64,000 nucleotides of DNA from Limimaricola variabilis (GTDB lineage Bacteria; Pseudomonadota; Alphaproteobacteria; Rhodobacterales; Rhodobacteraceae), in contig NZ_JACIBX010000008.1 in NCBI RefSeq assembly GCF_014195545.1, positions 1 through 64,000 on the forward strand. Reading direction: 5' to 3'. The notes under the pieces were generated by a model that did not search any database, had not been told where the DNA came from, and worked only from the letters and a program-made list of their open reading frames with translations. A program made the translations under genes and the position numbers. Shown piece by piece: positions 1-64,000 of this stretch (the first letter of the stretch is position 1; each line of letters begins with the position of its first letter).

Positions 1-18
1 GCAGGCCAAACATCCTGT

Positions 19-95
<77 letters not shown>

Positions 96-100
96 GTTCA

Positions 101-130
101 AACGCCCCCCGGCTCAAGCCGCGGGGCGTT
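101..130 (+). terminator. hairpin after tRNA-fMet
   Basis: The arms AACGCCCC and GGGGCGTT enclose a further, mostly paired GC-rich segment around a TCAA loop. The hairpin starts six bases after the tRNA CCA, so it is probably the tRNA terminator or processing stem. There is no clear T-run, so the termination mechanism is uncertain. Confidence 0.5.
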
Positions 131-260
131 GGTCGTCGGGAGCAGGCCAAAAGGCGGGGCGGGGCGCAGGAGAGGGCAGGCCGACCTGGCAAATACTGCC
201 GCTGGAACGTCGTCTCACCGGTTTTTGTGTTTCGAACCTAAGTCATCAGACCGATGAGTT

Positions 261-287
261 GCCGGTCGCTGCCGCAGAGCGACCGGC
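261..287 (-). terminator. perfect 10-bp hairpin downstream of livF
   Basis: GCCGGTCGCT and AGCGACCGGC flank a 7-base loop. It lies 46 bases beyond the livF stop codon at the end of the long minus-strand liv operon, where a terminator or RNA-stabilising stem is expected. The T-tract on the minus strand lies on the wrong side for a classical intrinsic terminator. The rest of 96-332 holds no gene that I can see. Confidence 0.4.
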
Positions 288-332
288 ATAAAAACTGTCA
301 TTCGACGGAAACGCCATTCCGTCACGCGCCGC

Positions 333-1124
333 TCAGGCGAGCCAACGCTTGCGGCGGCGGTAGTGCTTGATCGCGTGGTAATCGACCTTGCCGCCGCTGC
401 CGAGATAGAATTCCTGGACGTCCGGGTTCGCCTTCAGCGTTGCCGCCTCGCCGGACATGACGATCTGGCCGTTCTCGATCAGGTAGGCGCGGTTGACGAT
501 CTCCAGCGTGGCCGCCGCGTTCTGCTCGACCAGCAGCACGGTCAGCCCGTGCTTCCGGTTGATCTCGCGGATGATCGAGAAGATCTCGGCCACCAGCACC
601 GGCGCCAGGCCGAGGCTCGGCTCGTCCAGCATGATCAGCTTGGGCTCGGTCACCAGCGCCCGGCCGATCGCCAGCATCTGCTGTTCGCCGCCCGACAGGT
701 AGCCGGCCTTGGAGCGGGCCCGCTCCTTGAGCCGAGGAAAGTAGCGGTAGACCTCGTCGCGCAGCTCCTCGAATGACCGTTCGGCCCGCCCGCCGCGATA
801 GGCCGCGACGAGGTTCTCGTCCGGCGTCAGATGGCCGAAGACCCGGCGTCCTTCGAGAACGTGGACCAGACCGCGATCGACCCGGGCCGGCGCGCCGAGG
901 CTGCGCAGATCGGTGTCGCCGAAGCGGATCTCGCCCCGGGTGATGTCGCCCCGCTCCGGGCCGAGCAGGCCGCTGATCGCCTTCAGCGTGGTGCTCTTGC
1001 CGGCGCCGTTGGAGCCGAGGAGGGCGACCATTTCGCCCTCCTTAATCTCCATCGACACGCCCTTGATGGCGAGAAACACCTTGTCGTAGACGACCTCGAC
1101 ATTCGAAAGGGCGAGTCCGCTCAT
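333..1124 (-). CDS. livF: branched-chain-type ABC transporter ATPase LivF
   Basis: This 263-residue ATPase is the second cytoplasmic nucleotide-binding subunit of a HAAT-family (LivFGHMK) importer. Walker A GSNGAGKST is at residues 37-45, the signature LSGGEQQ at 144-150 and Walker B LIMLDEP at 164-170. The segment LEGRRVFGHLTPDENL at 91-106 is typical of LivF rather than LivG. The gene is the last of the minus-strand operon and begins two bases after the binding-protein gene stops. The C-terminal tail is basic (HYRRRKRWLA). The family assignment is secure. The substrate is not evident, but two acyl/aryl-CoA ligases in the operon point to an organic acid rather than leucine. Confidence 0.93.
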   Translation of the reverse strand: MSGLALSNVEVVYDKVFLAIKGVSMEIKEGEMVALLGSNGAGKSTTLKAISGLLGPERGDITRGEIRFGDTDLRSLGAPARVDRGLVHVLEGRRVFGHLTPDENLVAAYRGGRAERSFEELRDEVYRYFPRLKERARSKAGYLSGGEQQMLAIGRALVTEPKLIMLDEPSLGLAPVLVAEIFSIIREINRKHGLTVLLVEQNAAATLEIVNRAYLIENGQIVMSGEAATLKANPDVQEFYLGSGGKVDYHAIKHYRRRKRWLA

Positions 1125-1126
1125 GC

Positions 1127-2377
1127 TCAGTTGCCCCCTGCGTAGGTTGCGGCGCTGGTCTCGATCTCCTCGTGGACGATGTCCTCATAGGCGGTGGTCC
1201 AGTCGCTCACCGGCTTCCACTCCGACCCGGTCCACTCGGAAACACGGCCATAGCCGCCGCCCTGGTGATCGGTGGCGGTGATGGTGATCGGCGGCATAAG
1301 CCCTTCGGCGTCGAAGCCCTCGATCATCTCGAAGCCGGCCTTCAGCTTGGGCCCGGTCAGCGGTGCGCCCTCGCGCTCCAGCGCCAGCCGCGCGGCTTCG
1401 ACCGCCACGGTCATCGTCGCGACGCCGATGTTGTAGTAGCTCGAGCCGACATTGCTGCTGTCGCCCGCGCCGAGGCCCGGCTCGATCACCTTCTCGACGA
1501 TGCGCTCGAGGATCGGGTTGTCGGTGCCGGTGGCGGTCGCCTCGAACCGCTTCAGGCCGACCATCGCGTCGGCGCCGACATTGTTGGCGTCGGTTTCGGC
1601 CATCCAGACGACCGAGCGGATGGCGGCGGGGTCGATGCCGTTGCGGATCGCCTGCTGAACCGACACCGACTGGCCGCCGCCGGCGCCCCAGATGAACACC
1701 ACATCGGGACGGTAGCGGCGCACCTCGGACCAGGTGGCCGACTGCTCGTTGCCGGGGCTGGCATAGGGGAAGGCGCGGATCTCGAAGCCCTCGACCTCGG
1801 CGATCTTCTCGAGCACCGGCATCGGCTCGCGACCGAACGGGCTGTCGATATGCACCACCGCGATCTTCTTGCCCTCGAGGCCGTCGCTCGACTTGATCTG
1901 GTCGGCGAGGATCGCCGCCTGAGACCAGTAGGTCGCCATCGTCGGGAACACGTAGGGGAAGGTCTCGCCCGCCGCCGCGTCGCCGCGTCCGTGGAGCGGG
2001 GTGATCAGCACGACCTCATCCTTCATCACCTGGTCGACCAGGCCGCGCGACACCGGGGTCGAGAGGAAGTCGAACAGGATCGCGCCCTCCTCGCGCGCCC
2101 GGTTGTAGGCCTCGATGCCGCGCTGCGGCTCGTTGCCGGTATCGCGCACGATGGCCTCGATCATGTGGCCGTCGACGCCGCCTTCCTCGTTGACCAGCGT
2201 CAGGTAGTCCTGCTGGCCTTGGTTATACTCGCCGGTCACGAAGGTGTAGACGGCGGTAAAGTCCTGCAGGAGACCGAACTTGATCGGCTCCTTGTCCTGT
2301 GCCGCGGCACCTCCGGCGGCACCTGCCAAGCCAAGTGCCAGCGCCGCCGGCTGCCCGATCCGCTTCAGTATCGTCAT
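1127..2377 (-). CDS. periplasmic binding protein of the liv-type ABC importer
   Basis: A 416-residue protein with a Sec signal peptide (basic start MTILKRIGQ, hydrophobic alanine/glycine core, probable cleavage after GGAAAQ near residue 26) is followed by a type I periplasmic-binding fold (Peripla_BP_6). It begins IKFGLLQDFTAVYTFV and includes the segment LVNEEGGVDG, common in this family. A strong ribosome site (GGAGGAGG) precedes the ATG. It captures the ligand in the periplasm for the LivH/LivM permeases encoded just upstream in the operon. Such proteins bind amino acids, amides, urea, aromatic acids or dicarboxylates. The neighbouring CoA ligases favour a carboxylic acid, as an inference. 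Confidence 0.9.
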   Translation of the reverse strand: MTILKRIGQPAALALGLAGAAGGAAAQDKEPIKFGLLQDFTAVYTFVTGEYNQGQQDYLTLVNEEGGVDGHMIEAIVRDTGNEPQRGIEAYNRAREEGAILFDFLSTPVSRGLVDQVMKDEVVLITPLHGRGDAAAGETFPYVFPTMATYWSQAAILADQIKSSDGLEGKKIAVVHIDSPFGREPMPVLEKIAEVEGFEIRAFPYASPGNEQSATWSEVRRYRPDVVFIWGAGGGQSVSVQQAIRNGIDPAAIRSVVWMAETDANNVGADAMVGLKRFEATATGTDNPILERIVEKVIEPGLGAGDSSNVGSSYYNIGVATMTVAVEAARLALEREGAPLTGPKLKAGFEMIEGFDAEGLMPPITITATDHQGGGYGRVSEWTGSEWKPVSDWTTAYEDIVHEEIETSAATYAGGN

Positions 2378-2412
2378 AGGGTTCCTCCTCCCTCAACGGC
2401 CCTTTCGGGCCT

Positions 2413-3486
2413 TCAGCTTCCGGAATGGCGGAACGGCCAAACCAGGAAGTATTTCCGAATGTTGTCGTAGATCTTGGCGAGGCCGAGCGGCTCGAACAGC
2501 AGGAAGCCGATGATCATACCGCCGTAGAAGATCAGCGGCAGATGCGCCGTCAGGTTCTGCGAGATCGAGAACCAGCCCGCCGCGCCGAGACCGGCGATCA
2601 AGTTGGTCAGCACGATCGGCACCAAGAGCACGAAGCCGGCGCCGAGATAGCCGCCGACGACGCTGCCAAGGCCGCCGACCAGCACCATCGCGACGAGCTG
2701 GATCGAGACGTTGAAGCCGAACTGCTCCGGCGTCACCGCGCCGTAGTAGCAGAACGCCAGGATCGCGCCGGACACGCCGCCCGCGAAGGACGCGGTCATG
2801 AAAGCCGTCAGCTTGGTGCGGAACGGATCGACGCCGATCACCGCCGCGGCGAAGTCCTTGTCACGGATTGCCGCCAGCGCTCGGCCGAAGCTGGTGCGCT
2901 TCACGTTCAGGAAGAACAGCGTCATCAGCACGGTCCAGAGCAGCGCGACGTAGTAGCGCGCGTCGAGGCTGTCGATCGGGATCCACAGGAACGAGACCTC
3001 CGGGGTGCGCAGCGTCGCCTGCGCGCCGCCCGAGATCGCCGGCACGTTCGAGATCACCCAGTCCACGAGGTACTGCATGGCGAGCGTCGCCATCACCAGA
3101 TAGAGGCCCTTCACCCGCAGCGCCGCGGCGCCGAAGGCGGTGCCGATCACCGCGGCCGTGAGACCGCCGCCGAGCAGCGCGAACTCGAAGGGCACGCCGC
3201 CGCGGGCGAGGTGGATCGAGCTGTAGGCGCCGATCGCCATCACCGCGGCAAAGCCGAAATGCAGCTGCCCGCCAAGCCCCATCAGCAGCGACAGCGAGAG
3301 GGCCGCCGCGGTCCAGATCAGCCAGGGCAGGGCGTAGCTGCCGAGATAGAGATCGGAGATCAGCAGCGGCGCGAGCAGCGCCAGCAGCGCCAGCACCCCG
3401 ACCTGCCACCGATCGGCCGCGATCGGCCAGAGTTGACGGGCGGCCGGGTAGCTCGTGTGGCGCACGCCGGAAAGACGGTAGAACAT
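2413..3486 (-). CDS. livM: branched-chain-type ABC permease LivM
   Basis: The 357-residue polytopic inner-membrane protein has about nine hydrophobic segments and the LivM landmarks GLGGQLHFGFAAVMAIGAYSS (about residues 70-90) and LVGGLGSVVGGYLGAGFVLL. The conserved cytoplasmic coupling region RTSFGRALAAIRDKDFAAAVIG contacts the ATPases. It forms the heterodimeric channel with LivH, whose gene ends 3 bases upstream. The length fits the family. The 35-base gap before the binding-protein gene holds that gene's ribosome site. Confidence 0.93.
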   Translation of the reverse strand: MFYRLSGVRHTSYPAARQLWPIAADRWQVGVLALLALLAPLLISDLYLGSYALPWLIWTAAALSLSLLMGLGGQLHFGFAAVMAIGAYSSIHLARGGVPFEFALLGGGLTAAVIGTAFGAAALRVKGLYLVMATLAMQYLVDWVISNVPAISGGAQATLRTPEVSFLWIPIDSLDARYYVALLWTVLMTLFFLNVKRTSFGRALAAIRDKDFAAAVIGVDPFRTKLTAFMTASFAGGVSGAILAFCYYGAVTPEQFGFNVSIQLVAMVLVGGLGSVVGGYLGAGFVLLVPIVLTNLIAGLGAAGWFSISQNLTAHLPLIFYGGMIIGFLLFEPLGLAKIYDNIRKYFLVWPFRHSGS

Positions 3487-3489
3487 GGC

Positions 3490-4368
3490 TCAGATCCTCT
3501 CGATGTCTTCGCGGCCGAAGATCCCGTGCGGCCGCACGAGGATGGTCAGCAGGATGATGACGGAGGTGACGACGTCGCGCGTGCTGCCCCCCGCATAGGC
3601 GTCGAGATAGCCGGGGATGACGCTGCCGAGGATGCCCACGGCAAGGCCGCCCACCAGCACCCCCTTGATCGAGTCGATGCCGCCGAGGATCACCACGGCA
3701 ATCGCCGGGAACAGCAGCGTCGACAGGGTCCAGTCGACCCCCTGCACCGATCCCCACAGCACCCCGGCGCCGACCGCCGCGATGCCGGCGATGCCCCAGG
3801 ACAGCCCGATCGCCCGTTCGACCGACAGACCGACCGCCCAGCTGGCGACGTGGTCGTCCGAGACCGCGCGTAGCTTGGTGCCGAGCCGGGTGCGGAAGAA
3901 CAGCATCGAGGCGCCGATCAGCAGCAGCGCGACCAGCCCGCCGATCAGGTAGGCGCGGTTCATAAACACGTCGGCGACGATCACCGGCGCGAGGCCGATG
4001 CCGAGGTCGATCGATTTCGGCGAGGCGCCGAACACGCCGGGGATCAGCCCGCGCAGCAGGATCTCCATCCCGAGCGTCAGCATCACCACCATGATCACCG
4101 GCTGTCCGACCATGCGCCGCAGCAGCAGCCGCTCGACCAAGAGGCCGAAGCCGAACATCAGCGCCGCGCCGGCCAGGATCGCGATCCAGATCGGCAGGCC
4201 GAGCGAGCCGAGATACCAGACGAGGAAGGCGGCCATCATCACCAGCGCGCCCTGCGCCAGGTTCGGCACCCCGGCCGATTTGTAGATCAGCACGAAGCCG
4301 AGGGCGGCCAATGCATACATCAGCCCGACCAGCGCACCGTTGACCAGAAGTTCAATGAAATAGGCCAT
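3490..4368 (-). CDS. livH: branched-chain-type ABC permease LivH
   Basis: The 292-residue integral membrane protein matches LivH. It has the N-terminal pattern FIELLVNGALVGLMYALAAL, the coupling-helix region TRLGTKLRAVSDDHVASWAVGL, and the conserved end LTILVRPHGIFGRE. It partners LivM in the inner membrane. Only one base separates its ATG from the stop codon of the acyl-CoA synthetase gene, so the two are read from one transcript and probably coupled. Confidence 0.93.
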   Translation of the reverse strand: MAYFIELLVNGALVGLMYALAALGFVLIYKSAGVPNLAQGALVMMAAFLVWYLGSLGLPIWIAILAGAALMFGFGLLVERLLLRRMVGQPVIMVVMLTLGMEILLRGLIPGVFGASPKSIDLGIGLAPVIVADVFMNRAYLIGGLVALLLIGASMLFFRTRLGTKLRAVSDDHVASWAVGLSVERAIGLSWGIAGIAAVGAGVLWGSVQGVDWTLSTLLFPAIAVVILGGIDSIKGVLVGGLAVGILGSVIPGYLDAYAGGSTRDVVTSVIILLTILVRPHGIFGREDIERI

Positions 4369-4369
4369 G

Positions 4370-6328
4370 TCAGTGCTGCCCTCCGTCCAGGTCGCCGATC
4401 TTCAGAACCCGGGTCAGCACCCCGGTTTCGCCGCTCTCGTAGGTGATGCGCGCCTCGTATTCGATCTCGTCGTGACCGGCATAGACCGCGTCGATGATCT
4501 GCCCGTAGCGCGCGTCGATCACCCCGCGCTTGAGCTTGCGGGTCCGGGTCACCTCGCCGTCATCGGGGTCGAATTCCTTGTGCAGGTTCACGAAGCGGCG
4601 GATCGACAGCTCGGCCGGAACCGCGTCGTTGAGCCGGGCGATCTCGCGGCGCACCAGTTCGAGCACCTCGGGCCGCTGCGACAGCTCGGCATAGGAGGTG
4701 TAGGACAGGCCGCGCTCCTGCGCCCATTGCCCGACTGCCGCGAAGTCGATGCAGACGATCGCCGAGAGGAAGGCGCGGTCCTTGCCGATGACGCAGACAT
4801 CGCGGATCGCCGAGGCGAACTTCAGCCGGTTCTCCAGATAGGTCGGGATGAACCTCGTGCCGTCGGCCTTGTGCATCACCTCCGACAACCGGCCCAGCAC
4901 CATCAGCTGCCCGTCATCGCTCCACTGCCCGGCGTCGCCGGTGCAGAGCCAGCCGTCGCGCAGGCTTTCGGCGGTGGCCTTCTCGTTCTCGAAGTAGCCG
5001 TCGAAGATGTTGCCACCCTTCAGCAGGATCTCACCGGTCTCGTCGATCCGCACCTCGACCCCGGGGAAGGGGCGGCCGACGGTGGTCAGGCTGATGTCGT
5101 CGCTCGACTGCGCGACGGCCAAGGCGCAGTTCTCGGTCTGGCCGTAGAACTGACGCAGGTTGAGGCCGAGCGCGCGGAAATAGAGGAACACCTCCTCGCC
5201 GATGGCCTCACCGGCGGTGTAGGGCCGCGCAACCCGGCGCAGGCCGAGCTGGTCACGCAGCGGGCCGTAGATCACCACGTCGCCGACGCCGCGCCAGAAC
5301 CGCTGCAGCGCCGATGGCTTGCGGCCTGCCAGCCGGGCGCGTTCGAGTTCGAGCGCGAAGGGCATGAAGTGGTCATAGAGCCGCCGCTTCAGCCCCGAGG
5401 TTTCGGCAATGCCGACCTGGACCCGCGTCAGCATCGCCGACCAGGCGCGCGGCGAGGCGAAGTAGAGCGTCGGAGCGATCTCGCGCAGGTCGTGCAGCGC
5501 GGTCTCCTGGTTCTCGGGCACGTTGACAGTGAACCGCAGCTCGATCGCGGCGGCGATCGAGAAGCTGAAATCGCCCACCCAGGCCATCGGCAGGTAGGCC
5601 ATGTGCTCCTCGCCCTCGCGGAAATAGCCGGCAGCGGCGGCGTTGCGCACCCCCGAGAGCACGTGTCCGTGGCGCAGCGGGATGCCCTTGGGCGCGCCGG
5701 TGGTGCCCGAGGAATGCAGCAGGACCGCGGTGTCGAACACCGTCGCGCGGCCGATTAGATCGTCGCGCAGCCCGGCCTCGGCGGCGAGCCGGGCCTGGCC
5801 GTTCTCGGCGAGATCGGCCAGCGCGGCGGCGCCTGCTGGCGCCTTGGCGCCGAGCCCGCGCGGATCGTCGTAGAAGATCTTCGTCAGGTCGGGATGCCGG
5901 TCGCGCAGGCTTTCGAGCTTGTCGACCTGCTCCTGATCCTCGACCACCGCGGCGCGGATGCCCTCGCGGATCATCTGGTCCAGCAGCTCTTCGGGCCGGG
6001 CATCGGAATAGGCCGGCGCCGGGATCGCGCGCAGCGCGGTCAGCGCCAGCGTCGCGACATAGAGGCGGGCGCGATTGTCGCCGGTGACCAGCACGATATC
6101 GCCCGGCCCGATGCCTGCCGCCTCGAAGCCGGCGGCAAGCGCCAGAACGGCGTCGAGATAGCCGGCCCAGGTGGTCTGCTGCCAGATGCCGTGGTCGCGT
6201 TCGCGCATCGCGATCCCGTCGGGATGCGTCCGGGCGTTGCGCGCCAGAAGCGCGATCAGCGTGTCGCCCGGCTCCCAGTCGGGGTGCAGGATGCGCGGGT
6301 CGCGGGACGGCTGCGGGTCATGCTGCAT
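4370..6328 (-). CDS. long-chain acyl-CoA synthetase-like AMP-forming ligase
   Basis: The 652-residue adenylate-forming enzyme activates a carboxylic acid to its CoA thioester with ATP. The phosphate-binding loop LLHSSGTTGAPKG lies near residue 210, the adenine region includes FYGQTENCALA, and the core motif GDAGQWSDDGQLMVLGR holds the hinge. Length and motif order fit long-chain fatty acid-CoA ligases (FadD15/FAA type) rather than short acetate ligases. It sits between livG (11-base overlap at its start) and livH (one-base gap), an arrangement that suggests the imported acid is trapped as a CoA ester on entry. The true chain type is unknown; aromatic or medium-chain acids are equally possible. 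Confidence 0.87.
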   Translation of the reverse strand: MQHDPQPSRDPRILHPDWEPGDTLIALLARNARTHPDGIAMRERDHGIWQQTTWAGYLDAVLALAAGFEAAGIGPGDIVLVTGDNRARLYVATLALTALRAIPAPAYSDARPEELLDQMIREGIRAAVVEDQEQVDKLESLRDRHPDLTKIFYDDPRGLGAKAPAGAAALADLAENGQARLAAEAGLRDDLIGRATVFDTAVLLHSSGTTGAPKGIPLRHGHVLSGVRNAAAAGYFREGEEHMAYLPMAWVGDFSFSIAAAIELRFTVNVPENQETALHDLREIAPTLYFASPRAWSAMLTRVQVGIAETSGLKRRLYDHFMPFALELERARLAGRKPSALQRFWRGVGDVVIYGPLRDQLGLRRVARPYTAGEAIGEEVFLYFRALGLNLRQFYGQTENCALAVAQSSDDISLTTVGRPFPGVEVRIDETGEILLKGGNIFDGYFENEKATAESLRDGWLCTGDAGQWSDDGQLMVLGRLSEVMHKADGTRFIPTYLENRLKFASAIRDVCVIGKDRAFLSAIVCIDFAAVGQWAQERGLSYTSYAELSQRPEVLELVRREIARLNDAVPAELSIRRFVNLHKEFDPDDGEVTRTRKLKRGVIDARYGQIIDAVYAGHDEIEYEARITYESGETGVLTRVLKIGDLDGGQH

Positions 6329-7097
6329 GGGCTTGCCCCCCGATATAGGCGGCGACGACCTCGGGGTCCGACATCGCAGTACGGGCCGGACCCTCGGCGA
6401 TCTTGTTGCCGTCGTTGAGCACCAGAACGCGGTCGCAGATCGAGGTCACCACGTCGAGGTGATGCTCGATGATCAACACGCTGAGGTTCAGCTCCTCCTG
6501 CGCGTCGAGGATGAAGCGGACCATGTATTCCTTCTCTTCCTGGTTCATCCCGGCCATCGGCTCGTCCAGAACGAGCATGCGCGGCTCGGCGCAAAGCGCG
6601 CGGGCCAGCTCGACGCGCTTCTGCAGCCCGAGGGGGATCACCTCGACATGCTCGTCACGCACGCTTTCGAGCTGCAGCAGGTCGATGATCTGCTCGACCT
6701 TGCGGCGGTGCGCGACTTCTTCCTTCGCGGCCCAGAACGGGTAGAACAGCGCCGCCAGCGGGTTCGGGTTCATGAAGATGTGCCGACCCATCAGGATATT
6801 CTCGAGCACGCTCATGCCCTTGAACAGGGCCACGTTCTGGAAGGTCCGGGCGATGCCATTGGCGGCGATGCGATGCGGTCGCATGCCGTTGATCTGCTTG
6901 CCCTCGAACAGAATCTGGCCCCGCTGCGGGGCGTAGAACCCGGTGATGCAGTTCACCAGCGTCGTCTTGCCCGAGCCGTTGGGGCCGACGAGACCGAAGA
7001 TCTCGCCCTGCTGGATCTCGGCCGAGATGCCCTTGAGCGCATGGATGCCGCCGAAGAAGCGGTTGATGTTCTCGCACTGCAGCACCGGTTCGCTCAC
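6318..7097 (-). CDS. livG: branched-chain-type ABC transporter ATPase LivG
   Basis: The 259-residue ATPase has Walker A GPNGSGKTT at residues 38-46 and Walker B MLVLDEPMAGMN. The usual LSGGQ signature is replaced by PLGLQKRVELARAL, a form I associate with LivG proteins in operons that also encode CoA ligases. Translation starts at GTG (7095-7097) behind GGGAGGA. It works with LivF as the ATPase pair of the importer. The 121 bases between it and the upstream ligase gene contain no further gene. Confidence 0.92.
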   Translation of the reverse strand: MSEPVLQCENINRFFGGIHALKGISAEIQQGEIFGLVGPNGSGKTTLVNCITGFYAPQRGQILFEGKQINGMRPHRIAANGIARTFQNVALFKGMSVLENILMGRHIFMNPNPLAALFYPFWAAKEEVAHRRKVEQIIDLLQLESVRDEHVEVIPLGLQKRVELARALCAEPRMLVLDEPMAGMNQEEKEYMVRFILDAQEELNLSVLIIEHHLDVVTSICDRVLVLNDGNKIAEGPARTAMSDPEVVAAYIGGQAHAA

Positions 7098-7218
7098 GCC
7101 ATCCTCCCGGGGCGTCGGTGCGCCTGCCTCAAATGGTCCATTCGATGTCCTCCCTAGGCGGGGGCGCCGGCTCTCCCCAGCCGGCGTGCCCCGTCATTGC
7201 ATGTCGTGCGGCCGGCGT

Positions 7219-8454
7219 TCAGACCGCGATGTCGCGCTGGTCGTCGATCACCTTGCCGTCGTTCGGCAGGCTGCCCGGCGGGTGGAAGACCACCTCGCCG
7301 CGCAGCCGGCATTCCGCCCGCAGCGCCTCGCCGAGGCGTTGCGCCAGCCCGTCGCCCTGCTGGGCGCTTTCCACCTCGAGGGTCAGCGAGTCGCGCCCCT
7401 CGGTCTCGCGCACCACAAGGCGGGCGCGGCCGATTTCGGGATAGGGTTTCACGGTCCGCGCCACCTGCGCCGGATGGACGAACATGCCGCGCACCTTGGT
7501 GGTCTGGTCGGCGCGGCCCATCCAGCCGCGCAGCCGCGGCGCGGTCCGGCCGCAGGGGCTCTGGCCCGGCATGATCGCGGACAAATCGCCGGTCGCGAGC
7601 CGGATCAGCGGATAGGCGGGGTTGAAGGTGGTGACGACAACCTCGCCGACCTCGCCCTCGGCCACCGGATCGCCGGTGCCGGGGCGGACGATCTCGACGA
7701 TCGCCTGCTCGGAGGTCACCAGCCCGTCGCCCGGCGTGGTCTCGTAAGCGATCAGCCCGAGCTCGGCGGTGCCGTAGCACTGGCGCACCGCGATGCCGCG
7801 GGCCGCGTACCAGTCGCGCAGGGCCGGGAACAGCGGGCCGCCGGTGACCAGCGCCTTCTTCACCGCGCCCGTATCCACGCCCTTGGCATCGGCCTTCTCG
7901 AGGATTGTGCGCAGGAAGTCGGGGGTGCCGATATAGGCGGTGATGCCGAGCCGCTCGATCGCCTCGACCTGCTGATCGGTATTGCCGATCCCGGCGGGAA
8001 ACACGGTCGCGCCGACCCCGGCGCAGGCGTGGTCGAACATGATCCCGGCCGGCGTCATGTGGTAGGCAAAGCAGTTCGCCACCACGTCCTCCGCCCCGAT
8101 GCCGGCCGCGTGCAACGCCCGCTCGAAATGCCAGTGCGGCGCGTCGGTCTCTGGCTCTGCGATCGGGCCGGGCGACAGGTAGACCCGACGGAAACCGCCG
8201 GCCGGCCGCGTTGCCAGCCCGCCGAATGGCGGGGTCCGCTCCTGCCGCTCGGGCAGCTCGGACTTGCGCAGCACCGGCAGGCGGGCCAGCGCGGCGCGGT
8301 CGGTGACGGCGTCGCAATCAAACTGGGCGAGGGCCTCGCGCCAATAGGGTGCCGTGGCCTTCGCATGGCCAAGTACCTCGCGCAGCGCGGCGAACTGCGC
8401 CGCCTCCCGCTCCTGCTGATCGCGCGCTTCGAGTGCGTCGTAGAACTTCGCCAT
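7219..8454 (-). CDS. phenylacetate-CoA ligase-like (PaaK family) protein
   Basis: This 411-residue protein (start ATG 8454, GGGAGG upstream) has the PaaK layout: an N-terminal segment ending YWREAL, an adenylation core with VTGGPLFPALRDWY and the signature QCYGTAELGLIAYET, and a C-terminal lid with GWMGRADQTTKVRGMFVHPAQV. PaaK enzymes make aryl-acetyl-CoA or related thioesters. The reading frame stays open to 8649, but the extra 65 residues lack family similarity and would overlap the divergent kinase gene. As first gene of the minus-strand operon it supports aromatic or arylalkanoic acid as the substrate class. No ring-cleavage genes are present nearby. Confidence 0.85.
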   Translation of the reverse strand: MAKFYDALEARDQQEREAAQFAALREVLGHAKATAPYWREALAQFDCDAVTDRAALARLPVLRKSELPERQERTPPFGGLATRPAGGFRRVYLSPGPIAEPETDAPHWHFERALHAAGIGAEDVVANCFAYHMTPAGIMFDHACAGVGATVFPAGIGNTDQQVEAIERLGITAYIGTPDFLRTILEKADAKGVDTGAVKKALVTGGPLFPALRDWYAARGIAVRQCYGTAELGLIAYETTPGDGLVTSEQAIVEIVRPGTGDPVAEGEVGEVVVTTFNPAYPLIRLATGDLSAIMPGQSPCGRTAPRLRGWMGRADQTTKVRGMFVHPAQVARTVKPYPEIGRARLVVRETEGRDSLTLEVESAQQGDGLAQRLGEALRAECRLRGEVVFHPPGSLPNDGKVIDDQRDIAV

Positions 8455-8500
8455 CCTGCCTGCGGACCTCCCATATCCTCGCCGGCAAGCTGTCGGGCGA

Positions 8501-8540
8501 TTGTTACGAGAATGTTGCCGGTTGCGGGATTTGTAACGAG
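8501..8540. promoter_or_regulatory. 30-bp-spaced direct repeat TTGTWACGAG between divergent operons
   Basis: TTGTTACGAG (8501-8510) and TTGTAACGAG (8531-8540) differ at one base and start exactly 30 bp apart, so they lie close to the same face of the helix. They occupy the middle of the 148-base region between the PaaK-like gene and the divergent two-component genes. OmpR-type regulators bind tandem direct repeats, and such a regulator is encoded next door. GTTAC/GTAAC can also be read as an inverted pair. Binding is an inference. Confidence 0.45.
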
Positions 8541-8602
8541 CGGCCAGTCTGCGCCCGCTATCGGCAGGGGAGGCCGGGCGGCACCAAAGGGGGGACCACC
8601 GC

Positions 8603-10477
8603 GTGCAGACCGATATTCTCGGGACGCTGATGACCGGGCTGAACCGCATCGATCAGGCGATCACCCTGTTCGACAGCGATCTGACGCTGATCTTCGCCAA
8701 TGACCGGTTTCTCGAACTGATGCAGATGCCGGAGCGGTTCGGCCAGCCCGGGGCCCGGTTCGAGGATCTGGTGCGCTGGAACGCAGAGCGCGGCGAATAC
8801 GGCGCCGGCGATCTCGACACGCTTGTGGCCGAGCGGGTCGCGGCCGCCCGCCGCTTCGAGGCGCATAGCCTCGAGCGGGTCCGGCCCAACGGCGTGGTCT
8901 TGCAGGTGTCGGGCTGGCCGCTGCCCGGCGGTGGTTTCGCGACGCTCTACACCGACATCACGGCCCAGCGCCGCCGCGAGCTCGATCTCGAGCGGCGGAT
9001 CCTGCGCCGTACCGAGCAGCTCCGCCGCTCGGACGAACGGGTGCGGGTGATCGCCAACGAAGTGCCGGCGGGGATCGCCTATCTCGATCGCGACGCGGTG
9101 TTCCGCTTTGCCAACCGGCGCTTCGCGCAGGCCTACGGCCTCGACCCGGCGCAGGTGATCGGCCGCCGCGATGCCGAGGTCTTGACGCCCGATACCATGG
9201 CCCGCGTCGGCACCTATTTCGACCGCGGCGCGAAGGGTGAGGCGCTGGCCTTCGACATCCCGATCACCTTTCCGGACGGCCGGACGCTGGAGACCCGGAC
9301 CTTGCTGCGTCCGGATCGGGCGCATGACGGCACGGTGCTCGGCTTCTATCTTCTCACCGTCAACGTCACCCGTGAGAAGGCCGCGGCGGCGGCGCTGATG
9401 CAGGCGCAGAAGATGGAGATGCTGGGCCAGCTCTCGTCGGGGATCGCGCATGACTTCAACAACTTGCTGACCATCATTCTGGGCAATCTCGCCCCGATGC
9501 GCGATCGGATCGGTGACGAGGCACTCGCCGCCGAGATGCTCGACCCGGCGATCCGCGCCGGCCGCCGCGGCGCCGAGCTGATGCGGCGATTGCTGTCGGT
9601 GGCCCGGCGCCAACCGCTGTCGCCGGTCGCGGTGTCGATCCCGGAGACGCTGCATGGCGTGGCCGAGCTGGTGCGGCCGAGCCTCGGCGACGGGATCGTG
9701 CTCGACGTGGCCCCCGGCGCCACCGCCGCCGCCCATGCCGACCCCGCGCTGCTCGAGACCAGCCTGATCAACTTGGTGATCAACGCCGCCGATGCCTGCG
9801 CCGGGGGCGGCACGATAAGGCTGTCGAGCATTGCCACCGCCACAGGCGAGATCGAGATCCGGGTTGAGGATGACGGCACCGGCATGGACGCCGAAACCCA
9901 GGCGCGGCTTTTCGAGCCGTTCTACTCGACCAAGGCCGGGCGGGGCGGCACCGGGCTCGGCCTGACCATGGTTCAGAATTTCGTCGCAGATTCGGGCGGC
10001 CGCATTGCGGTAGAAAGCGCGCCGGGACGCGGCACGTGCTTTGTCCTGACGCTGCCCGCTGCGCCCGAAGGGGCCGAGGCACGCCAGATCCAGCCCTCGG
10101 CGACCGCCGCAAGGCTCGACGGGCGGCTAGTGCTGCTGGTCGATGACGATGCGGATGTACGCGCCACGCTCAGCCGCAATCTCGTGGCGATCGGGGCGCA
10201 GGTCCTCGAAGCCGAAGGCGCCGCCGAGGCGCTGGATCTGATCGCCGCGGTGCCGGGGATCGGCGCGTTGGTCTCGGATGTCTCGATGCCGGGGATGGAC
10301 GGGATCGAGCTGGCCCGCCGGGTTCGTGGCCGCGATGCCGGGCTGCCGGTGGTGTTGATCACCGGCTACGGCCGCAACCGGATCGAGAGCCGGCTGCGCG
10401 ACAGCGTGCGGCTGCTGCGCAAACCGGTCGACGCCGAGACCATCGCGGCAGCGATCCAAGGCGGAGGTCTGGCATGA
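8603..10477 (+). CDS. cytoplasmic PAS-PAS hybrid sensor histidine kinase
   Basis: The 624-residue kinase starts at GTG behind AGGGGGG. Two PAS domains (about 10-125 and 143-258) are followed by a HisKA/HATPase core. The phospho-accepting His283 sits in SSGIAHDFNNLL, the N box in LINLVINAADA (388-398), with G1 DDGTGM (423-428) and G2 GGTGLGL (448-454). A C-terminal receiver domain has LLVDDDAD near 511-518 and acceptor Asp559. There are no membrane segments, so it senses a cytoplasmic signal, perhaps the CoA ester or acid handled by the divergent operon. It overlaps the regulator gene by 4 bases. Confidence 0.9.
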   Translation: MQTDILGTLMTGLNRIDQAITLFDSDLTLIFANDRFLELMQMPERFGQPGARFEDLVRWNAERGEYGAGDLDTLVAERVAAARRFEAHSLERVRPNGVVLQVSGWPLPGGGFATLYTDITAQRRRELDLERRILRRTEQLRRSDERVRVIANEVPAGIAYLDRDAVFRFANRRFAQAYGLDPAQVIGRRDAEVLTPDTMARVGTYFDRGAKGEALAFDIPITFPDGRTLETRTLLRPDRAHDGTVLGFYLLTVNVTREKAAAAALMQAQKMEMLGQLSSGIAHDFNNLLTIILGNLAPMRDRIGDEALAAEMLDPAIRAGRRGAELMRRLLSVARRQPLSPVAVSIPETLHGVAELVRPSLGDGIVLDVAPGATAAAHADPALLETSLINLVINAADACAGGGTIRLSSIATATGEIEIRVEDDGTGMDAETQARLFEPFYSTKAGRGGTGLGLTMVQNFVADSGGRIAVESAPGRGTCFVLTLPAAPEGAEARQIQPSATAARLDGRLVLLVDDDADVRATLSRNLVAIGAQVLEAEGAAEALDLIAAVPGIGALVSDVSMPGMDGIELARRVRGRDAGLPVVLITGYGRNRIESRLRDSVRLLRKPVDAETIAAAIQGGGLA

Positions 10478-11193
10478 GCGAGACCATCTTCATCCTCGAG
10501 GACGACCGCGACCTCGCGGCGCTGTTCCAGCGAGAAATCGAACGCGCCGGTATGACCGCGCGGTCGTTTCGGTCGATCCGGGCGGTGCGCACCGCGCTCG
10601 AGACCGCGGCCCCCGACCTCTGCGTGCTCGACCTCGGCCTGCCGGATGGCGACGGGCTCGAATTCCTGCGCGACGATCTCGCCGCGCGCGGCATTCCCAC
10701 CGTGGTGGTGAGCGGGCGCAGCAGTCTCGACGACCGGATAGAGGGGCTGTCGCAGGGCGCCGACGACTACCTCGCCAAGCCCGCCGACCCGATCGAACTG
10801 GTCGCGCGGATCCGCAGCGTTCTGCGCCGGATGGCACGCGCGGCACCCCCAGTCGCGCCCGCGACCGAGGCGCCGTGCCGGGCGCGTTTCGGCGATTGGG
10901 GCTTCGACGCCACCCGGCTCGAACTCACCGATCCGGAAGGTGCGGCGATCACCCTGTCGCGCGCCGATGCCGACCTGCTGGAGCTGTTTCTGCGCACCCG
11001 GGGCCGGGTGGTCAGCCGCGACTGGCTGGTCGAGCAGCTGTTCGCCGACGCCGGGGGGCAGTTTGACCGCAGCGTCGACGTCCGGGTTTCGCGGCTGCGC
11101 AAGAAGCTTGGCGACGACCCGCGCAATCCCAAGCTGATCCGCACGGTCTACGGGGCCGGTTACGTCTTCGCGGCGCCGGTCGACTGGCATTGA
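10474..11193 (+). CDS. OmpR/PhoB-family response regulator
   Basis: The 239-residue regulator has a receiver domain (residues 1-120) with acidic pocket ED/D at 9-11, phosphorylation site Asp53 in LCVLDLGLPDGDG and conserved Lys102 in YLAKPAD. The C-terminal winged-helix DNA-binding domain (about 140-237) contains RGRVVSRDWLVEQL, DRSVDVRVSRLRKKL and IRTVYGAGYVF. Its ATG overlaps the kinase stop as ATGA, so the two form a cognate pair. It probably acts on the divergent liv/CoA-ligase operon and on its own promoter. Confidence 0.93.
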   Translation: MSETIFILEDDRDLAALFQREIERAGMTARSFRSIRAVRTALETAAPDLCVLDLGLPDGDGLEFLRDDLAARGIPTVVVSGRSSLDDRIEGLSQGADDYLAKPADPIELVARIRSVLRRMARAAPPVAPATEAPCRARFGDWGFDATRLELTDPEGAAITLSRADADLLELFLRTRGRVVSRDWLVEQLFADAGGQFDRSVDVRVSRLRKKLGDDPRNPKLIRTVYGAGYVFAAPVDWH

Positions 11194-11242
11194 GGGCGGG
11201 GAGGCATCGCGATGCTCGAGAGCCCCGGCCTAGACCTTCCCG

Positions 11243-11428
11243 TCACATCCGCCTCGCACCCGAGAGCTGCTCCGGTGGATCGCCGTCCTTGCGTCGCCGC
11301 TTCTCGCGGCGGCAGCGTTCAGAGCAGTAGCGGACCTCGTCCCAACAGGCGGACCACTTCTTGCGCCAGGCGAATGGCCGCCCGCAGGCGACGCAGGTCT
11401 TCTGAGGGAGGTCGGCCTTTCGTCGCAT
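11243..11428 (-). CDS. DUF2256 mini zinc-ribbon-like protein
   Basis: The 61-residue protein starting [18 protein letters not shown] is highly basic and carries two cysteine pairs, CVAC and CSERC, separated by a tryptophan-rich stretch (FAWRKKW, CWDEVRY). This is the pattern of DUF2256, a small family often found near cryptochrome/photolyase genes. Its function is unknown; the Cys pairs suggest zinc binding. The frame extends upstream to 11503, but those residues do not match the family. It follows the decarboxylase gene on the other side of a hairpin. Confidence 0.8.
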
Positions 11429-11469
11429 GTCTCTGACTGCTGTTCCGCGGTTGTCCGGGTGGCAGGATG

Positions 11470-11503
11470 TTGCGCCGCCGCCCTGCGGGTGGGGGCGGCG
11501 CAA
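11470..11503 (-). terminator. hairpin after the decarboxylase gene
   Basis: TTGCGCCGCC (11470-11479) and GGCGGCGCAA (11494-11503) form a perfect 10-bp stem starting 7 bases beyond the decarboxylase stop on the minus strand. No T-run follows. It is a likely terminator or attenuating stem ahead of the DUF2256 gene. Confidence 0.5.
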
Positions 11504-11509
11504 GCGCGT

Positions 11510-13798
11510 TCAGACGGCGACGCAGTCGGCGTAGTACCGGGTCACGCCATCCTCTCCCTTCTCCTGCACCAGACCATGGATGTCGGTTTCGAAGCCCGGG
11601 CATTCGCGCGCGAATTCGCGGTTGAACTTGAGGTACTCGACGATCTTGCGATTGAACACCTCGCCGGGAATGAGCAGCGGGATGCCCGGCGGGTAGGGGG
11701 TTACGAGGCTGGTGGTGATCCGGCCCTCGAGATCGTCGATCGGCACGCGCTGGGTGGTGCGCTGCGCGATATGCGCGAAGGCGTCGCTGGGCCGCATGGC
11801 CGGGGTGTGATCGCTCAGATAGATATCGGTGGTCAGCACGGCGACATCGTACTTGGCGTAGAGGCTGTGCACGTGCTCGCACAGATCCCGCAGGCCCATC
11901 GACTCGTAGCGCGGATGCTTGGCGCAGAACTCGGGCATGATGCGCCACATCGGCTGGTTCCGGGCGTGGTCGTCCTTGAACTGCTGCAGCGCGGTCAGGA
12001 GGGTGTTCCAGCGGCCCTTGGTGATGCCGATGGTGAACATGATGAAGAAGCTGTAGAGGCCGGTCTTCTCGACCACGACGCCGTGCTCGGCGAGGTACTT
12101 GGTGACGATCGAGGCCGGGATGCCGGCCTCCTCGAAGCGGCCGTCGAGATTGAGGCCGGGGGTGATGATCGTCGCCTTGATCGGATCAAGCATGTTGAAG
12201 CCCGGCGCCATGTCGCCGAAGCCGTGCCAGCTGTCTTCGCCCGACGACTGCATGCCGTCATGGTCGGTCTTCTTCAGCACCCAGGACACGGGCTCCCCGA
12301 TGCCCTCCTCGGCGAGCTCCTCGGGGCCCCAGACCTCGAACCACCAGTCTTCCTCGCCGAACTCCTCGTCGACCTTGCGCATGGCGCGACGGAAATCGAG
12401 CGCCTCGGCGATGCTCTCCTCGACCAGGGCGGTGCCGCCCGGCGGCTCCATCATCGCCGCGGCCACGTCGCAGCTGGCGATGATCGAGTATTGCGGGCTG
12501 GTCGAGCTGTGCATCAGGTAGGATTCGTTGAACAGGTGCCGGTCGAGCCGGGTGTCCTGCGAATCCTGCACCAGCACGTGGCTGGCCTGCGAGATGCCGG
12601 CCAGAAGCTTGTGGATCGACTGGGTGGCGTAGGTCACCGAATGCATCGGCCGGGCACGCTTGCGCCCCATCGAGTGGAAGTCGCCATAGAAGGGGTGGAA
12701 GGCGGCGTGCGGCAGCCAGGCCTCGTCGAAATGAAGGTTGTCCACATAGCCGTCGAGGCGCGACTTGATGGTCTCGGTGTTGTAGAGAACGCCGTCATAG
12801 GTCGACTGGGTCAAGGTCATGATGCGCGGCTTGACGGTCTCGGCGTCCACCCCTTCGAGCAGCGGGTTGGCGCGGATCTTGGCCTTGATCGCGTCGACCG
12901 TGAACTCGGACTGATGGATCGGGCCGATGATGCCGTAATGGTTGCGCGTCGGCTTGAGGAAGACCGGGATCGCACCGGTCATGATGATGCTGTGCAGGAT
13001 CGACTTGTGGCAGTTGCGGTCGACCACGACCACGTCGCCCGGCGCCACCGTGTGGTGCCAGACCATCTTGTTGGAGGTGGAGGTGCCGTTGGTCACGAAG
13101 AAGCAGTGATCGGCGTTGAAGATCCGCGCCGCGTTGCGCTCCGAGGCGCCGATCGCGCCGTTGTGGTCCAAGAGTTGGCCCAGCTCTTCGACCGAGTTGC
13201 ACACGTCGGCGCGCAGCATGTTCTCGCCATAGAACTGGTGGTACATCTGGCCGATCGGGCTCTTGAGGAAGGCCACGCCGCCCGAATGGCCGGGGCAGTG
13301 CCACGAGTAGGAGCCGTCCTCGGCATAATCGAGCAGCGCCTTGAAGAAGGGCGGCTGGATGCCCTCGAGATAGCTGCGCGCCTCGCGGATGATGTGCCGG
13401 GCCACGAATTCGGGCGTGTCCTCGAACATGTGGATGAAGCCGTGCAGCTCGCGCAGGATGTCGTTGGGCAGGTGGCGGCTGGTCTTGGTCTCGCCATAGA
13501 CATAGATCGGCACGTCGGCGTTCTTCCAGCGCACCTCCTCGATGAAGCTGCGCAGGTTCAGCACCGCCGGGTCGAGATCGGGGCCGGGGCTGAACTCCTC
13601 GTCATCGATCGACAGGATGAAGGCGCTGGCCCGCGACTGCTGCTGCGCGAACTGCGACAGGTCGCCATAGCTGGTCACGCCCAGCACCTCGAAGCCCTCG
13701 CTCTCAATTGCCTGGGCCAGCGCGCGGATGCCCAGTCCCGACGAATTCTCGGACCGGAAGTCTTCGTCGATGATGACGATGGGAAAGCGGAATTTCAT
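11510..13798 (-). CDS. Orn/Lys/Arg decarboxylase class I
   Basis: The 762-residue PLP enzyme removes the alpha-carboxyl of a basic amino acid to give a polyamine precursor (agmatine, cadaverine or putrescine). The N-terminal response-regulator-like wing (PF03709 type, about 1-130) is followed by the aminotransferase-fold domain and the C-terminal domain. The PLP lysine is Lys397 in SIHKLLAG, with the upstream FDEAW cofactor motif. The start MKFRFPIVIIDEDF matches the family. The frame is open to 13963 with a second possible ATG at 13876, but the added residues are low-complexity. Arginine or lysine specificity cannot be read from the sequence. Confidence 0.88.
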   Translation of the reverse strand: MKFRFPIVIIDEDFRSENSSGLGIRALAQAIESEGFEVLGVTSYGDLSQFAQQQSRASAFILSIDDEEFSPGPDLDPAVLNLRSFIEEVRWKNADVPIYVYGETKTSRHLPNDILRELHGFIHMFEDTPEFVARHIIREARSYLEGIQPPFFKALLDYAEDGSYSWHCPGHSGGVAFLKSPIGQMYHQFYGENMLRADVCNSVEELGQLLDHNGAIGASERNAARIFNADHCFFVTNGTSTSNKMVWHHTVAPGDVVVVDRNCHKSILHSIIMTGAIPVFLKPTRNHYGIIGPIHQSEFTVDAIKAKIRANPLLEGVDAETVKPRIMTLTQSTYDGVLYNTETIKSRLDGYVDNLHFDEAWLPHAAFHPFYGDFHSMGRKRARPMHSVTYATQSIHKLLAGISQASHVLVQDSQDTRLDRHLFNESYLMHSSTSPQYSIIASCDVAAAMMEPPGGTALVEESIAEALDFRRAMRKVDEEFGEEDWWFEVWGPEELAEEGIGEPVSWVLKKTDHDGMQSSGEDSWHGFGDMAPGFNMLDPIKATIITPGLNLDGRFEEAGIPASIVTKYLAEHGVVVEKTGLYSFFIMFTIGITKGRWNTLLTALQQFKDDHARNQPMWRIMPEFCAKHPRYESMGLRDLCEHVHSLYAKYDVAVLTTDIYLSDHTPAMRPSDAFAHIAQRTTQRVPIDDLEGRITTSLVTPYPPGIPLLIPGEVFNRKIVEYLKFNREFARECPGFETDIHGLVQEKGEDGVTRYYADCVAV

Positions 13799-14364
13799 GA
13801 GGGCTGCCTGTTCGGTTATCGGGGCATCTGGCGGGGCCGCGCTTCGGCGCATCCGGGTCTGCGGCGTCGCCGTCATCTGAATTCGTCCTGTCGGCGCGGC
13901 ACGCGCGGCCTCGCTGCCATTCGCACCGGTTCGGGCGTTCCGCAATCCGCTTCGACGCGTCAAGGGAGCCTCCGGGGCCTGATCCTAGTGCCTCGGCGCC
14001 GATCCGCCACCGAATTCCTGTCGTTTCCATCGCCGGCGACGAGCCGAGCCGGGCCCGCCCCCGCCGTGCATGAGCGGCATCCCGCCCATCGCGGCCGGCC
14101 GAGGCCGCTTCAAAGCCGCGCATCAATGTTGCGCCGCCCGAGCGGTCTGGAGGGTCCGGGAGGTGGCTCTTTGCGTCGCCGAGACATGGGCGAATGCCGG
14201 ACCAAACAGCAATGCCGAGCATGATCGCCCCTAACGCGTATTGCCGAAATTAGATCAGTTGCTCCGAAAATTTGTTCTTTCTTGGAACGGGTCGGTTCCG
14301 CAGTATCCCGGTGACAGGCGATGTCGGGAGGGATGTCGCGCGTCGCAACAGGGAGACGAGAACA
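13799..14364. other. 566-base gene-free divergent region
   Basis: This lies between the decarboxylase gene and the transporter operon. The left three quarters is GC-rich with no convincing reading frame or RNA. The right quarter (about 14220-14300) is distinctly AT-richer and holds the 47-bp module described separately, plus a GGAAC-N6-GTTCC inverted repeat at 14284-14299. Promoters for both divergent genes should lie here. Confidence 0.7.
14240..14286 (+). promoter_or_regulatory. 47-bp regulatory module, copy 1 (transporter operon)
   Basis: The block runs ATTGCCG, 14 variable bases, GCTCCGAAAATT, then TGTTCTTTCTTGGA. A copy with identical spacing occurs on the opposite strand at 24287-24241, upstream of the ferredoxin operon. 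By my hand alignment 30 of 47 positions are identical and the matches are concentrated in the outer blocks. The element ends 78 bases before the GTG start of the binding-protein gene. It fits a LysR-type site (dyad plus downstream activation half) followed by promoter sequence, and the likely binder is the LysR protein at the end of this operon. Confidence 0.6.
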
Positions 14365-15398
14365 GTGCCGAACACCAAGATCACCAAGCGCCAGTTCCTG
14401 CGGTATTCCGGGGGCGCGGCGATGGCCGCCGGAGTTCCCGCCATGGTCGGGGTCGGCGCCGCCAACGCCGCCGGGCTCAAGACGGTCGAGATGCAGTTGG
14501 GCTGGCTCGCCTCCAATGGCCTTCTGGGCGAGGTGGTGGCCCAAGCCAAGGGCTTCTACGAGGCCGAGGGGCTCGAGCTGAAGATCACGCCCGGCGGTCC
14601 GAACGTGGATGGAGTCGGCTCCGTCGCGGCAGGCCGTGCCGAGGTGGGGCAGATCTCATCGAGCCCGTCGGTCATGCTGGCCCGCGCCGCCGGCATCCCG
14701 ATCAAGGCGTTCGCCGCCGGCTACCAGAAGCATCCCTTTACCTATTTCTCACTGCCCGGTGATCCGATCCGCACGCCGCAGGACATGATCGGCAAGACCA
14801 TCGCCACGCAGCCCACCGCGCATATCCTGCTCAAGGCGCTCCTGGCGGCCAACGACATCCCCGAGGATCAGGTCGAGATCGTCAACATGGGTTCGGACAT
14901 GAACCAGCTGATGACCGGACAGGCCTCGGCCGTGACCGGCTGGCTGACCAACGTCGCGGCGGTCGACGTGCTGGGTGAGGATCGTGTCGACCTGATGCTG
15001 TGGGACACCGGCATCCAGCTCTACGCCACCGTCTACTACGCCACCGACGAGACCATCGCCGAGGAGGCCGAGTCGCTGGCGGGCTTTACCCGGGCCACGG
15101 CGCGTGGCTGGCACTATGTGCGCGAGAACCCGGAGGAGGCGGTCGACCTGCTGGTCGTGGCCTATCCGAACATGGACCGCGAGGCCGAGCTGCGGGCGGT
15201 CGAGAAGGTGCTCGAATTCGTCTTCACCGACGCCACCGCCGAGAGCGGCTGGGGCACGATGAACCGCGAGAACTGGGAGACGCAGATCGCCGCCTATGCC
15301 GATCTGGGGCAGTTCGACGGCGACGCGCCGGCGGTGAACGAGGTGATGACGCTCGAGATCCTCGAGATGACAGCGGATGCACGTCGCGAGGTCTCGTA

Positions 15399-15399
<1 letters not shown>
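14365..15399 (+). CDS. NitT/TauT-type ABC substrate-binding protein
   Basis: The 344-residue secreted protein starts at GTG behind AGGGAG. The N-terminus [16 protein letters not shown] with cleavage near ANA-A (about residue 34) resembles a Tat signal in which the first Arg is Lys. The mature part is an NMT1/SsuA-type fold with [24 protein letters not shown] and [12 protein letters not shown]. Relatives bind nitrate, sulfonates, thiamine precursors or aromatic carboxylates. The four catabolic genes downstream suggest an organic acid. It is the first gene of an eight-base-scale tightly packed operon and overlaps the ATPase gene by one base (TAATG). Confidence 0.88.
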
Positions 15400-16202
<803 letters not shown>

Positions 16203-16203
16203 C

Positions 16204-17019
16204 ATGGCCGAGGCAAGCCAAATCCCGATGCCGGTGCCCGCGCCGCGGATGAGCCGGGTACTCGACGCGGCGATCGATCGCGGGCCGGCACTCGCCGCCG
16301 TCGCCGGTCTGCTGCTCCTGTGGCAGGGCGTGGTGTGGTTCTTCGAAGTGCCCGAATACATGGCCCCGAGCCCGGTCGCCGTCCTCGGCGCGTTCCAGGA
16401 CAATGCCGGCACGCTGTGGCTCAATTTCTGGCCGACCTTCCTCGAGGCGGCGCTGGGCTTCGTGGCGGGCAACCTCGTGGCGATCCTGCTCGCGGTCTGG
16501 TTCGTGCACAACTCCACGGCCGAGCGCGCCTTCTTTCCGATCGCGGTCTTCGTCAACACCATCCCGATCATCGCGTTGGCGCCGATCCTGGTGCTGATCT
16601 TCGGCAACGGCTTCGCGCCAAAGATCATCATTGCCGGTCTGATCTGCTTCTTTCCGACGCTGGTGAACATGGTGCGCGGTCTCAAGGCGGTGTCGCCCGC
16701 CACGCTCGACCTGATGCGGGTGCTGTCGGCCTCGAACTGGGAGATCTTCTGGAAGGTCCGCCTGCAAAGCTCGCTGCCCTTCCTCTTCGCGGCGCTCAAG
16801 ATCGCCTCCACCACCTGCGTCATCGGCGCCATCGTGGCGGAGTGGATCGGCTCCAACTTCGGGCTCGGCGCGCTGATCATCGAGGCGACCTTCAATTTCC
16901 GCTCGCCGCTGCTCTATGCCACCGTCTTCACCGCAGCGCTCTTGGCCGTCGTGATGTTCGCGCTGGTGAGCTTTGCCGAAGCCAAGCTGATCCGCTGGAA
17001 ATCCTCGGACATCCATTGA
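16204..17019 (+). CDS. NitT/TauT-type ABC permease
   Basis: The 271-residue inner-membrane protein has about six hydrophobic segments and the binding-protein-dependent transport fold. It carries the family pattern FVNTIPIIALAPILVLIFGNGFAPKI and the cytoplasmic coupling motif FPTLVNMVRGLKAVSP, plus WEIFWKVRLQSSLPFLFAALK near the C-terminus. It begins one base after the ATPase stop codon and probably acts as a homodimer. Confidence 0.93.
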   Translation: MAEASQIPMPVPAPRMSRVLDAAIDRGPALAAVAGLLLLWQGVVWFFEVPEYMAPSPVAVLGAFQDNAGTLWLNFWPTFLEAALGFVAGNLVAILLAVWFVHNSTAERAFFPIAVFVNTIPIIALAPILVLIFGNGFAPKIIIAGLICFFPTLVNMVRGLKAVSPATLDLMRVLSASNWEIFWKVRLQSSLPFLFAALKIASTTCVIGAIVAEWIGSNFGLGALIIEATFNFRSPLLYATVFTAALLAVVMFALVSFAEAKLIRWKSSDIH

Positions 17020-17052
17020 TCGTCGCGCGACAAGATATTTAGGAGAATCAAG

Positions 17053-18414
17053 ATGTTGAACAAAACCCTCAGGGAGAGTCTGCGCGACGTTCCGGTGGTC
17101 GACCGCTCCGACGTCGTGGTGGTCGGCGGCGGACCCGCCGGGATCTCGGCCGCCGTCTCCGCCGCCCGCAACGGCGCCTCGGTCACGCTGCTGGAGCGCT
17201 ACCCCTATCTCGGCGGCCTCGCCGCAGGCGGCATGGTCCTGCTCTTGGACGACATGCACAACGACACCGAGATCACGGTGAAGGGCATCTGCATGGAGAT
17301 GATCGAGCGGATGCGCTCGATCGGCCTGTGCCACACCCCGCCCGAGGAGGACCGGATGCCCGGTCGCCGCGAGACGCAGGAGAACTGGAAGAAGTATTCG
17401 CGCTGGGGGATGTTCGACTTCCACACCCAGTCGATGCCGCACCCGGTCTGCTTCGCCGCCGCATTCGATCCCGACGGCTACAAGAAGGTCTCCTACGACC
17501 TGATGGAGGAGGCCAAGGTCAAGCTGCGGCTGCATAGCTGGTTCTCCGAGGTGATCGTTGAGGGCGGCGTTGCCAAGGGCGTGATCTGCGAGACCAAGGA
17601 AGGCCGCCAGGCGATCATGGGCGACGTGATCATCGATGCCTCGGGCGATCTCGACGTGGCGGCCTCCGCCGGTGCCAAGTTTCAGGAGGCGAGCTTCATC
17701 GTCACCACTGTCTCGCGGTGGGGCAATGTCGACACCGACAAGGCCGAGGCTTGGCAATATGCCAACCCCGAGGAATTCCAGCGCCTCGACCACGAGGCCA
17801 AGCGGATCATCGGCGGTTGCTGGAACTACTGGTGGCTGAAGACGCCGCTGCCGGGCGTGATCTGGCTCAACTGCCCGCACATGCCGCAATATAGCGGCCT
17901 GACGGTCGAGGGGCTCACCGGGGCCGAGTTCGAGGGTCGCAAGCGGATGGAGCGGCTCATGACCTTCGCCCGCGAGAACCTGCCGGGCTTCGAGAAGGCC
18001 CATGTGGTCGATTTCGCGCCGCAGACCGGCGTGCGCACCACGCGGCTGCTCGAAGGTGAGTACGTCGTCACCAAGGACGACGTGATGAAGCGTCGCCACT
18101 TCGCCGACACCGTCTGCCGCGGCCGCGACTACTACACGCCCTACGGCGCGCTGGTGCCCAAGGAGGTCGACAACCTGCTCGTCGCGGGCCGCCACTACTC
18201 CTGCACGCCGCAGGCCCAGAAGAAGAGCCGCGAGATCCCGCCCTGCATGGCGCAAGGCGAGGCGGTGGGCGTCGCCGCGACCGTCGCACTCAACGCCGGC
18301 GTCACCGTGCGCGAGGCCGACGTCTCCGCGATCCAGAAGCAGATGCGCGCGCAGGGTGCCGATCCCGGCGACGTGCCTTCGTCCAACGCCCTCGTCATGG
18401 AGGCCGCAGAATAA
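17053..18414 (+). CDS. FAD-dependent oxidoreductase (FAD_oxidored family)
   Basis: The 453-residue flavoprotein has the dinucleotide fold DVVVVGGGPAGISAA (residues 20-34) followed by LLERYPYLGGLAAGG, the pattern of PF12831 proteins. A second FAD contact appears near the end in PYGALVPKEVDNLLVAGRHYSC and IPPCMAQGEAVGVAATVAL. It has no signal peptide and no Fe-S motif. It presumably oxidises or reduces the imported compound or a derivative. The 7Fe ferredoxin of the neighbouring operon could be its electron partner, but nothing in the sequence proves it. It overlaps the CoA-transferase gene by one base. Confidence 0.85.
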   Translation: MLNKTLRESLRDVPVVDRSDVVVVGGGPAGISAAVSAARNGASVTLLERYPYLGGLAAGGMVLLLDDMHNDTEITVKGICMEMIERMRSIGLCHTPPEEDRMPGRRETQENWKKYSRWGMFDFHTQSMPHPVCFAAAFDPDGYKKVSYDLMEEAKVKLRLHSWFSEVIVEGGVAKGVICETKEGRQAIMGDVIIDASGDLDVAASAGAKFQEASFIVTTVSRWGNVDTDKAEAWQYANPEEFQRLDHEAKRIIGGCWNYWWLKTPLPGVIWLNCPHMPQYSGLTVEGLTGAEFEGRKRMERLMTFARENLPGFEKAHVVDFAPQTGVRTTRLLEGEYVVTKDDVMKRRHFADTVCRGRDYYTPYGALVPKEVDNLLVAGRHYSCTPQAQKKSREIPPCMAQGEAVGVAATVALNAGVTVREADVSAIQKQMRAQGADPGDVPSSNALVMEAAE

Positions 18415-19574
18415 TGTCCCAACCCCTCCCCCTCGATGGCATCAAGGTGATCGATTTCACCCAGGTGATGCTCGGACCCTCCTGCACCCAAGTGCTCGCC
18501 GATTACGGCGCCGAGGTGATCAAAGTCGAAAAGGAGAAGATCGGCGACCTGTCGCGCTGGTCGCTGGGCGCCGACCCGGACGGGCTCAACAACCCGATCT
18601 TCTGCTCGCTCAATCGCAACAAGAAGAGCCTGGCGCTCAACCTCAAGTCGGAGGAGGCCCGCGCCCAGGTGCTCGCGCTGATCGACGGCGCCGACGTCGT
18701 GGTCAACAACTTCCGCCCCGGCGTGATGGAGCGGATGGGCATGGGCTATGCCGACCTCAAGGCCCGCAACCCCGGCATAATCTATGCCGTGGGCACCGGC
18801 TTCGGTCTCGAGGGCCCCAACAAGCATAAGGGCGGGCAGGACATCCTCGCCCAAGCGATGAGCGGCGTGATGGAACGCCGCTCGGACCCCGAGCTGCCGC
18901 GCGCGATCTTCTCGACCGCGCTGTGCGACTACACCGCCGGCATGCATCTGGTCCAAGGGGTGCTGCTAGCGATCCTGCAGCGCCAGAAGACCGGCGAGGG
19001 TCAGCAGGTGGCGGTCAGCCTCTATTCCTCGATGCTGGCGATGCAGATGCAGGAGGCAGCGGCCCACATGATGCGGGGACGTGACCTGAACTGGGGCGCG
19101 TTCCCGCTCACCGGTGTGTTCGAGACCACGACCGAGCCCTTTGTCATGGTCGGTGCGTTCAAGGAAAACCCGCTGCGCAACATCTGCACCGCCATCGGCA
19201 TCGAGGATCTCTCGAAAGAGGACCGCTTCCGCGACTTCGACGCACAGGCCGCGCATCGCGCGGAGCTTCAAGCGATCTTCAAGAGCGAGTTTGCCAAGAA
19301 CAGCCGCGAGCACTGGCTGAAGCGGCTCGAGGAGGTCGACATCCTCTGCGCTCCGGTCCGCACCTTGGCCGAGGCGCTCGATGACGAGCAGACGCATGTG
19401 AACAACATGGTGATCGAGGCGGGCGAGACGAAGGCCGGCAAGATCCGTCTCGTCGGCAGCCCGATCGACATGTCGGCCGCGCCGCTCAGCGTCCGTCAGG
19501 GCCCGCCGCAACTTGGCGAGCACAATGACGAGATCCTCGAAGGTCTCGCGCCGAAAAAGGCGCAGGTGGCATGA
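18414..19574 (+). CDS. family III CoA transferase (CaiB/BaiF)
   Basis: The 386-residue enzyme starts LPLDGIKVIDFTQVMLGPSCTQVLADYGAEVIKVE, the classical class III CoA-transferase N-terminus. It has the catalytic aspartate at about residue 172 in LCDYTAGMHL and the motif NFRPGVMERMGMGY. It moves CoA from a donor thioester onto an acid without ATP. With the CaiD-like hydratase encoded next (4-base ATGA overlap) it resembles the CaiB/CaiD step of carnitine metabolism in logic. The actual acid is unknown. Confidence 0.9.
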   Translation: MSQPLPLDGIKVIDFTQVMLGPSCTQVLADYGAEVIKVEKEKIGDLSRWSLGADPDGLNNPIFCSLNRNKKSLALNLKSEEARAQVLALIDGADVVVNNFRPGVMERMGMGYADLKARNPGIIYAVGTGFGLEGPNKHKGGQDILAQAMSGVMERRSDPELPRAIFSTALCDYTAGMHLVQGVLLAILQRQKTGEGQQVAVSLYSSMLAMQMQEAAAHMMRGRDLNWGAFPLTGVFETTTEPFVMVGAFKENPLRNICTAIGIEDLSKEDRFRDFDAQAAHRAELQAIFKSEFAKNSREHWLKRLEEVDILCAPVRTLAEALDDEQTHVNNMVIEAGETKAGKIRLVGSPIDMSAAPLSVRQGPPQLGEHNDEILEGLAPKKAQVA

Positions 19575-20344
19575 CGGTCCATTACGAAGTTCGCGAGCGC
19601 ATCGCGCGAGTCACCATCGATCGGCCCGAGGTGATGAACGCAGTCGACCAGAAGACCGAAGCGGCGCTGGAACGGATCTGGTGCGACATCGAGGAGCGCG
19701 ACGACATCTCCGTCGCGGTCCTCACCGGGGCCGGGGAGAAGGCCTTCTCGGTCGGTGCCGACATGAAGGACTCGTCGCTCTCGGGATTGGAGTACTGGGC
19801 CGCGCCGCGCCCCAACGGCTTCGGCGGCATCTCGTTTCGCCGCTCGCTCGACGTGCCGCTGATCGCGCGCGTCAACGGCTACGCGCTGGGCGGTGGTTTC
19901 GAGATGGTGCTGGGGGCGGACATCGTCGTGGCCGCCGAGACGGCGAAGTTCGGCCTCCCCGAGGCGCGGGTGGGGCGGATGCCGCTCGACGGCGGCATGG
20001 TGATGCTGCAACGCAAGATCCCGCACAACCTCGCCATGGGGGTGATGCTGGGTGGACGGCGCATCGACGCCGTCACAATGGAGCGCTTCGGCCTCGTCAA
20101 CGAGGTGGCGGGCGCGGGCGAACTCGACGCTGTCACCAATCGCTGGATCGACGACATCGCGGCCTCGGCGCCGCTGTCGCTGCGCGCGATCAAGCAGGTG
20201 GTGAACCGCACGGGCCATCTGAGCCCGTCGGAGGCGCAGGCGATGAAACTGCCCGCGGTTGTGAAGGCGCTCAAAAGCGCGGATGCTGACGAAGGCGTTC
20301 GCGCCTTTCTCGAAAAGCGGGCCCCGCTTTGGCAGGGCGCCTGA
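19571..20344 (+). CDS. enoyl-CoA hydratase/isomerase, CaiD-like
   Basis: The 257-residue crotonase-fold protein has the CoA oxyanion motif AFSVGADMKD (about 58-67), GYALGGGFEMVLGADIVVAAE and the first catalytic glutamate in GLPEARVG. The second region reads MPLDGG in place of the IPGAGG of standard hydratases, which is closer to carnityl-CoA dehydratase CaiD. It acts on the thioester formed by the CoA transferase whose gene it overlaps. Confidence 0.88.
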   Translation: MTVHYEVRERIARVTIDRPEVMNAVDQKTEAALERIWCDIEERDDISVAVLTGAGEKAFSVGADMKDSSLSGLEYWAAPRPNGFGGISFRRSLDVPLIARVNGYALGGGFEMVLGADIVVAAETAKFGLPEARVGRMPLDGGMVMLQRKIPHNLAMGVMLGGRRIDAVTMERFGLVNEVAGAGELDAVTNRWIDDIAASAPLSLRAIKQVVNRTGHLSPSEAQAMKLPAVVKALKSADADEGVRAFLEKRAPLWQGA

Positions 20345-20363
20345 CCCCGGTCGGAGCGACGAC

Positions 20364-21302
20364 ATGCATGCTGCCTTCCTGCGCTATTTCTCGGTCGTGG
20401 CCCGTGCTGGATCGATCCGCGCGGCGTCCGAGCAGCTGCATGTCGCCTCCTCCGCGATCAGCCGACAGATCCAGAAGGTCGAGGACGAGCTCGGGACGCC
20501 GTTGTTCGAGCGGCTGCCCGGCGGGCTGCGGCTAACCCAGGCGGGGAAAATCCTGCTCGCCCATGCGAACCGGACCCTCAACGATTTCGAAGTGCTGAAA
20601 GGGGAGCTTGGGGCGCTGCGCGGCGAAAAGACCGGCACCGTTTCGATCGCCTCTCTCGACAGCCTGCTGGTGAGCTTCCTGCCGGAGCAGATCGGGCAGT
20701 TTCATCGCGCCCACCCCAAGGTCGATTTCCGGGTCCGCAGCGGCGCGCATGGCGCCGTGGCGACCATGGTCGCCGAGGGCGAAGCCGATCTCGGCATCAC
20801 ATTCAGCCTCGCGCGACCCGAGGACACCGAGTTCGTGGCGCCGATCCCGATGCCGCTGATGGCGATGGTCGCGGCGGATCATCCGCTGGCCAGGCGTCGC
20901 TCGGTGACGCTGGCCGAATGCGCCAGCTACAACCTGCTCCTGCAACTCGACACCGCTCCGATCCGCTCGTTGATCGAGATGGAGCTCTCGGTGCTGAACC
21001 GCACCGGCCGGGTGCTCGCCGCCTCCAACAACCTGATGATGCTCAAGCCGCTGATCCTCGAAGGCAACGGCGTCGCCTTCTACACGCCGCTCGGCATGGT
21101 GCGCGAACTGTCCGAGGGCAGCATCGTCGCCGTGGCGCTCGAGGGCACGCGGCTGGGCGGTCTCGAGCTGGGGCTGCTGGTGCCGCGCCGGCGGAAGCTG
21201 ACGCAGGCCGCCGAGGCCCTGATCGAGCAGCTTTCCGACGGGCTGGCCGAGCTGCGCGATACCCCATGGATGCGCAAGCTGACGGGCCTGGAAACCGCCT
21301 GA
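20364..21302 (+). CDS. LysR-type transcriptional regulator
   Basis: The 312-residue regulator has an N-terminal winged HTH (FLRYFSVVARAGSIRAASEQLHVASSAISRQI, residues 4-35) and a periplasmic-binding-like effector domain. The start ATG 20364 follows CGGAG with an 8-base gap; the longer frame from 20283 overlaps the hydratase gene and lacks family residues. As the last gene of the transporter operon it probably controls this operon and, through the shared 47-bp module, the converging ferredoxin operon. Confidence 0.9.
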   Translation: MHAAFLRYFSVVARAGSIRAASEQLHVASSAISRQIQKVEDELGTPLFERLPGGLRLTQAGKILLAHANRTLNDFEVLKGELGALRGEKTGTVSIASLDSLLVSFLPEQIGQFHRAHPKVDFRVRSGAHGAVATMVAEGEADLGITFSLARPEDTEFVAPIPMPLMAMVAADHPLARRRSVTLAECASYNLLLQLDTAPIRSLIEMELSVLNRTGRVLAASNNLMMLKPLILEGNGVAFYTPLGMVRELSEGSIVAVALEGTRLGGLELGLLVPRRRKLTQAAEALIEQLSDGLAELRDTPWMRKLTGLETA

Positions 21303-21341
21303 AGTCCCAGCCGGGGCCACATTCCCGGCACACCTACCGAC

Positions 21342-21376
21342 CCGCCGCGATCGATCGGTCGCGGCGGTTTCTTTTT
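21342..21376 (+). terminator. rho-independent terminator after the LysR gene
   Basis: CCGCCGCGA (21342-21350) pairs with TCGCGGCGG (21359-21367) and is followed by TTTCTTTTTC. It closes the plus-strand operon and separates it from the converging aldehyde dehydrogenase operon. The remaining bases to 21463 hold no gene. Confidence 0.9.
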
Positions 21377-21463
21377 CATGCTGTTCGATGTGAAAAGGCG
21401 CGCGCCGCGGGGGAGCGGACGCGCGCCTGGGGCCACCGGGAGGAGGGGGTGACACCGTTCCGG

Positions 21464-22918
21464 TCAGGCCTTGATGTAGCTGGTCTTGACCGTGGTGTAG
21501 AACTCGCGCGCGTATTGCCCCTGCTCGCGCGGGCCATAGCTCGATCCCTTACGCCCGCCGAAGGGGGTGTGGTAATCGACGCCCGCCGTCGGCAGGTTGA
21601 CCATCACCATGCCGGCCTCGGCGTTGCGGCGGAAATGCGCGGCGTGGCCCAGGCTGGTGGTGCAGATCCCGGCGGAGAGGCCGAAATCGGTGTCGTTGGC
21701 CACGCGCAGCGCCTCGTCGTAATCGACCACCTTGATCACCGTGGCGACGGGGCCGAAGATTTCCTCGCGGTTGATGCGCATCTCGTTGGTGGTGTTCGTG
21801 AACAGCGCGGGCGTCATGAAATGGCCGGGGGTCGGTCCCTCGATTACCTCGCCGCCACAGACCAGCGTGGCGCCTTCCTCCTGGCCGATCGTCACGTAGC
21901 GCTTGTTCTGTTCGAGTTGGTTTTCGTCGACCACCGGACCGATATGGACCGCGCCATCCATCGGGTCGCCGACCTTGAGCGCGCGCAGCTTCTCGGTCAG
22001 CGCTTCGACGAAGCGGTCATGGATGGCTTCGGTCACGATCAGCCGCGACGAGGCTGTGCAACGCTGCCCGGTCGAGAAAAAGGCGCCGTTGAGCGCGCAG
22101 TCCACCGCCGTGTCGAGATCGGCGTCGTCGAGCACCACGAGGGGGTTCTTGCCACCCATCTCGAGCTGCACCTTCTTCATTTGCGCCACGCATTTCTCCG
22201 CGACCATGCGCCCGGTCTCGACCGAGCCGGTAAAGCTCACCGCGTCGATCTCCGGATTGTCGAGGATCTCGGCGCCGACCTCGGAGCCACGACCCATGAC
22301 GAGGTTGAACACACCCTCAGGCACGCCGGCCTCGTGCAGGATCTCGGCCAGCGCCCAGGCGCAGCCGGGGGTGAGATCGGCGGGCTTCAGGACCACGCAG
22401 TTGCCATAGGCCAGCGCCGGGGCGATCTTCCAGGCCGGGATCGCGATGGGGAAGTTCCACGGGGTGATCAGCCCGATCACGCCCAGCGCCTCGCGCTGCA
22501 CCATGACCTCGACGCCGGGGCGCACGCTGTCGATCGCGTCGCCGGTCTGGCGCAGCGTCTCGCCCGCGAAGAAGCCGAAGACCTGGGAGGCGCGCATCAC
22601 CTCGCCCTTGGCCTCGGCGAAGGTCTTGCCCTCCTCGCGGGCCAGCAGTTCGCCCAACTCGTCCACCCGCGCGGCGATGGTGTCGGAGACCCTCTTCAGC
22701 AGGTCGTGGCGCTGCTGCGGGCCAGACTTGCTCCATGCCGGAAAGGCGGCGCGGGCGGCCGCGATGGCGCGCTTGGCGTCGTCGCGCGAGGCGCGGGCAT
22801 AGCGGCCCACGATTTCGTCGGTGTTGGCCGGGTTGCGGTTCTCGTTGATCTCCGCGCCCTCGACCCATTCGCCCGCGATCAGGTTGCGGTGCTGCTTGGT
22901 CACGTCGTTCATCTTCAT
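21464..22918 (-). CDS. NAD(P)-dependent aldehyde dehydrogenase, KGSA dehydrogenase-like
   Basis: The 484-residue class I aldehyde dehydrogenase has PWNFP (Asn155), the NAD-site VLKPAD with Lys178, catalytic base Glu253 in QLEMGGKN and nucleophile Cys287 in STGQRCTAS. The C-terminal pattern GVDYHTPFGGRKGSSYGPREQG is one I associate with alpha-ketoglutarate semialdehyde dehydrogenases. Together with the upstream DapA-family gene it fits pathways (hydroxyproline, pentonate or glucarate type) in which a DapA-fold enzyme makes ketoglutarate semialdehyde. That reading is an inference; the substrate could be another aldehyde. It is the last gene of the minus-strand operon. Confidence 0.85.
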   Translation of the reverse strand: MKMNDVTKQHRNLIAGEWVEGAEINENRNPANTDEIVGRYARASRDDAKRAIAAARAAFPAWSKSGPQQRHDLLKRVSDTIAARVDELGELLAREEGKTFAEAKGEVMRASQVFGFFAGETLRQTGDAIDSVRPGVEVMVQREALGVIGLITPWNFPIAIPAWKIAPALAYGNCVVLKPADLTPGCAWALAEILHEAGVPEGVFNLVMGRGSEVGAEILDNPEIDAVSFTGSVETGRMVAEKCVAQMKKVQLEMGGKNPLVVLDDADLDTAVDCALNGAFFSTGQRCTASSRLIVTEAIHDRFVEALTEKLRALKVGDPMDGAVHIGPVVDENQLEQNKRYVTIGQEEGATLVCGGEVIEGPTPGHFMTPALFTNTTNEMRINREEIFGPVATVIKVVDYDEALRVANDTDFGLSAGICTTSLGHAAHFRRNAEAGMVMVNLPTAGVDYHTPFGGRKGSSYGPREQGQYAREFYTTVKTSYIKA

Positions 22919-22954
22919 CCGGTCTGTCCTGTCTGGTCTGGGGGTGTCCGGCGC

Positions 22955-23848
22955 TCAGGCCGGCTCGGAGGCGAGCACGAAGGGGGCGGGCAGGGCCCGT
23001 CCCTGGTCCTCGGTGAGGGGAGCGAGCGGCGGCAGCACGCGGGCATAGCCCGGCATGTCGTGCAGCCGCGCCACCAGCGCCTTGACGCTGGGGATCAGGG
23101 GCGTGGCCGCAATGGCCCGGCGGCGCCGGCCGATTTCCTCGGCGAGGGCGGCATCATGGGGATCGGCCCAAAGCCGCTGCGCCAGCGGTGCGGTGAGGTT
23201 GACGGTGGCCGAGATGCAGCCCGCGAAACCGTGCTTGGGCGCCTGCGCCAGCGCGGCCTCGTTGCTCGGAAACACGTCGAAGCCGTCGATGCGGGCGAGA
23301 TCGGCAGCGTAGGCGAGATCGCCCGAGCTGTCCTTGGCGCCCCCGATCCGGTCTGGAAAGCGCGCCTTGAGCCAGGCGGCGAAGCCGATCTCGAACCGCA
23401 GGCCGGTCATCTGCGGGAAATTGTAGAGATAGATCGGGATCGGCCGATCCGCGGTGGCTTTGACCAGTCCTTCGAAGAAGGCATACAGCCCGGCCTCGTC
23501 CACGCCCTTGTAGTAATAGGGCGGCAGAACCAACGCCCCGGCATAGCCCAGCTCTGCCGCGTGGCGGGTCAGGGCCACGGTGGTGGCGAGGTCGGGGCGG
23601 CCCGTGCCGACCATCATCCGGGCGGGCGCGATTCCCTGCGCCATGACGCTCATCAGCTCCGTCCGCGCCGAGGCGGGCAGCGAGCTGGCCTCTCCGGTGG
23701 TGCCGAGAAGGTTGAGCCCGTCACAACCATTCTCGATCAGCCAGCGCGCGTGGCGCAGAGTCGCTGCATGGTCGGGATTGCCCCCTTCGTTCAGGGCCGT
23801 GGCGATCGCGGCGATGACGCCGCTAAGGGGGGGAGGGGTCGTCTGCAT
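22955..23848 (-). CDS. DapA-family (dihydrodipicolinate synthase-like) lyase
   Basis: The 297-residue TIM-barrel enzyme has GTTGE (49-53) for pyruvate/keto-acid binding, the proton-relay Tyr142 in YLYNFPQMTG and Schiff-base Lys172 in GGAKDSSGD. Genuine DapA is unlikely in this catabolic setting; aldolase, deaminase or dehydratase members (KDG aldolase, pyrroline-hydroxy-carboxylate deaminase, keto-deoxy-arabonate dehydratase) fit better. The start ATG 23848 lies one base after the ferredoxin stop; a TTG at 23857 is in frame but would overlap that gene. There is no strong ribosome site, so it is probably coupled to ferredoxin translation. Confidence 0.85.
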   Translation of the reverse strand: MQTTPPPLSGVIAAIATALNEGGNPDHAATLRHARWLIENGCDGLNLLGTTGEASSLPASARTELMSVMAQGIAPARMMVGTGRPDLATTVALTRHAAELGYAGALVLPPYYYKGVDEAGLYAFFEGLVKATADRPIPIYLYNFPQMTGLRFEIGFAAWLKARFPDRIGGAKDSSGDLAYAADLARIDGFDVFPSNEAALAQAPKHGFAGCISATVNLTAPLAQRLWADPHDAALAEEIGRRRRAIAATPLIPSVKALVARLHDMPGYARVLPPLAPLTEDQGRALPAPFVLASEPA

Positions 23849-23849
23849 G

Positions 23850-24191
23850 TCAGGCAATCCGGCGTTCGGGTTCGGGATAGGCGGCGACGATTGGGTGGTC
23901 GGCCTCGGTCGAGACCGACTTGTCCCAGCCGCCGGGATCGCCGAGACCAGTTACCTCTGGCCCGAAGAACTCGCGGTTGATCGCCGCGAAACGGCGCGCC
24001 TCGTCGGGCAGCTCCTGGTCGTAATGGATCGCGTCGACCGGGCAGATCGACAGGCAGAGGCCGCAATTGATGCATTCCTCGGGGTGGATGTAGAACATCC
24101 GGCCGCCCTCGTAGATGCAGTCCGCCGGGCAGGCGAGGGTGCAGGCGCCGTCCTTTATGTCGATGCAGGGATCTGCGATCACATAGGCCAT
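23850..24191 (-). CDS. 7Fe ferredoxin ([3Fe-4S][4Fe-4S])
   Basis: This 113-residue protein has eight cysteines at 9, 17, 21, 25, 40, 43, 46 and 50. The spacing is exactly that of Azotobacter FdI (8, 16, 20, 24, 39, 42, 45, 49). By that family, Cys9, 17 and 50 bind the 3Fe cluster, Cys21, 40, 43 and 46 the 4Fe cluster, and Cys25 is free. The start has AAGGAG nine bases upstream. As the first gene of the minus-strand operon it probably carries electrons for an enzyme of this pathway, possibly the FAD oxidoreductase at 17053. Confidence 0.92.
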   Translation of the reverse strand: MAYVIADPCIDIKDGACTLACPADCIYEGGRMFYIHPEECINCGLCLSICPVDAIHYDQELPDEARRFAAINREFFGPEVTGLGDPGGWDKSVSTEADHPIVAAYPEPERRIA

Positions 24192-24567
24192 GGCTGGTCG
24201 CTCCTTGTCGTCATGCCGGGACTATCGAAGGCGCGGGTGATCCAATAAAGAACAGAATTCCGGGGCGGTCGTTGCCGAAACGGCAATGGATGGCCACTTG
24301 GCCGGGCTTGGGCGGGGCCCAGCCGCCAGATGCCCAGGCGAGGGCCAAGGCGCGACGACTATTACCGCGACATCCCGGCTTCGGACGCGGACCCTAATGG
24401 GCCGATCGTGGCCTTGATGCGCGACGGTGCGCCTCTCGGTTCCGAGATGATGGGGCCCTACTGAATCGTCCATCCCCATGACAGCGATCCCGGCCACGAG
24501 GGGCAGCACGCGCCGGATCGCAGCATCTGACAACTCGTCTCTCTCCGCCGGGAGAGGTGAAGCGCGC
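24192..24567. other. 376-base gene-free region
   Basis: Upstream of the ferredoxin operon. The part nearest the gene (to about 24290) contains the 47-bp module. Bases 24290-24567 show no convincing gene or RNA; the frames crossing it have poor composition and no start with a ribosome site. Confidence 0.65.
24241..24287 (-). promoter_or_regulatory. 47-bp regulatory module, copy 2 (ferredoxin operon)
   Basis: Read on the minus strand it runs ATTGCCG, 14 bases, GCCCCGGAATTC, TGTTCTTTATTGGA, matching copy 1 at 14240-14286 in order and spacing. Here the upstream block is a complete dyad, TTGCCG-TTT-CGGCAA (24272-24286), with the T-N11-A core of LysR binding sites. It ends 49 bases before the ferredoxin ATG. 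The LysR protein at 20364 is the natural candidate to bind it. Confidence 0.62.
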
Positions 24568-24978
24568 TCAGTCGTCGCCGAGGCCCAGATTGCGGACCAC
24601 CCGCATTCCCGCCGCGGCGTCGGCGAGGGCATCGATCGCGAACATGGCGGCCATGAAGGCGGCCATGCAGATGGCATAGTTGACGCCGGTCTGGATCAGC
24701 CGCTTGCGACGCGTGTCGGTGCGCGCGAAGAGCGGGATCTCGGGGCGCAGCAGGAAGACAGAGGCGAGATAGGCGAAGAGCAATGCCGAGAGCGCCCAGT
24801 GCAACAGCCGAAATCCCAAGAGCTCGGTCTCGATGGCGATCAACCGCGCCAAACCGACCAGCAGCCCCCAGCGCAGGACGGTGAAGATCTCGGTCGCGAT
24901 CGCTTCCAGCCGGGTGCCGAAGGCACGGCGGAATCGATCCTCTGAGAGATGATCCAGCAGGGACCGGATCGAGGCCAT
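24568..24978 (-). CDS. uncharacterised membrane protein
   Basis: A 136-residue protein with start ATG 24978 behind a strong GAGGAGG. It has an amphipathic N-terminal helix (SIRSLLDHLSEDRFRRAF), hydrophobic stretches at roughly 38-50 and 55-78 (LLGFRLLHWALSALLFAYLASVFLL), a cytoplasmic basic loop (ARTDTRRKRLIQ) and a further membrane segment near 105-122. The tail RVVRNLGLGDD is acidic. I do not recognise a family, and its neighbours give no function. Confidence 0.65.
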   Translation of the reverse strand: MASIRSLLDHLSEDRFRRAFGTRLEAIATEIFTVLRWGLLVGLARLIAIETELLGFRLLHWALSALLFAYLASVFLLRPEIPLFARTDTRRKRLIQTGVNYAICMAAFMAAMFAIDALADAAAGMRVVRNLGLGDD

Positions 24979-25170
24979 GATCGCATCCTCCTCGGAGGGG
25001 GCAGGTCGGGCCCGACCATTGAACACCTTTCGCGCAGGAGCGCATAGCCCGGAGCGACGACGGAATCTGGCCTCCGCCTCCGCTCCCCGCACGGCAGGGT
25101 TGTTTTTTGTGCGTCAGGTCCCTGTTCGAGAGACCAGGCCGCCCTAATTCCCGCGCGAGGAGGATTGGGC

Positions 25171-25566
25171 ATGGAAGCGGCTATGGTGGAGGATGCGGAC
25201 GGCCTCGAGATGGTGGACGCCGCAGGCGTGGCGCACAGGCTGCGGCGCTGGGTTCCGCTTGGCGGGCGGCTGGCGCAGTCCTGGAGCGAGGCGGGCCGGA
25301 TCGTGGGCTGCCGGGAAGGGCAGCGCATACTCTACCCGCTTTGTCAGTTCGATACCGAGGGGCTGCCCTTGCCGCAGATGCACGAGGTGATCGCGGCGCT
25401 GCGGCCATGGCTGTCGGAGACGGAGATCGTCGCCTGGCTCGGCACGCCCTGTCCGGATCTGTCGGGGAGCCGGCCGGCGGAGTGCCTGACGACGCTGCCG
25501 GATGCGGTGCTGCACGCGGCGCGGCGCGCCGCCGACCCGGCGCGGGTCGTCACGGCGGCGGAGTAG
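25171..25566 (+). CDS. DUF2384-like (MbcA/ParS antitoxin-type) protein, orphan
   Basis: A 131-residue protein whose middle and end (ILYPLCQFDTEGLPLPQMHEV, then WLSETEIVAWLGTPCPDLSG) follow the pattern of the toxin-binding domain of Xre/MbcA/ParS antitoxins: a hydrophobic Y/FP-x-QF strand, a helix and the W-L-x-TP-x-L-x-G-x-P turn. ATG 25171 follows GAGGAGGA; a TTG six bases earlier is less likely. RES-domain toxins normally accompany such proteins, but none is encoded on either side: a membrane protein lies upstream and the converging methyltransferase gene downstream. It may be a solitary regulator or a remnant of a toxin-antitoxin pair. Confidence 0.6.
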   Translation: MEAAMVEDADGLEMVDAAGVAHRLRRWVPLGGRLAQSWSEAGRIVGCREGQRILYPLCQFDTEGLPLPQMHEVIAALRPWLSETEIVAWLGTPCPDLSGSRPAECLTTLPDAVLHAARRAADPARVVTAAE

Positions 25567-25567
25567 C

Positions 25568-26710
25568 TCAGCCCAGCGGCGGGGCGGTGAACAGCGTGAT
25601 CCTGAGCCCGCCATGCGGGATCGGCGGCCCCCAGGCCTTCAGCGGCAGGCCGGTGGCCCGTGCCAGTCCCGGCTCGCTGGTGACGATCCCGACCCGCCAG
25701 CCCCGAAACTCGCGGCGCAGCGTTTCGCCCAGCGCCCCGTGCAGCGCGTAGAGCAGCTTCTTGTTGCCGATCCGACCGCCATAGGGCGGGTTGACCATGA
25801 CAAGGCCAGGCGGTCCTTCGGGGGGACGCGCGTCGCTCACCGCCGCATGGCGGAAGGTGACGTTCTCGGCGAGCCCAGCGCGCTCGGCATTGGCGGTCGC
25901 ACCTGCCACCGCGCCCGCATCGCGGTCCGACCCGGCGAACCGCAGTTCGGTCGATACCGGGGCGGGCAGGTTGTCGCGCAATGCGGCATAGCGCTGGGCA
26001 TCGAAGCTCGCCAGCCGTTCGAAGGCAAAGCTCCGTGCCGCCCCGGCGGGCTGACCGCTGGCGATCGCCGCCGCCTCGAGCACGAAGGTGCCCGAGCCGC
26101 ACATCGGATCGTAGACAGGCTGGTCGCCGCGATAGCCGCAGGCGCGCAGCATGAGCGCCGCCAGCGTTTCGCGCATCGGCGCCTTGCCGACGAACTGCTT
26201 GGTGCCGCGCCGATGCAGCGGCGCGCCGGAGCTGTCGATCGAAAAGGCGACCGCATTGTCCTCGATCCGTACCCGCAGGGTAAGCGGCGCCTCGGCCGTC
26301 TCTTCCTCGTCCTCGTTCCCGGGCCCCACGATGCGGGCGCCGAAGTCGGTGAGTGCTGCCTCGATACGCTGCTTGGCGGCCCCGGCATGGTAGATCTTGG
26401 AGCGGCGGCAGACCGCCTCGACCCGCACCGCCTCGCCGGGATGCAGGATCTCCTGCCAGGGAAACTTGCGCGACCGCTTGTCGAGCTGGGCGAGGTGAAA
26501 GGCCATGAAGCCGCCGATCCCGACGGTTACCCGGCCCGCGCCCCGCAGCACGAGATTGGCGCGCCAGACCTCGTCCCAGCCGCCGCGCGTGGTCACCCCG
26601 CCCGGCACCGTGACCGGATCGACGAAGCCCTTCTCGCGCGCTTCGTCGGCCAGCAGCTGTTCCAGACCCGGCGGGGCCTGCAGGAATATCTCGAGGGGTG
26701 CATCGCTCAT
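25568..26710 (-). CDS. THUMP-domain class I SAM-dependent RNA methyltransferase
   Basis: The 380-residue protein starts MSDAPLEIFLQAPPGLEQLL behind GGGAGG. Residues about 50-165 form a THUMP RNA-binding region. The Rossmann methyltransferase core has motif I VYDPMCGSGTFVLEAA, an acidic motif in GSDRDAGAV and the N6-type catalytic motif NPPYGG. This layout matches the RlmL N-half/Trm14 family, which make m2G in rRNA or tRNA. The target is not evident. The stop codon is two bases from that of the converging DUF2384-like gene. Confidence 0.88.
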   Translation of the reverse strand: MSDAPLEIFLQAPPGLEQLLADEAREKGFVDPVTVPGGVTTRGGWDEVWRANLVLRGAGRVTVGIGGFMAFHLAQLDKRSRKFPWQEILHPGEAVRVEAVCRRSKIYHAGAAKQRIEAALTDFGARIVGPGNEDEEETAEAPLTLRVRIEDNAVAFSIDSSGAPLHRRGTKQFVGKAPMRETLAALMLRACGYRGDQPVYDPMCGSGTFVLEAAAIASGQPAGAARSFAFERLASFDAQRYAALRDNLPAPVSTELRFAGSDRDAGAVAGATANAERAGLAENVTFRHAAVSDARPPEGPPGLVMVNPPYGGRIGNKKLLYALHGALGETLRREFRGWRVGIVTSEPGLARATGLPLKAWGPPIPHGGLRITLFTAPPLG

Positions 26711-26941
26711 GCGGCCTCCCTTAGCGGCTCGCAGGCGGGCGCGCGACGGGAATCTCGCGCATTTGCCGGGTTTCGGGAGGGCCGCGCAAACGTGCAGGCG
26801 AGGTCGCATTGCGCCTGTTTATTGTGCGGTTAACGAATTGCCCCCTGATCGCGCAGCGTCACGAGGCGTCGCCGTTTATTTGGTCGATCCCATCGGCTTT
26901 CTCGCCTCAACCCTCGCGGATTGGCGGAAGGAGCCTACGAG

Positions 26942-28123
26942 ATGAATGGAGCGGATACGGCCTGGATCATCACGGCCACGGCGCTGGTACTGTTCATGAC
27001 CCTCCCGGGTCTGGCGCTGTTCTATGGCGGGCTGGTGCGCTCCCGCAACGTGTTGAGCGTGTTCATGCATTGCTACGCCATCGCCTGCCTGATGAGCGTG
27101 CTGTGGTTCCTGCTGGGCTACTCGATCGCCTTCGGCCCGGGCGAGGGCGGGCTCTGGGGCGGGCTGGGCAAGGCGCTGCTCGCGGGCGTCGATGCCGACA
27201 GCCTCGCCGGCACGCTGCCCGAGGTGCTTTTCTTCGCCTTCCAGATGACCTTCGCGATCATCACCCCGGCGCTGATCGTCGGTGCCTATGTCGAGCGCGC
27301 GGGCTTCGGCTTCGTGCTGCTGTTCTCGGCGCTGTGGATGCTGATCGTCTACGCGCCGGTGGTGCACTGGATCTGGGGCGGCGGCATGCTGGCCGATGGC
27401 GGCATCTTCGGCGAAACGGGCGTCCGCGACTTCGCGGGCGGCATCGTGGTGCACGAGACCGCCGGCATCGCGGCGCTGCTGCTGGCGATGTTTCTCGGTC
27501 CGCGCCGCAACACCACCACCCCGCCGCACAACCCCGGCTACGTGATGATCGGCGCGGCGATGCTCTGGGTCGGCTGGTTCGGCTTCAACGGCGGCAGCCA
27601 GCTTGCCGCCGATGGCGGCGCGGCGATGGCGATCACCGTCACCCATCTTTCGGCCGCGACCGCCTCGCTCACCTGGGCGCTGTGGGAACGGATCAAGTTC
27701 GGCAAGGCCTCTCTCGTGGGCCTCGTCACCGGCACCATCGCCGGCCTCGCCTCGATCACCCCGGCCTCCGGCTTCGTGGGCCCCGTCGAGGCGCTGATCA
27801 TCGGCGCGGTGGCGGGCGTTCTGTGCCAGGAGGCCGTGCACCTGTTCCGGGTAAAGCTGAAGATCGACGACTCGCTCGACGTCTTCGCGGTGCATGGCGT
27901 GGGCGGCATCTTCGGCACGATCATGATCGCGGTCTTCGGCGTCGGCACGTGGGCGGCACAGCTCGGCGGTCTCGCCGTGGTCGGGATCTGGACCGTGGTG
28001 GCGACGGTGGTGCTGATCAGGCTGGTGGGCCTCGTAACGCCGCTCCGGGTCAGCCGCGACATCGAGACCGAGGGGCTCGACCTCGCGGTGCATGGCGAGC
28101 GGGCCTACGACGCCGCCTCTTGA
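26942..28123 (+). CDS. amt: ammonium transporter Amt
   Basis: The 393-residue polytopic protein has about eleven membrane helices and Amt landmarks: FYGGLVRSRNVLS near the start, DFAGGIVVHETAG holding the first pore histidine, and VFAVHGVGGIFGTIM holding the second. Family members normally read INAG or ISAG after the first histidine, so ETAG is unusual. No glnK precedes it, although amt is usually paired with a PII gene. The start ATG 26942 follows AAGGAG. The 231 bases upstream hold no other gene. Confidence 0.9.
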   Translation: MNGADTAWIITATALVLFMTLPGLALFYGGLVRSRNVLSVFMHCYAIACLMSVLWFLLGYSIAFGPGEGGLWGGLGKALLAGVDADSLAGTLPEVLFFAFQMTFAIITPALIVGAYVERAGFGFVLLFSALWMLIVYAPVVHWIWGGGMLADGGIFGETGVRDFAGGIVVHETAGIAALLLAMFLGPRRNTTTPPHNPGYVMIGAAMLWVGWFGFNGGSQLAADGGAAMAITVTHLSAATASLTWALWERIKFGKASLVGLVTGTIAGLASITPASGFVGPVEALIIGAVAGVLCQEAVHLFRVKLKIDDSLDVFAVHGVGGIFGTIMIAVFGVGTWAAQLGGLAVVGIWTVVATVVLIRLVGLVTPLRVSRDIETEGLDLAVHGERAYDAAS

Positions 28124-28199
28124 GGGCGGCCCGCGACAGGCTAGATTTCGCGGCGCGGCACCCCGGGGTGTCGCGCCGTTTTCAATTCAGGGGGCATCC

Positions 28200-28571
28200 A
28201 TGAAGACCGCCAAGGACTATCTCGACGAGGCCAACGCGCAGGTCACGCGCATCCCGGCCCAGGAGGCGATCAAGAAGCACGGCACCGACGCGCTCTTCGT
28301 CGACGTGCGCGATTCCGGCGCCATCGCCAAGACCGGCACCATCAAGGGTGCGTTGCACGCGCCGCGCGGCTTCATCGAGTTCATAGCCGACGAGAACAGC
28401 CAGTACCACGATCCGAAGTTCCGCAAGGATGCCGACATCCACCTCGTCTGCGGCGCGGGCGGGCAGGCGGCACTCGCGGGCAAGACCCTCAAGGAGATGG
28501 GTTTCCAGAAGGTCACCAACATCGGTGGCATCGGCGACTGGAAGGAAGCCGGCGGCCCGATGGAGGAATGA
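28200..28571 (+). CDS. single-domain rhodanese-like protein
   Basis: The 123-residue cytoplasmic protein has the rhodanese fold: LFVDVRDSGAIAKTGTIKGALHAPRG near the N-terminus, and the active-site cysteine in LVCGAGGQAAL at about residue 83, followed by the final NIGGIGDWKEAGGP motif. It can carry a persulfide sulfur. The start ATG 28200 follows AGGGGGC. It lies 76 bases after amt in the same direction and may be co-transcribed. Confidence 0.88.
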   Translation: MKTAKDYLDEANAQVTRIPAQEAIKKHGTDALFVDVRDSGAIAKTGTIKGALHAPRGFIEFIADENSQYHDPKFRKDADIHLVCGAGGQAALAGKTLKEMGFQKVTNIGGIGDWKEAGGPMEE

Positions 28572-28592
28572 TCCGGCACGGATCGCAGGGCA

Positions 28593-28621
28593 GGGGCCGG
28601 GCCGATGGCGCGGCCCCTTTT
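28593..28621. terminator. terminator between rhodanese and SDR genes
   Basis: GGGGCCG (28593-28599) and CGGCCCC (28611-28617) form a stem followed by TTTT on the plus strand. It lies between converging genes and terminates the rhodanese transcript. Confidence 0.8.
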
Positions 28622-28626
28622 GCGCG

Positions 28627-29421
28627 TCAGATGTTCATCGTGCCGACCGAGCCGCCATCGACCCGGTAGGCCGACCCCACGGTGAAGCTGGCACGATCCG
28701 AGCACAGCAGCGCAATGACCGGGGCGACCTCCTCCACCTTGCCGCGCCGGCCCAGCGTCAGGAAGGGGCGCTCCTCCTTGAGGAAGCTTTCGATCGCCTC
28801 GTCCCGGCTCACGCCCAGTTCTTCGGCGCGCTTGTCCATCATGCCGTCGGTCATCGGCGTCTCGATGAAGGCGGGCGAGACGGTGTTGAACAGCACGCCC
28901 TTGGGTGCGTAGGGCATCGAGACGCATTTGGTGAAGTTCAGCAGCGCCGCCTTGGCGGCGTTGTAGACGGCCTCGTCGGCATAGGGCTGCACCGCGTTCT
29001 CGGAGGTCACGAAGACCACCCGGCCCCAACCCTTGTCGACCATGTGCGGCACCAGCGCGCGGCTGAGGCGCACGGCGGACATGAAGTCGATCTCCCAGGC
29101 CTCCATCCAGTCGTCATCGGTCATCTCCAGCGGATCACCCTTGGCGCCGGTGACGCCCGCGGCATGGACGAGGATGTCGCAGCCACCCTCCTGCGCCATG
29201 CGATCGGCGAGCTTCGCGATGTCACCGGTATCGGTCAGGTCCGCGGCCATGTGGCCGCCGAGCCCGTCGATCTCGGCCGCGGCGCTGTCAAGTTCCTCGG
29301 CGTCGATATCGCTCAGGAACGGTATCGCGCCCTCGTCGATCAGCAGCCGTGCCACCTCCTTGCCCATGCCGCCGGAGCCGCCCGTGATCAGCGCCCGCTT
29401 GCCCTTGATACCCAGTTCCAT
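28627..29421 (-). CDS. short-chain dehydrogenase/reductase
   Basis: The 264-residue SDR has cofactor motif TGGSGGMG near residue 13-20, Asp in ADLTDTGD, the NAG-equivalent VHAAGV, catalytic Ser in VTSEN, and YNAAK for the Tyr-Lys pair. The Asp after the second strand (SDIDAEE) suggests NAD preference. The start ATG 29421 follows AAGGAA. The substrate is not evident and it stands as a single gene divergent from the trehalose operon. Confidence 0.87.
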   Translation of the reverse strand: MELGIKGKRALITGGSGGMGKEVARLLIDEGAIPFLSDIDAEELDSAAAEIDGLGGHMAADLTDTGDIAKLADRMAQEGGCDILVHAAGVTGAKGDPLEMTDDDWMEAWEIDFMSAVRLSRALVPHMVDKGWGRVVFVTSENAVQPYADEAVYNAAKAALLNFTKCVSMPYAPKGVLFNTVSPAFIETPMTDGMMDKRAEELGVSRDEAIESFLKEERPFLTLGRRGKVEEVAPVIALLCSDRASFTVGSAYRVDGGSVGTMNI

Positions 29422-29567
29422 GTTCCATTCCTTGATTGGAGATGGCCTTTCAGCCTGTCGGCGGGTCAAGAGCAGGGCCACAGGAGATGTTCCCCGATAT
29501 CGGTGGGACGGAACGGAACCGCCCCCTGTGCTGACCCGTTCGCGTCAGAGGGCCAGAGAGGACGATC

Positions 29568-31325
29568 ATGAGCACGCACACGCCGCCCGCGCGGGGCAAC
29601 ACGTCATCGCAATCGCGCTGGGGCGCACATCGTGACGGCGAGCGGTGGCGCTTCGGCCTCTGGGCGCCATCCGCCAAGACCGTCGCGTTGTGGCTCGACG
29701 GCGCCGAGACCGCGATGGAGCGGGATGACGACGGCTTCTGGAGCGTCACCGCCCCGGCGGAGACGGGTCAGGACTATGCCTTCGTGATTGATGGCGAGCG
29801 TCGCCCCGACCCGGCCGCCCGGCAGCAGGCGGGCGACGTGCACGGGTCCTCGCGGCTCGTCGATCCGGGTGCGCGCGAATGGTCGGGGGGCTGGAAGGGC
29901 CGGCCCTGGGAAGACGCGGTCGTCTACGAGATGCATGTCGGCCTCTTCACGCCGGAGGGCACATTCAAGGCCGCTGCGGCCAAAATGAAGGACCTCGCCG
30001 CGCTCGGCATCACCGCGATCGAGCTCATGCCGGTGGGCCAATGGCAGGGCGCGCGCGGTTGGGGCTATGACGGCGTGCTGCCCTATGCGCCGCACCCCTC
30101 CTATGGCACGCCAGAGGAAATGCAGGAGATGGTCGAGGCGGCCCAGGCCGCCGGGCTGATGGTGATCCTCGACGTGGTCTACAACCATTTCGGCCCCGAC
30201 GGTGCCTATCTGCACGCCTATGCGCCCGAGTTCTTCGAGGAGGAGCGGCACACGCCCTGGGGCGCGGCCATCGATTTCACCGAGCCGGCAGTACGCGAGT
30301 TCTTCATCGAGAACGCGCTCTACTGGCTGCGCGATTACCGGCTCGACGGGCTCAGGCTCGACGCGGTGCACCAGATCATCGATCCCTCGCCGCACCATGT
30401 GCTGGTCGAACTGGGCGAGCGGGTGCGCGACGCGGGGCTGGACCGGCCCGTCCACCTGATCACCGAGGACGAGCGCAACGAGCCGGAGCTGCGCGATACC
30501 GGCTGCTATGTCGCGAGCTGGAACGACGATTATCACCACTCGGTGCATGTCGCCCTGACCGGCGAGAGCGAGGGCTATTACGCTCCCTTCGCGCATGACC
30601 CGATCGGCGACCTCGTGCTGGCGCTGACCCGTGGCCATGTCGAGGAGGGCCAGCCGCGCCATGGCAAGGAGACCCGGCGCGGCCGTCCCGCCGGGCACCT
30701 GCCCTGGACCGCCTTCGTCAACTCCAACCAGACCCATGACCAGGTCGGCAACCGGGCGCTGGGCGAACGGCTGATCTCGCTGTCGGACCCGCGCGGGGTC
30801 GAGGTCGCGCATGCGCTGCTGCTGACCGCGCCCTTCGTCCCGATGCTGTTCATGGGGGAAGAGGTGGGCGAAACCGCGCCCTTCCTGTTCTTCTGCGATC
30901 ACGACGGCGAACTGGCGCGGCTCACCCGAGAGGGGCGGGCCCGCGAGTTCAAGGACTTCCTGAGCTTCGGCGAGGAAGTGCCCGATCCGAACGCAAAGCA
31001 GACCTTCGAGGCCTCTCGCCCGTTCGAGGGGGATGCCGACCAGATGGAACATTGGCGCGATCTCACGCGGCGCTTGCTGTCGCTGCGTGCGGAGCGCATC
31101 GTGCCCTTGATGAAGTCGGGCCGCGCCGGTCCCGCACGCGTTACCCGCACCGGGCCGCGCGCGATCTCGGCATGCTGGCCCTTCGCTAAGGGGGAACTCG
31201 TGGCCCGGATCAATCTCGGATCGCCACCCGACACCACGCCCACCTCCGAACCGGAGGATTTCACCCTGGGCGACGTTGCCGTCGACCCTTTTGCCTTCGC
31301 CCTGACCGTGAGCCCGCATAAATGA
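29568..31325 (+). CDS. treZ: malto-oligosyltrehalose trehalohydrolase
   Basis: The 585-residue GH13 enzyme releases trehalose from maltooligosyltrehalose. An N-terminal CBM48-type beta domain (GERWRFGLWAPSAKTVALWLDGAE) leads into the barrel: VVYNHFGPDG, nucleophile region YRLDGLRLDAVHQI, acid Glu in HLITEDERN, and FVNSNQTHDQVGNRALG. It is the first gene of treZ-treY-glgX, behind AGAGGA, and overlaps treY by 4 bases. With treY it makes trehalose from glycogen or maltodextrin, a common osmolyte route. Confidence 0.95.
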   Translation: MSTHTPPARGNTSSQSRWGAHRDGERWRFGLWAPSAKTVALWLDGAETAMERDDDGFWSVTAPAETGQDYAFVIDGERRPDPAARQQAGDVHGSSRLVDPGAREWSGGWKGRPWEDAVVYEMHVGLFTPEGTFKAAAAKMKDLAALGITAIELMPVGQWQGARGWGYDGVLPYAPHPSYGTPEEMQEMVEAAQAAGLMVILDVVYNHFGPDGAYLHAYAPEFFEEERHTPWGAAIDFTEPAVREFFIENALYWLRDYRLDGLRLDAVHQIIDPSPHHVLVELGERVRDAGLDRPVHLITEDERNEPELRDTGCYVASWNDDYHHSVHVALTGESEGYYAPFAHDPIGDLVLALTRGHVEEGQPRHGKETRRGRPAGHLPWTAFVNSNQTHDQVGNRALGERLISLSDPRGVEVAHALLLTAPFVPMLFMGEEVGETAPFLFFCDHDGELARLTREGRAREFKDFLSFGEEVPDPNAKQTFEASRPFEGDADQMEHWRDLTRRLLSLRAERIVPLMKSGRAGPARVTRTGPRAISACWPFAKGELVARINLGSPPDTTPTSEPEDFTLGDVAVDPFAFALTVSPHK

Positions 31326-33727
31326 CCACGACCAAGCTTCCCCGCGCCACCTACCGTCTGCAGCTGCGCGAGGGCGTCGATTTCGACACGGTGCGCCGGC
31401 TCGTGCCCTATCTTGCCGGGCTGGGGATCAGCCACCTCTACCTGTCGCCGATCTTCACCGCCGCCTCGGGCTCGACCCACGGCTATGACGTGACCAACCC
31501 GGCCGAGATCGACCCCTGCCTCGGCGGGCGAGAAGGCTTCGACGCGCTGGCGCAGGCGGCCAAGGCGGCGGGCCTCGGCATCATCCTCGACATCGTGCCC
31601 AACCACACGGCCTTCCACCTCGAGAACCCCTGGCTGCGCGACGTGCTGCGTCACGGCCAGGACAGCCGTTATGCCAGCCATTTCGACATCGATTGGAGCA
31701 AGGGGCGGCTGGTGCTGCCCTTCCTCGGCCAGCCCTTCGAGGAGATGCTCGAGGCTGGGGCCTTCCGGCTCGAGGCGGGCGAGGAGGGACCGCAGCTCGC
31801 CACCGAATATTTCGCCGTGCCGATGGCCAAGGGCACCCTGCCGCCCGAGGATCAGCGCCGCGACCCCGAGGCGATCCGCGAGGCGCATGCCGCGCAGCCC
31901 TGGCGGCTGACGCATTGGGAATACGAGCGTGACGGCGTCACCCATCGGCGGTTCTTCAACGTGACCGGTCTGATCGGCATGCGGGTCGAGGACGAGACGG
32001 TGTTCGACGACATGCATGCGCTGCTCTTCGACCTGCTCGACAGGGATCAGGTGCAGGGCATCCGGCTCGATCACATCGACGGGCTGGCCGATCCGGCCGC
32101 CTATCTGCACCGGCTGCGCGAGCGGGTCGGCGACACGCCGGTCTGGATCGAGAAGATTCTCACCGGCGACGAGACGGTGCCGTCGGACTGGCCGATCGAG
32201 GGGACCACCGGCTACGAGGCGGCGCGCGCCATCGCCCGCATCCTCGCCGACGCCGAAGGCCTGTCGCGGCTCGACGAGAGCTGGCGCCGCGAGACCGGGC
32301 GCGAGGGCAGCTTCCACGACGCGCTGCTCAAGGCCAAGCACGAGGTGATCCGCCAAGAACTGGCGGCAGAGCTGCACCAGCTGATCGACATGGCGCGGAT
32401 CGCCGTCGGTCCCGAGGACGCGCTCGAGATCGGCGACGAGGCGCTGCGCGAGGCGATCATCGCGCTGCTCGTCGCCTTCCCGCGCTACCGGACCTACTTT
32501 GCCGAAGGAAAGGCGCCCACCGAGGAAGAGCGGGCGCTGATGGAGAAGGTGGCCGAAGAGGCCGGGGAGGGGCTGCGTTCGGACGCCACGGTCAAGCGCA
32601 TCGCGGGCTTCATCACCGACCCCGAGACCTCCGAGGAACGGGCGCTGCAGGTCCGTTTCCAGCAGGTCACCGGCGCGCTGCTGGCCAAGGCGCATGAGGA
32701 TACGGCGGGCTTCCGCTGGAACCGCTTCATCGCCGCCAACGAGGTCGGCGCCGACCCCGACGCGCCGACCGTCTCGCCCGAGGAGCTGTCTGGATGGATG
32801 CAGCGCCGCGCCGCGTCGGAGATGACGCTCACCTCGACCCACGACACCAAGCGCTCCGAGGATGCACGGATGCGGCTGGTGGCGATCAGCCATCTGCCCG
32901 AGGCCTTCCTCGCACTGTGGGACAACAGCGAGAGTGTCGAGGGCGCGCGCGACATCGACCCGAACCTGCGCTGGTACATCCTGCAGACCCTGCTGGCGAT
33001 GTGGGAGGAAGGACGCGACGACATCGCCGAGCGGCTCGGCCAGCATGTCGAGAAGGCGATGCGCGAGGCCAAGGAGGTCACCACCTGGACGCATCCCGAC
33101 GCCGATGCCGAGGCCGCGGCGCAGCGTTTCGCCAAGGCGCTGGCGCGAGCCTGGGAGGGCGAGCTGCCCGCGGGCGCGGGCCAGCTGATGGCACGCGGCG
33201 AGGCGCTGTCGCTGGCACAGACGGCGATGAAGCTGGTCATGCCCGGCATCCCCGACATCTATCAGGGGACCGAGGTCGGGGCCTTCCAGCTCACCGATCC
33301 CGACAACCGCATGGCCGTGGATTTCCGCGCCATCGCGACGCTGGCCACCAAGGGCGCGCCGGAGTGCTTCCAAGGCGAATTGGCGCTGGACGAGATCCCC
33401 GGGCCCGCCGCGACCGACGGACCCGCGCCGGAGCCGATGCCCGAACAGGACAGCTTCGCGGGCCGCAAGGCGCGGCTGATCTGCGCGGGTCTGGCGCTGC
33501 GACGCGCGCGGCCCGGATTCTTCGAGACCGCCGATGTGCGGGTCGAGGCGCCGACCGCGCAATCCCTGCTGTTGGTGCGCGAGGGTGGCGAGGGTCGGCT
33601 CGAGTTGCGCATTGACCGGCAGGGCCATGCCCCGGAGGCGCCGCGCGGCGGCGAGCCGGTCTGGCCGCGCCACGAGGCGGACGGGGACGCCGCGATCCGG
33701 CTGGATTGGTTCGCAGCCGAAAGCTGA
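31322..33727 (+). CDS. treY: malto-oligosyltrehalose synthase
   Basis: The 801-residue GH13 enzyme turns the reducing-end alpha-1,4 bond of maltodextrins into the alpha,alpha-1,1 bond of trehalose. The N-terminus PRATYRLQLREGVDFDTVRRLVPYL is diagnostic. The catalytic blocks are IVPNHTAFH, GIRLDHIDGLADP, VWIEKIL and LTSTHDTKRSEDARMRL. ATGA overlap with treZ shows coupling. The opposite strand carries a long open frame, which I consider an artefact of GC bias. Confidence 0.95.
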   Translation: MTTTKLPRATYRLQLREGVDFDTVRRLVPYLAGLGISHLYLSPIFTAASGSTHGYDVTNPAEIDPCLGGREGFDALAQAAKAAGLGIILDIVPNHTAFHLENPWLRDVLRHGQDSRYASHFDIDWSKGRLVLPFLGQPFEEMLEAGAFRLEAGEEGPQLATEYFAVPMAKGTLPPEDQRRDPEAIREAHAAQPWRLTHWEYERDGVTHRRFFNVTGLIGMRVEDETVFDDMHALLFDLLDRDQVQGIRLDHIDGLADPAAYLHRLRERVGDTPVWIEKILTGDETVPSDWPIEGTTGYEAARAIARILADAEGLSRLDESWRRETGREGSFHDALLKAKHEVIRQELAAELHQLIDMARIAVGPEDALEIGDEALREAIIALLVAFPRYRTYFAEGKAPTEEERALMEKVAEEAGEGLRSDATVKRIAGFITDPETSEERALQVRFQQVTGALLAKAHEDTAGFRWNRFIAANEVGADPDAPTVSPEELSGWMQRRAASEMTLTSTHDTKRSEDARMRLVAISHLPEAFLALWDNSESVEGARDIDPNLRWYILQTLLAMWEEGRDDIAERLGQHVEKAMREAKEVTTWTHPDADAEAAAQRFAKALARAWEGELPAGAGQLMARGEALSLAQTAMKLVMPGIPDIYQGTEVGAFQLTDPDNRMAVDFRAIATLATKGAPECFQGELALDEIPGPAATDGPAPEPMPEQDSFAGRKARLICAGLALRRARPGFFETADVRVEAPTAQSLLLVREGGEGRLELRIDRQGHAPEAPRGGEPVWPRHEADGDAAIRLDWFAAES

Positions 33728-33880
33728 CCGAGGAACCGCTTGGGTTCGGTCGGCGTTGCCGCAGGAGCCTCCCCACGGTCGGGGGCGTGTTCGCGCGCCT
33801 CCTCCCCCTATTCTCCCGGCGCCACCGCGCCGGTCATCCGCGCCGCCCGTCGGGCGCCGCCATGGAGTTCAGACATCCCG

Positions 33881-36001
33881 ATGGCCAAGGACACCCATCC
33901 GAACCTGCCCGCTTTCGATTTGGCCGCGTCGCGGTCGGACGAGCTGGGCGCCAATTATGACGGCTACGGCACCAATTTCGCGCTCTGGTCCGACAACGCG
34001 ACCCGCGTGCAGCTGTGCCTCTTCGATGACGAGGGCAAGGAGCAGATCGCCTGTCTCGACCTGCCCCGCATGGAAGGCGGGGTCTGGCATGGCTACCTGC
34101 CCGATATCGGGCCGGGCCAGGTTTACGGCTACCGCGTGCACGGCCCTTGGGCGCCAGAGCAGGGGCACCGCTTCAACCCCAACAAGCTGCTGCTTGACCC
34201 CTATGCCTGCGAATTGATCGGCGAGATCAAGTGGGATCCGGCGCTGTTCGGCTACACCCAGCCGGGCGACGACCTGCAGGGGCCGGACCCGCGTGACAGC
34301 GCGCCCTTCATGCCCAAGGGCGTGGTGGTCGATACCGATTTCGATTGGGAGGCCGACAGCGCGCTGCGCCGCCGCTGGCAGAACGGGCTGATCTACGAAA
34401 CCCATGTGAAGGGCGCGACGATGCGCCACCCGGACGTCCCCGAGGAGGATCGCGGCACCTTTGCAGGCCTCGCCTCGGACGCCTTCATCGATCACCTGAC
34501 CCGGATCGGCGCCAGCGCGGTCGAGCTGCTGCCGATCCACGCTTTCGCCAATGATGGGCATCTGGTCGACAAGGGGCTGTCGAACTACTGGGGCTACAAC
34601 ACGCTCTCCTTCTTCGCGCCGCACAAGCCCTATCTGAAATCGGGCTTCTACCGCGAGGTGAAGCAGGCGGTGAAGAAGTTCCACGCCGCCGGTCTCGAGG
34701 TGATCCTCGACGTGGTCTACAACCACACCTGCGAAGGCAACGAGATGGGGCCGACGCTGTCGTTCCGCGGCATCGACAACGCCTCCTACTACCTCCTGTC
34801 GCCCGAGAACCCGCGCCACAGCTTCGACACCACCGGCACCGGCAACACGCTCAACGTGGCGCATCCGATGGTGCTGCGCATGGTGCTCGACAGCCTGCGC
34901 TACTGGGTGCAGGTGATGCATGTCGACGGCTTCCGCTTCGACCTCGCCTCCACGCTGGGGCGCGAGGCGCAGGGCTTCGAGCGCGAGGGGTCGTTCTTCG
35001 CCGCGATCCGCCAGGATCCGGTGCTCTCCAAGGTCAAGCTGATCGCCGAGCCTTGGGATATCGGCGATGGCGGCTACCAGGTCGGCGGTTTCCCGTGGCC
35101 GTTCCGCGAATGGAACGACAAGGCGCGCGACGACATCCGCGCCTTCTGGCGCCGTGACAAGGGGCTGGTCCCGGCGATGGCCGAACGGCTCACCGGCTCG
35201 CCGGTGCAGTTCAACCACTCGCATCGTCCGGCAACATCCTCGATCAACTTCATCGCCGCGCATGACGGCTTCACCCTGTGGGACACGGTGTCCTACAACG
35301 AGAAGCACAACGAGGCGAATGGCGAGGACGGCAAGGACGGCCATTCCAACAACCTCTCCGACAACATGGGTGTCGAGGGCGCGACCGATGACGAGACCGT
35401 CAATGAAAGCCGCGTCCGCCGGGTCAAGGCGATGCTCGCCACGCTGCTGATGAGCCAGGGCGTGCCGATGATCCTCGCCGGTGACGATTTCGGCCAGACC
35501 CAGGACGGCAACAACAACGCCTATTGCCAGGACAACGAAATCACCTGGCTCGACTGGGAGAACAAGCGCGAGGAGATCACCCGCGCGGTGGCCGACCTCA
35601 TGGCCTTCCGCAAGGGGGAGGGCGGCTTGGCGCGGCTGCGCTTTGCCCGCGCGCCCGAGGACGCCCCCGATGGCGGTCCGACCGTCACTTGGCGCCACCC
35701 CGAGGGTCGGCGCATGGAGCCGGGCGACTGGGAGAACCCCGATCTCGATTGCTTCGGGATGCGGCTGGTGCCGCATGCCGAGGGGCGCGAGGTGATGGTG
35801 GTGCTGAACTCGGGCGACAATTGCGAGTTCAAGCTGCCCAAGGGCGGATGGCGCCGGGCCATCGACACGACGCTCGATCCGGTTAGCTGCGATCTGCCCG
35901 AGCAGGGCGTTGTCGGCGTCGGCTGGCAGTCGGTCGCCGTCTGGGTGCCGGACCCGGAGGCCGCGGCCGCCGAAGAGGCGGAAGCCGAAGACGAGGTCTA
36001 A
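33881..36001 (+). CDS. glgX: glycogen debranching enzyme (GlgX/TreX)
   Basis: The 706-residue isoamylase-type enzyme cuts alpha-1,6 branches to supply linear chains to TreY and TreZ. A CBM48 domain (GTNFALWSDNATRVQLCLFD) precedes the barrel, with VVYNHTCEGNEMGPTLSFRG, nucleophile block FRFDLASTLGRE, LIAEPWDIG and FIAAHDGFTLWDTVSYN. ATG 33881 matches family starts; the frame is open to 33740 without family residues. A 153-base gap without another gene separates it from treY. A strong terminator follows. Confidence 0.93.
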   Translation: MAKDTHPNLPAFDLAASRSDELGANYDGYGTNFALWSDNATRVQLCLFDDEGKEQIACLDLPRMEGGVWHGYLPDIGPGQVYGYRVHGPWAPEQGHRFNPNKLLLDPYACELIGEIKWDPALFGYTQPGDDLQGPDPRDSAPFMPKGVVVDTDFDWEADSALRRRWQNGLIYETHVKGATMRHPDVPEEDRGTFAGLASDAFIDHLTRIGASAVELLPIHAFANDGHLVDKGLSNYWGYNTLSFFAPHKPYLKSGFYREVKQAVKKFHAAGLEVILDVVYNHTCEGNEMGPTLSFRGIDNASYYLLSPENPRHSFDTTGTGNTLNVAHPMVLRMVLDSLRYWVQVMHVDGFRFDLASTLGREAQGFEREGSFFAAIRQDPVLSKVKLIAEPWDIGDGGYQVGGFPWPFREWNDKARDDIRAFWRRDKGLVPAMAERLTGSPVQFNHSHRPATSSINFIAAHDGFTLWDTVSYNEKHNEANGEDGKDGHSNNLSDNMGVEGATDDETVNESRVRRVKAMLATLLMSQGVPMILAGDDFGQTQDGNNNAYCQDNEITWLDWENKREEITRAVADLMAFRKGEGGLARLRFARAPEDAPDGGPTVTWRHPEGRRMEPGDWENPDLDCFGMRLVPHAEGREVMVVLNSGDNCEFKLPKGGWRRAIDTTLDPVSCDLPEQGVVGVGWQSVAVWVPDPEAAAAEEAEAEDEV

Positions 36002-36100
36002 GGCCGAGGCGTGGCGGGCCCGGGTCCGCCACGCAGATTTGAGGGTCAAAAGTCTGAGGTCTCCGGATGGCATGTTCCGGAAACAGAGACATACCTTTAG

Positions 36101-36134
36101 CGCCTACCGGAAAAACCCCGGTAGGCGTTTTGCT
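36101..36134 (+). terminator. rho-independent terminator of the trehalose operon
   Basis: CGCCTACCGG (36101-36110) pairs perfectly with CCGGTAGGCG (36118-36127), followed by TTTTGCTT. It lies 100 bases past glgX. The remaining bases to 36271 show only a GGGGG/CCCCC hairpin near 36164-36186 and no gene. Confidence 0.93.
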
Positions 36135-36271
36135 TGGCAGTCCTAGGATCGACAGTCTTTAAAGGGGGTACCGGGGCGTTCCCCCGCATCAACGTCCATT
36201 GCAAAACATGCCCGGCGCTTCTTGGCGGATTGACCAGCCATTTGCTCAATCAGGCAAGCAGCCAAATCTGT

Positions 36272-37504
36272 TCACGTGCCCTTTCGCGACCGCTCCGTGC
36301 CAATGACGACCGCGGCGAGGCCCGCCGCCCCGGCGATCAGCACGACAAACAAGGCCATGTAGCCAGTCAGTGCCACCAAGCCGGAAGCCAGGAGCGATGC
36401 GCCGGTCGCTGCCAGCGTGCCATATACGTAAGACTTGCTCGAAATGGCGCTGATCTCCTCGGCGGAAAAAAAGCGCAGTTGGGCGTAATACGCCACCATG
36501 AACAGGATGTTCGACACGACATGCGCGGCGAAGGTCAGCCCGTAGGCAAGCGACGCGGAGGCGGTGGCCCAGATCGCGAAATAGAGGCCGCAATAGGCCA
36601 GCAGGCAGCCCGGGAGCAGCAATGGCATCCGGGCGAGACGGTCGAGCGACAGGGGTCGTGCCACGATCGGACCTGCGATCTGGCCAAAGGCACGCACCAC
36701 CAGGAAGACCAGCACCGGCGAGAACGCCATGCCTATGTCGCTGCCGTCGAAATCCTTGGCGTCGATGATTGCTGGGCCGAGACTCATCAGCGGCCCGCCA
36801 AAGGCCGCGAGGATCGGTCCGATCCAGAAGGCGCGCCGCTGCAACGGGGCGAGATCGCCGAGCACTGGCTCGGGCGCGTCTCGTTCGGGGCGATGGGCGA
36901 AGCGTTCGGGGCCGCGCCGGATCAGCAGACAGAACGCCACATAGGCCACGGCAAAGGTGAGGGCGTCGATCAGCAGCAGCCGCTCCGGATCGACAGCCGA
37001 CAACAGCACCGTGCCGCCAACCATGCCGAGCAGCGTTTGCGCCGAGAAGGCGATGGTATCGACCGAAGCGAGCGCCTCCAATTCGTCTTCGCGGAAGTTC
37101 TTTCGGTCGTAGAGCGACTGGTAGCCCGCCAGGAAACCCGTCGCGGCTGATACGGCCATCTCGCTGAACAGCAGCAGGAACAGGTTGCCCTGATCGTAGC
37201 CGATCCAGGTCACGAGCAGGGCTGCCGTCGCAACCAGGGTCGAGCCGCGCAGGGCCGAGCCGATGTCGAAGAGGTGCCGGTAGAACCGCGCCGCCTGCGC
37301 CGCGAGAAGCCCGGGCAGCAGCCCGAGAACGTAGATCAAGGCATAGATCGGTGCCCCGGCATCGGCCTCCGACACGGTCTTGTATATGACGAGGCCCGTG
37401 AAGACGCTGCCGACGAGGCTCAGCGTCTGCGCGGCGGTCAGGGTGAGGTAACTTGGGTGGCGTGCCAGCAGTGCGAAAGGCCCGGAAATGGCATCTGTCG
37501 ACAT
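36272..37504 (-). CDS. MFS transporter of unknown substrate
   Basis: The 410-residue protein has about twelve hydrophobic segments arranged in two halves joined by a charged loop (RRGPERFAHRPERDAPEP), as in the major facilitator superfamily (MFS_3-like efflux carriers). ATG 37504 has AGGA nine bases upstream; the ATG at 37513 has the AGGA directly adjacent and is less likely. Third-position GC bias is visibly weaker than in neighbours, and it is flanked by 240-270 base gene-poor spacers, which suggests later acquisition. Substrate unknown. Confidence 0.78.
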   Translation of the reverse strand: MSTDAISGPFALLARHPSYLTLTAAQTLSLVGSVFTGLVIYKTVSEADAGAPIYALIYVLGLLPGLLAAQAARFYRHLFDIGSALRGSTLVATAALLVTWIGYDQGNLFLLLFSEMAVSAATGFLAGYQSLYDRKNFREDELEALASVDTIAFSAQTLLGMVGGTVLLSAVDPERLLLIDALTFAVAYVAFCLLIRRGPERFAHRPERDAPEPVLGDLAPLQRRAFWIGPILAAFGGPLMSLGPAIIDAKDFDGSDIGMAFSPVLVFLVVRAFGQIAGPIVARPLSLDRLARMPLLLPGCLLAYCGLYFAIWATASASLAYGLTFAAHVVSNILFMVAYYAQLRFFSAEEISAISSKSYVYGTLAATGASLLASGLVALTGYMALFVVLIAGAAGLAAVVIGTERSRKGT

Positions 37505-37688
37505 GTCATCCATTCCTGACGCTGCATCCGGAAGCCAGCTAGGCGCTTTCGAGATGAATGGATGTCATGCGAGAGAATGCGCCGCAACTCTCGATCGACG
37601 TACCTGCTTCGGGTATCAACCCCATGTTGATGGGCCGAAGTATCGATTGTGGCTGAGAAACTAATGTGAACCCGGCCAGTGTGTTCGG

Positions 37689-37717
37689 GCTCCCGGAACG
37701 TGCCAATCTCCGGGAGC
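37689..37717. terminator. 8-bp hairpin downstream of the disulfide reductase gene
   Basis: GCTCCCGG (37689-37696... ) and CCGGGAGC (37710-37717) enclose a 13-base loop in the spacer between two minus-strand genes. No T-run follows on the minus strand, so this is a weak terminator candidate. The rest of 37505-37752 has no gene that I can see. Confidence 0.35.
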
Positions 37718-37752
37718 GGCGGCTTTCTCGGTTTATGGGAGGAGGCGGGCGG

Positions 37753-39060
37753 TCAGCCCATCGCCTCTTCCGACGTCGAGGGATGCACGCCCAGCGCCCG
37801 GCGCATGCTGTCCCGGTCGGGGCGGTGCAGCAGCATCTGCGCGGCCCAGGCGATCGCCTCATGCGCGCCCTCGGCCACCAGCGAGACCGAGGTGACGGCC
37901 TGCTCCGATCCGCCAAGCCCGTAGTAATCCTGCGGCGCATCGGCCCGCAGCGCCGCCGAGAGCGGCGCCAGCGCGTTCCCTTCGAAGATGGCCTCCTTCG
38001 CTGGCTGTCCGACCTCTGCTACGGGCGGCAGGATGAAGGCGGTGGTGGCGACATGGCGCAGTTCGACGGGCGGGCGATGCGCGCCGAAAAGCTGTCGCGC
38101 CAAGGTCTCGCCATCGCTCGACGCCACTGGTGTCAGCGGCAGCCGATCGGCGCAGTCGCCCACCGCATGCAGCCCCGGCAGCGATGTCTCGAAGCTCTCA
38201 TCGACCTTCACCACGCCTTTATCGGTCAGCGCCACGCGCTCCTTCAGATCGCCGAGTGCCTCGAGATTGGGGGCGCGGCCGGTGGCGGCGACGACCTTTT
38301 CGACCTTCAGCGTGGTCTCGGCGTCGAGCACCAGTTCCAGCCCGTCTTCGCCCTTGCGCACCGCCTCGGGGGTGCAGCCGGTGATGATCCGGATGCCCTG
38401 CGCCACCATGTTGGCCTGGCCCACCTTCGCGGCGGGCTCCGAGAACTCGGTCAGCACCCGGTCGGTATCGGTGACGAGCGTCACCCGCACGCCCAGCGCG
38501 GCGTGGATCGCCGCCATCTCGCAGCCGATATAGCCGCCGCCGATGATCGCCATGTCGCGCGGCAGCGCGGTCCAGTTCAGCACCGCATCGCTGTCACAGG
38601 CAAGCTCCGCCCCCTGCATATCGGGTTTGACCGGCCGACCCCCCGTGGCCAAGACGACGCGCGGCGCATGCAGCCTCTGGCCCGAGATCGTGACCTCGCC
38701 CGGCGCGGTCAGTTCGGCGGTGTCCTCGATGAGCGTGACACCTGCCTCCCGGAGCTTGTCGCGATAGCTTTGCCGGATGCTTTCCAGCTTATCACCCCGG
38801 GCGGCGCAGAACCGCGCGAGATCCACCTGCGGCACCGGGCCGAGGAGCCCCGCCCGCGTCAGCCCCGCGCTCCGGTGCAGCGCATCGGCCATGGTCCAGA
38901 GCATCTTCTTGGGTACGCAGCCACGATTGACGCAGGTGCCGCCCAGCTCGGCCCGCTCGATCAGCGCCACCTTCGCGCCGAGGTCTGCCGCGTGGCGGGC
39001 AAAGGACAGCCCGGCCGAGCCGCCGCCGATGACGATCGCGTCGTATTCCGTATCCACCAT
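37753..39060 (-). CDS. glutathione reductase-like FAD/NAD(P) disulfide oxidoreductase
   Basis: The 435-residue flavoenzyme has FAD fold AIVIGGGSAGLSFA (9-22), redox-active disulfide Cys43/Cys48 in GGTCVNRGCVPKK, a second nucleotide fold AIIGGGYIGCE and FAD contact HAVGDCAD. It ends in the dimer-interface region with His426 in HPSTSEE, matching the HPT-x-x-E motif of glutathione reductases. It is about 15 residues shorter than typical Gor. Reduction of glutathione disulfide is the best guess; another low-molecular-weight disulfide is possible. Confidence 0.82.
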   Translation of the reverse strand: MVDTEYDAIVIGGGSAGLSFARHAADLGAKVALIERAELGGTCVNRGCVPKKMLWTMADALHRSAGLTRAGLLGPVPQVDLARFCAARGDKLESIRQSYRDKLREAGVTLIEDTAELTAPGEVTISGQRLHAPRVVLATGGRPVKPDMQGAELACDSDAVLNWTALPRDMAIIGGGYIGCEMAAIHAALGVRVTLVTDTDRVLTEFSEPAAKVGQANMVAQGIRIITGCTPEAVRKGEDGLELVLDAETTLKVEKVVAATGRAPNLEALGDLKERVALTDKGVVKVDESFETSLPGLHAVGDCADRLPLTPVASSDGETLARQLFGAHRPPVELRHVATTAFILPPVAEVGQPAKEAIFEGNALAPLSAALRADAPQDYYGLGGSEQAVTSVSLVAEGAHEAIAWAAQMLLHRPDRDSMRRALGVHPSTSEEAMG

Positions 39061-39218
39061 GCGCCATGCTCCTTGTGCCGGTCAGGTGGGCAACCGGGGG
39101 CTGGGGCGACGGGTTCCGCCCGGGCCGGCGGACAGCCGCGCGCGCGCAGCCCCTGCCGGAACCGCGCCCAGCCGCCACCGTTGTTCGCAGGAACGCCCAA
39201 GCGACAGGGGAGACAGCC

Positions 39219-40073
39219 ATGAGCGAACCCGAACACGTGCCTGCACAGAGCCAGGACACCATGCCCGGCAACGAACACGAGATGCATCCTGCCCCCGACT
39301 ACACCCCCCGCCATCCCGGCGTCGGCAAGCTGAAGGGTAAGGTGGCGCTGGTCACTGGCGGTGACAGCGGCATCGGCCGCGCCGTCTCGGTGCTCTTCGC
39401 CCGCGAAGGGGCGAAGGTCGCGATCGCCTATCTCGAAGAGGATCGCGACGCCGAGGATACGAAGAAGCTGGTCGAGGCGGAGGGCTCCGAGGCGCTGCTG
39501 ATCCGCGGCGATCTCGGCCAGAAGGCGCATTGCGAGAGCGCCGTGGCCAAGACCGTCGAGCGCTTCGGTCAGCTCGACATCCTGATCGTCAACGCCGCGC
39601 AGCAATGGCTCGACGACGGGCTGGAGGACATCTCGGAAGAGCGGCTGCGCCGCACGGTCGACAGCAACGTGATGCACCCGATGTTCATCACCCAGGCCGC
39701 GCTGCCGCATCTCAAGGAGGGCGACGCGATCGTCTACACGACCTCGGTGAACGCCTTCAAAGGCAATGCCGGGCTCGTCACCTACTCGACCACGCGCGGC
39801 GCGACGCTGGCGCTGTCGCGTTCCATGGCCAGCGCGCTGGCCGAGAAGGGCATCCGCGTCAACGCCGTGGCGCCGGGGCCGATCTGGACGCCGTTCATCC
39901 CCGGCTCCATGCCGCCCGAGATGGTCGAGGATTTCGGTGCCGACACGCCGCTCGGCCGGCCCGGCCAGCCTTGGGAGGTGGCCACCGCCTACCTGTTCCT
40001 CGCCTCGTCCGACGGCAATTACTTCACCGGTCAAACCCTGCACCCGAACGGCGGCAAGATCGTCGGCGCGTGA
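39219..40073 (+). CDS. SDR oxidoreductase with YxxxR in place of YxxxK
   Basis: The 284-residue protein belongs to the YghA/YhdF-type SDRs with an extended N-terminus (HPAPDYTPRHPGVGKLKGKVALVTGG). The cofactor loop is TGGDSGIG, followed by NAA in the NNAG position, catalytic Ser in YTTSVNAFKG and Tyr in TYSTTRGATL. Here the normally invariant lysine is arginine (codon CGC). The C-terminus GQTLHPNGGKIVG fits the family. ATG 39219 follows GGGGAGA. It is a single gene ending at a strong shared terminator. Confidence 0.87.
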   Translation: MSEPEHVPAQSQDTMPGNEHEMHPAPDYTPRHPGVGKLKGKVALVTGGDSGIGRAVSVLFAREGAKVAIAYLEEDRDAEDTKKLVEAEGSEALLIRGDLGQKAHCESAVAKTVERFGQLDILIVNAAQQWLDDGLEDISEERLRRTVDSNVMHPMFITQAALPHLKEGDAIVYTTSVNAFKGNAGLVTYSTTRGATLALSRSMASALAEKGIRVNAVAPGPIWTPFIPGSMPPEMVEDFGADTPLGRPGQPWEVATAYLFLASSDGNYFTGQTLHPNGGKIVGA

Positions 40074-40081
40074 TGCGATTG

Positions 40082-40106
40082 AGAGGGCGCTTCGGCGCCC
40101 TCTTTT
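40082..40106. terminator. bidirectional terminator with TTCG loop
   Basis: AGAGGGCGC (40082-40090) and GCGCCCTCT (40095-40103) enclose TTCG and are followed by TTTA. It lies between the converging SDR and acetyltransferase genes. Confidence 0.92.
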
Positions 40107-40608
40107 ACGTCAGGTCGAAACGCTTGCGGATGCGGTCGACCGGAGTGCCGTCCGAGAGCGGCACGGCGTGAAGCCGGTCCCAATCCTCGAAGCCCATGGC
40201 GGTGTAATAGGCGAGCCCGGCGGCGTTGTCGGCCCGGATCGTGGCGTCGATCGCGACGATGCCAGCCGCCCGCGCCGCCGCGCGCGTGGCGGCGAACATC
40301 CTGCCGCCGATGCCCCGGCCCTCCATCCCCGGCGCCACGAAGCTCGCGATCACCGCCCAGCCATCGGGGAGCGGGTCGTCCGGGTCGCCTGCGCGTACGA
40401 GGCTCTGGAATCCCGTGATGCGGCCCTCGACCTCGGCCACGACGCAGCTCACCAGCATCGGCGGCGCGAGGTAGTGATGCAGCATCCGCTCCGCGTCGAA
40501 GGGGCGGCGATGCGCCGTGCTGCCACCGGCGGCGATCAGCGGGTTGAGGACGGCGCACATCGCCTCGGCGTCGCCGGGCGTGGCCGGGCGGATCAGGGGC
40601 GTGCTCAG
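40105..40608 (-). CDS. GNAT acetyltransferase, probable CTG start
   Basis: A GNAT domain (LIRPATPGDAEAM, then FVAPGMEGRGIGGRMFAATRAAARAAG for acetyl-CoA binding, and NAAGLAYYTAMGFE) of about 165 residues. No ATG, GTG or TTG lies at the domain start: the first ATG in frame (40560) falls inside the fold. The best start is CTG at 40608, which overlaps the mipZ stop (CTGA) and has AGGTGGAG just upstream. It would therefore be translated by coupling to mipZ. The acceptor is unknown. Confidence 0.75.
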   Translation of the reverse strand: MSTPLIRPATPGDAEAMCAVLNPLIAAGGSTAHRRPFDAERMLHHYLAPPMLVSCVVAEVEGRITGFQSLVRAGDPDDPLPDGWAVIASFVAPGMEGRGIGGRMFAATRAAARAAGIVAIDATIRADNAAGLAYYTAMGFEDWDRLHAVPLSDGTPVDRIRKRFDLT

Positions 40609-41414
40609 AACTCCACCTCGACACCCGGCAGGTCCAGCGCCCGCATCAGGTCGCGCAGCTCCTGCCGCGCCGCCACGTTGGAGATGTTGAGCTGGCTGAC
40701 CCCGACATCGCGTAGATCGAGAAGCGTCAGGCCACGCGGAAACAGCTCGCGAAAGATCACCCGCTCGTTGAAGCCGGGCGCGGAGCGAAAGCCGATCCGC
40801 TCCGACAGGCGCTTGATCGCGCTCTCCATGCGCTGCTTGTTGACCATCTGCTGCGCGCCGAGCCGGTTCCTGAGCACCACCCAATCGATCGGGTCGAGCC
40901 CGGCCTGCGCCCTGAGCTGCCGCGCGCTCCAGACCATTTCCGAATAGACCGACGGGCCGAGGATCGTTTCGCCGTCATTGTCGATCTTGGCCAGCAGGTC
41001 GAAGTCGACGAAGCTGTCATTGAGCGGCGTGACTAGGGTGTCGGCCAGCGAATGCGCGACCTGGCTGAGCCGGGTGTGGCTGCCGGGGCAGTCGATCAGG
41101 ATGAAATCGCTGTCATCCTCGAGCTGCGCCACCGCCGCCGACAGCCGGTGATCGGAGAGGTTCTCGCCTGGCTGCAGCGTCGCGGCGTCGATCTCCGGCA
41201 GTTCGACATGGGCGGGGGAGGGCAGGTCGAGCCCGGCGCGCTGGCAGTAGCGGCGGCGGTTCTCGATGTAGCGGCCCAGCGATTTCTGTCGCAGGTCGAG
41301 ATCGAGCGTGCCGATCTTGTGGCCCATCCGCGCCAGCGCCGTGGCGACATGCATGGCGACGGTTGATTTGCCCGCGCCGCCCTTCTCGTTGCCCACGACG
41401 ATGATATGCGCCAT
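40605..41414 (-). CDS. mipZ: division plane positioning ATPase MipZ
   Basis: The 269-residue ParA-family ATPase has the deviant Walker A KGGAGKST (11-18), LDLDLRQKSLGRYIENRR and Walker B FILIDCPG. In Caulobacter MipZ forms a gradient from the poles with ParB and blocks FtsZ assembly away from midcell. The region DFDLLAKID and the length match MipZ rather than plasmid ParA, and no parB lies next to it, as is usual for mipZ. The N-terminus MAHIIVVGNEKGGAGKS fixes the start at 41414. Confidence 0.92.
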   Translation of the reverse strand: MAHIIVVGNEKGGAGKSTVAMHVATALARMGHKIGTLDLDLRQKSLGRYIENRRRYCQRAGLDLPSPAHVELPEIDAATLQPGENLSDHRLSAAVAQLEDDSDFILIDCPGSHTRLSQVAHSLADTLVTPLNDSFVDFDLLAKIDNDGETILGPSVYSEMVWSARQLRAQAGLDPIDWVVLRNRLGAQQMVNKQRMESAIKRLSERIGFRSAPGFNERVIFRELFPRGLTLLDLRDVGVSQLNISNVAARQELRDLMRALDLPGVEVEF

Positions 41415-41786
41415 GTGTCCCGTCCCCTCCGGCCACGAGGGGCCGTATCCGCACTGCTTTCGGGGTAGGGGATGGTGGAGAGCCGCGCAAGTGTCGGGGC
41501 GGATCTGCGGGCCTGCCCATTGACTTGTGCGGCTTTCGGGTCCATCTGCCAGTCCAAGACCGAAGCGCTTGGCCCGCGTGAGCAGCCGCGCCGCCCCCGC
41601 AGGATCTGCGCTGGCGCCCGCACCGCTTCGGATCTCAGGTTCCCATTTCACGCAAGGGGCCGCGTCCTGTCGGCGCGTGGGCATTCGGCCCCGCGTGAGT
41701 ACAAGGGCGCAACCCGACCGTCGACCCGCATGCCGCGGGTCTGCGCCCATGCCGCGGTGCGTTTCGCGCCGCTTACAAGGATGCAC
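41415..41786. other. 372-base leader upstream of the DEAD-box gene
   Basis: The region between divergent mipZ and the helicase gene has no gene with a plausible start and composition. A TTGACT at 41524 lacks a matching -10. Cold-induced helicase genes often have long structured 5' leaders, which may be the case here, but I cannot define a transcription start. Confidence 0.5.
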
Positions 41787-43058
<1,272 letters not shown>

Positions 43059-43064
43059 AACGAC

Positions 43065-43090
43065 GAACGCCGCCCCTCGGGGCGGCGTTC
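43065..43090. terminator. 12-bp terminator hairpin between converging genes
   Basis: GAACGCCGCCCC (43065-43076) and GGGGCGGCGTTC (43079-43090) are perfect complements with a CTCG-type tight loop, six bases after the helicase stop. There is no T-run, but the strong stem between two converging genes fits a bidirectional terminator. Confidence 0.8.
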
Positions 43091-43116
43091 GCGTATCTGG
43101 GAAAGGCGGTCGCCGT

Positions 43117-43659
43117 TCAGAGATCGAGATCGACATATTCCCGGGGCTGCGTCGCGCCGAGCAGCCGGGCCCGCAGCGCCACGCATTGATCGGCGGTGAC
43201 GATGTCGAAGCCGCCCGATGCCGCGCGCGCCCGATGCTTGCTGGCCAGCGCGCCGCCCGGGCGCGCCGCCTGTGCCGCGCCGAAGGCGGCGGCGATGCCC
43301 GACCAGGGATCGGTGCGGGTCAGCTCGTCCCATTGAGCGACCAGCGCCCGGCCCCGGCCCTCGGCCAGCGCCTTGGACACCAGCTGCGCGTTGGGGGCCA
43401 GCGCCCAGACTTCGCGCATGGGTGCGTCGCGGCGGGCGCTCGCGTCATGAAAAGTGCTGTAGGCGGTAGCATCGGGATCGCGCATCGCGCGCGGCCGGGC
43501 GGCAGCCTTGTGCATGCCGTAGGCTGTGCGGCCCATTGTGGCTTTTTCGTGGCGGCCGCGAGGCTCCACGGGCGGTACCTTGCCCAGAATACGCATCATC
43601 TCGTGATGATCGATCAGGTGGGCTTTGTCGCCGAAGGCCTGGGCGCCGGAATGTTGCAT
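43117..43659 (-). CDS. hypothetical protein
   Basis: A 180-residue soluble protein beginning MQHSGAQAFGDKAHLIDHHEMM, with GGAGG eight bases upstream of the ATG. It is rich in alanine and arginine and has no signal peptide, membrane segment or motif I recognise. The end REYVDLDL is acidic. The open frame extends to 43722, but the longer start has no ribosome site. Its neighbours (helicase, rpmE) give no functional hint. Confidence 0.6.
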   Translation of the reverse strand: MQHSGAQAFGDKAHLIDHHEMMRILGKVPPVEPRGRHEKATMGRTAYGMHKAAARPRAMRDPDATAYSTFHDASARRDAPMREVWALAPNAQLVSKALAEGRGRALVAQWDELTRTDPWSGIAAAFGAAQAARPGGALASKHRARAASGGFDIVTADQCVALRARLLGATQPREYVDLDL

Positions 43660-43745
43660 CGAAAAGCCTCCGAAATGACACATTTGCCATGGTGTAGCAG
43701 GGCTTAACGCAGTGCGACACAATTGGATGCTTATTGTTGCCCGGA

Positions 43746-43769
43746 AAACGCCATATTCGGGGGGCGTTT
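43746..43769 (-). terminator. second hairpin downstream of rpmE
   Basis: AAACGCC (43746-43752) and GGCGTTT (43763-43769) form a stem that on the minus strand is followed by TTTTCC. It may be a back-up terminator for the ribosomal operon. The spacer 43660-43906 holds no gene. Confidence 0.5.
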
Positions 43770-43858
43770 CGCCATTGTTCTGCCAAAAGGCCTATTGCGA
43801 GGGAGAATGGGGCAAATTGCGCGCCCGAACCTCGCCGCATTTGCGCCACAAACGCAAA

Positions 43859-43880
43859 ACGCCGCCCCGAAGGGCGGCGT
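43859..43880 (-). terminator. rho-independent terminator of the rpsP-rpmE cluster
   Basis: ACGCCGCCC and GGGCGGCGT close a CGAA loop. On the minus strand the stem is followed by TTTTGCGTTTG. It lies 27 bases beyond the rpmE stop. Confidence 0.9.
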
Positions 43881-43906
43881 CGCACGATTCGCGCAGGGCG
43901 CGAGAA

Positions 43907-44128
43907 TCAGAAGCCGAGACCGGCGTACTTGTTCTTGAACTTCGACACGCGGCCGCCGGCGTCCATCAGACGCGAGGTGCCACCGGTCCAAGCGGGGTGC
44001 ACCGACGGATCGATGTCGAGCGCGAGCTGGTCGCCCTCTTTGCCCCAGGTCGACTTCATCTGGACGACGGTGCCGTCGGTCATCTTGACGTCGATGATGT
44101 GGTAGTCGGGATGGATATCCGCTTTCAT
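43907..44128 (-). CDS. rpmE: 50S ribosomal protein L31
   Basis: The 73-residue protein starts [20 protein letters not shown] and contains STWGKEG and HPAWTGG, the L31 signature. It contains no cysteine, so it is a zinc-independent (C-minus) form, as is common in Alphaproteobacteria. It binds near the central protuberance of the large subunit. It begins 11 bases after rplS and ends the cluster. Confidence 0.97.
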
Positions 44129-44139
44129 CTCGGCGCTCC

Positions 44140-44532
44140 TCAGGCCTGGGCCGCGGCCGTGTCGGCCTTGGGCTTGTAGTTGCTGACTTCGGCGATACGG
44201 GCCGATTTGCCGCGACGCGAACGCAGGTAGTAGAGCTTCGCGCGGCGCACGCGGCCACGACGCACCACCTCGATCGAGTCGATGTTGGTCGAGTAGAGCG
44301 GGAAGACGCGCTCGACGCCCTCGCCGAACGAAATTTTGCGCACGGTGAACGAGCCAGCGATGCCCGAGCCGTTCTTGCGGCTGATGCAGACGCCTTCGTA
44401 CATCTGCACGCGGGTGCGGGTGCCCTCGGTCACCTTGTAGCCGACGCGCACGGTGTCACCGGCCTTGAAGTCGGGAATGGTCTTTCCCAGCGAAGCGATC
44501 TGCTCCGCTTCGAGCTGTGCGATCAGGTCCAT
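44140..44532 (-). CDS. rplS: 50S ribosomal protein L19
   Basis: The 130-residue protein contains the L19 core: [65 protein letters not shown]. It lies at the subunit interface of the ribosome. ATG 44532 has AAGGAG eight bases upstream; a GTG three codons earlier would sit inside the ribosome site. A short C-terminal extension ([13 protein letters not shown]) exceeds the E. coli protein. Confidence 0.97.
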
Positions 44533-44583
44533 GCCTGTCACTCCTTGATTGCTCGCGGTTATCCCGCGACGTTGCTCGCAACC

Positions 44584-45414
44584 TCAGAGCTCTCGGTCTT
44601 CATCCGGGTCCGTGCCGCGCTGTGCGCAATACGCCCGCCAGAGATCAGGTCGCCGTTCTTTCGTCAGCCTCTCGGCCATCTCCCGGCGCCAGTCGGTGAT
44701 CTTCGCGTGATGCCCCGAGAGAAGAACCTCGGGTATCGCGCGACCCTTCCAGAGCGCGGGCTTGGTGTATTGCGGGTGTTCGAGGAGACCATGGGAGAAG
44801 GATTCCTCCTCCGTGGACGCCTGATTCCCCAGCACGCGCGGTATAAGGCGCACGGTGGCATCGATCAAGGCCTGCGCGGCGATCTCTCCGCCGGTCAGGA
44901 CGAAATCCCCGAGCGAGACCTCGAGGACGCCGTGCTCCTCGATCACCCGTTCGTCCACCCCCTCGAAGCGGCCGCACAGCAGGATCACCCCGTCGGCCTG
45001 GCTCAGCTCCCGCGCCAGCGCCTGGTCGAAGCGGCGGCCGCGCGGGGAGAGATAGATGACCGGGGTGACCCCCTTGGCCCGCGATTTCGCGTCCTCGATC
45101 GCCCGGCCGACAATGTCGGGGCGCAGCACCATGCCGGCACCGCCGCCGGCGGGGGTGTCGTCGACATTGCGATGCTTGCCCTCGCCATAGGGGCGCAGGT
45201 CGATCGGCTGCAGCTGCCACAGCCCGTCCTTCAGCGCCTTGCCGGTCAGGCTTTCGCCCAGCACGCCGGGGAAGGCCTGCGGGAACAGGGTGATGACCTG
45301 CGCGGTCCAGGCCCCGGCGAGGTCGGGATGATCGGTCATCAACTCGCGCGGGCGGGCCGAGGGGCGGGCGCTGAGCCGGCCGGCGGCGCGGGAGGGGGGA
45401 GGGGTGTCGCTCAT
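44584..45414 (-). CDS. trmD: tRNA (guanine37-N1)-methyltransferase
   Basis: The 276-residue SPOUT methyltransferase makes m1G37 in tRNAs and prevents frameshifting. Family blocks are AQVITLFPQAFPGVLGESLTGKAL, DDTPAGGGAGMVLRPD, LCGRFEGVDERVI and the knot FVLTGGEIAAQALIDATVRLIP. Residues 1-25 (TPPPSRAAGRLSARPSARPR) precede the family start, so translation could begin instead at ATG 45339 (MTDHPDL); ATG 45414 has AGGA ten bases upstream. The gene follows rimM across a small membrane gene. Confidence 0.96.
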   Translation of the reverse strand: MSDTPPPSRAAGRLSARPSARPRELMTDHPDLAGAWTAQVITLFPQAFPGVLGESLTGKALKDGLWQLQPIDLRPYGEGKHRNVDDTPAGGGAGMVLRPDIVGRAIEDAKSRAKGVTPVIYLSPRGRRFDQALARELSQADGVILLCGRFEGVDERVIEEHGVLEVSLGDFVLTGGEIAAQALIDATVRLIPRVLGNQASTEEESFSHGLLEHPQYTKPALWKGRAIPEVLLSGHHAKITDWRREMAERLTKERRPDLWRAYCAQRGTDPDEDREL

Positions 45415-45489
45415 GGCGACGGGTCCTAGCGCAAAGCGGGCCGCCGGGAAAGAACCGGCGGCCCGCATCGCGTCGTCATGCGCGCGGAA

Positions 45490-45654
45490 TCAGGTCGCGA
45501 GACCGATCACCCCGAACAGCACCAGCAGGAACAGCACCAGCGCGATGATGGCGAGCCATTTGGCACCGGTGAGCGCGGCGCCGGAGATACGCCCCATGCC
45601 GAGCAGGCCGGCGACGGCGGCGATGGCGAGAAGGATGAGAATCCATTCGATCAT
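45490..45654 (-). CDS. DUF1328 small membrane protein
   Basis: A 54-residue protein made of two hydrophobic helices: MIEWILILLAIAAVAGLLGM and a second (GAKWLAIIALVLFLLVLFG), separated by RISGAALT. This is the YtjA/DUF1328 pattern, an inner-membrane family of unknown function. ATG 45654 has AAAGG eight bases upstream. It sits between rimM and trmD, which are normally adjacent. Confidence 0.85.
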   Translation of the reverse strand: MIEWILILLAIAAVAGLLGMGRISGAALTGAKWLAIIALVLFLLVLFGVIGLAT

Positions 45655-45737
45655 GGTCGAGCCTTTCCGTTGTCGGGCGGAAAAACTCCGCCGCTTCAAC
45701 GGCTCAACACGACGCCCCGGGCGCGGTTCCGCCCCGC

Positions 45738-46247
45738 TCAGCCGGGAAAGAGCCCCTCCGGCGGGTCGGCCACGATGCGCCCCGCGCCGAGGTCGACGGT
45801 CGGCACGGCGGCCAGCGTGAAGGGCAGCAGAACCGTCGCTCCGCCGTCGGGCGGAAGCAGCTCCAGCAAGTCGCCGGCGCCGTGGTTGAGCACGGCGCGC
45901 ACCGTGCCCAGCAGCGCGCCGCCGGTGTCGTGCACCGGTAGGCCGATCAGGTCGGCATGGTAGTACTCGTCATCCGGCAGGGCCGGCAGCCGGTCGCGCG
46001 GGGCGAACAGGTCGGCGCCCTTGAGCGCGTCGGCCTCCTCCTTGGTGGTGATGCCGTCGAGCCGCGCGGTATAGGCGCCGGTGGCCTGGCCGGTGATCAC
46101 CACCTGCCGGAATTCGCGGCCTTCCTTCGTGAGCAGCGGCACGTAATCGGCGATGGCCTCGGGGTCGGCGCAAAAGCTCTTGAGCCGCACCTCGCCGCGC
46201 ACCCCGAAAGCGCCCGCAAGTCGTCCGACGCAGATCAGATCGCCCAT
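45738..46247 (-). CDS. rimM: 16S rRNA processing protein RimM
   Basis: The 169-residue protein begins [25 protein letters not shown], typical of RimM, with an N-terminal barrel and a C-terminal PRC barrel ([14 protein letters not shown] ... GAGDLLEL). It binds ribosomal protein S19 and helps mature the 30S head. GGAGG lies eight bases upstream of the ATG. It is the usual partner of rpsP, here separated from it by bluB. Confidence 0.95.
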
Positions 46248-46305
46248 ATCCTGTCCTCCAAGCCTTTGCCCCGTTGGAACACCGCCGCGCGCCCGAGCGC
46301 AAGGC

Positions 46306-46956
46306 TCAGCGCGTCTCGACGGGCAGGTGACCGCGCCGCGTTTCCCAGCCCTCGGCCTCGAGTTCGGGCACCCGGTCGAGCGTCTGGGCATAGCCGACGC
46401 AAAGATAGCCGACCAGCGACCAGGCTGGGGGCACCTCGAGGTCGCGCGACAGCCGCGCGGGGTCGAGGATCGACACCCAGCCGGTGCCCAGCCCCTCGGC
46501 GCGCGCGGTGAGCCAGAACTGGGTGATCGCCGCGACCACCGAGTAGCGGCGCATCTCGGGCATGGTCGCGGCACCGAGATTGTGGCCCTTGTCGGTGGAG
46601 TCGTCGCAATACACGGCAAGCTGCACCGGCGCGTCGCGCATCCCCGACAGCTTGAGCCGGGCATAGAGCGTGGCGCGGTCGCGGCTTTGGTCCTCAAGCG
46701 CGGCGGCGTTGGCCTCTTCGAAATTGGCGAGCGCCGCGGCCCGGGCCTGTGCGCTTTCGACCCGGATCACCCGCCACGGTTCCGACAGCCCCACGGAAGG
46801 TGCCGTCAGAAACGAATCGAGGCAGCGCGTCAGCGCTGCCTCGTCCACCGGATCGGTGCGGAATCGGCGCACATCGCGCCGCCGGTCCATCAGCCGGGCC
46901 AGCTCGGCCCGGAACTCCGGCGAAAACGCGCCGGTGCGTTCCGGGCCGGGGGCCAT
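46306..46956 (-). CDS. bluB: 5,6-dimethylbenzimidazole synthase BluB
   Basis: The 216-residue nitroreductase-fold enzyme breaks down reduced FMN with O2 to make the lower ligand of vitamin B12. Diagnostic blocks are [56 protein letters not shown] and [18 protein letters not shown]. This pattern separates BluB from ordinary nitroreductases. Its ATG overlaps the rpsP stop (TGATG) without an evident ribosome site of its own, so its translation appears coupled to S16. No other cobalamin gene lies in the window. Confidence 0.9.
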
Positions 46957-47318
46957 CACTCGGCGCTCTCGTCGGCCGGGGCGGCTTCGCGCGCGGCCTT
47001 CTTCTCGGCGCGCTCCTTGGCAGCCTTGCCCGGCTCGCCCTTCTTGGGGTTGGAGCGGGTCTTCTTCTCGGTGACGCCGGCGGCCTCGAGCATGCGCGCG
47101 ACGCGGTCGGTCGGCTGGGCGCCCTTGGCGATCCACTCCTGGATGCGCTCGATGTCCATCTTCACGCGGTCTTCGCTGTCCTTCGGGAGCAGCGGGTTGT
47201 AGGTGCCGAGCTTCTCGAGGAAGCGGCCGTCACGCGGCATGCGCGAGTCGGTGGCGACGATCGAGTAGTGGGGGCGCTTCTTGGAACCGCCGCGGGCGAG
47301 CCGGATCTTCATGGCCAT
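46956..47318 (-). CDS. rpsP: 30S ribosomal protein S16
   Basis: The 120-residue protein starts [21 protein letters not shown], the S16 signature, with [10 protein letters not shown] and DRIQEW-type block [22 protein letters not shown]. About 40 charged C-terminal residues ([20 protein letters not shown]) extend beyond the E. coli protein, as is common in Alphaproteobacteria. It binds 16S rRNA early in 30S assembly. ATG 47318 follows GGAG; the next ATG (47312) is less consistent with family starts. Confidence 0.97.
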
Positions 47319-47357
47319 TGGGAGAACTCCTTTGAATGGCAGTCGAGACGGAAGGTC

Positions 47358-47654
47358 TCAGGATTGATGTTTCTCGTGGTGCTTGATGACTTCCTGGATG
47401 ATGAAGGCCAGGAATTTCTTGGCGAATTCGGGGTCGAGATCGGCCTCCTTCGCAAGATCGGTGAGCCGGGCGATCTGCGCTTCTTCGCGGATCGGGTCGG
47501 CGGGGGGCAGGTCGTGCTCGGCCTTGAGCCGGCCGACCGCCTGGGTGTGCTTGAACCGCTCGCCGAGCGTGTAGACGAGGATCGCGTCGAGCCGGTCGAT
47601 ACTTTCGCGGTGCTCCTTGAGAAGCTGCGCGGCGCGGCTGGCGGCATCGGTCAT
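47358..47654 (-). CDS. chorismate mutase, AroQ type
   Basis: The 98-residue all-helical protein matches stand-alone AroQ: ESIDRLDAILVYTLGERFKHTQAVGRLKAEHDLPPADPIRE has the helix-1 Arg, Asp and Lys pattern that binds chorismate. It converts chorismate to prephenate for Phe/Tyr synthesis. It overlaps the upstream acetyltransferase gene by ATGA and lies 39 bases before rpsP. Confidence 0.9.
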   Translation of the reverse strand: MTDAASRAAQLLKEHRESIDRLDAILVYTLGERFKHTQAVGRLKAEHDLPPADPIREEAQIARLTDLAKEADLDPEFAKKFLAFIIQEVIKHHEKHQS

Positions 47655-48172
47655 GAGCGGGCCCCCTTGGTGAGATCGTGGCGCCACATCTCGACGGCGG
47701 TGCCATCGGGGTCGGCGCGGAATTCGCGATGCGTGTTCTCGGCACCGAGGCGGCGCGCGACCGACTGGCTGGCGGTGTTGGCCGGGTCGATCATCGAAGC
47801 CAGTTCCCGCATGCCGAGCCGGTCGCGGGCGAAGTCGAGCACCGCCTGCCCGGCCTCGGTGGCGTAACCCTTGCCCTCGGCCTCCTCGTAGAGGTGATAG
47901 GCCAGCTCGGGCATCGGCCAAGGCTCCGGCCCCCAGAGACCGACCAGGCCAACCGGTGCGCCGGTCTTGCGCTCGACCGCGGCCCACATGCCGTAGCCGA
48001 GGATCTGCCAGTGACCCAGATGCAGGGCGATCACCCGCCACGCCTTGTGCCGGGGCGCGGGGCCGCCGACGAAGCTCGACCGCTCGGAGGCGAAGAATTC
48101 GCGCTCGGCCGGCAGATGCGCGAGCGAGGGCGGCACCAGGTGCAGCCGGTCGGTGGCGAGCGACGGGATCAT
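47651..48172 (-). CDS. RimJ/RimL-type GNAT acetyltransferase
   Basis: The 173-residue protein starts IPSLATDRLHLVPPSLAHL, has the RimJ/L-like N-terminus and the acetyl-CoA loop YEEAEGKGYATEAGQAVLDFA, ending with IDPANTASQSVARRLGAE. It probably acetylates a protein N-terminus or a small molecule. It overlaps ffh and the chorismate mutase gene at both ends by 4 bases, so the three are tightly coupled. Confidence 0.9.
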   Translation of the reverse strand: MIPSLATDRLHLVPPSLAHLPAEREFFASERSSFVGGPAPRHKAWRVIALHLGHWQILGYGMWAAVERKTGAPVGLVGLWGPEPWPMPELAYHLYEEAEGKGYATEAGQAVLDFARDRLGMRELASMIDPANTASQSVARRLGAENTHREFRADPDGTAVEMWRHDLTKGARS

Positions 48173-49665
48173 TTCTTCTTGCCGAAGCCGGACAGGCCCG
48201 AGGGCAGGCCCATGCCGCCGCCCATGCCGGGCAGCTTGCCCATGCCCGGCGGCAGCTGCTTGCCAAGCATCTTGGCGGCCTTTTCCATCGCGGCGGGGTC
48301 GTTCATGTCGGGCATCTCGCCGCCCTTGCCGAACATGCCCTTCATGGCCTGTTTCAGCATGCCGCCCTTGCCCATCTTCTTCATGACATCGGCCATCTGC
48401 TTCTGCTGCTTGAGCAGCTTGTTCAGCTCCGACACCTCGAGCCCGGCACCCTTGGCGATGCGCTTCTTGCGGCTGGCCTGAAGGATGTCGGGATTGGCCC
48501 GCTCCTTCTTGGTCATCGAGTTGATCAGCGCGATCTGACGCTTGAGCATGGTGTCGTCGAAGCCGGCCGATTGCGCCTGCTTGGCCATCTTGCCCATGCC
48601 GGGCAGCATGCCCATCAGGCTCTCCATGCCGCCCATCTTGAGCATCTGCTCGAGCTGCATCTTCAGGTCGTTCATGTTGAAGCGGCCCTTCTGGAACCGC
48701 TTCATCATACGCTCGGCCTGCTCGGCCTCGATGGTCTGCTGGGCCTTCTCCACCAGGGCGACGATGTCGCCCATGCCGAGGATCCGGCCGGCGATGCGCT
48801 CGGCCTCGAAGGTCTCGATCGCGTCCATCTTCTCGCCGAGACCGACGAAGCGGATCGGCTTGCCGGTGACCTTGCGCATCGACAGCGCGGCACCGCCGCG
48901 CCCGTCGCCGTCCATCCGGGTCAGGACGACGCCGGAGACGCCAATCTTGTCGTCGAACTCGGTCGCGACGTTGACCGCGTCCTGACCGGTGAGGCCGTCG
49001 ACCACGAGCAGGGTTTCGCGGGGGGAGACGGCGTCGCGCACCGCCGCCGCCTGGGCGATCAGCTCCTGATCGATGTGAAGGCGACCAGCGGTGTCGAGCA
49101 TGTAGACGTCGTAGCCCCCCAAGGAGGCCTGCGTCTTGGCGCGCTTGGCGATGGCGACGGGGTCCTCGCCCTTGACGATCGGCAGCGTGTCGACGCCGAT
49201 CTGGCGGCCGAGGATCTCGAGCTGCTCCATCGCGGCGGGGCGGTTCACGTCGAGCGAGGCCATCAGCACCCGCTTGCCCTCGCGCTCGGTGAGACGCTTG
49301 GCGAGCTTGGCGGTGGTGGTGGTCTTGCCCGAGCCCTGCAGGCCGACCATCAGGATCGGCGCGGGCGGGTTGTCGATCTTGAGCTTGCCGGGATCGCTGT
49401 CGCCCGTGAGCACCGAGACAAGCTCGTCATGCACGATCTTGACGACCTGCTGACCCGGGGTGATCGACTTCGTGACGGCCTGGCCGGCGGCCTTCTCCTG
49501 CACCGCGGCGACGAAATCGCGCGCGACCGGGAGAGAGACGTCGGCCTCCAGCAGCGCCACGCGCACCTCGCGCAGCGCGGTCTTCACGTCCTCGTCGGAC
49601 AGCGCGCCTTGCTTGGTGAGCCTGTCGAAGACGCCGGAGAGGCGGTCTGAGAGCGATTCGAACAT
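48169..49665 (-). CDS. ffh: signal recognition particle GTPase Ffh
   Basis: The 498-residue SRP54 protein has an N-domain beginning MFESLSDRLSGVFDRL, the G-domain with GLQGSGKTTTTAKLA (G1), DTAGRL (G3) and TRMDGDGRGGAALS (G4/insert), and a methionine-rich M-domain that binds signal sequences and SRP RNA, ending GGMGLPSGLSGFGKKK. With 4.5S RNA and FtsY it delivers nascent membrane proteins. ATG 49665 follows AAAGGA. It heads the minus-strand cluster, whose promoter should lie in 49666-49900. Confidence 0.97.
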   Translation of the reverse strand: MFESLSDRLSGVFDRLTKQGALSDEDVKTALREVRVALLEADVSLPVARDFVAAVQEKAAGQAVTKSITPGQQVVKIVHDELVSVLTGDSDPGKLKIDNPPAPILMVGLQGSGKTTTTAKLAKRLTEREGKRVLMASLDVNRPAAMEQLEILGRQIGVDTLPIVKGEDPVAIAKRAKTQASLGGYDVYMLDTAGRLHIDQELIAQAAAVRDAVSPRETLLVVDGLTGQDAVNVATEFDDKIGVSGVVLTRMDGDGRGGAALSMRKVTGKPIRFVGLGEKMDAIETFEAERIAGRILGMGDIVALVEKAQQTIEAEQAERMMKRFQKGRFNMNDLKMQLEQMLKMGGMESLMGMLPGMGKMAKQAQSAGFDDTMLKRQIALINSMTKKERANPDILQASRKKRIAKGAGLEVSELNKLLKQQKQMADVMKKMGKGGMLKQAMKGMFGKGGEMPDMNDPAAMEKAAKMLGKQLPPGMGKLPGMGGGMGLPSGLSGFGKKK

Positions 49666-49900
49666 GGCGGTCCTTTCCGACCGTTGCGTCTGGACCGGAC
49701 CACAATGCGGAACGGCGCCCGTGGGCGCAACGCGCTGACGGACGGCGATCCCCGCAACGGGCCGGGGACCGGAAAGCCAAAGCTTCCGGGTTTGGGGAGC
49801 GCAACTAAGCCGGATCGGCCGCGCGGTCAAGAGCCTGGCACGGCTTGGAGCCGGGGGCGATGCGGCCTAGAAGGAGAGGCCCCGCTCGCAGGAGATCCGA

Positions 49901-50776
49901 ATGGACAATTGGGACGAGATCCGCACCGCATACCACGTCGCCCGCCTCGGCACGGTCTCCGGCGCAGCCGAGGTGCTGGGCGTGCACCACGCCACGGTTA
50001 TCCGGCATGTCGACGCGCTCGAGACGCGACTGGGGGTGAAGCTGTTCCAGCGCCATCCGCGCGGCTACACCGCCACCGAGGCGGGCCGCGACCTGTTGCA
50101 GGTCGCGCAGACCACCGACGATCAGTTCGCTCAGCTGGTCAGCCGGCTGCGGGGGCAGGGCGACGGGGTCGAGGGCGAGCTGGCGGTGACCACGCTCGAC
50201 ACGCTGGCCGATCTGGTGATGCCGCTGCTGATCGACTTCCAGGCGGATTACCCGGCGGTGATGGTGCGGCTGCTGACCGGTACACGGCTGTTCCGCCTCG
50301 AATATGGCGAAGCGCATATCGCGATCCGCGCCGGCGCGGCACCGGATCAGCCCGACAACGTGGTGCAGCCCCTGATGCGGCTGCAGGTGGCGCTGGTAGC
50401 AGCGCGCAGTTATATCGCCCGGCACGGGCTGCCCGAAGAGGTGTCGGACCTCCCTAATCATCGCTTCGTCTGCGCTGACGATCTCGACAGTCGGGCGCCG
50501 TTCTACCGCTGGCTGCGCCAGACCGTGCCGACCGACCGGATCACCTTCCGCGCCCATGGCGAGCGCAACCAGCGTGACGCGGTACTGGCGGGAGCAGGGC
50601 TGGGCTTCGTGCCGCTGCACGAGGCGCAGGCGCGCGACGACCTGACCGTGGTGCACGGGCCGCTTCCCGAATGGGAGGTGCCGATCTGGGTGGTCACCCA
50701 TGTCGACCTGCACCGCACACCCAAGGTTCAGGCCTTCCTGAAAGCGCTGAAGACACAGGCGAAAGACTGGAGCTGA
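49901..50776 (+). CDS. LysR-type transcriptional regulator
   Basis: The 291-residue regulator starts MDNWDEIRTAYHVARLGTVSGAAEVLGVHHATVIRHV, a winged HTH in the first 60 residues, followed by the effector domain with LLTGTRLFRLEYGEAHIAIR. AGGAGA lies six bases before the ATG. It is divergent from ffh and has no obvious co-transcribed enzyme, so its target is unknown. The 235-base spacer upstream holds a CCGGAA/TTCCGG hairpin near 49770 and no gene. Confidence 0.9.
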   Translation: MDNWDEIRTAYHVARLGTVSGAAEVLGVHHATVIRHVDALETRLGVKLFQRHPRGYTATEAGRDLLQVAQTTDDQFAQLVSRLRGQGDGVEGELAVTTLDTLADLVMPLLIDFQADYPAVMVRLLTGTRLFRLEYGEAHIAIRAGAAPDQPDNVVQPLMRLQVALVAARSYIARHGLPEEVSDLPNHRFVCADDLDSRAPFYRWLRQTVPTDRITFRAHGERNQRDAVLAGAGLGFVPLHEAQARDDLTVVHGPLPEWEVPIWVVTHVDLHRTPKVQAFLKALKTQAKDWS

Positions 50777-50838
50777 GCCTGAGGAACGATTTCGTGAGCG
50801 CAGCGTTGGCCCGGCAGATTCATCCCAAAGGGGCAAAC

Positions 50839-50913
50839 ATGCGCAACATCATCTATATCATCGGTCTCGTCGTCGTGGTCATCGCGGTCCTGTCGCTGAT
50901 CGGCCTGGTCTGA
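50839..50913 (+). CDS. 24-residue single-helix membrane peptide
   Basis: A 24-codon frame, MRNIIYIIGLVVVVIAVLSL plus four residues, encodes one hydrophobic helix with a short basic N-terminus. AAAGGGG lies 5-8 bases upstream of the ATG. I recall similar tiny MRNIIYIIGLV-type proteins in other Rhodobacterales, which supports it being real. It ends two bases from the converging arsR stop. The function is unknown. Confidence 0.6.
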   Translation: MRNIIYIIGLVVVVIAVLSLIGLV

Positions 50914-50915
50914 AC

Positions 50916-51275
50916 TCAGCCCTCCGCCGCCGGACCCTCGGGCACGGCTGCGGAGGTGCCCAGTTCCCGTTCGAGAAAACGCTCGAAGGCATCGAGATCG
51001 ATGCCCTCCATCTGCCCGAAGCCCTGCATCCAGACCGAGGCTTCGCGCAGCCCGTCGGGCTCCAGCTGGCACCACGTGACACGGCCCCGCCGATCGCGCG
51101 AGATCAGCCCTGCCTCGGCCAGAACCCCCAGATGCTTGGAGATCGCCGCCAGCGACATGTCGAATGGCGCGGCGACATCGGTGACGGCCATGTCATCCTC
51201 GAGCAGCAGCGCGAGGATCGCGCGCCGGGTCGGGTCGGCAAGGGCGGAAAACACCAGATCTAGCGAGGCGGCCAT
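50916..51275 (-). CDS. ArsR-family winged-helix repressor
   Basis: The 119-residue regulator has the ArsR pattern LVFSALADPTRRAILALLLEDDMAVTDVA, recognition helix MSLAAISKHLGVLAEAGLI and wing RDRRGRVTWCQL. It has no metal-binding CVC motif, so it belongs to the SRPBCC-partner or metabolic type rather than arsenic sensors. A perfect palindrome 32 bases upstream of the ATG is a likely operator. No partner gene lies on its strand. Confidence 0.9.
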   Translation of the reverse strand: MAASLDLVFSALADPTRRAILALLLEDDMAVTDVAAPFDMSLAAISKHLGVLAEAGLISRDRRGRVTWCQLEPDGLREASVWMQGFGQMEGIDLDAFERFLERELGTSAAVPEGPAAEG

Positions 51276-51306
51276 GCCGCGACCTGACCTTGCGCCGGGC
51301 GAAACG

Positions 51307-51322
51307 TCAACCGCGCGGTTGA
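51307..51322. promoter_or_regulatory. perfect 16-bp palindrome upstream of arsR
   Basis: TCAACCGCGCGGTTGA is its own reverse complement and is placed 32 bases before the ArsR-type start codon, as expected for an autorepressor site. It lies in the divergent spacer to the ATP synthase operon. Confidence 0.6.
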
Positions 51323-51435
51323 ATATGCCGAAGGGCGTCCCGATGGCCGCAGGCGTCCTGCAGAACCGCCGTATATCTAGAAACTCCCTGTTATATCAAT
51401 GGTCAATCCGATCTGGCGCGGCGGAATCCCCGAGC

Positions 51436-51462
51436 TTGACCAATCCGCCCCCGCAATATAGC
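51436..51462 (+). promoter_or_regulatory. candidate promoter of the F0 operon
   Basis: TTGACC (51436-51441) and TATAGC (51457-51462) are spaced 15 bases, shorter than the optimum of 17, and lie 29 bases before the atpI GTG. It is the only recognisable pair in the spacer. Confidence 0.35.
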
Positions 51463-51490
51463 ACCCTGCTCGACCGATGAGGGGGCCGCA

Positions 51491-51826
51491 GTGTCCGACA
51501 GCCACGACGACGACCACGCTGCGCGAATGCGTGCGCTCGAGGAGCGTCTGGCCCGGCACCGCGATCAGGCGGAGCCGCCCCGTCATCAGGAGAGCCATTA
51601 CAGCCAGGCGCAGGTCGCATGGCGGATGGTGATCGAGCTTGTGGCCGGTCTGGGGATCGGCTTCGGGGTCGGGTACGGCTTGGATACCCTCTTCGGGACC
51701 ATGCCGATTTTCCTGATCCCCTTCATATTCTTCGGCCTCGCGGCAGGTGTGAAAACCATGCTGCGCACGGCCAAGGAGCTGCAGGTTAAACAGCAGGCCG
51801 AACAGGCTGGCGACGACGAGGGCTGA
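51491..51826 (+). CDS. atpI: F0F1 ATP synthase assembly protein AtpI
   Basis: The 111-residue protein starts at GTG 51491 behind GAGGGGG. An acidic, charged N-terminus is followed by two membrane helices, [23 protein letters not shown] and [21 protein letters not shown], the AtpI/Atp-gene-1 pattern. It assists c-ring assembly. It is the first gene of the F0 operon, four bases before atpB. Confidence 0.9.
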
Positions 51827-51830
51827 GAGA

Positions 51831-52607
51831 ATGGCGACAGAAACGGTGGCTTTGGTCGAGGGTGAAGAGCCGGGCGGCCTAGTGTTCCATCCTTTCGACC
51901 AGTTCGAGGTCAAGCCGCTGTTCGGCGAGATCGGCGATCCGGTCTCGTGGTACACCATCACCAACGTCACCTTCTGGATGGCGCTCTCGGTGCTGTGCGT
52001 GATCGGGCTTCTGGTGCTTGGCACCCGCGGCCGCGCCGTCATCCCGTCGCGGATGCAGTCGGCGGCCGAGCTGGTCTACGGCTTCGTCTACAAGATGGTC
52101 GAGGACGTCACCGGCAAGGAAGGCCTAAAGTACTTCCCCTGGATCATGACGCTGTTCCTGTTCATCCTGTTCTCGAACTATCTCGGCCTGCTGCCGATGG
52201 CCTTCACCACCACCTCGCACATCGCGGTGACGGCGGTGCTGGCGCTCGGCGTGTTCCTCGGCGTGACGATCCTCGGCTTCGTCAAGAACGGCATGGCCTT
52301 CCTCGGCCTGTTCTGGATGAAGGACGCGCCGCTCTTCCTGCGCCCGATCATCGCGATCATCGAGGTGATCTCGTACTTCGTGCGCCCCGTCAGCCACTCC
52401 ATTCGTCTCGCCGGCAACCTCGTCGCCGGTCACGCGATGATCAAGGTGTTCGCGGGCTTCGCTGCAATCGCCGCCCTTTCGCCGCTCTCGATCGTCGCAA
52501 TCACCGCGATCTACGGGCTCGAAGTGCTGGTGGCCGGCATCCAGGCCTACGTGTTCACCATCCTCACCTGCATCTACCTCAAGGACGCGCTGCACCCGTC
52601 GCACTGA
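51831..52607 (+). CDS. atpB: F0 ATP synthase subunit a
   Basis: The 258-residue membrane protein forms the proton half-channels. The essential stator arginine lies in [13 protein letters not shown], followed by the conserved helix [25 protein letters not shown]-terminal [13 protein letters not shown] is typical of Rhodobacterales subunit a. It sits between atpI and atpE. Confidence 0.96.
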
Positions 52608-52674
52608 CGGCAGCACGCCCCGGGGTCGGTTCACCCTTCACCAAACACGCAATTCCAAATCAGGAGATACCCCA

Positions 52675-52911
52675 ATGGAAGGCGATATCGCTCTCTTCGG
52701 TCAGTTCATCGGCGCCGGCCTCGCGGCCATCGGCTCGGGCCTCGCGGCCATCGGCGTGGGCTCGGTCGCGGCGAACTACCTCGGCGGCGCGCTGCGCAAC
52801 CCGTCGGCCGCTGCCTCGCAGACCGCCACGCTGTTCATCGGCCTGGCCTTCGCGGAAGCCCTCGGGATCTTCTCGTTCCTGGTCGCGCTGCTGCTGATGT
52901 TCGCGGTCTGA
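52675..52911 (+). CDS. atpE: F0 ATP synthase subunit c
   Basis: The 78-residue hairpin protein has a glycine/alanine-rich first helix ([18 protein letters not shown]), polar loop ALRNPSA and a second helix with the proton-carrying glutamate in [22 protein letters not shown] lies six bases before the ATG. It oligomerises into the rotor ring. Confidence 0.97.
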
Positions 52912-52992
52912 TCCGGACCTCGATCTCCTGACCGGCGGCGCGGGGCGCGAAACCCCGCGCCGCCATTTCCTTAGGGCTCGACGGAGGACGCC

Positions 52993-53550
52993 GTGGCGAC
53001 CGAACCCATTCCCGCCGAAGACGCATTGGCGGTGCACGGAGCCGAAGCCGCTGGGCCGGGCATGCCCCAGCTCGACGTCTCCAGCTTCCCGAACCAGATC
53101 TTCTGGCTCATTGTCACGCTCGGCGTGATCTATTTCGTCCTGTCCCGCTTCGCCCTGCCGCGCATCGGCGCGGTGCTGGCCGAGCGCGCAGGCACGATCA
53201 CCAACGACATCGCCGCCGCCGAAGAGCTGCGGCACCGCGCCCGCGAGGCCGAGACCGCCTATGACAAGGCGCTCGCCGACGCGCGCGCCGAAGCCAACCG
53301 GATCGTCGCCGAGACCAAGGCGCAGATCCAGGCCGATCTCGACGCCGAGATGGAGAAGGCCGACGCCCAGATCGCCGCGAAGACCGCCGAGAGCCAGAAG
53401 GCGATCGACGAGATTCGCGAAAGCTCGGCGCGCAATGTGAGCGAAGTGGCTCGCGACGTCGCGCGCGAGATCGTCGCCGCGTTCGGTGCCGAGGCCGATG
53501 CGGCCAAGGTCGACGCCGCGGTCGACGCCAAGCTGGGAGAGCGCGCATGA
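52993..53550 (+). CDS. F0 ATP synthase subunit b'
   Basis: The 185-residue peripheral-stalk protein starts at GTG 52993 with GGAGGA upstream. One membrane helix ([22 protein letters not shown]) is followed by a long charged coiled coil. Paired b' and b genes are characteristic of photosynthetic and alphaproteobacterial synthases. It overlaps the b gene by 4 bases. Confidence 0.93.
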
Positions 53551-54107
53551 AACTGCCTCTTGCAACGCTGGCCCTGAGCCTGGCCGCCGCTCCGGCGATG
53601 GCTGCGACGGGACCGTTCTTCTCGCTCGCCAACACCGACTTCGTCGTGCTGCTGGCGTTCCTGCTGTTCGTCGGCGTGCTGCTCTACTTCCGCGTCCCGC
53701 GCGAAGTGGGCAAAATGCTCGACAAGCGGGCCGACGGCATCCGTGCCGAGCTCGACGAGGCACGTGGCCTGCGCGAAGAAGCGCAGTCGCTGCTGGCCTC
53801 CTACGAGCGCAAGCAGAAGGACGTGCAGGTCCAGGCCGAGCGCATCGTCTCGAACGCGCGTGACGAGGCCAACCGCTCGGCCGAGCAGGCCAAGCTGGAC
53901 ATCGAGAAATCGATCCAGCGTCGCCTGACCGCCGCCGAGGAGCAGATCCAGTCGGCCCAAGACAAGGCCGTAAAGGACGTCCGCGACCAGGCCGTCGCCG
54001 TGGCCATTGCCGCGGCCCGCCAGGTCATCGCCGAGCAGATGACGCCGCAGCGCGGTGACAAGCTGATCGACGAGTCGATCAAGACCGTGGGTGCCAAGCT
54101 GCACTGA
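53547..54107 (+). CDS. atpF: F0 ATP synthase subunit b
   Basis: The 186-residue stalk subunit has a signal-like hydrophobic start ([20 protein letters not shown]), the membrane helix [20 protein letters not shown] and a coiled coil up to residue 170. The extra N-terminal segment may be cleaved, as in Rhodobacter b subunits. It is the last gene of the F0 operon. F1 genes are not in the window. Confidence 0.93.
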
Positions 54108-54129
54108 GGCCATGCCTCGACGCGAAATC

Positions 54130-54172
54130 GAAAGGCCCGGGGCGCGCGATGCGACCCGGGCCTTTCGCTTTT
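54130..54172 (+). terminator. rho-independent terminator of the F0 operon
   Basis: GAAAGGCCCGGG (54130-54141) pairs with CCCGGGCCTTTC (54155-54166) and is followed by GCTTTTTC, 23 bases after atpF. Confidence 0.93.
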
Positions 54173-54193
54173 TCGTGCCTCAGCCGCCGCTGA

Positions 54194-54448
54194 TCAGCGC
54201 AGCGAACTGACCGGCCCGTCGAGCGCCTCGCTCGGCAGTGCGCCGTTCAGCAGTGCCAGCATGTCGATCGAAGGAGTGGTCCCCGTCTCCTCCGCCGCCG
54301 CGATCTCGGGCGCGGCGGGGGTCGGGCCGGCCGTCGTGCCGGCGTCGGCGGTGGCGTCATGCGACCGGCCACCGCAGCCGCCGGGCCCGGCAAGGGCGGC
54401 GGAGGCCGCCAGCATTGCGGCCATCGTCGTCAGGAGCAGTCGTGTCAT
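54194..54448 (-). CDS. small secreted protein of unknown function
   Basis: An 84-residue protein with a Sec signal peptide (MTRLLLTTMAAMLAASAALA) followed by GPGGCGG and a low-complexity Ala/Thr/Pro segment, ending in LLNGALPSEALDGPVSS. AGGAGG lies eight bases upstream of the ATG, which supports translation. A cysteine follows the cleavage region, but no proper lipobox is visible. No family recognised. Confidence 0.65.
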   Translation of the reverse strand: MTRLLLTTMAAMLAASAALAGPGGCGGRSHDATADAGTTAGPTPAAPEIAAAEETGTTPSIDMLALLNGALPSEALDGPVSSLR

Positions 54449-54508
54449 CGCGCATCCTCCTGTGGTGCGATGCGCGATGCTAGCACGAAATGCCGGGCCA
54501 GTCGCGCC

Positions 54509-55282
54509 TCAGCGCCCGGTCTCGCGACTCAGGCGGCGCTTCGCCACCTCCTCGTTGCGATCGGCCTGTCGCTGGTCTGACAGAGCGCCCTGCACGTAGT
54601 CGAGATGCGACGCCACCGCCGCGCGGGCGGCTTCGGGATCGCGGGCTTGCAGCGCGTCGTTGATGGCCCGGTGTTGCTCGAGCACCGAGGCCCGGGTGGT
54701 GCGCTGGCGGAACATGACCTGCCTATTGTAGAAGACGCCCTCGCGCAGCAGGTCGTAGATCGAGCGCATCATGTGCAGCATCACGACGTTATGGCTGGCC
54801 TCGACGATGGCGAGGTGAAACTCGGCGTCGAGCGCGGCCTCTCCCTCGGCATCGGCGGTGGGCTTGGCTTGGGCCGCCTCCATCCGGGCGAAGACGGCAT
54901 CGATCACCGCGAGATCGCTGTCGGAGCCGAGCCGGGCCGCGCGTTCGGCGGCGAGCCCCTCGATGTCGCGGCGAAAGGCCACCATGTCCGACACCGCCTC
55001 CTCATGGGTGGCGAAGAGCCGGACCAGCGCCGGTGAAAAGGCCGAACCGATGACGTTGGAGATATAGACGCCGGCCCCGGCGCGGGTCTCGACCAGCTTG
55101 CGGGTCTGCAGCTCGGCCAGCGCCTCGCGCAGGCTGGGCCGGGACACGCCGAGCCGCTCGGCGAGCTCGCGTTCGGGCGGCAGACGGTCACCGGGGCGCA
55201 GGATGCCGCGCAGCACCAGCTCCTCGATCTGGCGCACGACGCCATGAGAAAGCTTTTCCGGCTGGATCGGTTTGAACGGCAT
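54509..55282 (-). CDS. GntR-family regulator, FadR/FCD subfamily
   Basis: The 257-residue regulator has the GntR winged HTH (LRPGDRLPPERELAERLGVSRPSLREALAELQTRKLVETRAG) and an all-helical FCD ligand domain with the metal/carboxylate pattern D...H...H in DAEFHLAIVEASHN and the later H in EQHRAINDAL. It resembles PdhR/LldR proteins that sense pyruvate, lactate or similar acids. ATG 55282 follows GGGAGG. The nearby palindrome suggests autoregulation; no clear target gene adjoins it. Confidence 0.9.
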   Translation of the reverse strand: MPFKPIQPEKLSHGVVRQIEELVLRGILRPGDRLPPERELAERLGVSRPSLREALAELQTRKLVETRAGAGVYISNVIGSAFSPALVRLFATHEEAVSDMVAFRRDIEGLAAERAARLGSDSDLAVIDAVFARMEAAQAKPTADAEGEAALDAEFHLAIVEASHNVVMLHMMRSIYDLLREGVFYNRQVMFRQRTTRASVLEQHRAINDALQARDPEAARAAVASHLDYVQGALSDQRQADRNEEVAKRRLSRETGR

Positions 55283-55299
55283 GGTTGGCCTCCCGTGAT

Positions 55300-55318
55300 T
55301 GGTCATTTTATATGACCA
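55300..55318. promoter_or_regulatory. GntR/FCD-type operator palindrome
   Basis: TGGTCAT-TTTAT-ATGACCA is a perfect 7-bp dyad 18 bases upstream of the GntR-type ATG. TGGTC/GACCA halves are characteristic of FadR-subfamily sites. It would overlap the regulator's own promoter or leader. Confidence 0.65.
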
Positions 55319-55348
55319 CACGCGAAGGCGCTCAACTCCTAACGAAAG

Positions 55349-55373
55349 AGGGGCCGCCCATCGGGCGGCCCCT
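55349..55373 (-). terminator. terminator after the OmpA-family gene
   Basis: AGGGGCCGCCC (55349-55359) and GGGCGGCCCCT (55363-55373) form an 11-bp stem with a 3-base loop. On the minus strand it is followed by CTTTCGTT, 22 bases past the stop codon. Confidence 0.85.
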
Positions 55374-55394
55374 TCAAACCGTCAATCAGCCTTA

Positions 55395-56054
55395 TCAGCT
55401 GTTCGGGGTGATGATGATTTCGACCCGGCGGTTCTTGGCGCGACCCTCGGGGGTGAGGTTCGAGGCGATCGGCTGGTCCTCGCCGCGGCCGATGGCGCGC
55501 ACGCGGGCGGGCGACACGCCGGCCGAGGTGAGCACGTTGGCCACCGAACGGGCGCGCGCTTCGGAGAGCGACTGGTTGTAGGACGCGGCACCGGTGTTGT
55601 CGGCATGGCCGACCACGTTGACGGTGGTGTTGGGGTAGTTGTTGAGCGAACCGGCGATGGCGCGCAGGTCATTGGTCATCGACCCGGTCAGCTGGGCGCT
55701 GTCAGTGGCGAAGAGGATGTCCTGCGGCAGGGTCACGACCAGCTGCTCGCCGGTGTTGACGATGCCGACATTCGAGCCGAGCTGGTTGCGCAGCTCAGCT
55801 TCCTGGCGATCGAGGAGCACGCCGGTGCCGGCACCCGCGGCGCCGCCCAGGGCCGCGCCCACGGCCGCGCGGCGGAGCCGCTCGTCCTTGTCGTCAGCGG
55901 TCAGCGCGCCGACGGCGGCGCCGAGGCCCGCACCGACGATCGCGCCGCGGCGGGTGTTGGCATTCGGATCGGGGTTGTTCGGGGTCACCGGCTGGCAGGC
56001 GGCCACGGCCAGGGCCGAAACGGTGACGAGCGCGAGGGGAAGCTTGGTGATCAT
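55395..56054 (-). CDS. OmpA-family outer-membrane lipoprotein
   Basis: The 219-residue protein has a lipoprotein signal (TVSALAVAAC, lipobox VAAC, mature Cys at about residue 20). A glycine-zipper stretch (RRGAIVGAGLGAAVGAL ... GAALGGAAGAGTG) and an OmpA C-terminal peptidoglycan-binding domain follow, with VVGHADNTGAASYNQSLSEARA and GRGEDQP. It resembles YiaD/Pal-like proteins that link outer membrane and murein. ATG 56054 follows GGAAAG; a good promoter lies upstream. Confidence 0.92.
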   Translation of the reverse strand: MITKLPLALVTVSALAVAACQPVTPNNPDPNANTRRGAIVGAGLGAAVGALTADDKDERLRRAAVGAALGGAAGAGTGVLLDRQEAELRNQLGSNVGIVNTGEQLVVTLPQDILFATDSAQLTGSMTNDLRAIAGSLNNYPNTTVNVVGHADNTGAASYNQSLSEARARSVANVLTSAGVSPARVRAIGRGEDQPIASNLTPEGRAKNRRVEIIITPNS

Positions 56055-56113
56055 TTGTCTTTCCAATTTCTTGCGAGGCGCAAGGCGCGACATGTGCACG
56101 CCTGTCCCGGTGG

Positions 56114-56142
56114 AATAGAGGCCGCTTACGGCTGCTATGCAA
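56114..56142 (-). promoter_or_regulatory. promoter of the OmpA-family gene
   Basis: On the minus strand TTGCAT (56142-56137) and TCTATT (56119-56114) are separated by 17 bases, a good sigma-70 spacing. It lies 60 bases upstream of the ATG. Confidence 0.5.
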
Positions 56143-56207
56143 TAACGACGCTTTGATAGGCAGGTTCCGCCTTGTTCGGGAACCAATCGGGCTGTGGCCG
56201 ATCTGCC

Positions 56208-57038
56208 TCAGGCCTCGGCCCGCGCCGCCTCCCAAGCCAGCATCGCCCGCTTGACCGGAAGCCCCCAGTGATAGCCGCCGAGCTCGCCGGATTTCCGCAG
56301 CGCCCGATGGCAGGGGATCAACCAGCTCACCGGGTTGCGGCCGACCGCGCTCGCCGCCGCCCGGACCGCGCGTGGCGCGCCGATGCGGGCGGCGATGTCG
56401 CTATAGGTGGTGACATGGCCAGTGGGCACCTCGAGCAGCGCCTGCCAGACCTTGATCGCGAAGGGCGCGCCGATCAGCGCGACCCGCGCCTCGCCGCGCC
56501 CCGAGAAGGCAGCCTCGACCCACGGTGCCAGCGCCGCCGCGTCCGGGTGGAATTCGGCGGCGGGCCAGCGGGCCCGCAGATCTTCGAAGGTCGCCTCGAT
56601 CCCGGTTTCGGCGGCAAAGCCCAAACCGCACAGCCCGCGATCGGTGCCCATCGCCACCGCCTGGCCGAAGGGGCTGTCGAAGACGCCGTGCCGGATCACC
56701 AGCCCCGCGCCGCCCGCGCCGTAATCGCCGGGGCTCATCGCTTCCCATCGCAGGAACAGGTCGTGCAGGCGCCCGGTGCCCGACAGCCCCACCGCCTGCG
56801 CCGTCTCAAGCGTCGAGCAGCGGTCGCGCAGCAGCGCCTTGGCATGGCCGAGCGCGAGATATTGCTGGTAGCGCTTGGGCGATACCCCGACCCATGCCGA
56901 GAAGACGCGCTGGAAATGCGCGGGCGACATCTCCATCCGCGCCGCGAGGTCGTCCAGCGCGAGCGGCGCCGCTGCGGCGTCGATCTCGTCGAGGGCGCGG
57001 CGCATGACGCCGTAGTGATAGGCTTGGCTCTGTTCCAT
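56208..57038 (-). CDS. AraC-domain / O6-methylguanine-DNA methyltransferase fusion
   Basis: The 276-residue protein fuses an AraC-type HTH (residues about 10-95, EMSPAHFQRVFSAWVGVSPKRYQQY) to an MGMT domain with the methyl-accepting cysteine in VSWLIPCHRALRKSG. It lacks the N-terminal zinc domain of Ada that senses phosphotriesters. It therefore can repair O6-alkylguanine, but whether and how it senses methylation is unclear. ATG 57038 fits the domain start. The neighbouring nth supports a DNA-repair setting. Confidence 0.9.
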   Translation of the reverse strand: MEQSQAYHYGVMRRALDEIDAAAAPLALDDLAARMEMSPAHFQRVFSAWVGVSPKRYQQYLALGHAKALLRDRCSTLETAQAVGLSGTGRLHDLFLRWEAMSPGDYGAGGAGLVIRHGVFDSPFGQAVAMGTDRGLCGLGFAAETGIEATFEDLRARWPAAEFHPDAAALAPWVEAAFSGRGEARVALIGAPFAIKVWQALLEVPTGHVTTYSDIAARIGAPRAVRAAASAVGRNPVSWLIPCHRALRKSGELGGYHWGLPVKRAMLAWEAARAEA

Positions 57039-57156
57039 GCGCCGAGGATAGGCGGCGCGGCGGCGCCACGCGACCCGGAAGCTGCGCATAGCGGCGCGGG
57101 GTCAGGCGCGGGCCGCCGGTCTTGCCGGCGCAGGCGCGGGCGGGCATAGAAGCGCG

Positions 57157-57801
57157 ATGACCCGCCAGCTCGACTATCACGAGATCGACGAGATCTTCAC
57201 CCGACTGCACGCGGCCGAGCCCGAGCCGAAGGGCGAACTCGACCATATCAACGCCTACACGCTGCTGGTCGCCGTGGCACTCTCGGCGCAGGCCACGGAT
57301 GCCGGCGTCAACAAGGCGACGAAGAAGCTGTTCGAGATCGCCGACACGCCGCAGAAGATGCTGGCGCTGGGCGAGGAGGGGCTGATCGAGCACATCAAGA
57401 CGATCGGCCTTTTTCGCAACAAGGCGAAGAACGTGATCCGCATGAGCGAGATTCTGGTCGAGCGCTTCGGCGGCGAGGTGCCTTCCTCGCGCGCCGCGCT
57501 CGTCTCGTTGCCGGGTGTCGGGCGCAAGACGGCGAATGTCGTGCTCAACATGTGGTGGAAGCATCCCGCGCAGGCGGTGGACACCCATATCTTCCGGGTC
57601 TGCAACCGCACCGGCATCGCGCCGGGCAAGGATGTGGACGCCGTCGAGCGCGGTATCGAGGACCACATTCCCGCGCGCTGGCAGGGCCACGCGCATCACT
57701 GGCTGATCCTGCACGGGCGCTACATCTGCGTGGCGCGCAAGCCAAAATGCCCGGCCTGTCCGATCCGCGATCTGTGCCTCTACGAGGAAAAAACCCTATG
57801 A
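57157..57801 (+). CDS. nth: endonuclease III
   Basis: The 214-residue DNA glycosylase/AP lyase removes oxidised pyrimidines. The helix-hairpin-helix LPGVGRKTANVVL holds catalytic Lys124, and Asp142 lies in VDTHIFRVCNRTG. The [4Fe-4S] loop C-x6-C-x2-C-x5-C is present as CVARKPKCPACPIRDLC near the C-terminus. It overlaps the downstream kinase gene by 4 bases. Confidence 0.96.
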   Translation: MTRQLDYHEIDEIFTRLHAAEPEPKGELDHINAYTLLVAVALSAQATDAGVNKATKKLFEIADTPQKMLALGEEGLIEHIKTIGLFRNKAKNVIRMSEILVERFGGEVPSSRAALVSLPGVGRKTANVVLNMWWKHPAQAVDTHIFRVCNRTGIAPGKDVDAVERGIEDHIPARWQGHAHHWLILHGRYICVARKPKCPACPIRDLCLYEEKTL

Positions 57802-58781
57802 GCACCCCCACCATTCTCGGAATCGGCAACGCCATCGTCGACGTGTTCGCGCAGGCCGATGACAGCTTCCTCGACCTGATGGGCATCGAGAAGGGCATCA
57901 TGCAGCTGGTCGAGCGCGAGCGCGGCGAGACGCTCTACGGCGCAATGGAAGACCGCCGCCAAGCGCCCGGCGGTTCGGTCGCCAACACGATCGCGGGCCT
58001 TGGCATCCTCGGGCTCGACACGGCCTTCATTGGGCGGGTGCGCGACGACGCGTTGGGCCGGTTCTATGCTGAGAGCATGGAGGCGGGCGGCACGCGATTT
58101 GCCAACCCACCGGTGGAAGGGGGCGAGCTGCCGACCTCGCGCTCGATGATCTTCGTGAGCCCGGATGGCGAGCGGTCGATGAACACCTATCTCGGCATTT
58201 CGGCCGAGCTTGGCCCCGACGACGTCGCCGACGAAGTGGCGGGGCAGGCGGGGATCCTTTTCCTCGAGGGCTATCTCTACGACAAGCCCAAGGGCAAGCA
58301 GGCCTTCGAGCGCGCCGCCGGGCTGACCCAGAAAGGCGGCGGCATGGCCGGCATCGCGCTGTCGGACCCGTTCTGCGCCGACCGCCACCGCGCCGATTTC
58401 CAGCGTCTGGTGCGCGATCTCGACTTCGTCATCGGCAACGAGCACGAATGGGAAAGCCTCTATGAATGCCGCCTCGACGAGGCGCTGACGCGGGCCGCGA
58501 CCGACGGCAAGCTCGTGATCTGCACCCGCTCGGGTGCGGACGTGGTGCTGATCCGGGGCGAGGAGCGGGTGGTCGTGCCGGTGCGCAAGGTGACGCCGGT
58601 CGATGCCACCGGCGCGGGCGATCTCTTCGCCGCCGGCTTCCTCTACGGCCTCGCCACCGGGCGAGATCTCGAGACGGCGGGCCGCATGGGCTGCGTCGCC
58701 GCCGCCGAGGTGATCTCGCATTTCGGGGCGCGGCCCGAGGCCGATCTCAAGGAGCTCTTCGCGCAGGCGGGCCTGCTCTAG
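57798..58781 (+). CDS. PfkB-family sugar/nucleoside kinase, adenosine kinase-like
   Basis: The 327-residue ribokinase-fold enzyme starts STPTILGIGNAIVDVFAQAD, has the substrate motif GGSVANTIAGLGILG near 55-69 and the anion-hole/catalytic motif DATGAGDLFAAGF near 275. The layout is that of bacterial adenosine kinase-like PfkB proteins found throughout Rhodobacterales. Adenosine or another ribosyl substrate is likely; the substrate is not fixed by sequence. It is coupled to nth by ATGA overlap. Confidence 0.88.
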   Translation: MSTPTILGIGNAIVDVFAQADDSFLDLMGIEKGIMQLVERERGETLYGAMEDRRQAPGGSVANTIAGLGILGLDTAFIGRVRDDALGRFYAESMEAGGTRFANPPVEGGELPTSRSMIFVSPDGERSMNTYLGISAELGPDDVADEVAGQAGILFLEGYLYDKPKGKQAFERAAGLTQKGGGMAGIALSDPFCADRHRADFQRLVRDLDFVIGNEHEWESLYECRLDEALTRAATDGKLVICTRSGADVVLIRGEERVVVPVRKVTPVDATGAGDLFAAGFLYGLATGRDLETAGRMGCVAAAEVISHFGARPEADLKELFAQAGLL

Positions 58782-58794
58782 CCCCCGACCTGCT

Positions 58795-59520
58795 CTAGTC
58801 CTTGGCGTCCTCGGCCGGCTCGATCTGGCCGCGGCGCTGCATCCACTGCGCCACCAGCAGGCACAGCACGGCCCAGCCGGCACCGGCGGTCCAGCCGGCG
58901 ATCACGTCGGTGGGCCAGTGCACGCCCAGATAGACCCGGCTCGCGCCGACCAGCCCGGTCAGCAGGATCGCGCAGGTCATGATGTAGACCTTGATCACCC
59001 GGCGCGGCTCCAGCCGGGACAGCATCACCGCGAGGGTGAGATAGGTCACCGCCGAGAGCATGGTGTGGCCCGAGGGAAAGCTCGCCGTGTAGACATAGGA
59101 GCCATGCGGCACGAGGTCAGGGCGGGCGCGCTCGAACAGCATCTTGGCGGTGCGGCTGAGCGCCGTGCCGCTGCCGATCGCGATCAGCAGGAACCACATG
59201 GTTCGGGTGTGGCGCGACAGCGCGAGGTAGCCCGCCACGCCCAGCGTCAGCAGCGTGAGCCAAGCGACGCCGCCCAGCGCGGTCATGTCGCGCGCCATCT
59301 CCTCCACCCAAGGCGAGCCGATGGGATCGCTCAGATCGCCGGGCGTGCGCAGCGCCAGGAGGATGGTCTCGTCGAAGGCGGCGGTGTCGCCCTCGACCAC
59401 CTCACCGGCGAGCAGGAAGAAGCCCAGCGCCGCGAGTGAGACGAGGAACAGCAGCACTATCCACAACTCGGGACGGCGGCGCAGGCGGGCGGGAATGTCG
59501 GCTCCGGTGGGATCGGTCAT
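58795..59520 (-). CDS. PAP2-family membrane phosphatase
   Basis: The 241-residue membrane protein has the three phosphatase motifs: KMLFERARPD, PSGH in TASFPSGHTMLSA, and SRVYLGVHWPTD, between five or six hydrophobic helices. Such enzymes dephosphorylate lipid phosphates such as undecaprenyl pyrophosphate or phosphatidic acid at the periplasmic face. It converges with the kinase gene 13 bases away. Confidence 0.9.
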   Translation of the reverse strand: MTDPTGADIPARLRRRPELWIVLLFLVSLAALGFFLLAGEVVEGDTAAFDETILLALRTPGDLSDPIGSPWVEEMARDMTALGGVAWLTLLTLGVAGYLALSRHTRTMWFLLIAIGSGTALSRTAKMLFERARPDLVPHGSYVYTASFPSGHTMLSAVTYLTLAVMLSRLEPRRVIKVYIMTCAILLTGLVGASRVYLGVHWPTDVIAGWTAGAGWAVLCLLVAQWMQRRGQIEPAEDAKD

Positions 59521-59561
59521 ATCGGGGCTCCAACGGGGCAGGGGCGGCAGGGTTCCGGCGC

Positions 59562-60380
59562 TCAGGCGCCGAGCTTGGCATGCACGGCGTCGAGATCGAT
59601 CTCGCGCAGGGGCGCGCGCCGGGAAGGATCGTCGATATCATAGCCGAAGAGTTCGAAATCCCGGCCATAGACCTCGCGGACGAGATGCAGCGAGAGGTCG
59701 TCGAAATACGCCTCGATCGGGTGGGCGCGCTTGGGGCCGTGGCCCTCGCTTTCGTTGAAGCGGGGCATCGCGGCGAGATCGACCGGGTGGCGCAGCGGCG
59801 CGCGTTCCAGCACCTGCGCCATGCCTGCGTCGAAATCCTCGACATGCAGGATCATGTCATAGCGCCCGCCGCCCTTGATCAGGGTCGAGACATGGCCGGA
59901 CATCGCCGACCAATGGATGTCCGGGTCCATCGGCTTGCCGAAGCGGATCGTGTCACGGACGAAGAGCAGGAAGCGGCGGAAGCTGCGGATCTGGTCGAAC
60001 TCGAAGCCGGTCTCCGGGTCGCCGACCTCGACCCCGTATTTCTGGATCAGCATCGGCACGAGGTTGCCGCGATAGCGGCGGCCGTTGCGCTGGATGCCGC
60101 AGATCTTGTCGAAGAACGAGGACAGGATACGCCCGTAGGGGTTACGTACGCAGGTGAAGACGAGGCTTCGATGCGCGGTGACATTGGCCTCGATCGGGCC
60201 GCGACTATGCTCGAGCCCCCATTTGTGCAGCCCGTCCTGCGCGTCGTGGATGTCGCCGTCGAAGAACCGGCCGTGATCCGAACGGTACATGATCTGGCCG
60301 ATGGTCGAGCAGGCGCATTTGGGCACCACGCGGTAGACCATGCTCTCGCTCTCGGTCATCCAGGTGCCTGGAAACCCCAT
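59562..60380 (-). CDS. sulfotransferase-family protein
   Basis: The 272-residue soluble protein has the 5'-PAPS site VVPKCACSTIGQIMYRS (the PK-x-x-S-T loop) and the 3'-phosphate site FTCVRNPYGRILSSFFDK, matching Sulfotransfer_2-type carbohydrate sulfotransferases. GGGAGG lies six bases upstream of ATG 60380. It is divergent from a Core-2/I-branching glycosyltransferase, so the pair may build or decorate a sulfated surface glycan. The acceptor is unknown. Confidence 0.85.
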   Translation of the reverse strand: MGFPGTWMTESESMVYRVVPKCACSTIGQIMYRSDHGRFFDGDIHDAQDGLHKWGLEHSRGPIEANVTAHRSLVFTCVRNPYGRILSSFFDKICGIQRNGRRYRGNLVPMLIQKYGVEVGDPETGFEFDQIRSFRRFLLFVRDTIRFGKPMDPDIHWSAMSGHVSTLIKGGGRYDMILHVEDFDAGMAQVLERAPLRHPVDLAAMPRFNESEGHGPKRAHPIEAYFDDLSLHLVREVYGRDFELFGYDIDDPSRRAPLREIDLDAVHAKLGA

Positions 60381-60527
60381 GCCGTCCTCCCGCTTCCTGC
60401 CGCGCACGGGCCACAAGCATCGGCGAAATGGCCCCGGCCCTGTTTATGCGGCGGCTTCGCGGGCTATCAAGGCGCAAACCACATGACGCGCCGCCCGCCG
60501 CGCGCGCGTGGCGCATCGGGAACGGAC

Positions 60528-62099
60528 ATGACGCGGATCGCCTTCATCCTCTTGTGCCACAAGGACGTCGACGCGGTCGTCGCGCAAGCGCGCGGCCTCG
60601 CCGCGTCGGGCGACGCGGTGGCGGTGCATCTCGACGCGCGGGCACCGGCTGCCGATTGGGCGCGGCTGCGCGCCGGGCTCGACGGGCAGCCGGGCGTGGC
60701 ACTGGTCGAGCGGCGGCAGCGCTGCGGCTGGGGCGGCTGGAGCCTCGTCGCCGCCACGATCGCGGCGCTGCGCCTGGCGTTGGAGCGTTTTCCGGACGCC
60801 ACGCATTTCTACCTGCTGTCCGGAGACTGCATGGCGATCAAGTCGGCGGAGCATGCCCATGCGCTGCTGGCGGCTGAGGACGCCGACTGGATCGAAAGCG
60901 TCGATTTCTTCGAGAGTGGCTGGATCAAGACCGGGATCGTCGAGGAACGGCTGACCCGCTGGCACCTGTTCAACGAGCGCGACCGCAAGAAGCTGTTCTA
61001 TGCCAGCCTCGATCTGCAACGCCGCCTGCATATCCGCCGCCGATTGCCGGACGACATCCGCCCGATGATCGGCTCGCAATGGTGGTGCCTGCGGCGCAGC
61101 ACCGTGGAGGCTGTACTGGCTTTTCTCACGGCGCGCGCGGATGTGCGGCGGCTGTTCCGCTGGAGCTGGATCCCGGACGAGACGCTGTTTCAGACGCTGG
61201 TGCGCCATCTCGTGCCGGGGGAGGAGATCCGCTCGCGCAGCCTGACCTTCCTGACCTTCACCGATTACGGGATGCCGGCGACGTTCCACGACGATCATTA
61301 CGGCCTGCTGCTGGGCCAGGACGCGCTGTTCGCGCGCAAGATCAGCCCGAATGCCACCCGTCTCAGGCCACGGCTCGCGGATCTGTGGACCTCCGGGCGG
61401 CGCGATTTTCCGCAGGGCGGCGACGGGCGGCAACTGCACCGCTTCCTCACCGGGCGGGGCCGGATCGGTCAGCGGTTCGGTCGCCGCGCCTGGGAGGAGG
61501 GGGGCACGATCGGCGCCGGGCGCGAGTTGATGTTGGTGGTCGCGCACAAGCGCGAACTCGCCAAGCGGCTGGTCGGCTCGATCAAGCATCACACTTCGAT
61601 GGCCGCGCTCGACTATCTGTTCGACGAAGAGGATTGCCCGCTGCCCGATCTCGGCGGGCTCGAACGCGGGTTGGAAAAGCGGGGCCGCCACCGGCGGGCG
61701 CTGCTGCGCGTGCTCTACGAGGTGCTGGGGGTCGAGCGGATGGTGATCTGCGTCGATCCGGGGCGTCTGGAGCTGATCCGCGACCTGTCCGGCGACCGGG
61801 CCACGGTGCGGCTTCTGGAGATCGAGGCCGCGCTCGACGACCAGCAATTGCGCCGACACGCGATGCGCACCGGCCTTGCCGGCGAGAGCGAGTCAGGGCT
61901 CGATCTGCTGATACCGACGCTGCGCCAGCATCTCGAGGCCGAGATCCGCAATCTGCGGGAGGCCGGTTTTGCCGGGCATTACCGGCTTGTCGCGGGGGCG
62001 CCGACGGAGGACAACTCCAGAGCGCTGCAGGCGTTTCTCGACGTGCCGGCCGAGCTGGCGGGGGATATCGCCCGGACGCCGCATCTGTTCGATGACTGA
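60528..62099 (+). CDS. Core-2/I-branching beta-1,6-GlcNAc-transferase-like protein with C-terminal domain
   Basis: The 523-residue protein has an N-terminal GT14-type domain (about 1-270): IAFILLCHKDVDAVVAQARGL, HLDARAP, CGWGGWSLVAATIAAL, HFYLLSGDCMAIKS and IGSQWWCLRRSTVEAVL. The C-terminal 220 residues (from about KRELAKRLVGSIKHH) form a second domain of the DUF5928 type, unknown in function. No membrane segment is visible. ATG 60528 matches family starts; an in-frame ATG at 60483 would add a basic tail. It probably transfers a hexosamine to a surface polymer. Confidence 0.82.
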   Translation: MTRIAFILLCHKDVDAVVAQARGLAASGDAVAVHLDARAPAADWARLRAGLDGQPGVALVERRQRCGWGGWSLVAATIAALRLALERFPDATHFYLLSGDCMAIKSAEHAHALLAAEDADWIESVDFFESGWIKTGIVEERLTRWHLFNERDRKKLFYASLDLQRRLHIRRRLPDDIRPMIGSQWWCLRRSTVEAVLAFLTARADVRRLFRWSWIPDETLFQTLVRHLVPGEEIRSRSLTFLTFTDYGMPATFHDDHYGLLLGQDALFARKISPNATRLRPRLADLWTSGRRDFPQGGDGRQLHRFLTGRGRIGQRFGRRAWEEGGTIGAGRELMLVVAHKRELAKRLVGSIKHHTSMAALDYLFDEEDCPLPDLGGLERGLEKRGRHRRALLRVLYEVLGVERMVICVDPGRLELIRDLSGDRATVRLLEIEAALDDQQLRRHAMRTGLAGESESGLDLLIPTLRQHLEAEIRNLREAGFAGHYRLVAGAPTEDNSRALQAFLDVPAELAGDIARTPHLFDD

Positions 62100-62109
62100 G
62101 GAGGAAGCG

Positions 62110-62475
62110 ATGCGCTTCGACTACGACGACGGAAACATCTTCGCTAAGATCCTGCGCGGCGAGATCCCCAACAAGACCTTTCTCGAAACCGAGCACACGC
62201 TCGCCTTCGAGGACATCGCGCCGCAGGCGCCGGTGCATATGCTGGTGATCCCCAAGGGGGCCTATGTCAGCTACGACCATTTCGCGCGCGACGCTTCCGA
62301 CGCGGAGATCATCGATTTCAACCGCACCGTGGCGGCCGTCTGCGAGAAGGCCGGCGTCGAGGAGGGCTTCCGCGCCATCACCAATGCCCGCGCCCATGGG
62401 GTACAGGAGGTGCCGCATTTCCATGTGCACATCCTCGGCGGACGCCCCTTGGGTCGGATGCTGGAACGCGGCTGA
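62110..62475 (+). CDS. HIT-family nucleotide hydrolase
   Basis: The 121-residue protein has the histidine triad VPHFHVHILGG near residue 103-113 and the N-terminal pattern NIFAKILRGEIPNKTFLETEHTLAFEDI. HIT (HinT-like) proteins hydrolyse purine nucleoside phosphoramidates. ATG 62110 has GAGGAGGA seven bases upstream, so the ATG at 62092 inside the preceding gene is not needed. Confidence 0.93.
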   Translation: MRFDYDDGNIFAKILRGEIPNKTFLETEHTLAFEDIAPQAPVHMLVIPKGAYVSYDHFARDASDAEIIDFNRTVAAVCEKAGVEEGFRAITNARAHGVQEVPHFHVHILGGRPLGRMLERG

Positions 62476-62520
62476 GGCCGGGCGGGGCACCGCCCCGCCG
62501 CAGCATCAAGGGGTGGCGGG

Positions 62521-63525
62521 TCAGCCCCGCGTCGCGGCCGTGCGGATCGCGTCGGCGATGCGGCGCGCCTCGGGGCTGTCGCCCTTCGCGGGCCAGCCCT
62601 CGCGCTGGGCGGTGCGGTCGCCGTCGGTGGCTTCGGTCTGGTCGTGGAACAGCACCATCCGGGTCGGATAGGGCAGGTCGACCCCCGCCGCGTTCAGCGC
62701 GTTGTAGACATCTCGGATCACCCGGCCCCAGACATGCACCACGTCCGAGCGCTTCGAATCCGTCCACCAGCGCAGCCGCACCGTGTTGCCGTCTGCATCC
62801 ATGCCCCACGGGATCGCCTCGGGCGCCGGGTCGGAGAGCACGCCCTCGCAACCCTGCGCGGCCTCGATCATGATGCGGCAAGCCTCGTCGAAATCGTCGG
62901 AGCAGCCGATCAGCACGTCGTATTGCGACCGGCGCTTGTCGAAGGCTGTGTTGACCACCACGGCGTCGGTGTAGATGTCGGCATTCGGGATCACCACGCG
63001 GCGGCCGTCATAGGTCTTGATCAGGGTGGCGCGGGTCTCGATCCGCTCGACCGTGCCCTCATGTCCGCCCGAGACGATCTGGTCGCCGACCTCGAAGGGC
63101 TGGCGCACCAGGATCAGGATGCCCGCCAGCATGTTCTGGAGGATGTCCTTGAAGGCGAAGCCGATCGCCACCGAGCCGATGCCGAGACCGGCGAAGAGAT
63201 CGCCCGGCGAGATCGAAGGGGCGACGATGGTGACGGCGAGCATGACGCCCAGGATCATCACCAGCCAGCGCAGCAGGCTCGCGCCCACATCGCCCAGATT
63301 GTCGCGTCCGCGCGCCCGGCCTGAGCGGCGCACCAGCGCCGCCACGCCCCGCGCGAGAAACCAGAAGACGACCAACAGGACCAGCGCCACCGCGATGTTC
63401 GGCAGCAGCCTGAAGAAACCGTCCGCCCATGCGTCGAGCTTCTCGAAGATGTTGCCGGTGTCGGCATCGACGGCCGCGAGGCTGTCGACATCCTCGCGCG
63501 GTGCGGTCTGGGTCTCTTCTTCCAT
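62521..63525 (-). CDS. MscS-family mechanosensitive channel
   Basis: The 334-residue protein has three membrane segments followed by the MscS pore helix and beta domain: LFAGLGIGSVAIGFAFKDILQNMLAGILIL, RQPFEVGDQI, EGTVERIETRATLIKTYDGRRVVIPNADI. It opens under membrane tension to release solutes. GGAGG precedes the ATG. The gene is a single unit next to an ABC ATPase gene on the same strand. Confidence 0.93.
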   Translation of the reverse strand: MEEETQTAPREDVDSLAAVDADTGNIFEKLDAWADGFFRLLPNIAVALVLLVVFWFLARGVAALVRRSGRARGRDNLGDVGASLLRWLVMILGVMLAVTIVAPSISPGDLFAGLGIGSVAIGFAFKDILQNMLAGILILVRQPFEVGDQIVSGGHEGTVERIETRATLIKTYDGRRVVIPNADIYTDAVVVNTAFDKRRSQYDVLIGCSDDFDEACRIMIEAAQGCEGVLSDPAPEAIPWGMDADGNTVRLRWWTDSKRSDVVHVWGRVIRDVYNALNAAGVDLPYPTRMVLFHDQTEATDGDRTAQREGWPAKGDSPEARRIADAIRTAATRG

Positions 63526-63555
63526 GCGGCCTCCGTAATCAGCGGAGGGCCAACC

Positions 63556-64000
63556 TCAGGCGGCGGAGGAGGGTTCCCGCGCCTTGGAGGTCAGCTGCAG
63601 GAACACGTCCTCCAGATCCGCCTCCTCGGTGCGCACGTCGGCGATCCGCATGCCGCCCGCACGGATCGCATCGAGCACGGTGCCCGCACCCATCACCCGC
63701 GCGTCGTAGCCGAAGGCCAAGGTCCCGCCGGGCCGCTCGCTGACGCTGACGCCCTCGGGCAGGGCCGGGATCTGGGCCGGGCCGTCCGGCGTCACGACCA
63801 GAGTCTTGGCGCCGACCCGACCCACCAGATTGGCCGTGGTGTCGCGGGTGATCACCCGGCCCTGGTCGATGATCGCGATCTCGTCGCACATCTCCTGCGC
63901 CTCTTCGAGGTAATGGGTCGTCAGGATGATCGTCGTGCCCTGCTCGTTGAGGCGACGCACGTTGCGCCACAGCATGTTGCGCAGCTCGATGTCGACCCCC
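63556..64000 (-). CDS. ABC transporter ATPase, C-terminal part (cut by window end)
   Basis: Only the last 147 or so residues are present; the 5' part lies beyond 64000. The visible part reads GVDIELRN just after the lost Walker B, then the H-loop region TTIILTTHYLEEAQEMCDEIAIIDQGRV, typical of the NodI/CcmA (multidrug or polysaccharide export) type. The C-terminal regulatory extension ends TSKAREPSSAA. The function cannot be narrowed further. Confidence 0.85.
   Translation of the reverse strand, partial: GVDIELRNMLWRNVRRLNEQGTTIILTTHYLEEAQEMCDEIAIIDQGRVITRDTTANLVGRVGAKTLVVTPDGPAQIPALPEGVSVSERPGGTLAFGYDARVMGAGTVLDAIRAGGMRIADVRTEEADLEDVFLQLTSKAREPSSAA

Follow-up and report, generated by a model that had tools for sequence, protein, structure and literature searches.

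A conserved two-dyad module before two convergent operons of Limimaricola variabilis, the probable operator of a LysR-type regulator encoded in one of them

Two operons on opposite strands of the Limimaricola variabilis genome (RefSeq assembly GCF_014195545.1) are preceded by similar stretches of DNA, which raises the question of whether these are copies of one control element and, if so, which regulator reads it. The window, that is, the whole stretch of DNA that was analyzed, comprises 64,000 nucleotides (contig NZ_JACIBX010000008.1, positions 1 to 64,000). Copy 1 is located at 14240-14286 on the plus strand and copy 2 at 24287-24241 on the minus strand, with equal spacing and 30 of 47 identical bases, as the original prediction of a single module before both operons had proposed. 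The identities are concentrated in both end blocks of the 47 bp, and the middles differ. Elsewhere in the window, copy 1 had no match better than 24 of 47 positions and copy 2 none better than 27 of 47. When the two 350-bp upstream regions were shuffled 2000 times with their dinucleotides preserved, 12 of the shuffles reached at least 30 of 47, and the motif TGTTCTTTNTTGGA, with up to three mismatches allowed, was found twice in the window against a shuffle mean of 2.73, both finds being free of mismatches. Taken alone, before any comparison with relatives, the likeness of the two copies is only suggestive.

Ten genes lie downstream of the modules, seven in operon 1 (plus strand) and three in operon 2 (minus strand), and not eleven as initially counted. 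Operon 1, whose genes overlap or lie no more than 33 bases apart, begins with an NMT1/THI5-type substrate-binding protein (14365-15399; PF09084, GTG start), followed by an ABC transporter ATPase (15399-16202), whose ATG overlaps the preceding stop codon, and an ABC transporter permease (16204-17019). In the homology searches, the substrate-binding protein was used without its first residue and the ATPase from 15441, without its first 14 residues. Next come an FAD-dependent oxidoreductase (17053-18414; PF12831), a family III CoA-transferase of the CaiB type (18414-19574), a member of the enoyl-CoA hydratase family (19571-20344) and, as the last gene, a LysR-type regulator (20364-21302), the presumed binder of both modules, with which operon 1 ends at 21302. 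In this protein, PF00126 (HTH_1) and PF03466 (LysR_substrate) both exceeded their cut-offs, and none of the curated LysR models among the best 25 listed reached its cut-off. The two operons converge on a hairpin with a T-rich tail 3' of lysR (21342-21367, plus strand), which resembles a terminator by consensus match only.

Operon 2 (24191-21464, minus strand) encodes a ferredoxin, a DapA-family protein and an aldehyde dehydrogenase. The FdxA-type ferredoxin (23850-24191) exceeded the cut-off of NF045480 (FdxA_Actino; 137.9 bits against 125) and stayed below that of NF045490 (FdxA_Protbact; 83.4 against 135). The DapA-family protein (22955-23857; PF00701), with its GTTGE, YNFP and GAKDSSG motifs, scored 101.7 bits against the 4-hydroxy-tetrahydrodipicolinate synthase model TIGR00674, below the cut-off of 206.15. 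The nearest model of the aldehyde dehydrogenase (21464-22918) was alpha-ketoglutaric semialdehyde dehydrogenase (NF042993), at 554.3 bits and a cut-off of 770. Upstream of copy 1, a large divergent gene (11510-13963, minus strand) encodes what we take to be a relative of ornithine/lysine/arginine decarboxylases. Two short stretches recur in the leader before the substrate-binding gene: GTCGGGAGGG (14323-14332), present as such or with one base different in six Limimaricola sequences, and CAGGGAGA (14349-14356), present in five of the six.

Before both operons, the module can be resolved into two T-N11-A dyads of the forms GTTGCC-N5-GGCAAC and GTTCT-N5-AGAAC, whose centres lie 33 bp apart, or approximately three helical turns. 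The second dyad of each copy closes two bases past the 47-bp limits, at 14288 and 24239. In copy 2, the first dyad is perfect (TTGCC-GTTTC-GGCAA, 24272-24286, minus strand), and the predicted full dyad TTGCCGTTTCGGCAA was indeed located there. In copy 1, the corresponding dyad (TTGCC-GAAAT-TAGAT, 14241-14255, plus strand) keeps the T-N11-A core and is atypical because of its degenerate right arm TAGAT, which is itself conserved in the genus; the whole dyad is identical in four of five other Limimaricola loci and changed by one base in the fifth. The second dyads are GTTCT-TTCTT-GGAAC in copy 1 (14274-14288, plus strand) and GTTCT-TTATT-GGATC in copy 2 (24239-24253, minus strand). A -10-like box begins 12 bp after the second dyad, reading CATCAT, CATAGT or GATAGT in relatives. 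The presumed box of copy 1, CAGTAT (14301-14306, plus strand), aligns with these conserved forms and predicts a start near 14313, and that of copy 2, GATAGT (24221-24226, minus strand; the same in all six Limimaricola sequences), predicts a start near 24214. With the start placed about seven bases after this box, the dyads would be centred near -65 and -32, and the second site would thus fall near the -35 region, a position that depends on the -10-like box. Among the Limimaricola sequences, conservation of the module forms an island within poorly conserved flanks. These features refine the single 47-bp element into two dyads of the LysR type, a putative recognition site and a putative activation site.

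With the FAD protein as query, 210 relatives were obtained from bacterial and archaeal genomes, and the analysis was continued on the best 80 loci. In most of them, the same module was found both before the transporter operon and before the convergent ferredoxin gene, in the order GTTGCC-N5-GGCAAC, a linker ending in CGAAAATT or similar, and GTTCT-N5-AGAAC or a weaker form, with the centres 33 bp apart. The dyad fit left the spacing free between 26 and 43, and odd spacings at weak sites are to be taken as fits and not as findings. Ninety-nine sites with a spacing of 33, at most two and four mismatches and at most five overall, Limimaricola being excluded, were kept for a matrix, which was trained on 93 distinct sequences, all from outside this genus. 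When applied to the window, this held-out matrix scored the two copies at 52.9 and 29.7 bits, the next score being -16.5 and the maximum in the reversed window -14.8. In the five other Limimaricola loci, the two best matches were the equivalent two places (12.0 to 51.5 bits), and the best other match scored -12.6.

In parallel, each of the 80 loci was scored with a matrix that left out that locus. Away from the tested upstream regions (1,601,092 bases), nothing scored above 2.4 bits, the best off-target score, in locus L043, falling inside a long open frame whose product is presumably a CDP-alcohol phosphatidyltransferase. With this value as the line, the module was detected before the transporter operon in all 65 testable loci with a LysR at least 53% identical, one more being untestable, and before the ferredoxin gene in 63 of 64 such loci. 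The exception, L070, has its ferredoxin gene divergent from the transporter and without a module of its own. Close relatives remained in the training set and the 2.4 line was picked on the same data, and the clade-wise held-out matrix is therefore the cleaner test; since related genomes are not independent, the counts also exaggerate how many separate events there were. In thirteen loci, ten of them from Neorhizobium and similar rhizobia, the site before ferredoxin scores weakly, at 4 to 22 bits (L042, L045, L073, L074, L077, L078, L081, L082, L085, L088, L089, L093 and L034, the last with 19.1). Comparison of the orthologous upstream regions thus showed the module to be conserved in relatives with the same genes, as anticipated, and to be kept in place and spacing in Limimaricola, Roseibium, Mesorhizobium, Ensifer and Rhizobium. 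At the level of sequence, it is these relatives that settle the reality of the module, the pair score alone being weak.

The specificity of the element was analyzed across the genome (3,650,508 bases in 37 contigs). The pattern TTGCC-N29-TTCTTTNTTGGA was exact only at copies 1 and 2, with four further places at three mismatches each, and TGTTCTTTNTTGGA with at most one mismatch occurred nowhere else in the genome. A sequence model built from 32 of the 99 non-Limimaricola sites, each differing from every other at seven or more positions, recovered copy 2 with an E value of 2.3e-8 and copy 1, by its downstream half only, with 0.007. The opposite strand of the dyad in copy 2 followed at 0.23, and the next place, among 150 of the 848 first-look candidates, at 2.48. 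Many copies scattered before unrelated genes were not seen in the whole-genome search. Three other perfect TTGCC-N5-GGCAA dyads were inspected in the genome and rejected, with 6 to 10 of 10 mismatches at the place of the second dyad; open frames of 150 codons or more cover them, but do so on both strands, which leaves coding unproven.

A model search was also run on the genomes of 20 relatives, where all 30 matches with E below 1e-4 fell inside the cluster, 27 as confirmed by sequence and 3 by position. Thirteen of these genomes had supplied training sites, and for these the only informative result is that nothing else matches strongly. Matches of lower strength, from E 0.001, were present outside the cluster. 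Three of the 20 genomes (G014, G107 and G298) gave no match with E below 1e-4 in this search; G107 and G298, which showed identical places, may be one genome.

We consider it very probable that the module serves as operator and promoter for the LysR-type regulator encoded last in operon 1. Parts of PMC8407307, PMC11739112 and PMC12609908 describe LysR tetramers that bind a stretch of 50-60 bp holding a T-N11-A recognition site together with an activation site, on which they shift once the ligand is bound. On this pattern, a LysR tetramer would be anchored on the upstream dyad, the recognition site near -65; once an inducer from the pathway was bound, the second dimer would move onto the downstream dyad, which is the putative activation site, centred near -32 and covering the -35 region, resulting in activation. 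RNA polymerase would then begin transcription, and both operons and lysR would rise together. Since operon 1 ends with lysR, the regulator would also control its own expression.

BenM, CbnR and CatR are the textbook LysR-type regulators with recognition (RBS) and activation (ABS) sites. The present system resembles these classical cases in the HTH and substrate domains, in the T-N11-A dyad, in the second site towards -35 and in the 50-60 bp extent of the putative binding region. It differs from them in that lysR stands at the 3' end of a target operon and is not divergent from it, whereas a divergent regulator gene is the commonest LysR arrangement, in that both dyads are clearly symmetric in many relatives, and in that two separate operons share the element. 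NtcB, TsaR and CbbR-type LysR proteins have other ligands and targets; NtcB (8h3v), TsaR (3fxq) and a CbbR-type protein (5y2v) are among the nearest solved relatives of the present regulator, with similarity at the family level only.

It might be argued that the downstream block is mainly core promoter or the site of another factor, and that only the upstream dyad is a LysR site. The block does overlap the place of a -35 hexamer and is, before the ferredoxin gene, less symmetric than the upstream dyad; activation sites of LysR-type regulators are often poorly symmetric. However, the block forms a second dyad, GTTCT-N5-AGAAC, that is perfect in many Rhizobium sites and stands at 33 bp in most sites although the spacing was left free, and a generic promoter would be expected to recur in the genome, which the downstream block does not. 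We regard this alternative as unlikely.

The link between the module and the LysR encoded beside it was then considered through loci in which this gene is absent or divergent in sequence. Six loci had no lysR match at E 1e-10. Five of them failed the module test, the DNA continuing past the operon, and in these five the ferredoxin gene lies inside operon 1. The sixth, L057, carries the module, and its contig ends before lysR would be reached. Among the loci with a distant LysR, a module match was obtained in four of eight and none in the four others. Within the presumed recognition helix, which we assigned from the known fold, the position just before RQI is occupied by S in all 66 close LysRs and by N in all eight distant ones, and the sites in the loci with the N residue are weaker, changed or missing. 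In L061, with a LysR 36% identical, the first dyad reads GTACGC-ATTTT-GCGTAC, while its place, the linker GCGAATTATTG and the TTTATTG core are kept. The helix residue and the changed dyad of L061, being few independent events, support, but do not prove, that this LysR reads the module.

The dyads could instead be bound by a regulator that is not linked to them, be it a second LysR or some other factor, with the local LysR controlling something else. The tie between site and regulator consists of linkage, dyad form and co-occurrence only, and L057 has the module without lysR, though its contig ends first. Against this, the module accompanies a close LysR in every testable locus and is missing in the five loci without a lysR match, the T-N11-A dyads stand at LysR-like places, and neither another exact target in the genome nor a match with E below 1e-4 outside the cluster in the 20 genomes was found. 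An unlinked regulator is therefore, in our estimation, very unlikely, and the original prediction of a shared control element, probably belonging to the local LysR, gains support from the unique genomic pair and from its conservation together with LysR. Chance resemblance or a recent functionless duplication, for which the modest pair score (12 of 2000 shuffles) might speak, can practically be discarded, since place and spacing are conserved across five genera while the Limimaricola flanks are not, the two copies differ in the middle, and a matrix trained outside the genus found the same two sites.

In all eight loci in which the aldehyde dehydrogenase gene diverges from the transporter (Ensifer and one Rhizobiales isolate), this gene is furnished with a module of its own, three of these genes being cut by a contig end. 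Where it is third in operon 2, behind the ferredoxin and DapA-like genes, it is without a module of its own (seven of seven loci), and the same is true of the ferredoxin gene when inside operon 1 (11 of 80 loci). The module thus follows gene rearrangements, which favours one functional unit under one control.

Two unusual arrangements were noticed among the relatives. In L033 (6980-7215), two divergent genes each have a complete module, and these stand back to back, some 20 bp separating their recognition dyads. In L094, a distant relative, tandem dyads (GTTGCC-N5-TGCAAC and GTTGCC-N5-AGCAAC), 21 bp apart, precede the transporter operon, at distances of about 221 and 200 bases from the substrate-binding gene.

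The original prediction also held that one catabolic pathway is split over the two converging operons, and this claim stands in part. The ferredoxin gene inside operon 1 in 11 loci and the divergent aldehyde dehydrogenase gene with its own module in eight speak for it; gene content weakens it, the set of genes being looser than a single fixed pathway. At an identity of at least 50%, and with some of the 80 loci stopping at contig ends, the ATPase, permease, FAD protein and CoA-transferase were each present in all 80, the substrate-binding protein in 79, the hydratase in 78, the ferredoxin in 75 and LysR in 66, but the DapA-like protein in only 40, the aldehyde dehydrogenase in 15 and all ten genes together in just 11.

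In function, the ten genes probably serve to take up and degrade one small molecule. The steps would comprise CoA activation, redox reactions with flavin and ferredoxin, hydration, DapA-type cleavage or dehydration and semialdehyde oxidation, plausibly in this order and after import and, where present, ring opening by an amidohydrolase. The nearest solved relatives of the substrate-binding protein include 4nmy, an unnamed solute-binding protein, and 3ix1, which binds formylaminopyrimidine. The protein is similar to those of ThiY/NMT1-type importers of pyrimidine precursors, but its gene is joined here to CoA-transferase, hydratase, DapA-like and aldehyde dehydrogenase genes and not to thiamin genes.

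Literature searches on these genes or on the regulon returned no paper that could be tied to the cluster; the papers that did come up dealt with degraders of lignin and of plasticizers. Judged by sequence conservation, the element is a real and well-conserved part of a LysR-type regulon, ordinary in kind and, as far as searched, new in identity, and these little-studied breakdown genes most likely run under one switch. We give about even chances to the broader view that an undescribed LysR regulon of rhizobia and some members of the Rhodobacter group runs an undescribed catabolic pathway, by which a small compound, pyrimidine-like, otherwise heterocyclic or carboxylic, would be imported, activated with CoA and degraded with the help of a dedicated ferredoxin, the recognition and activation sites being readable directly from the symmetric two-dyad operator. 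In this way, ten generally annotated genes are brought together in a single predicted regulon, which has a defined operator and recurs in numerous genomes and plasmids of rhizobia, and the predicted operator would offer a direct route, by means of a reporter, to the inducer and hence to the substrate. The roughly 100 aligned LysR sites with readable recognition and activation dyads also provide material on how the LysR helix chooses its site.

Finally, the distribution of the FAD gene (17053-18414) was inspected and proved patchy. It was found in 15 of 295 genomes of the family at E 1e-30 or better, its own included, two of the 15 being merely 35-37% identical. The Limimaricola copies are up to 80% identical to those of Hyphomicrobiales, against 70% for the best member of their own family outside the genus, a closer similarity that suggests horizontal transfer. 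Relatives of the gene were present in 118 plasmid records, 54 of them at 60-80% identity. An amidohydrolase gene follows lysR in the three relatives that were viewed (L018, the R. johnstonii plasmid pRL11 and an Ensifer plasmid). In L018, two proteins are encoded between lysR and the aldehyde dehydrogenase gene, namely the amidohydrolase (10893-12221, plus strand) and one whose ABM domain is borderline (12286-12723, minus strand), where the window has only 161 bases.
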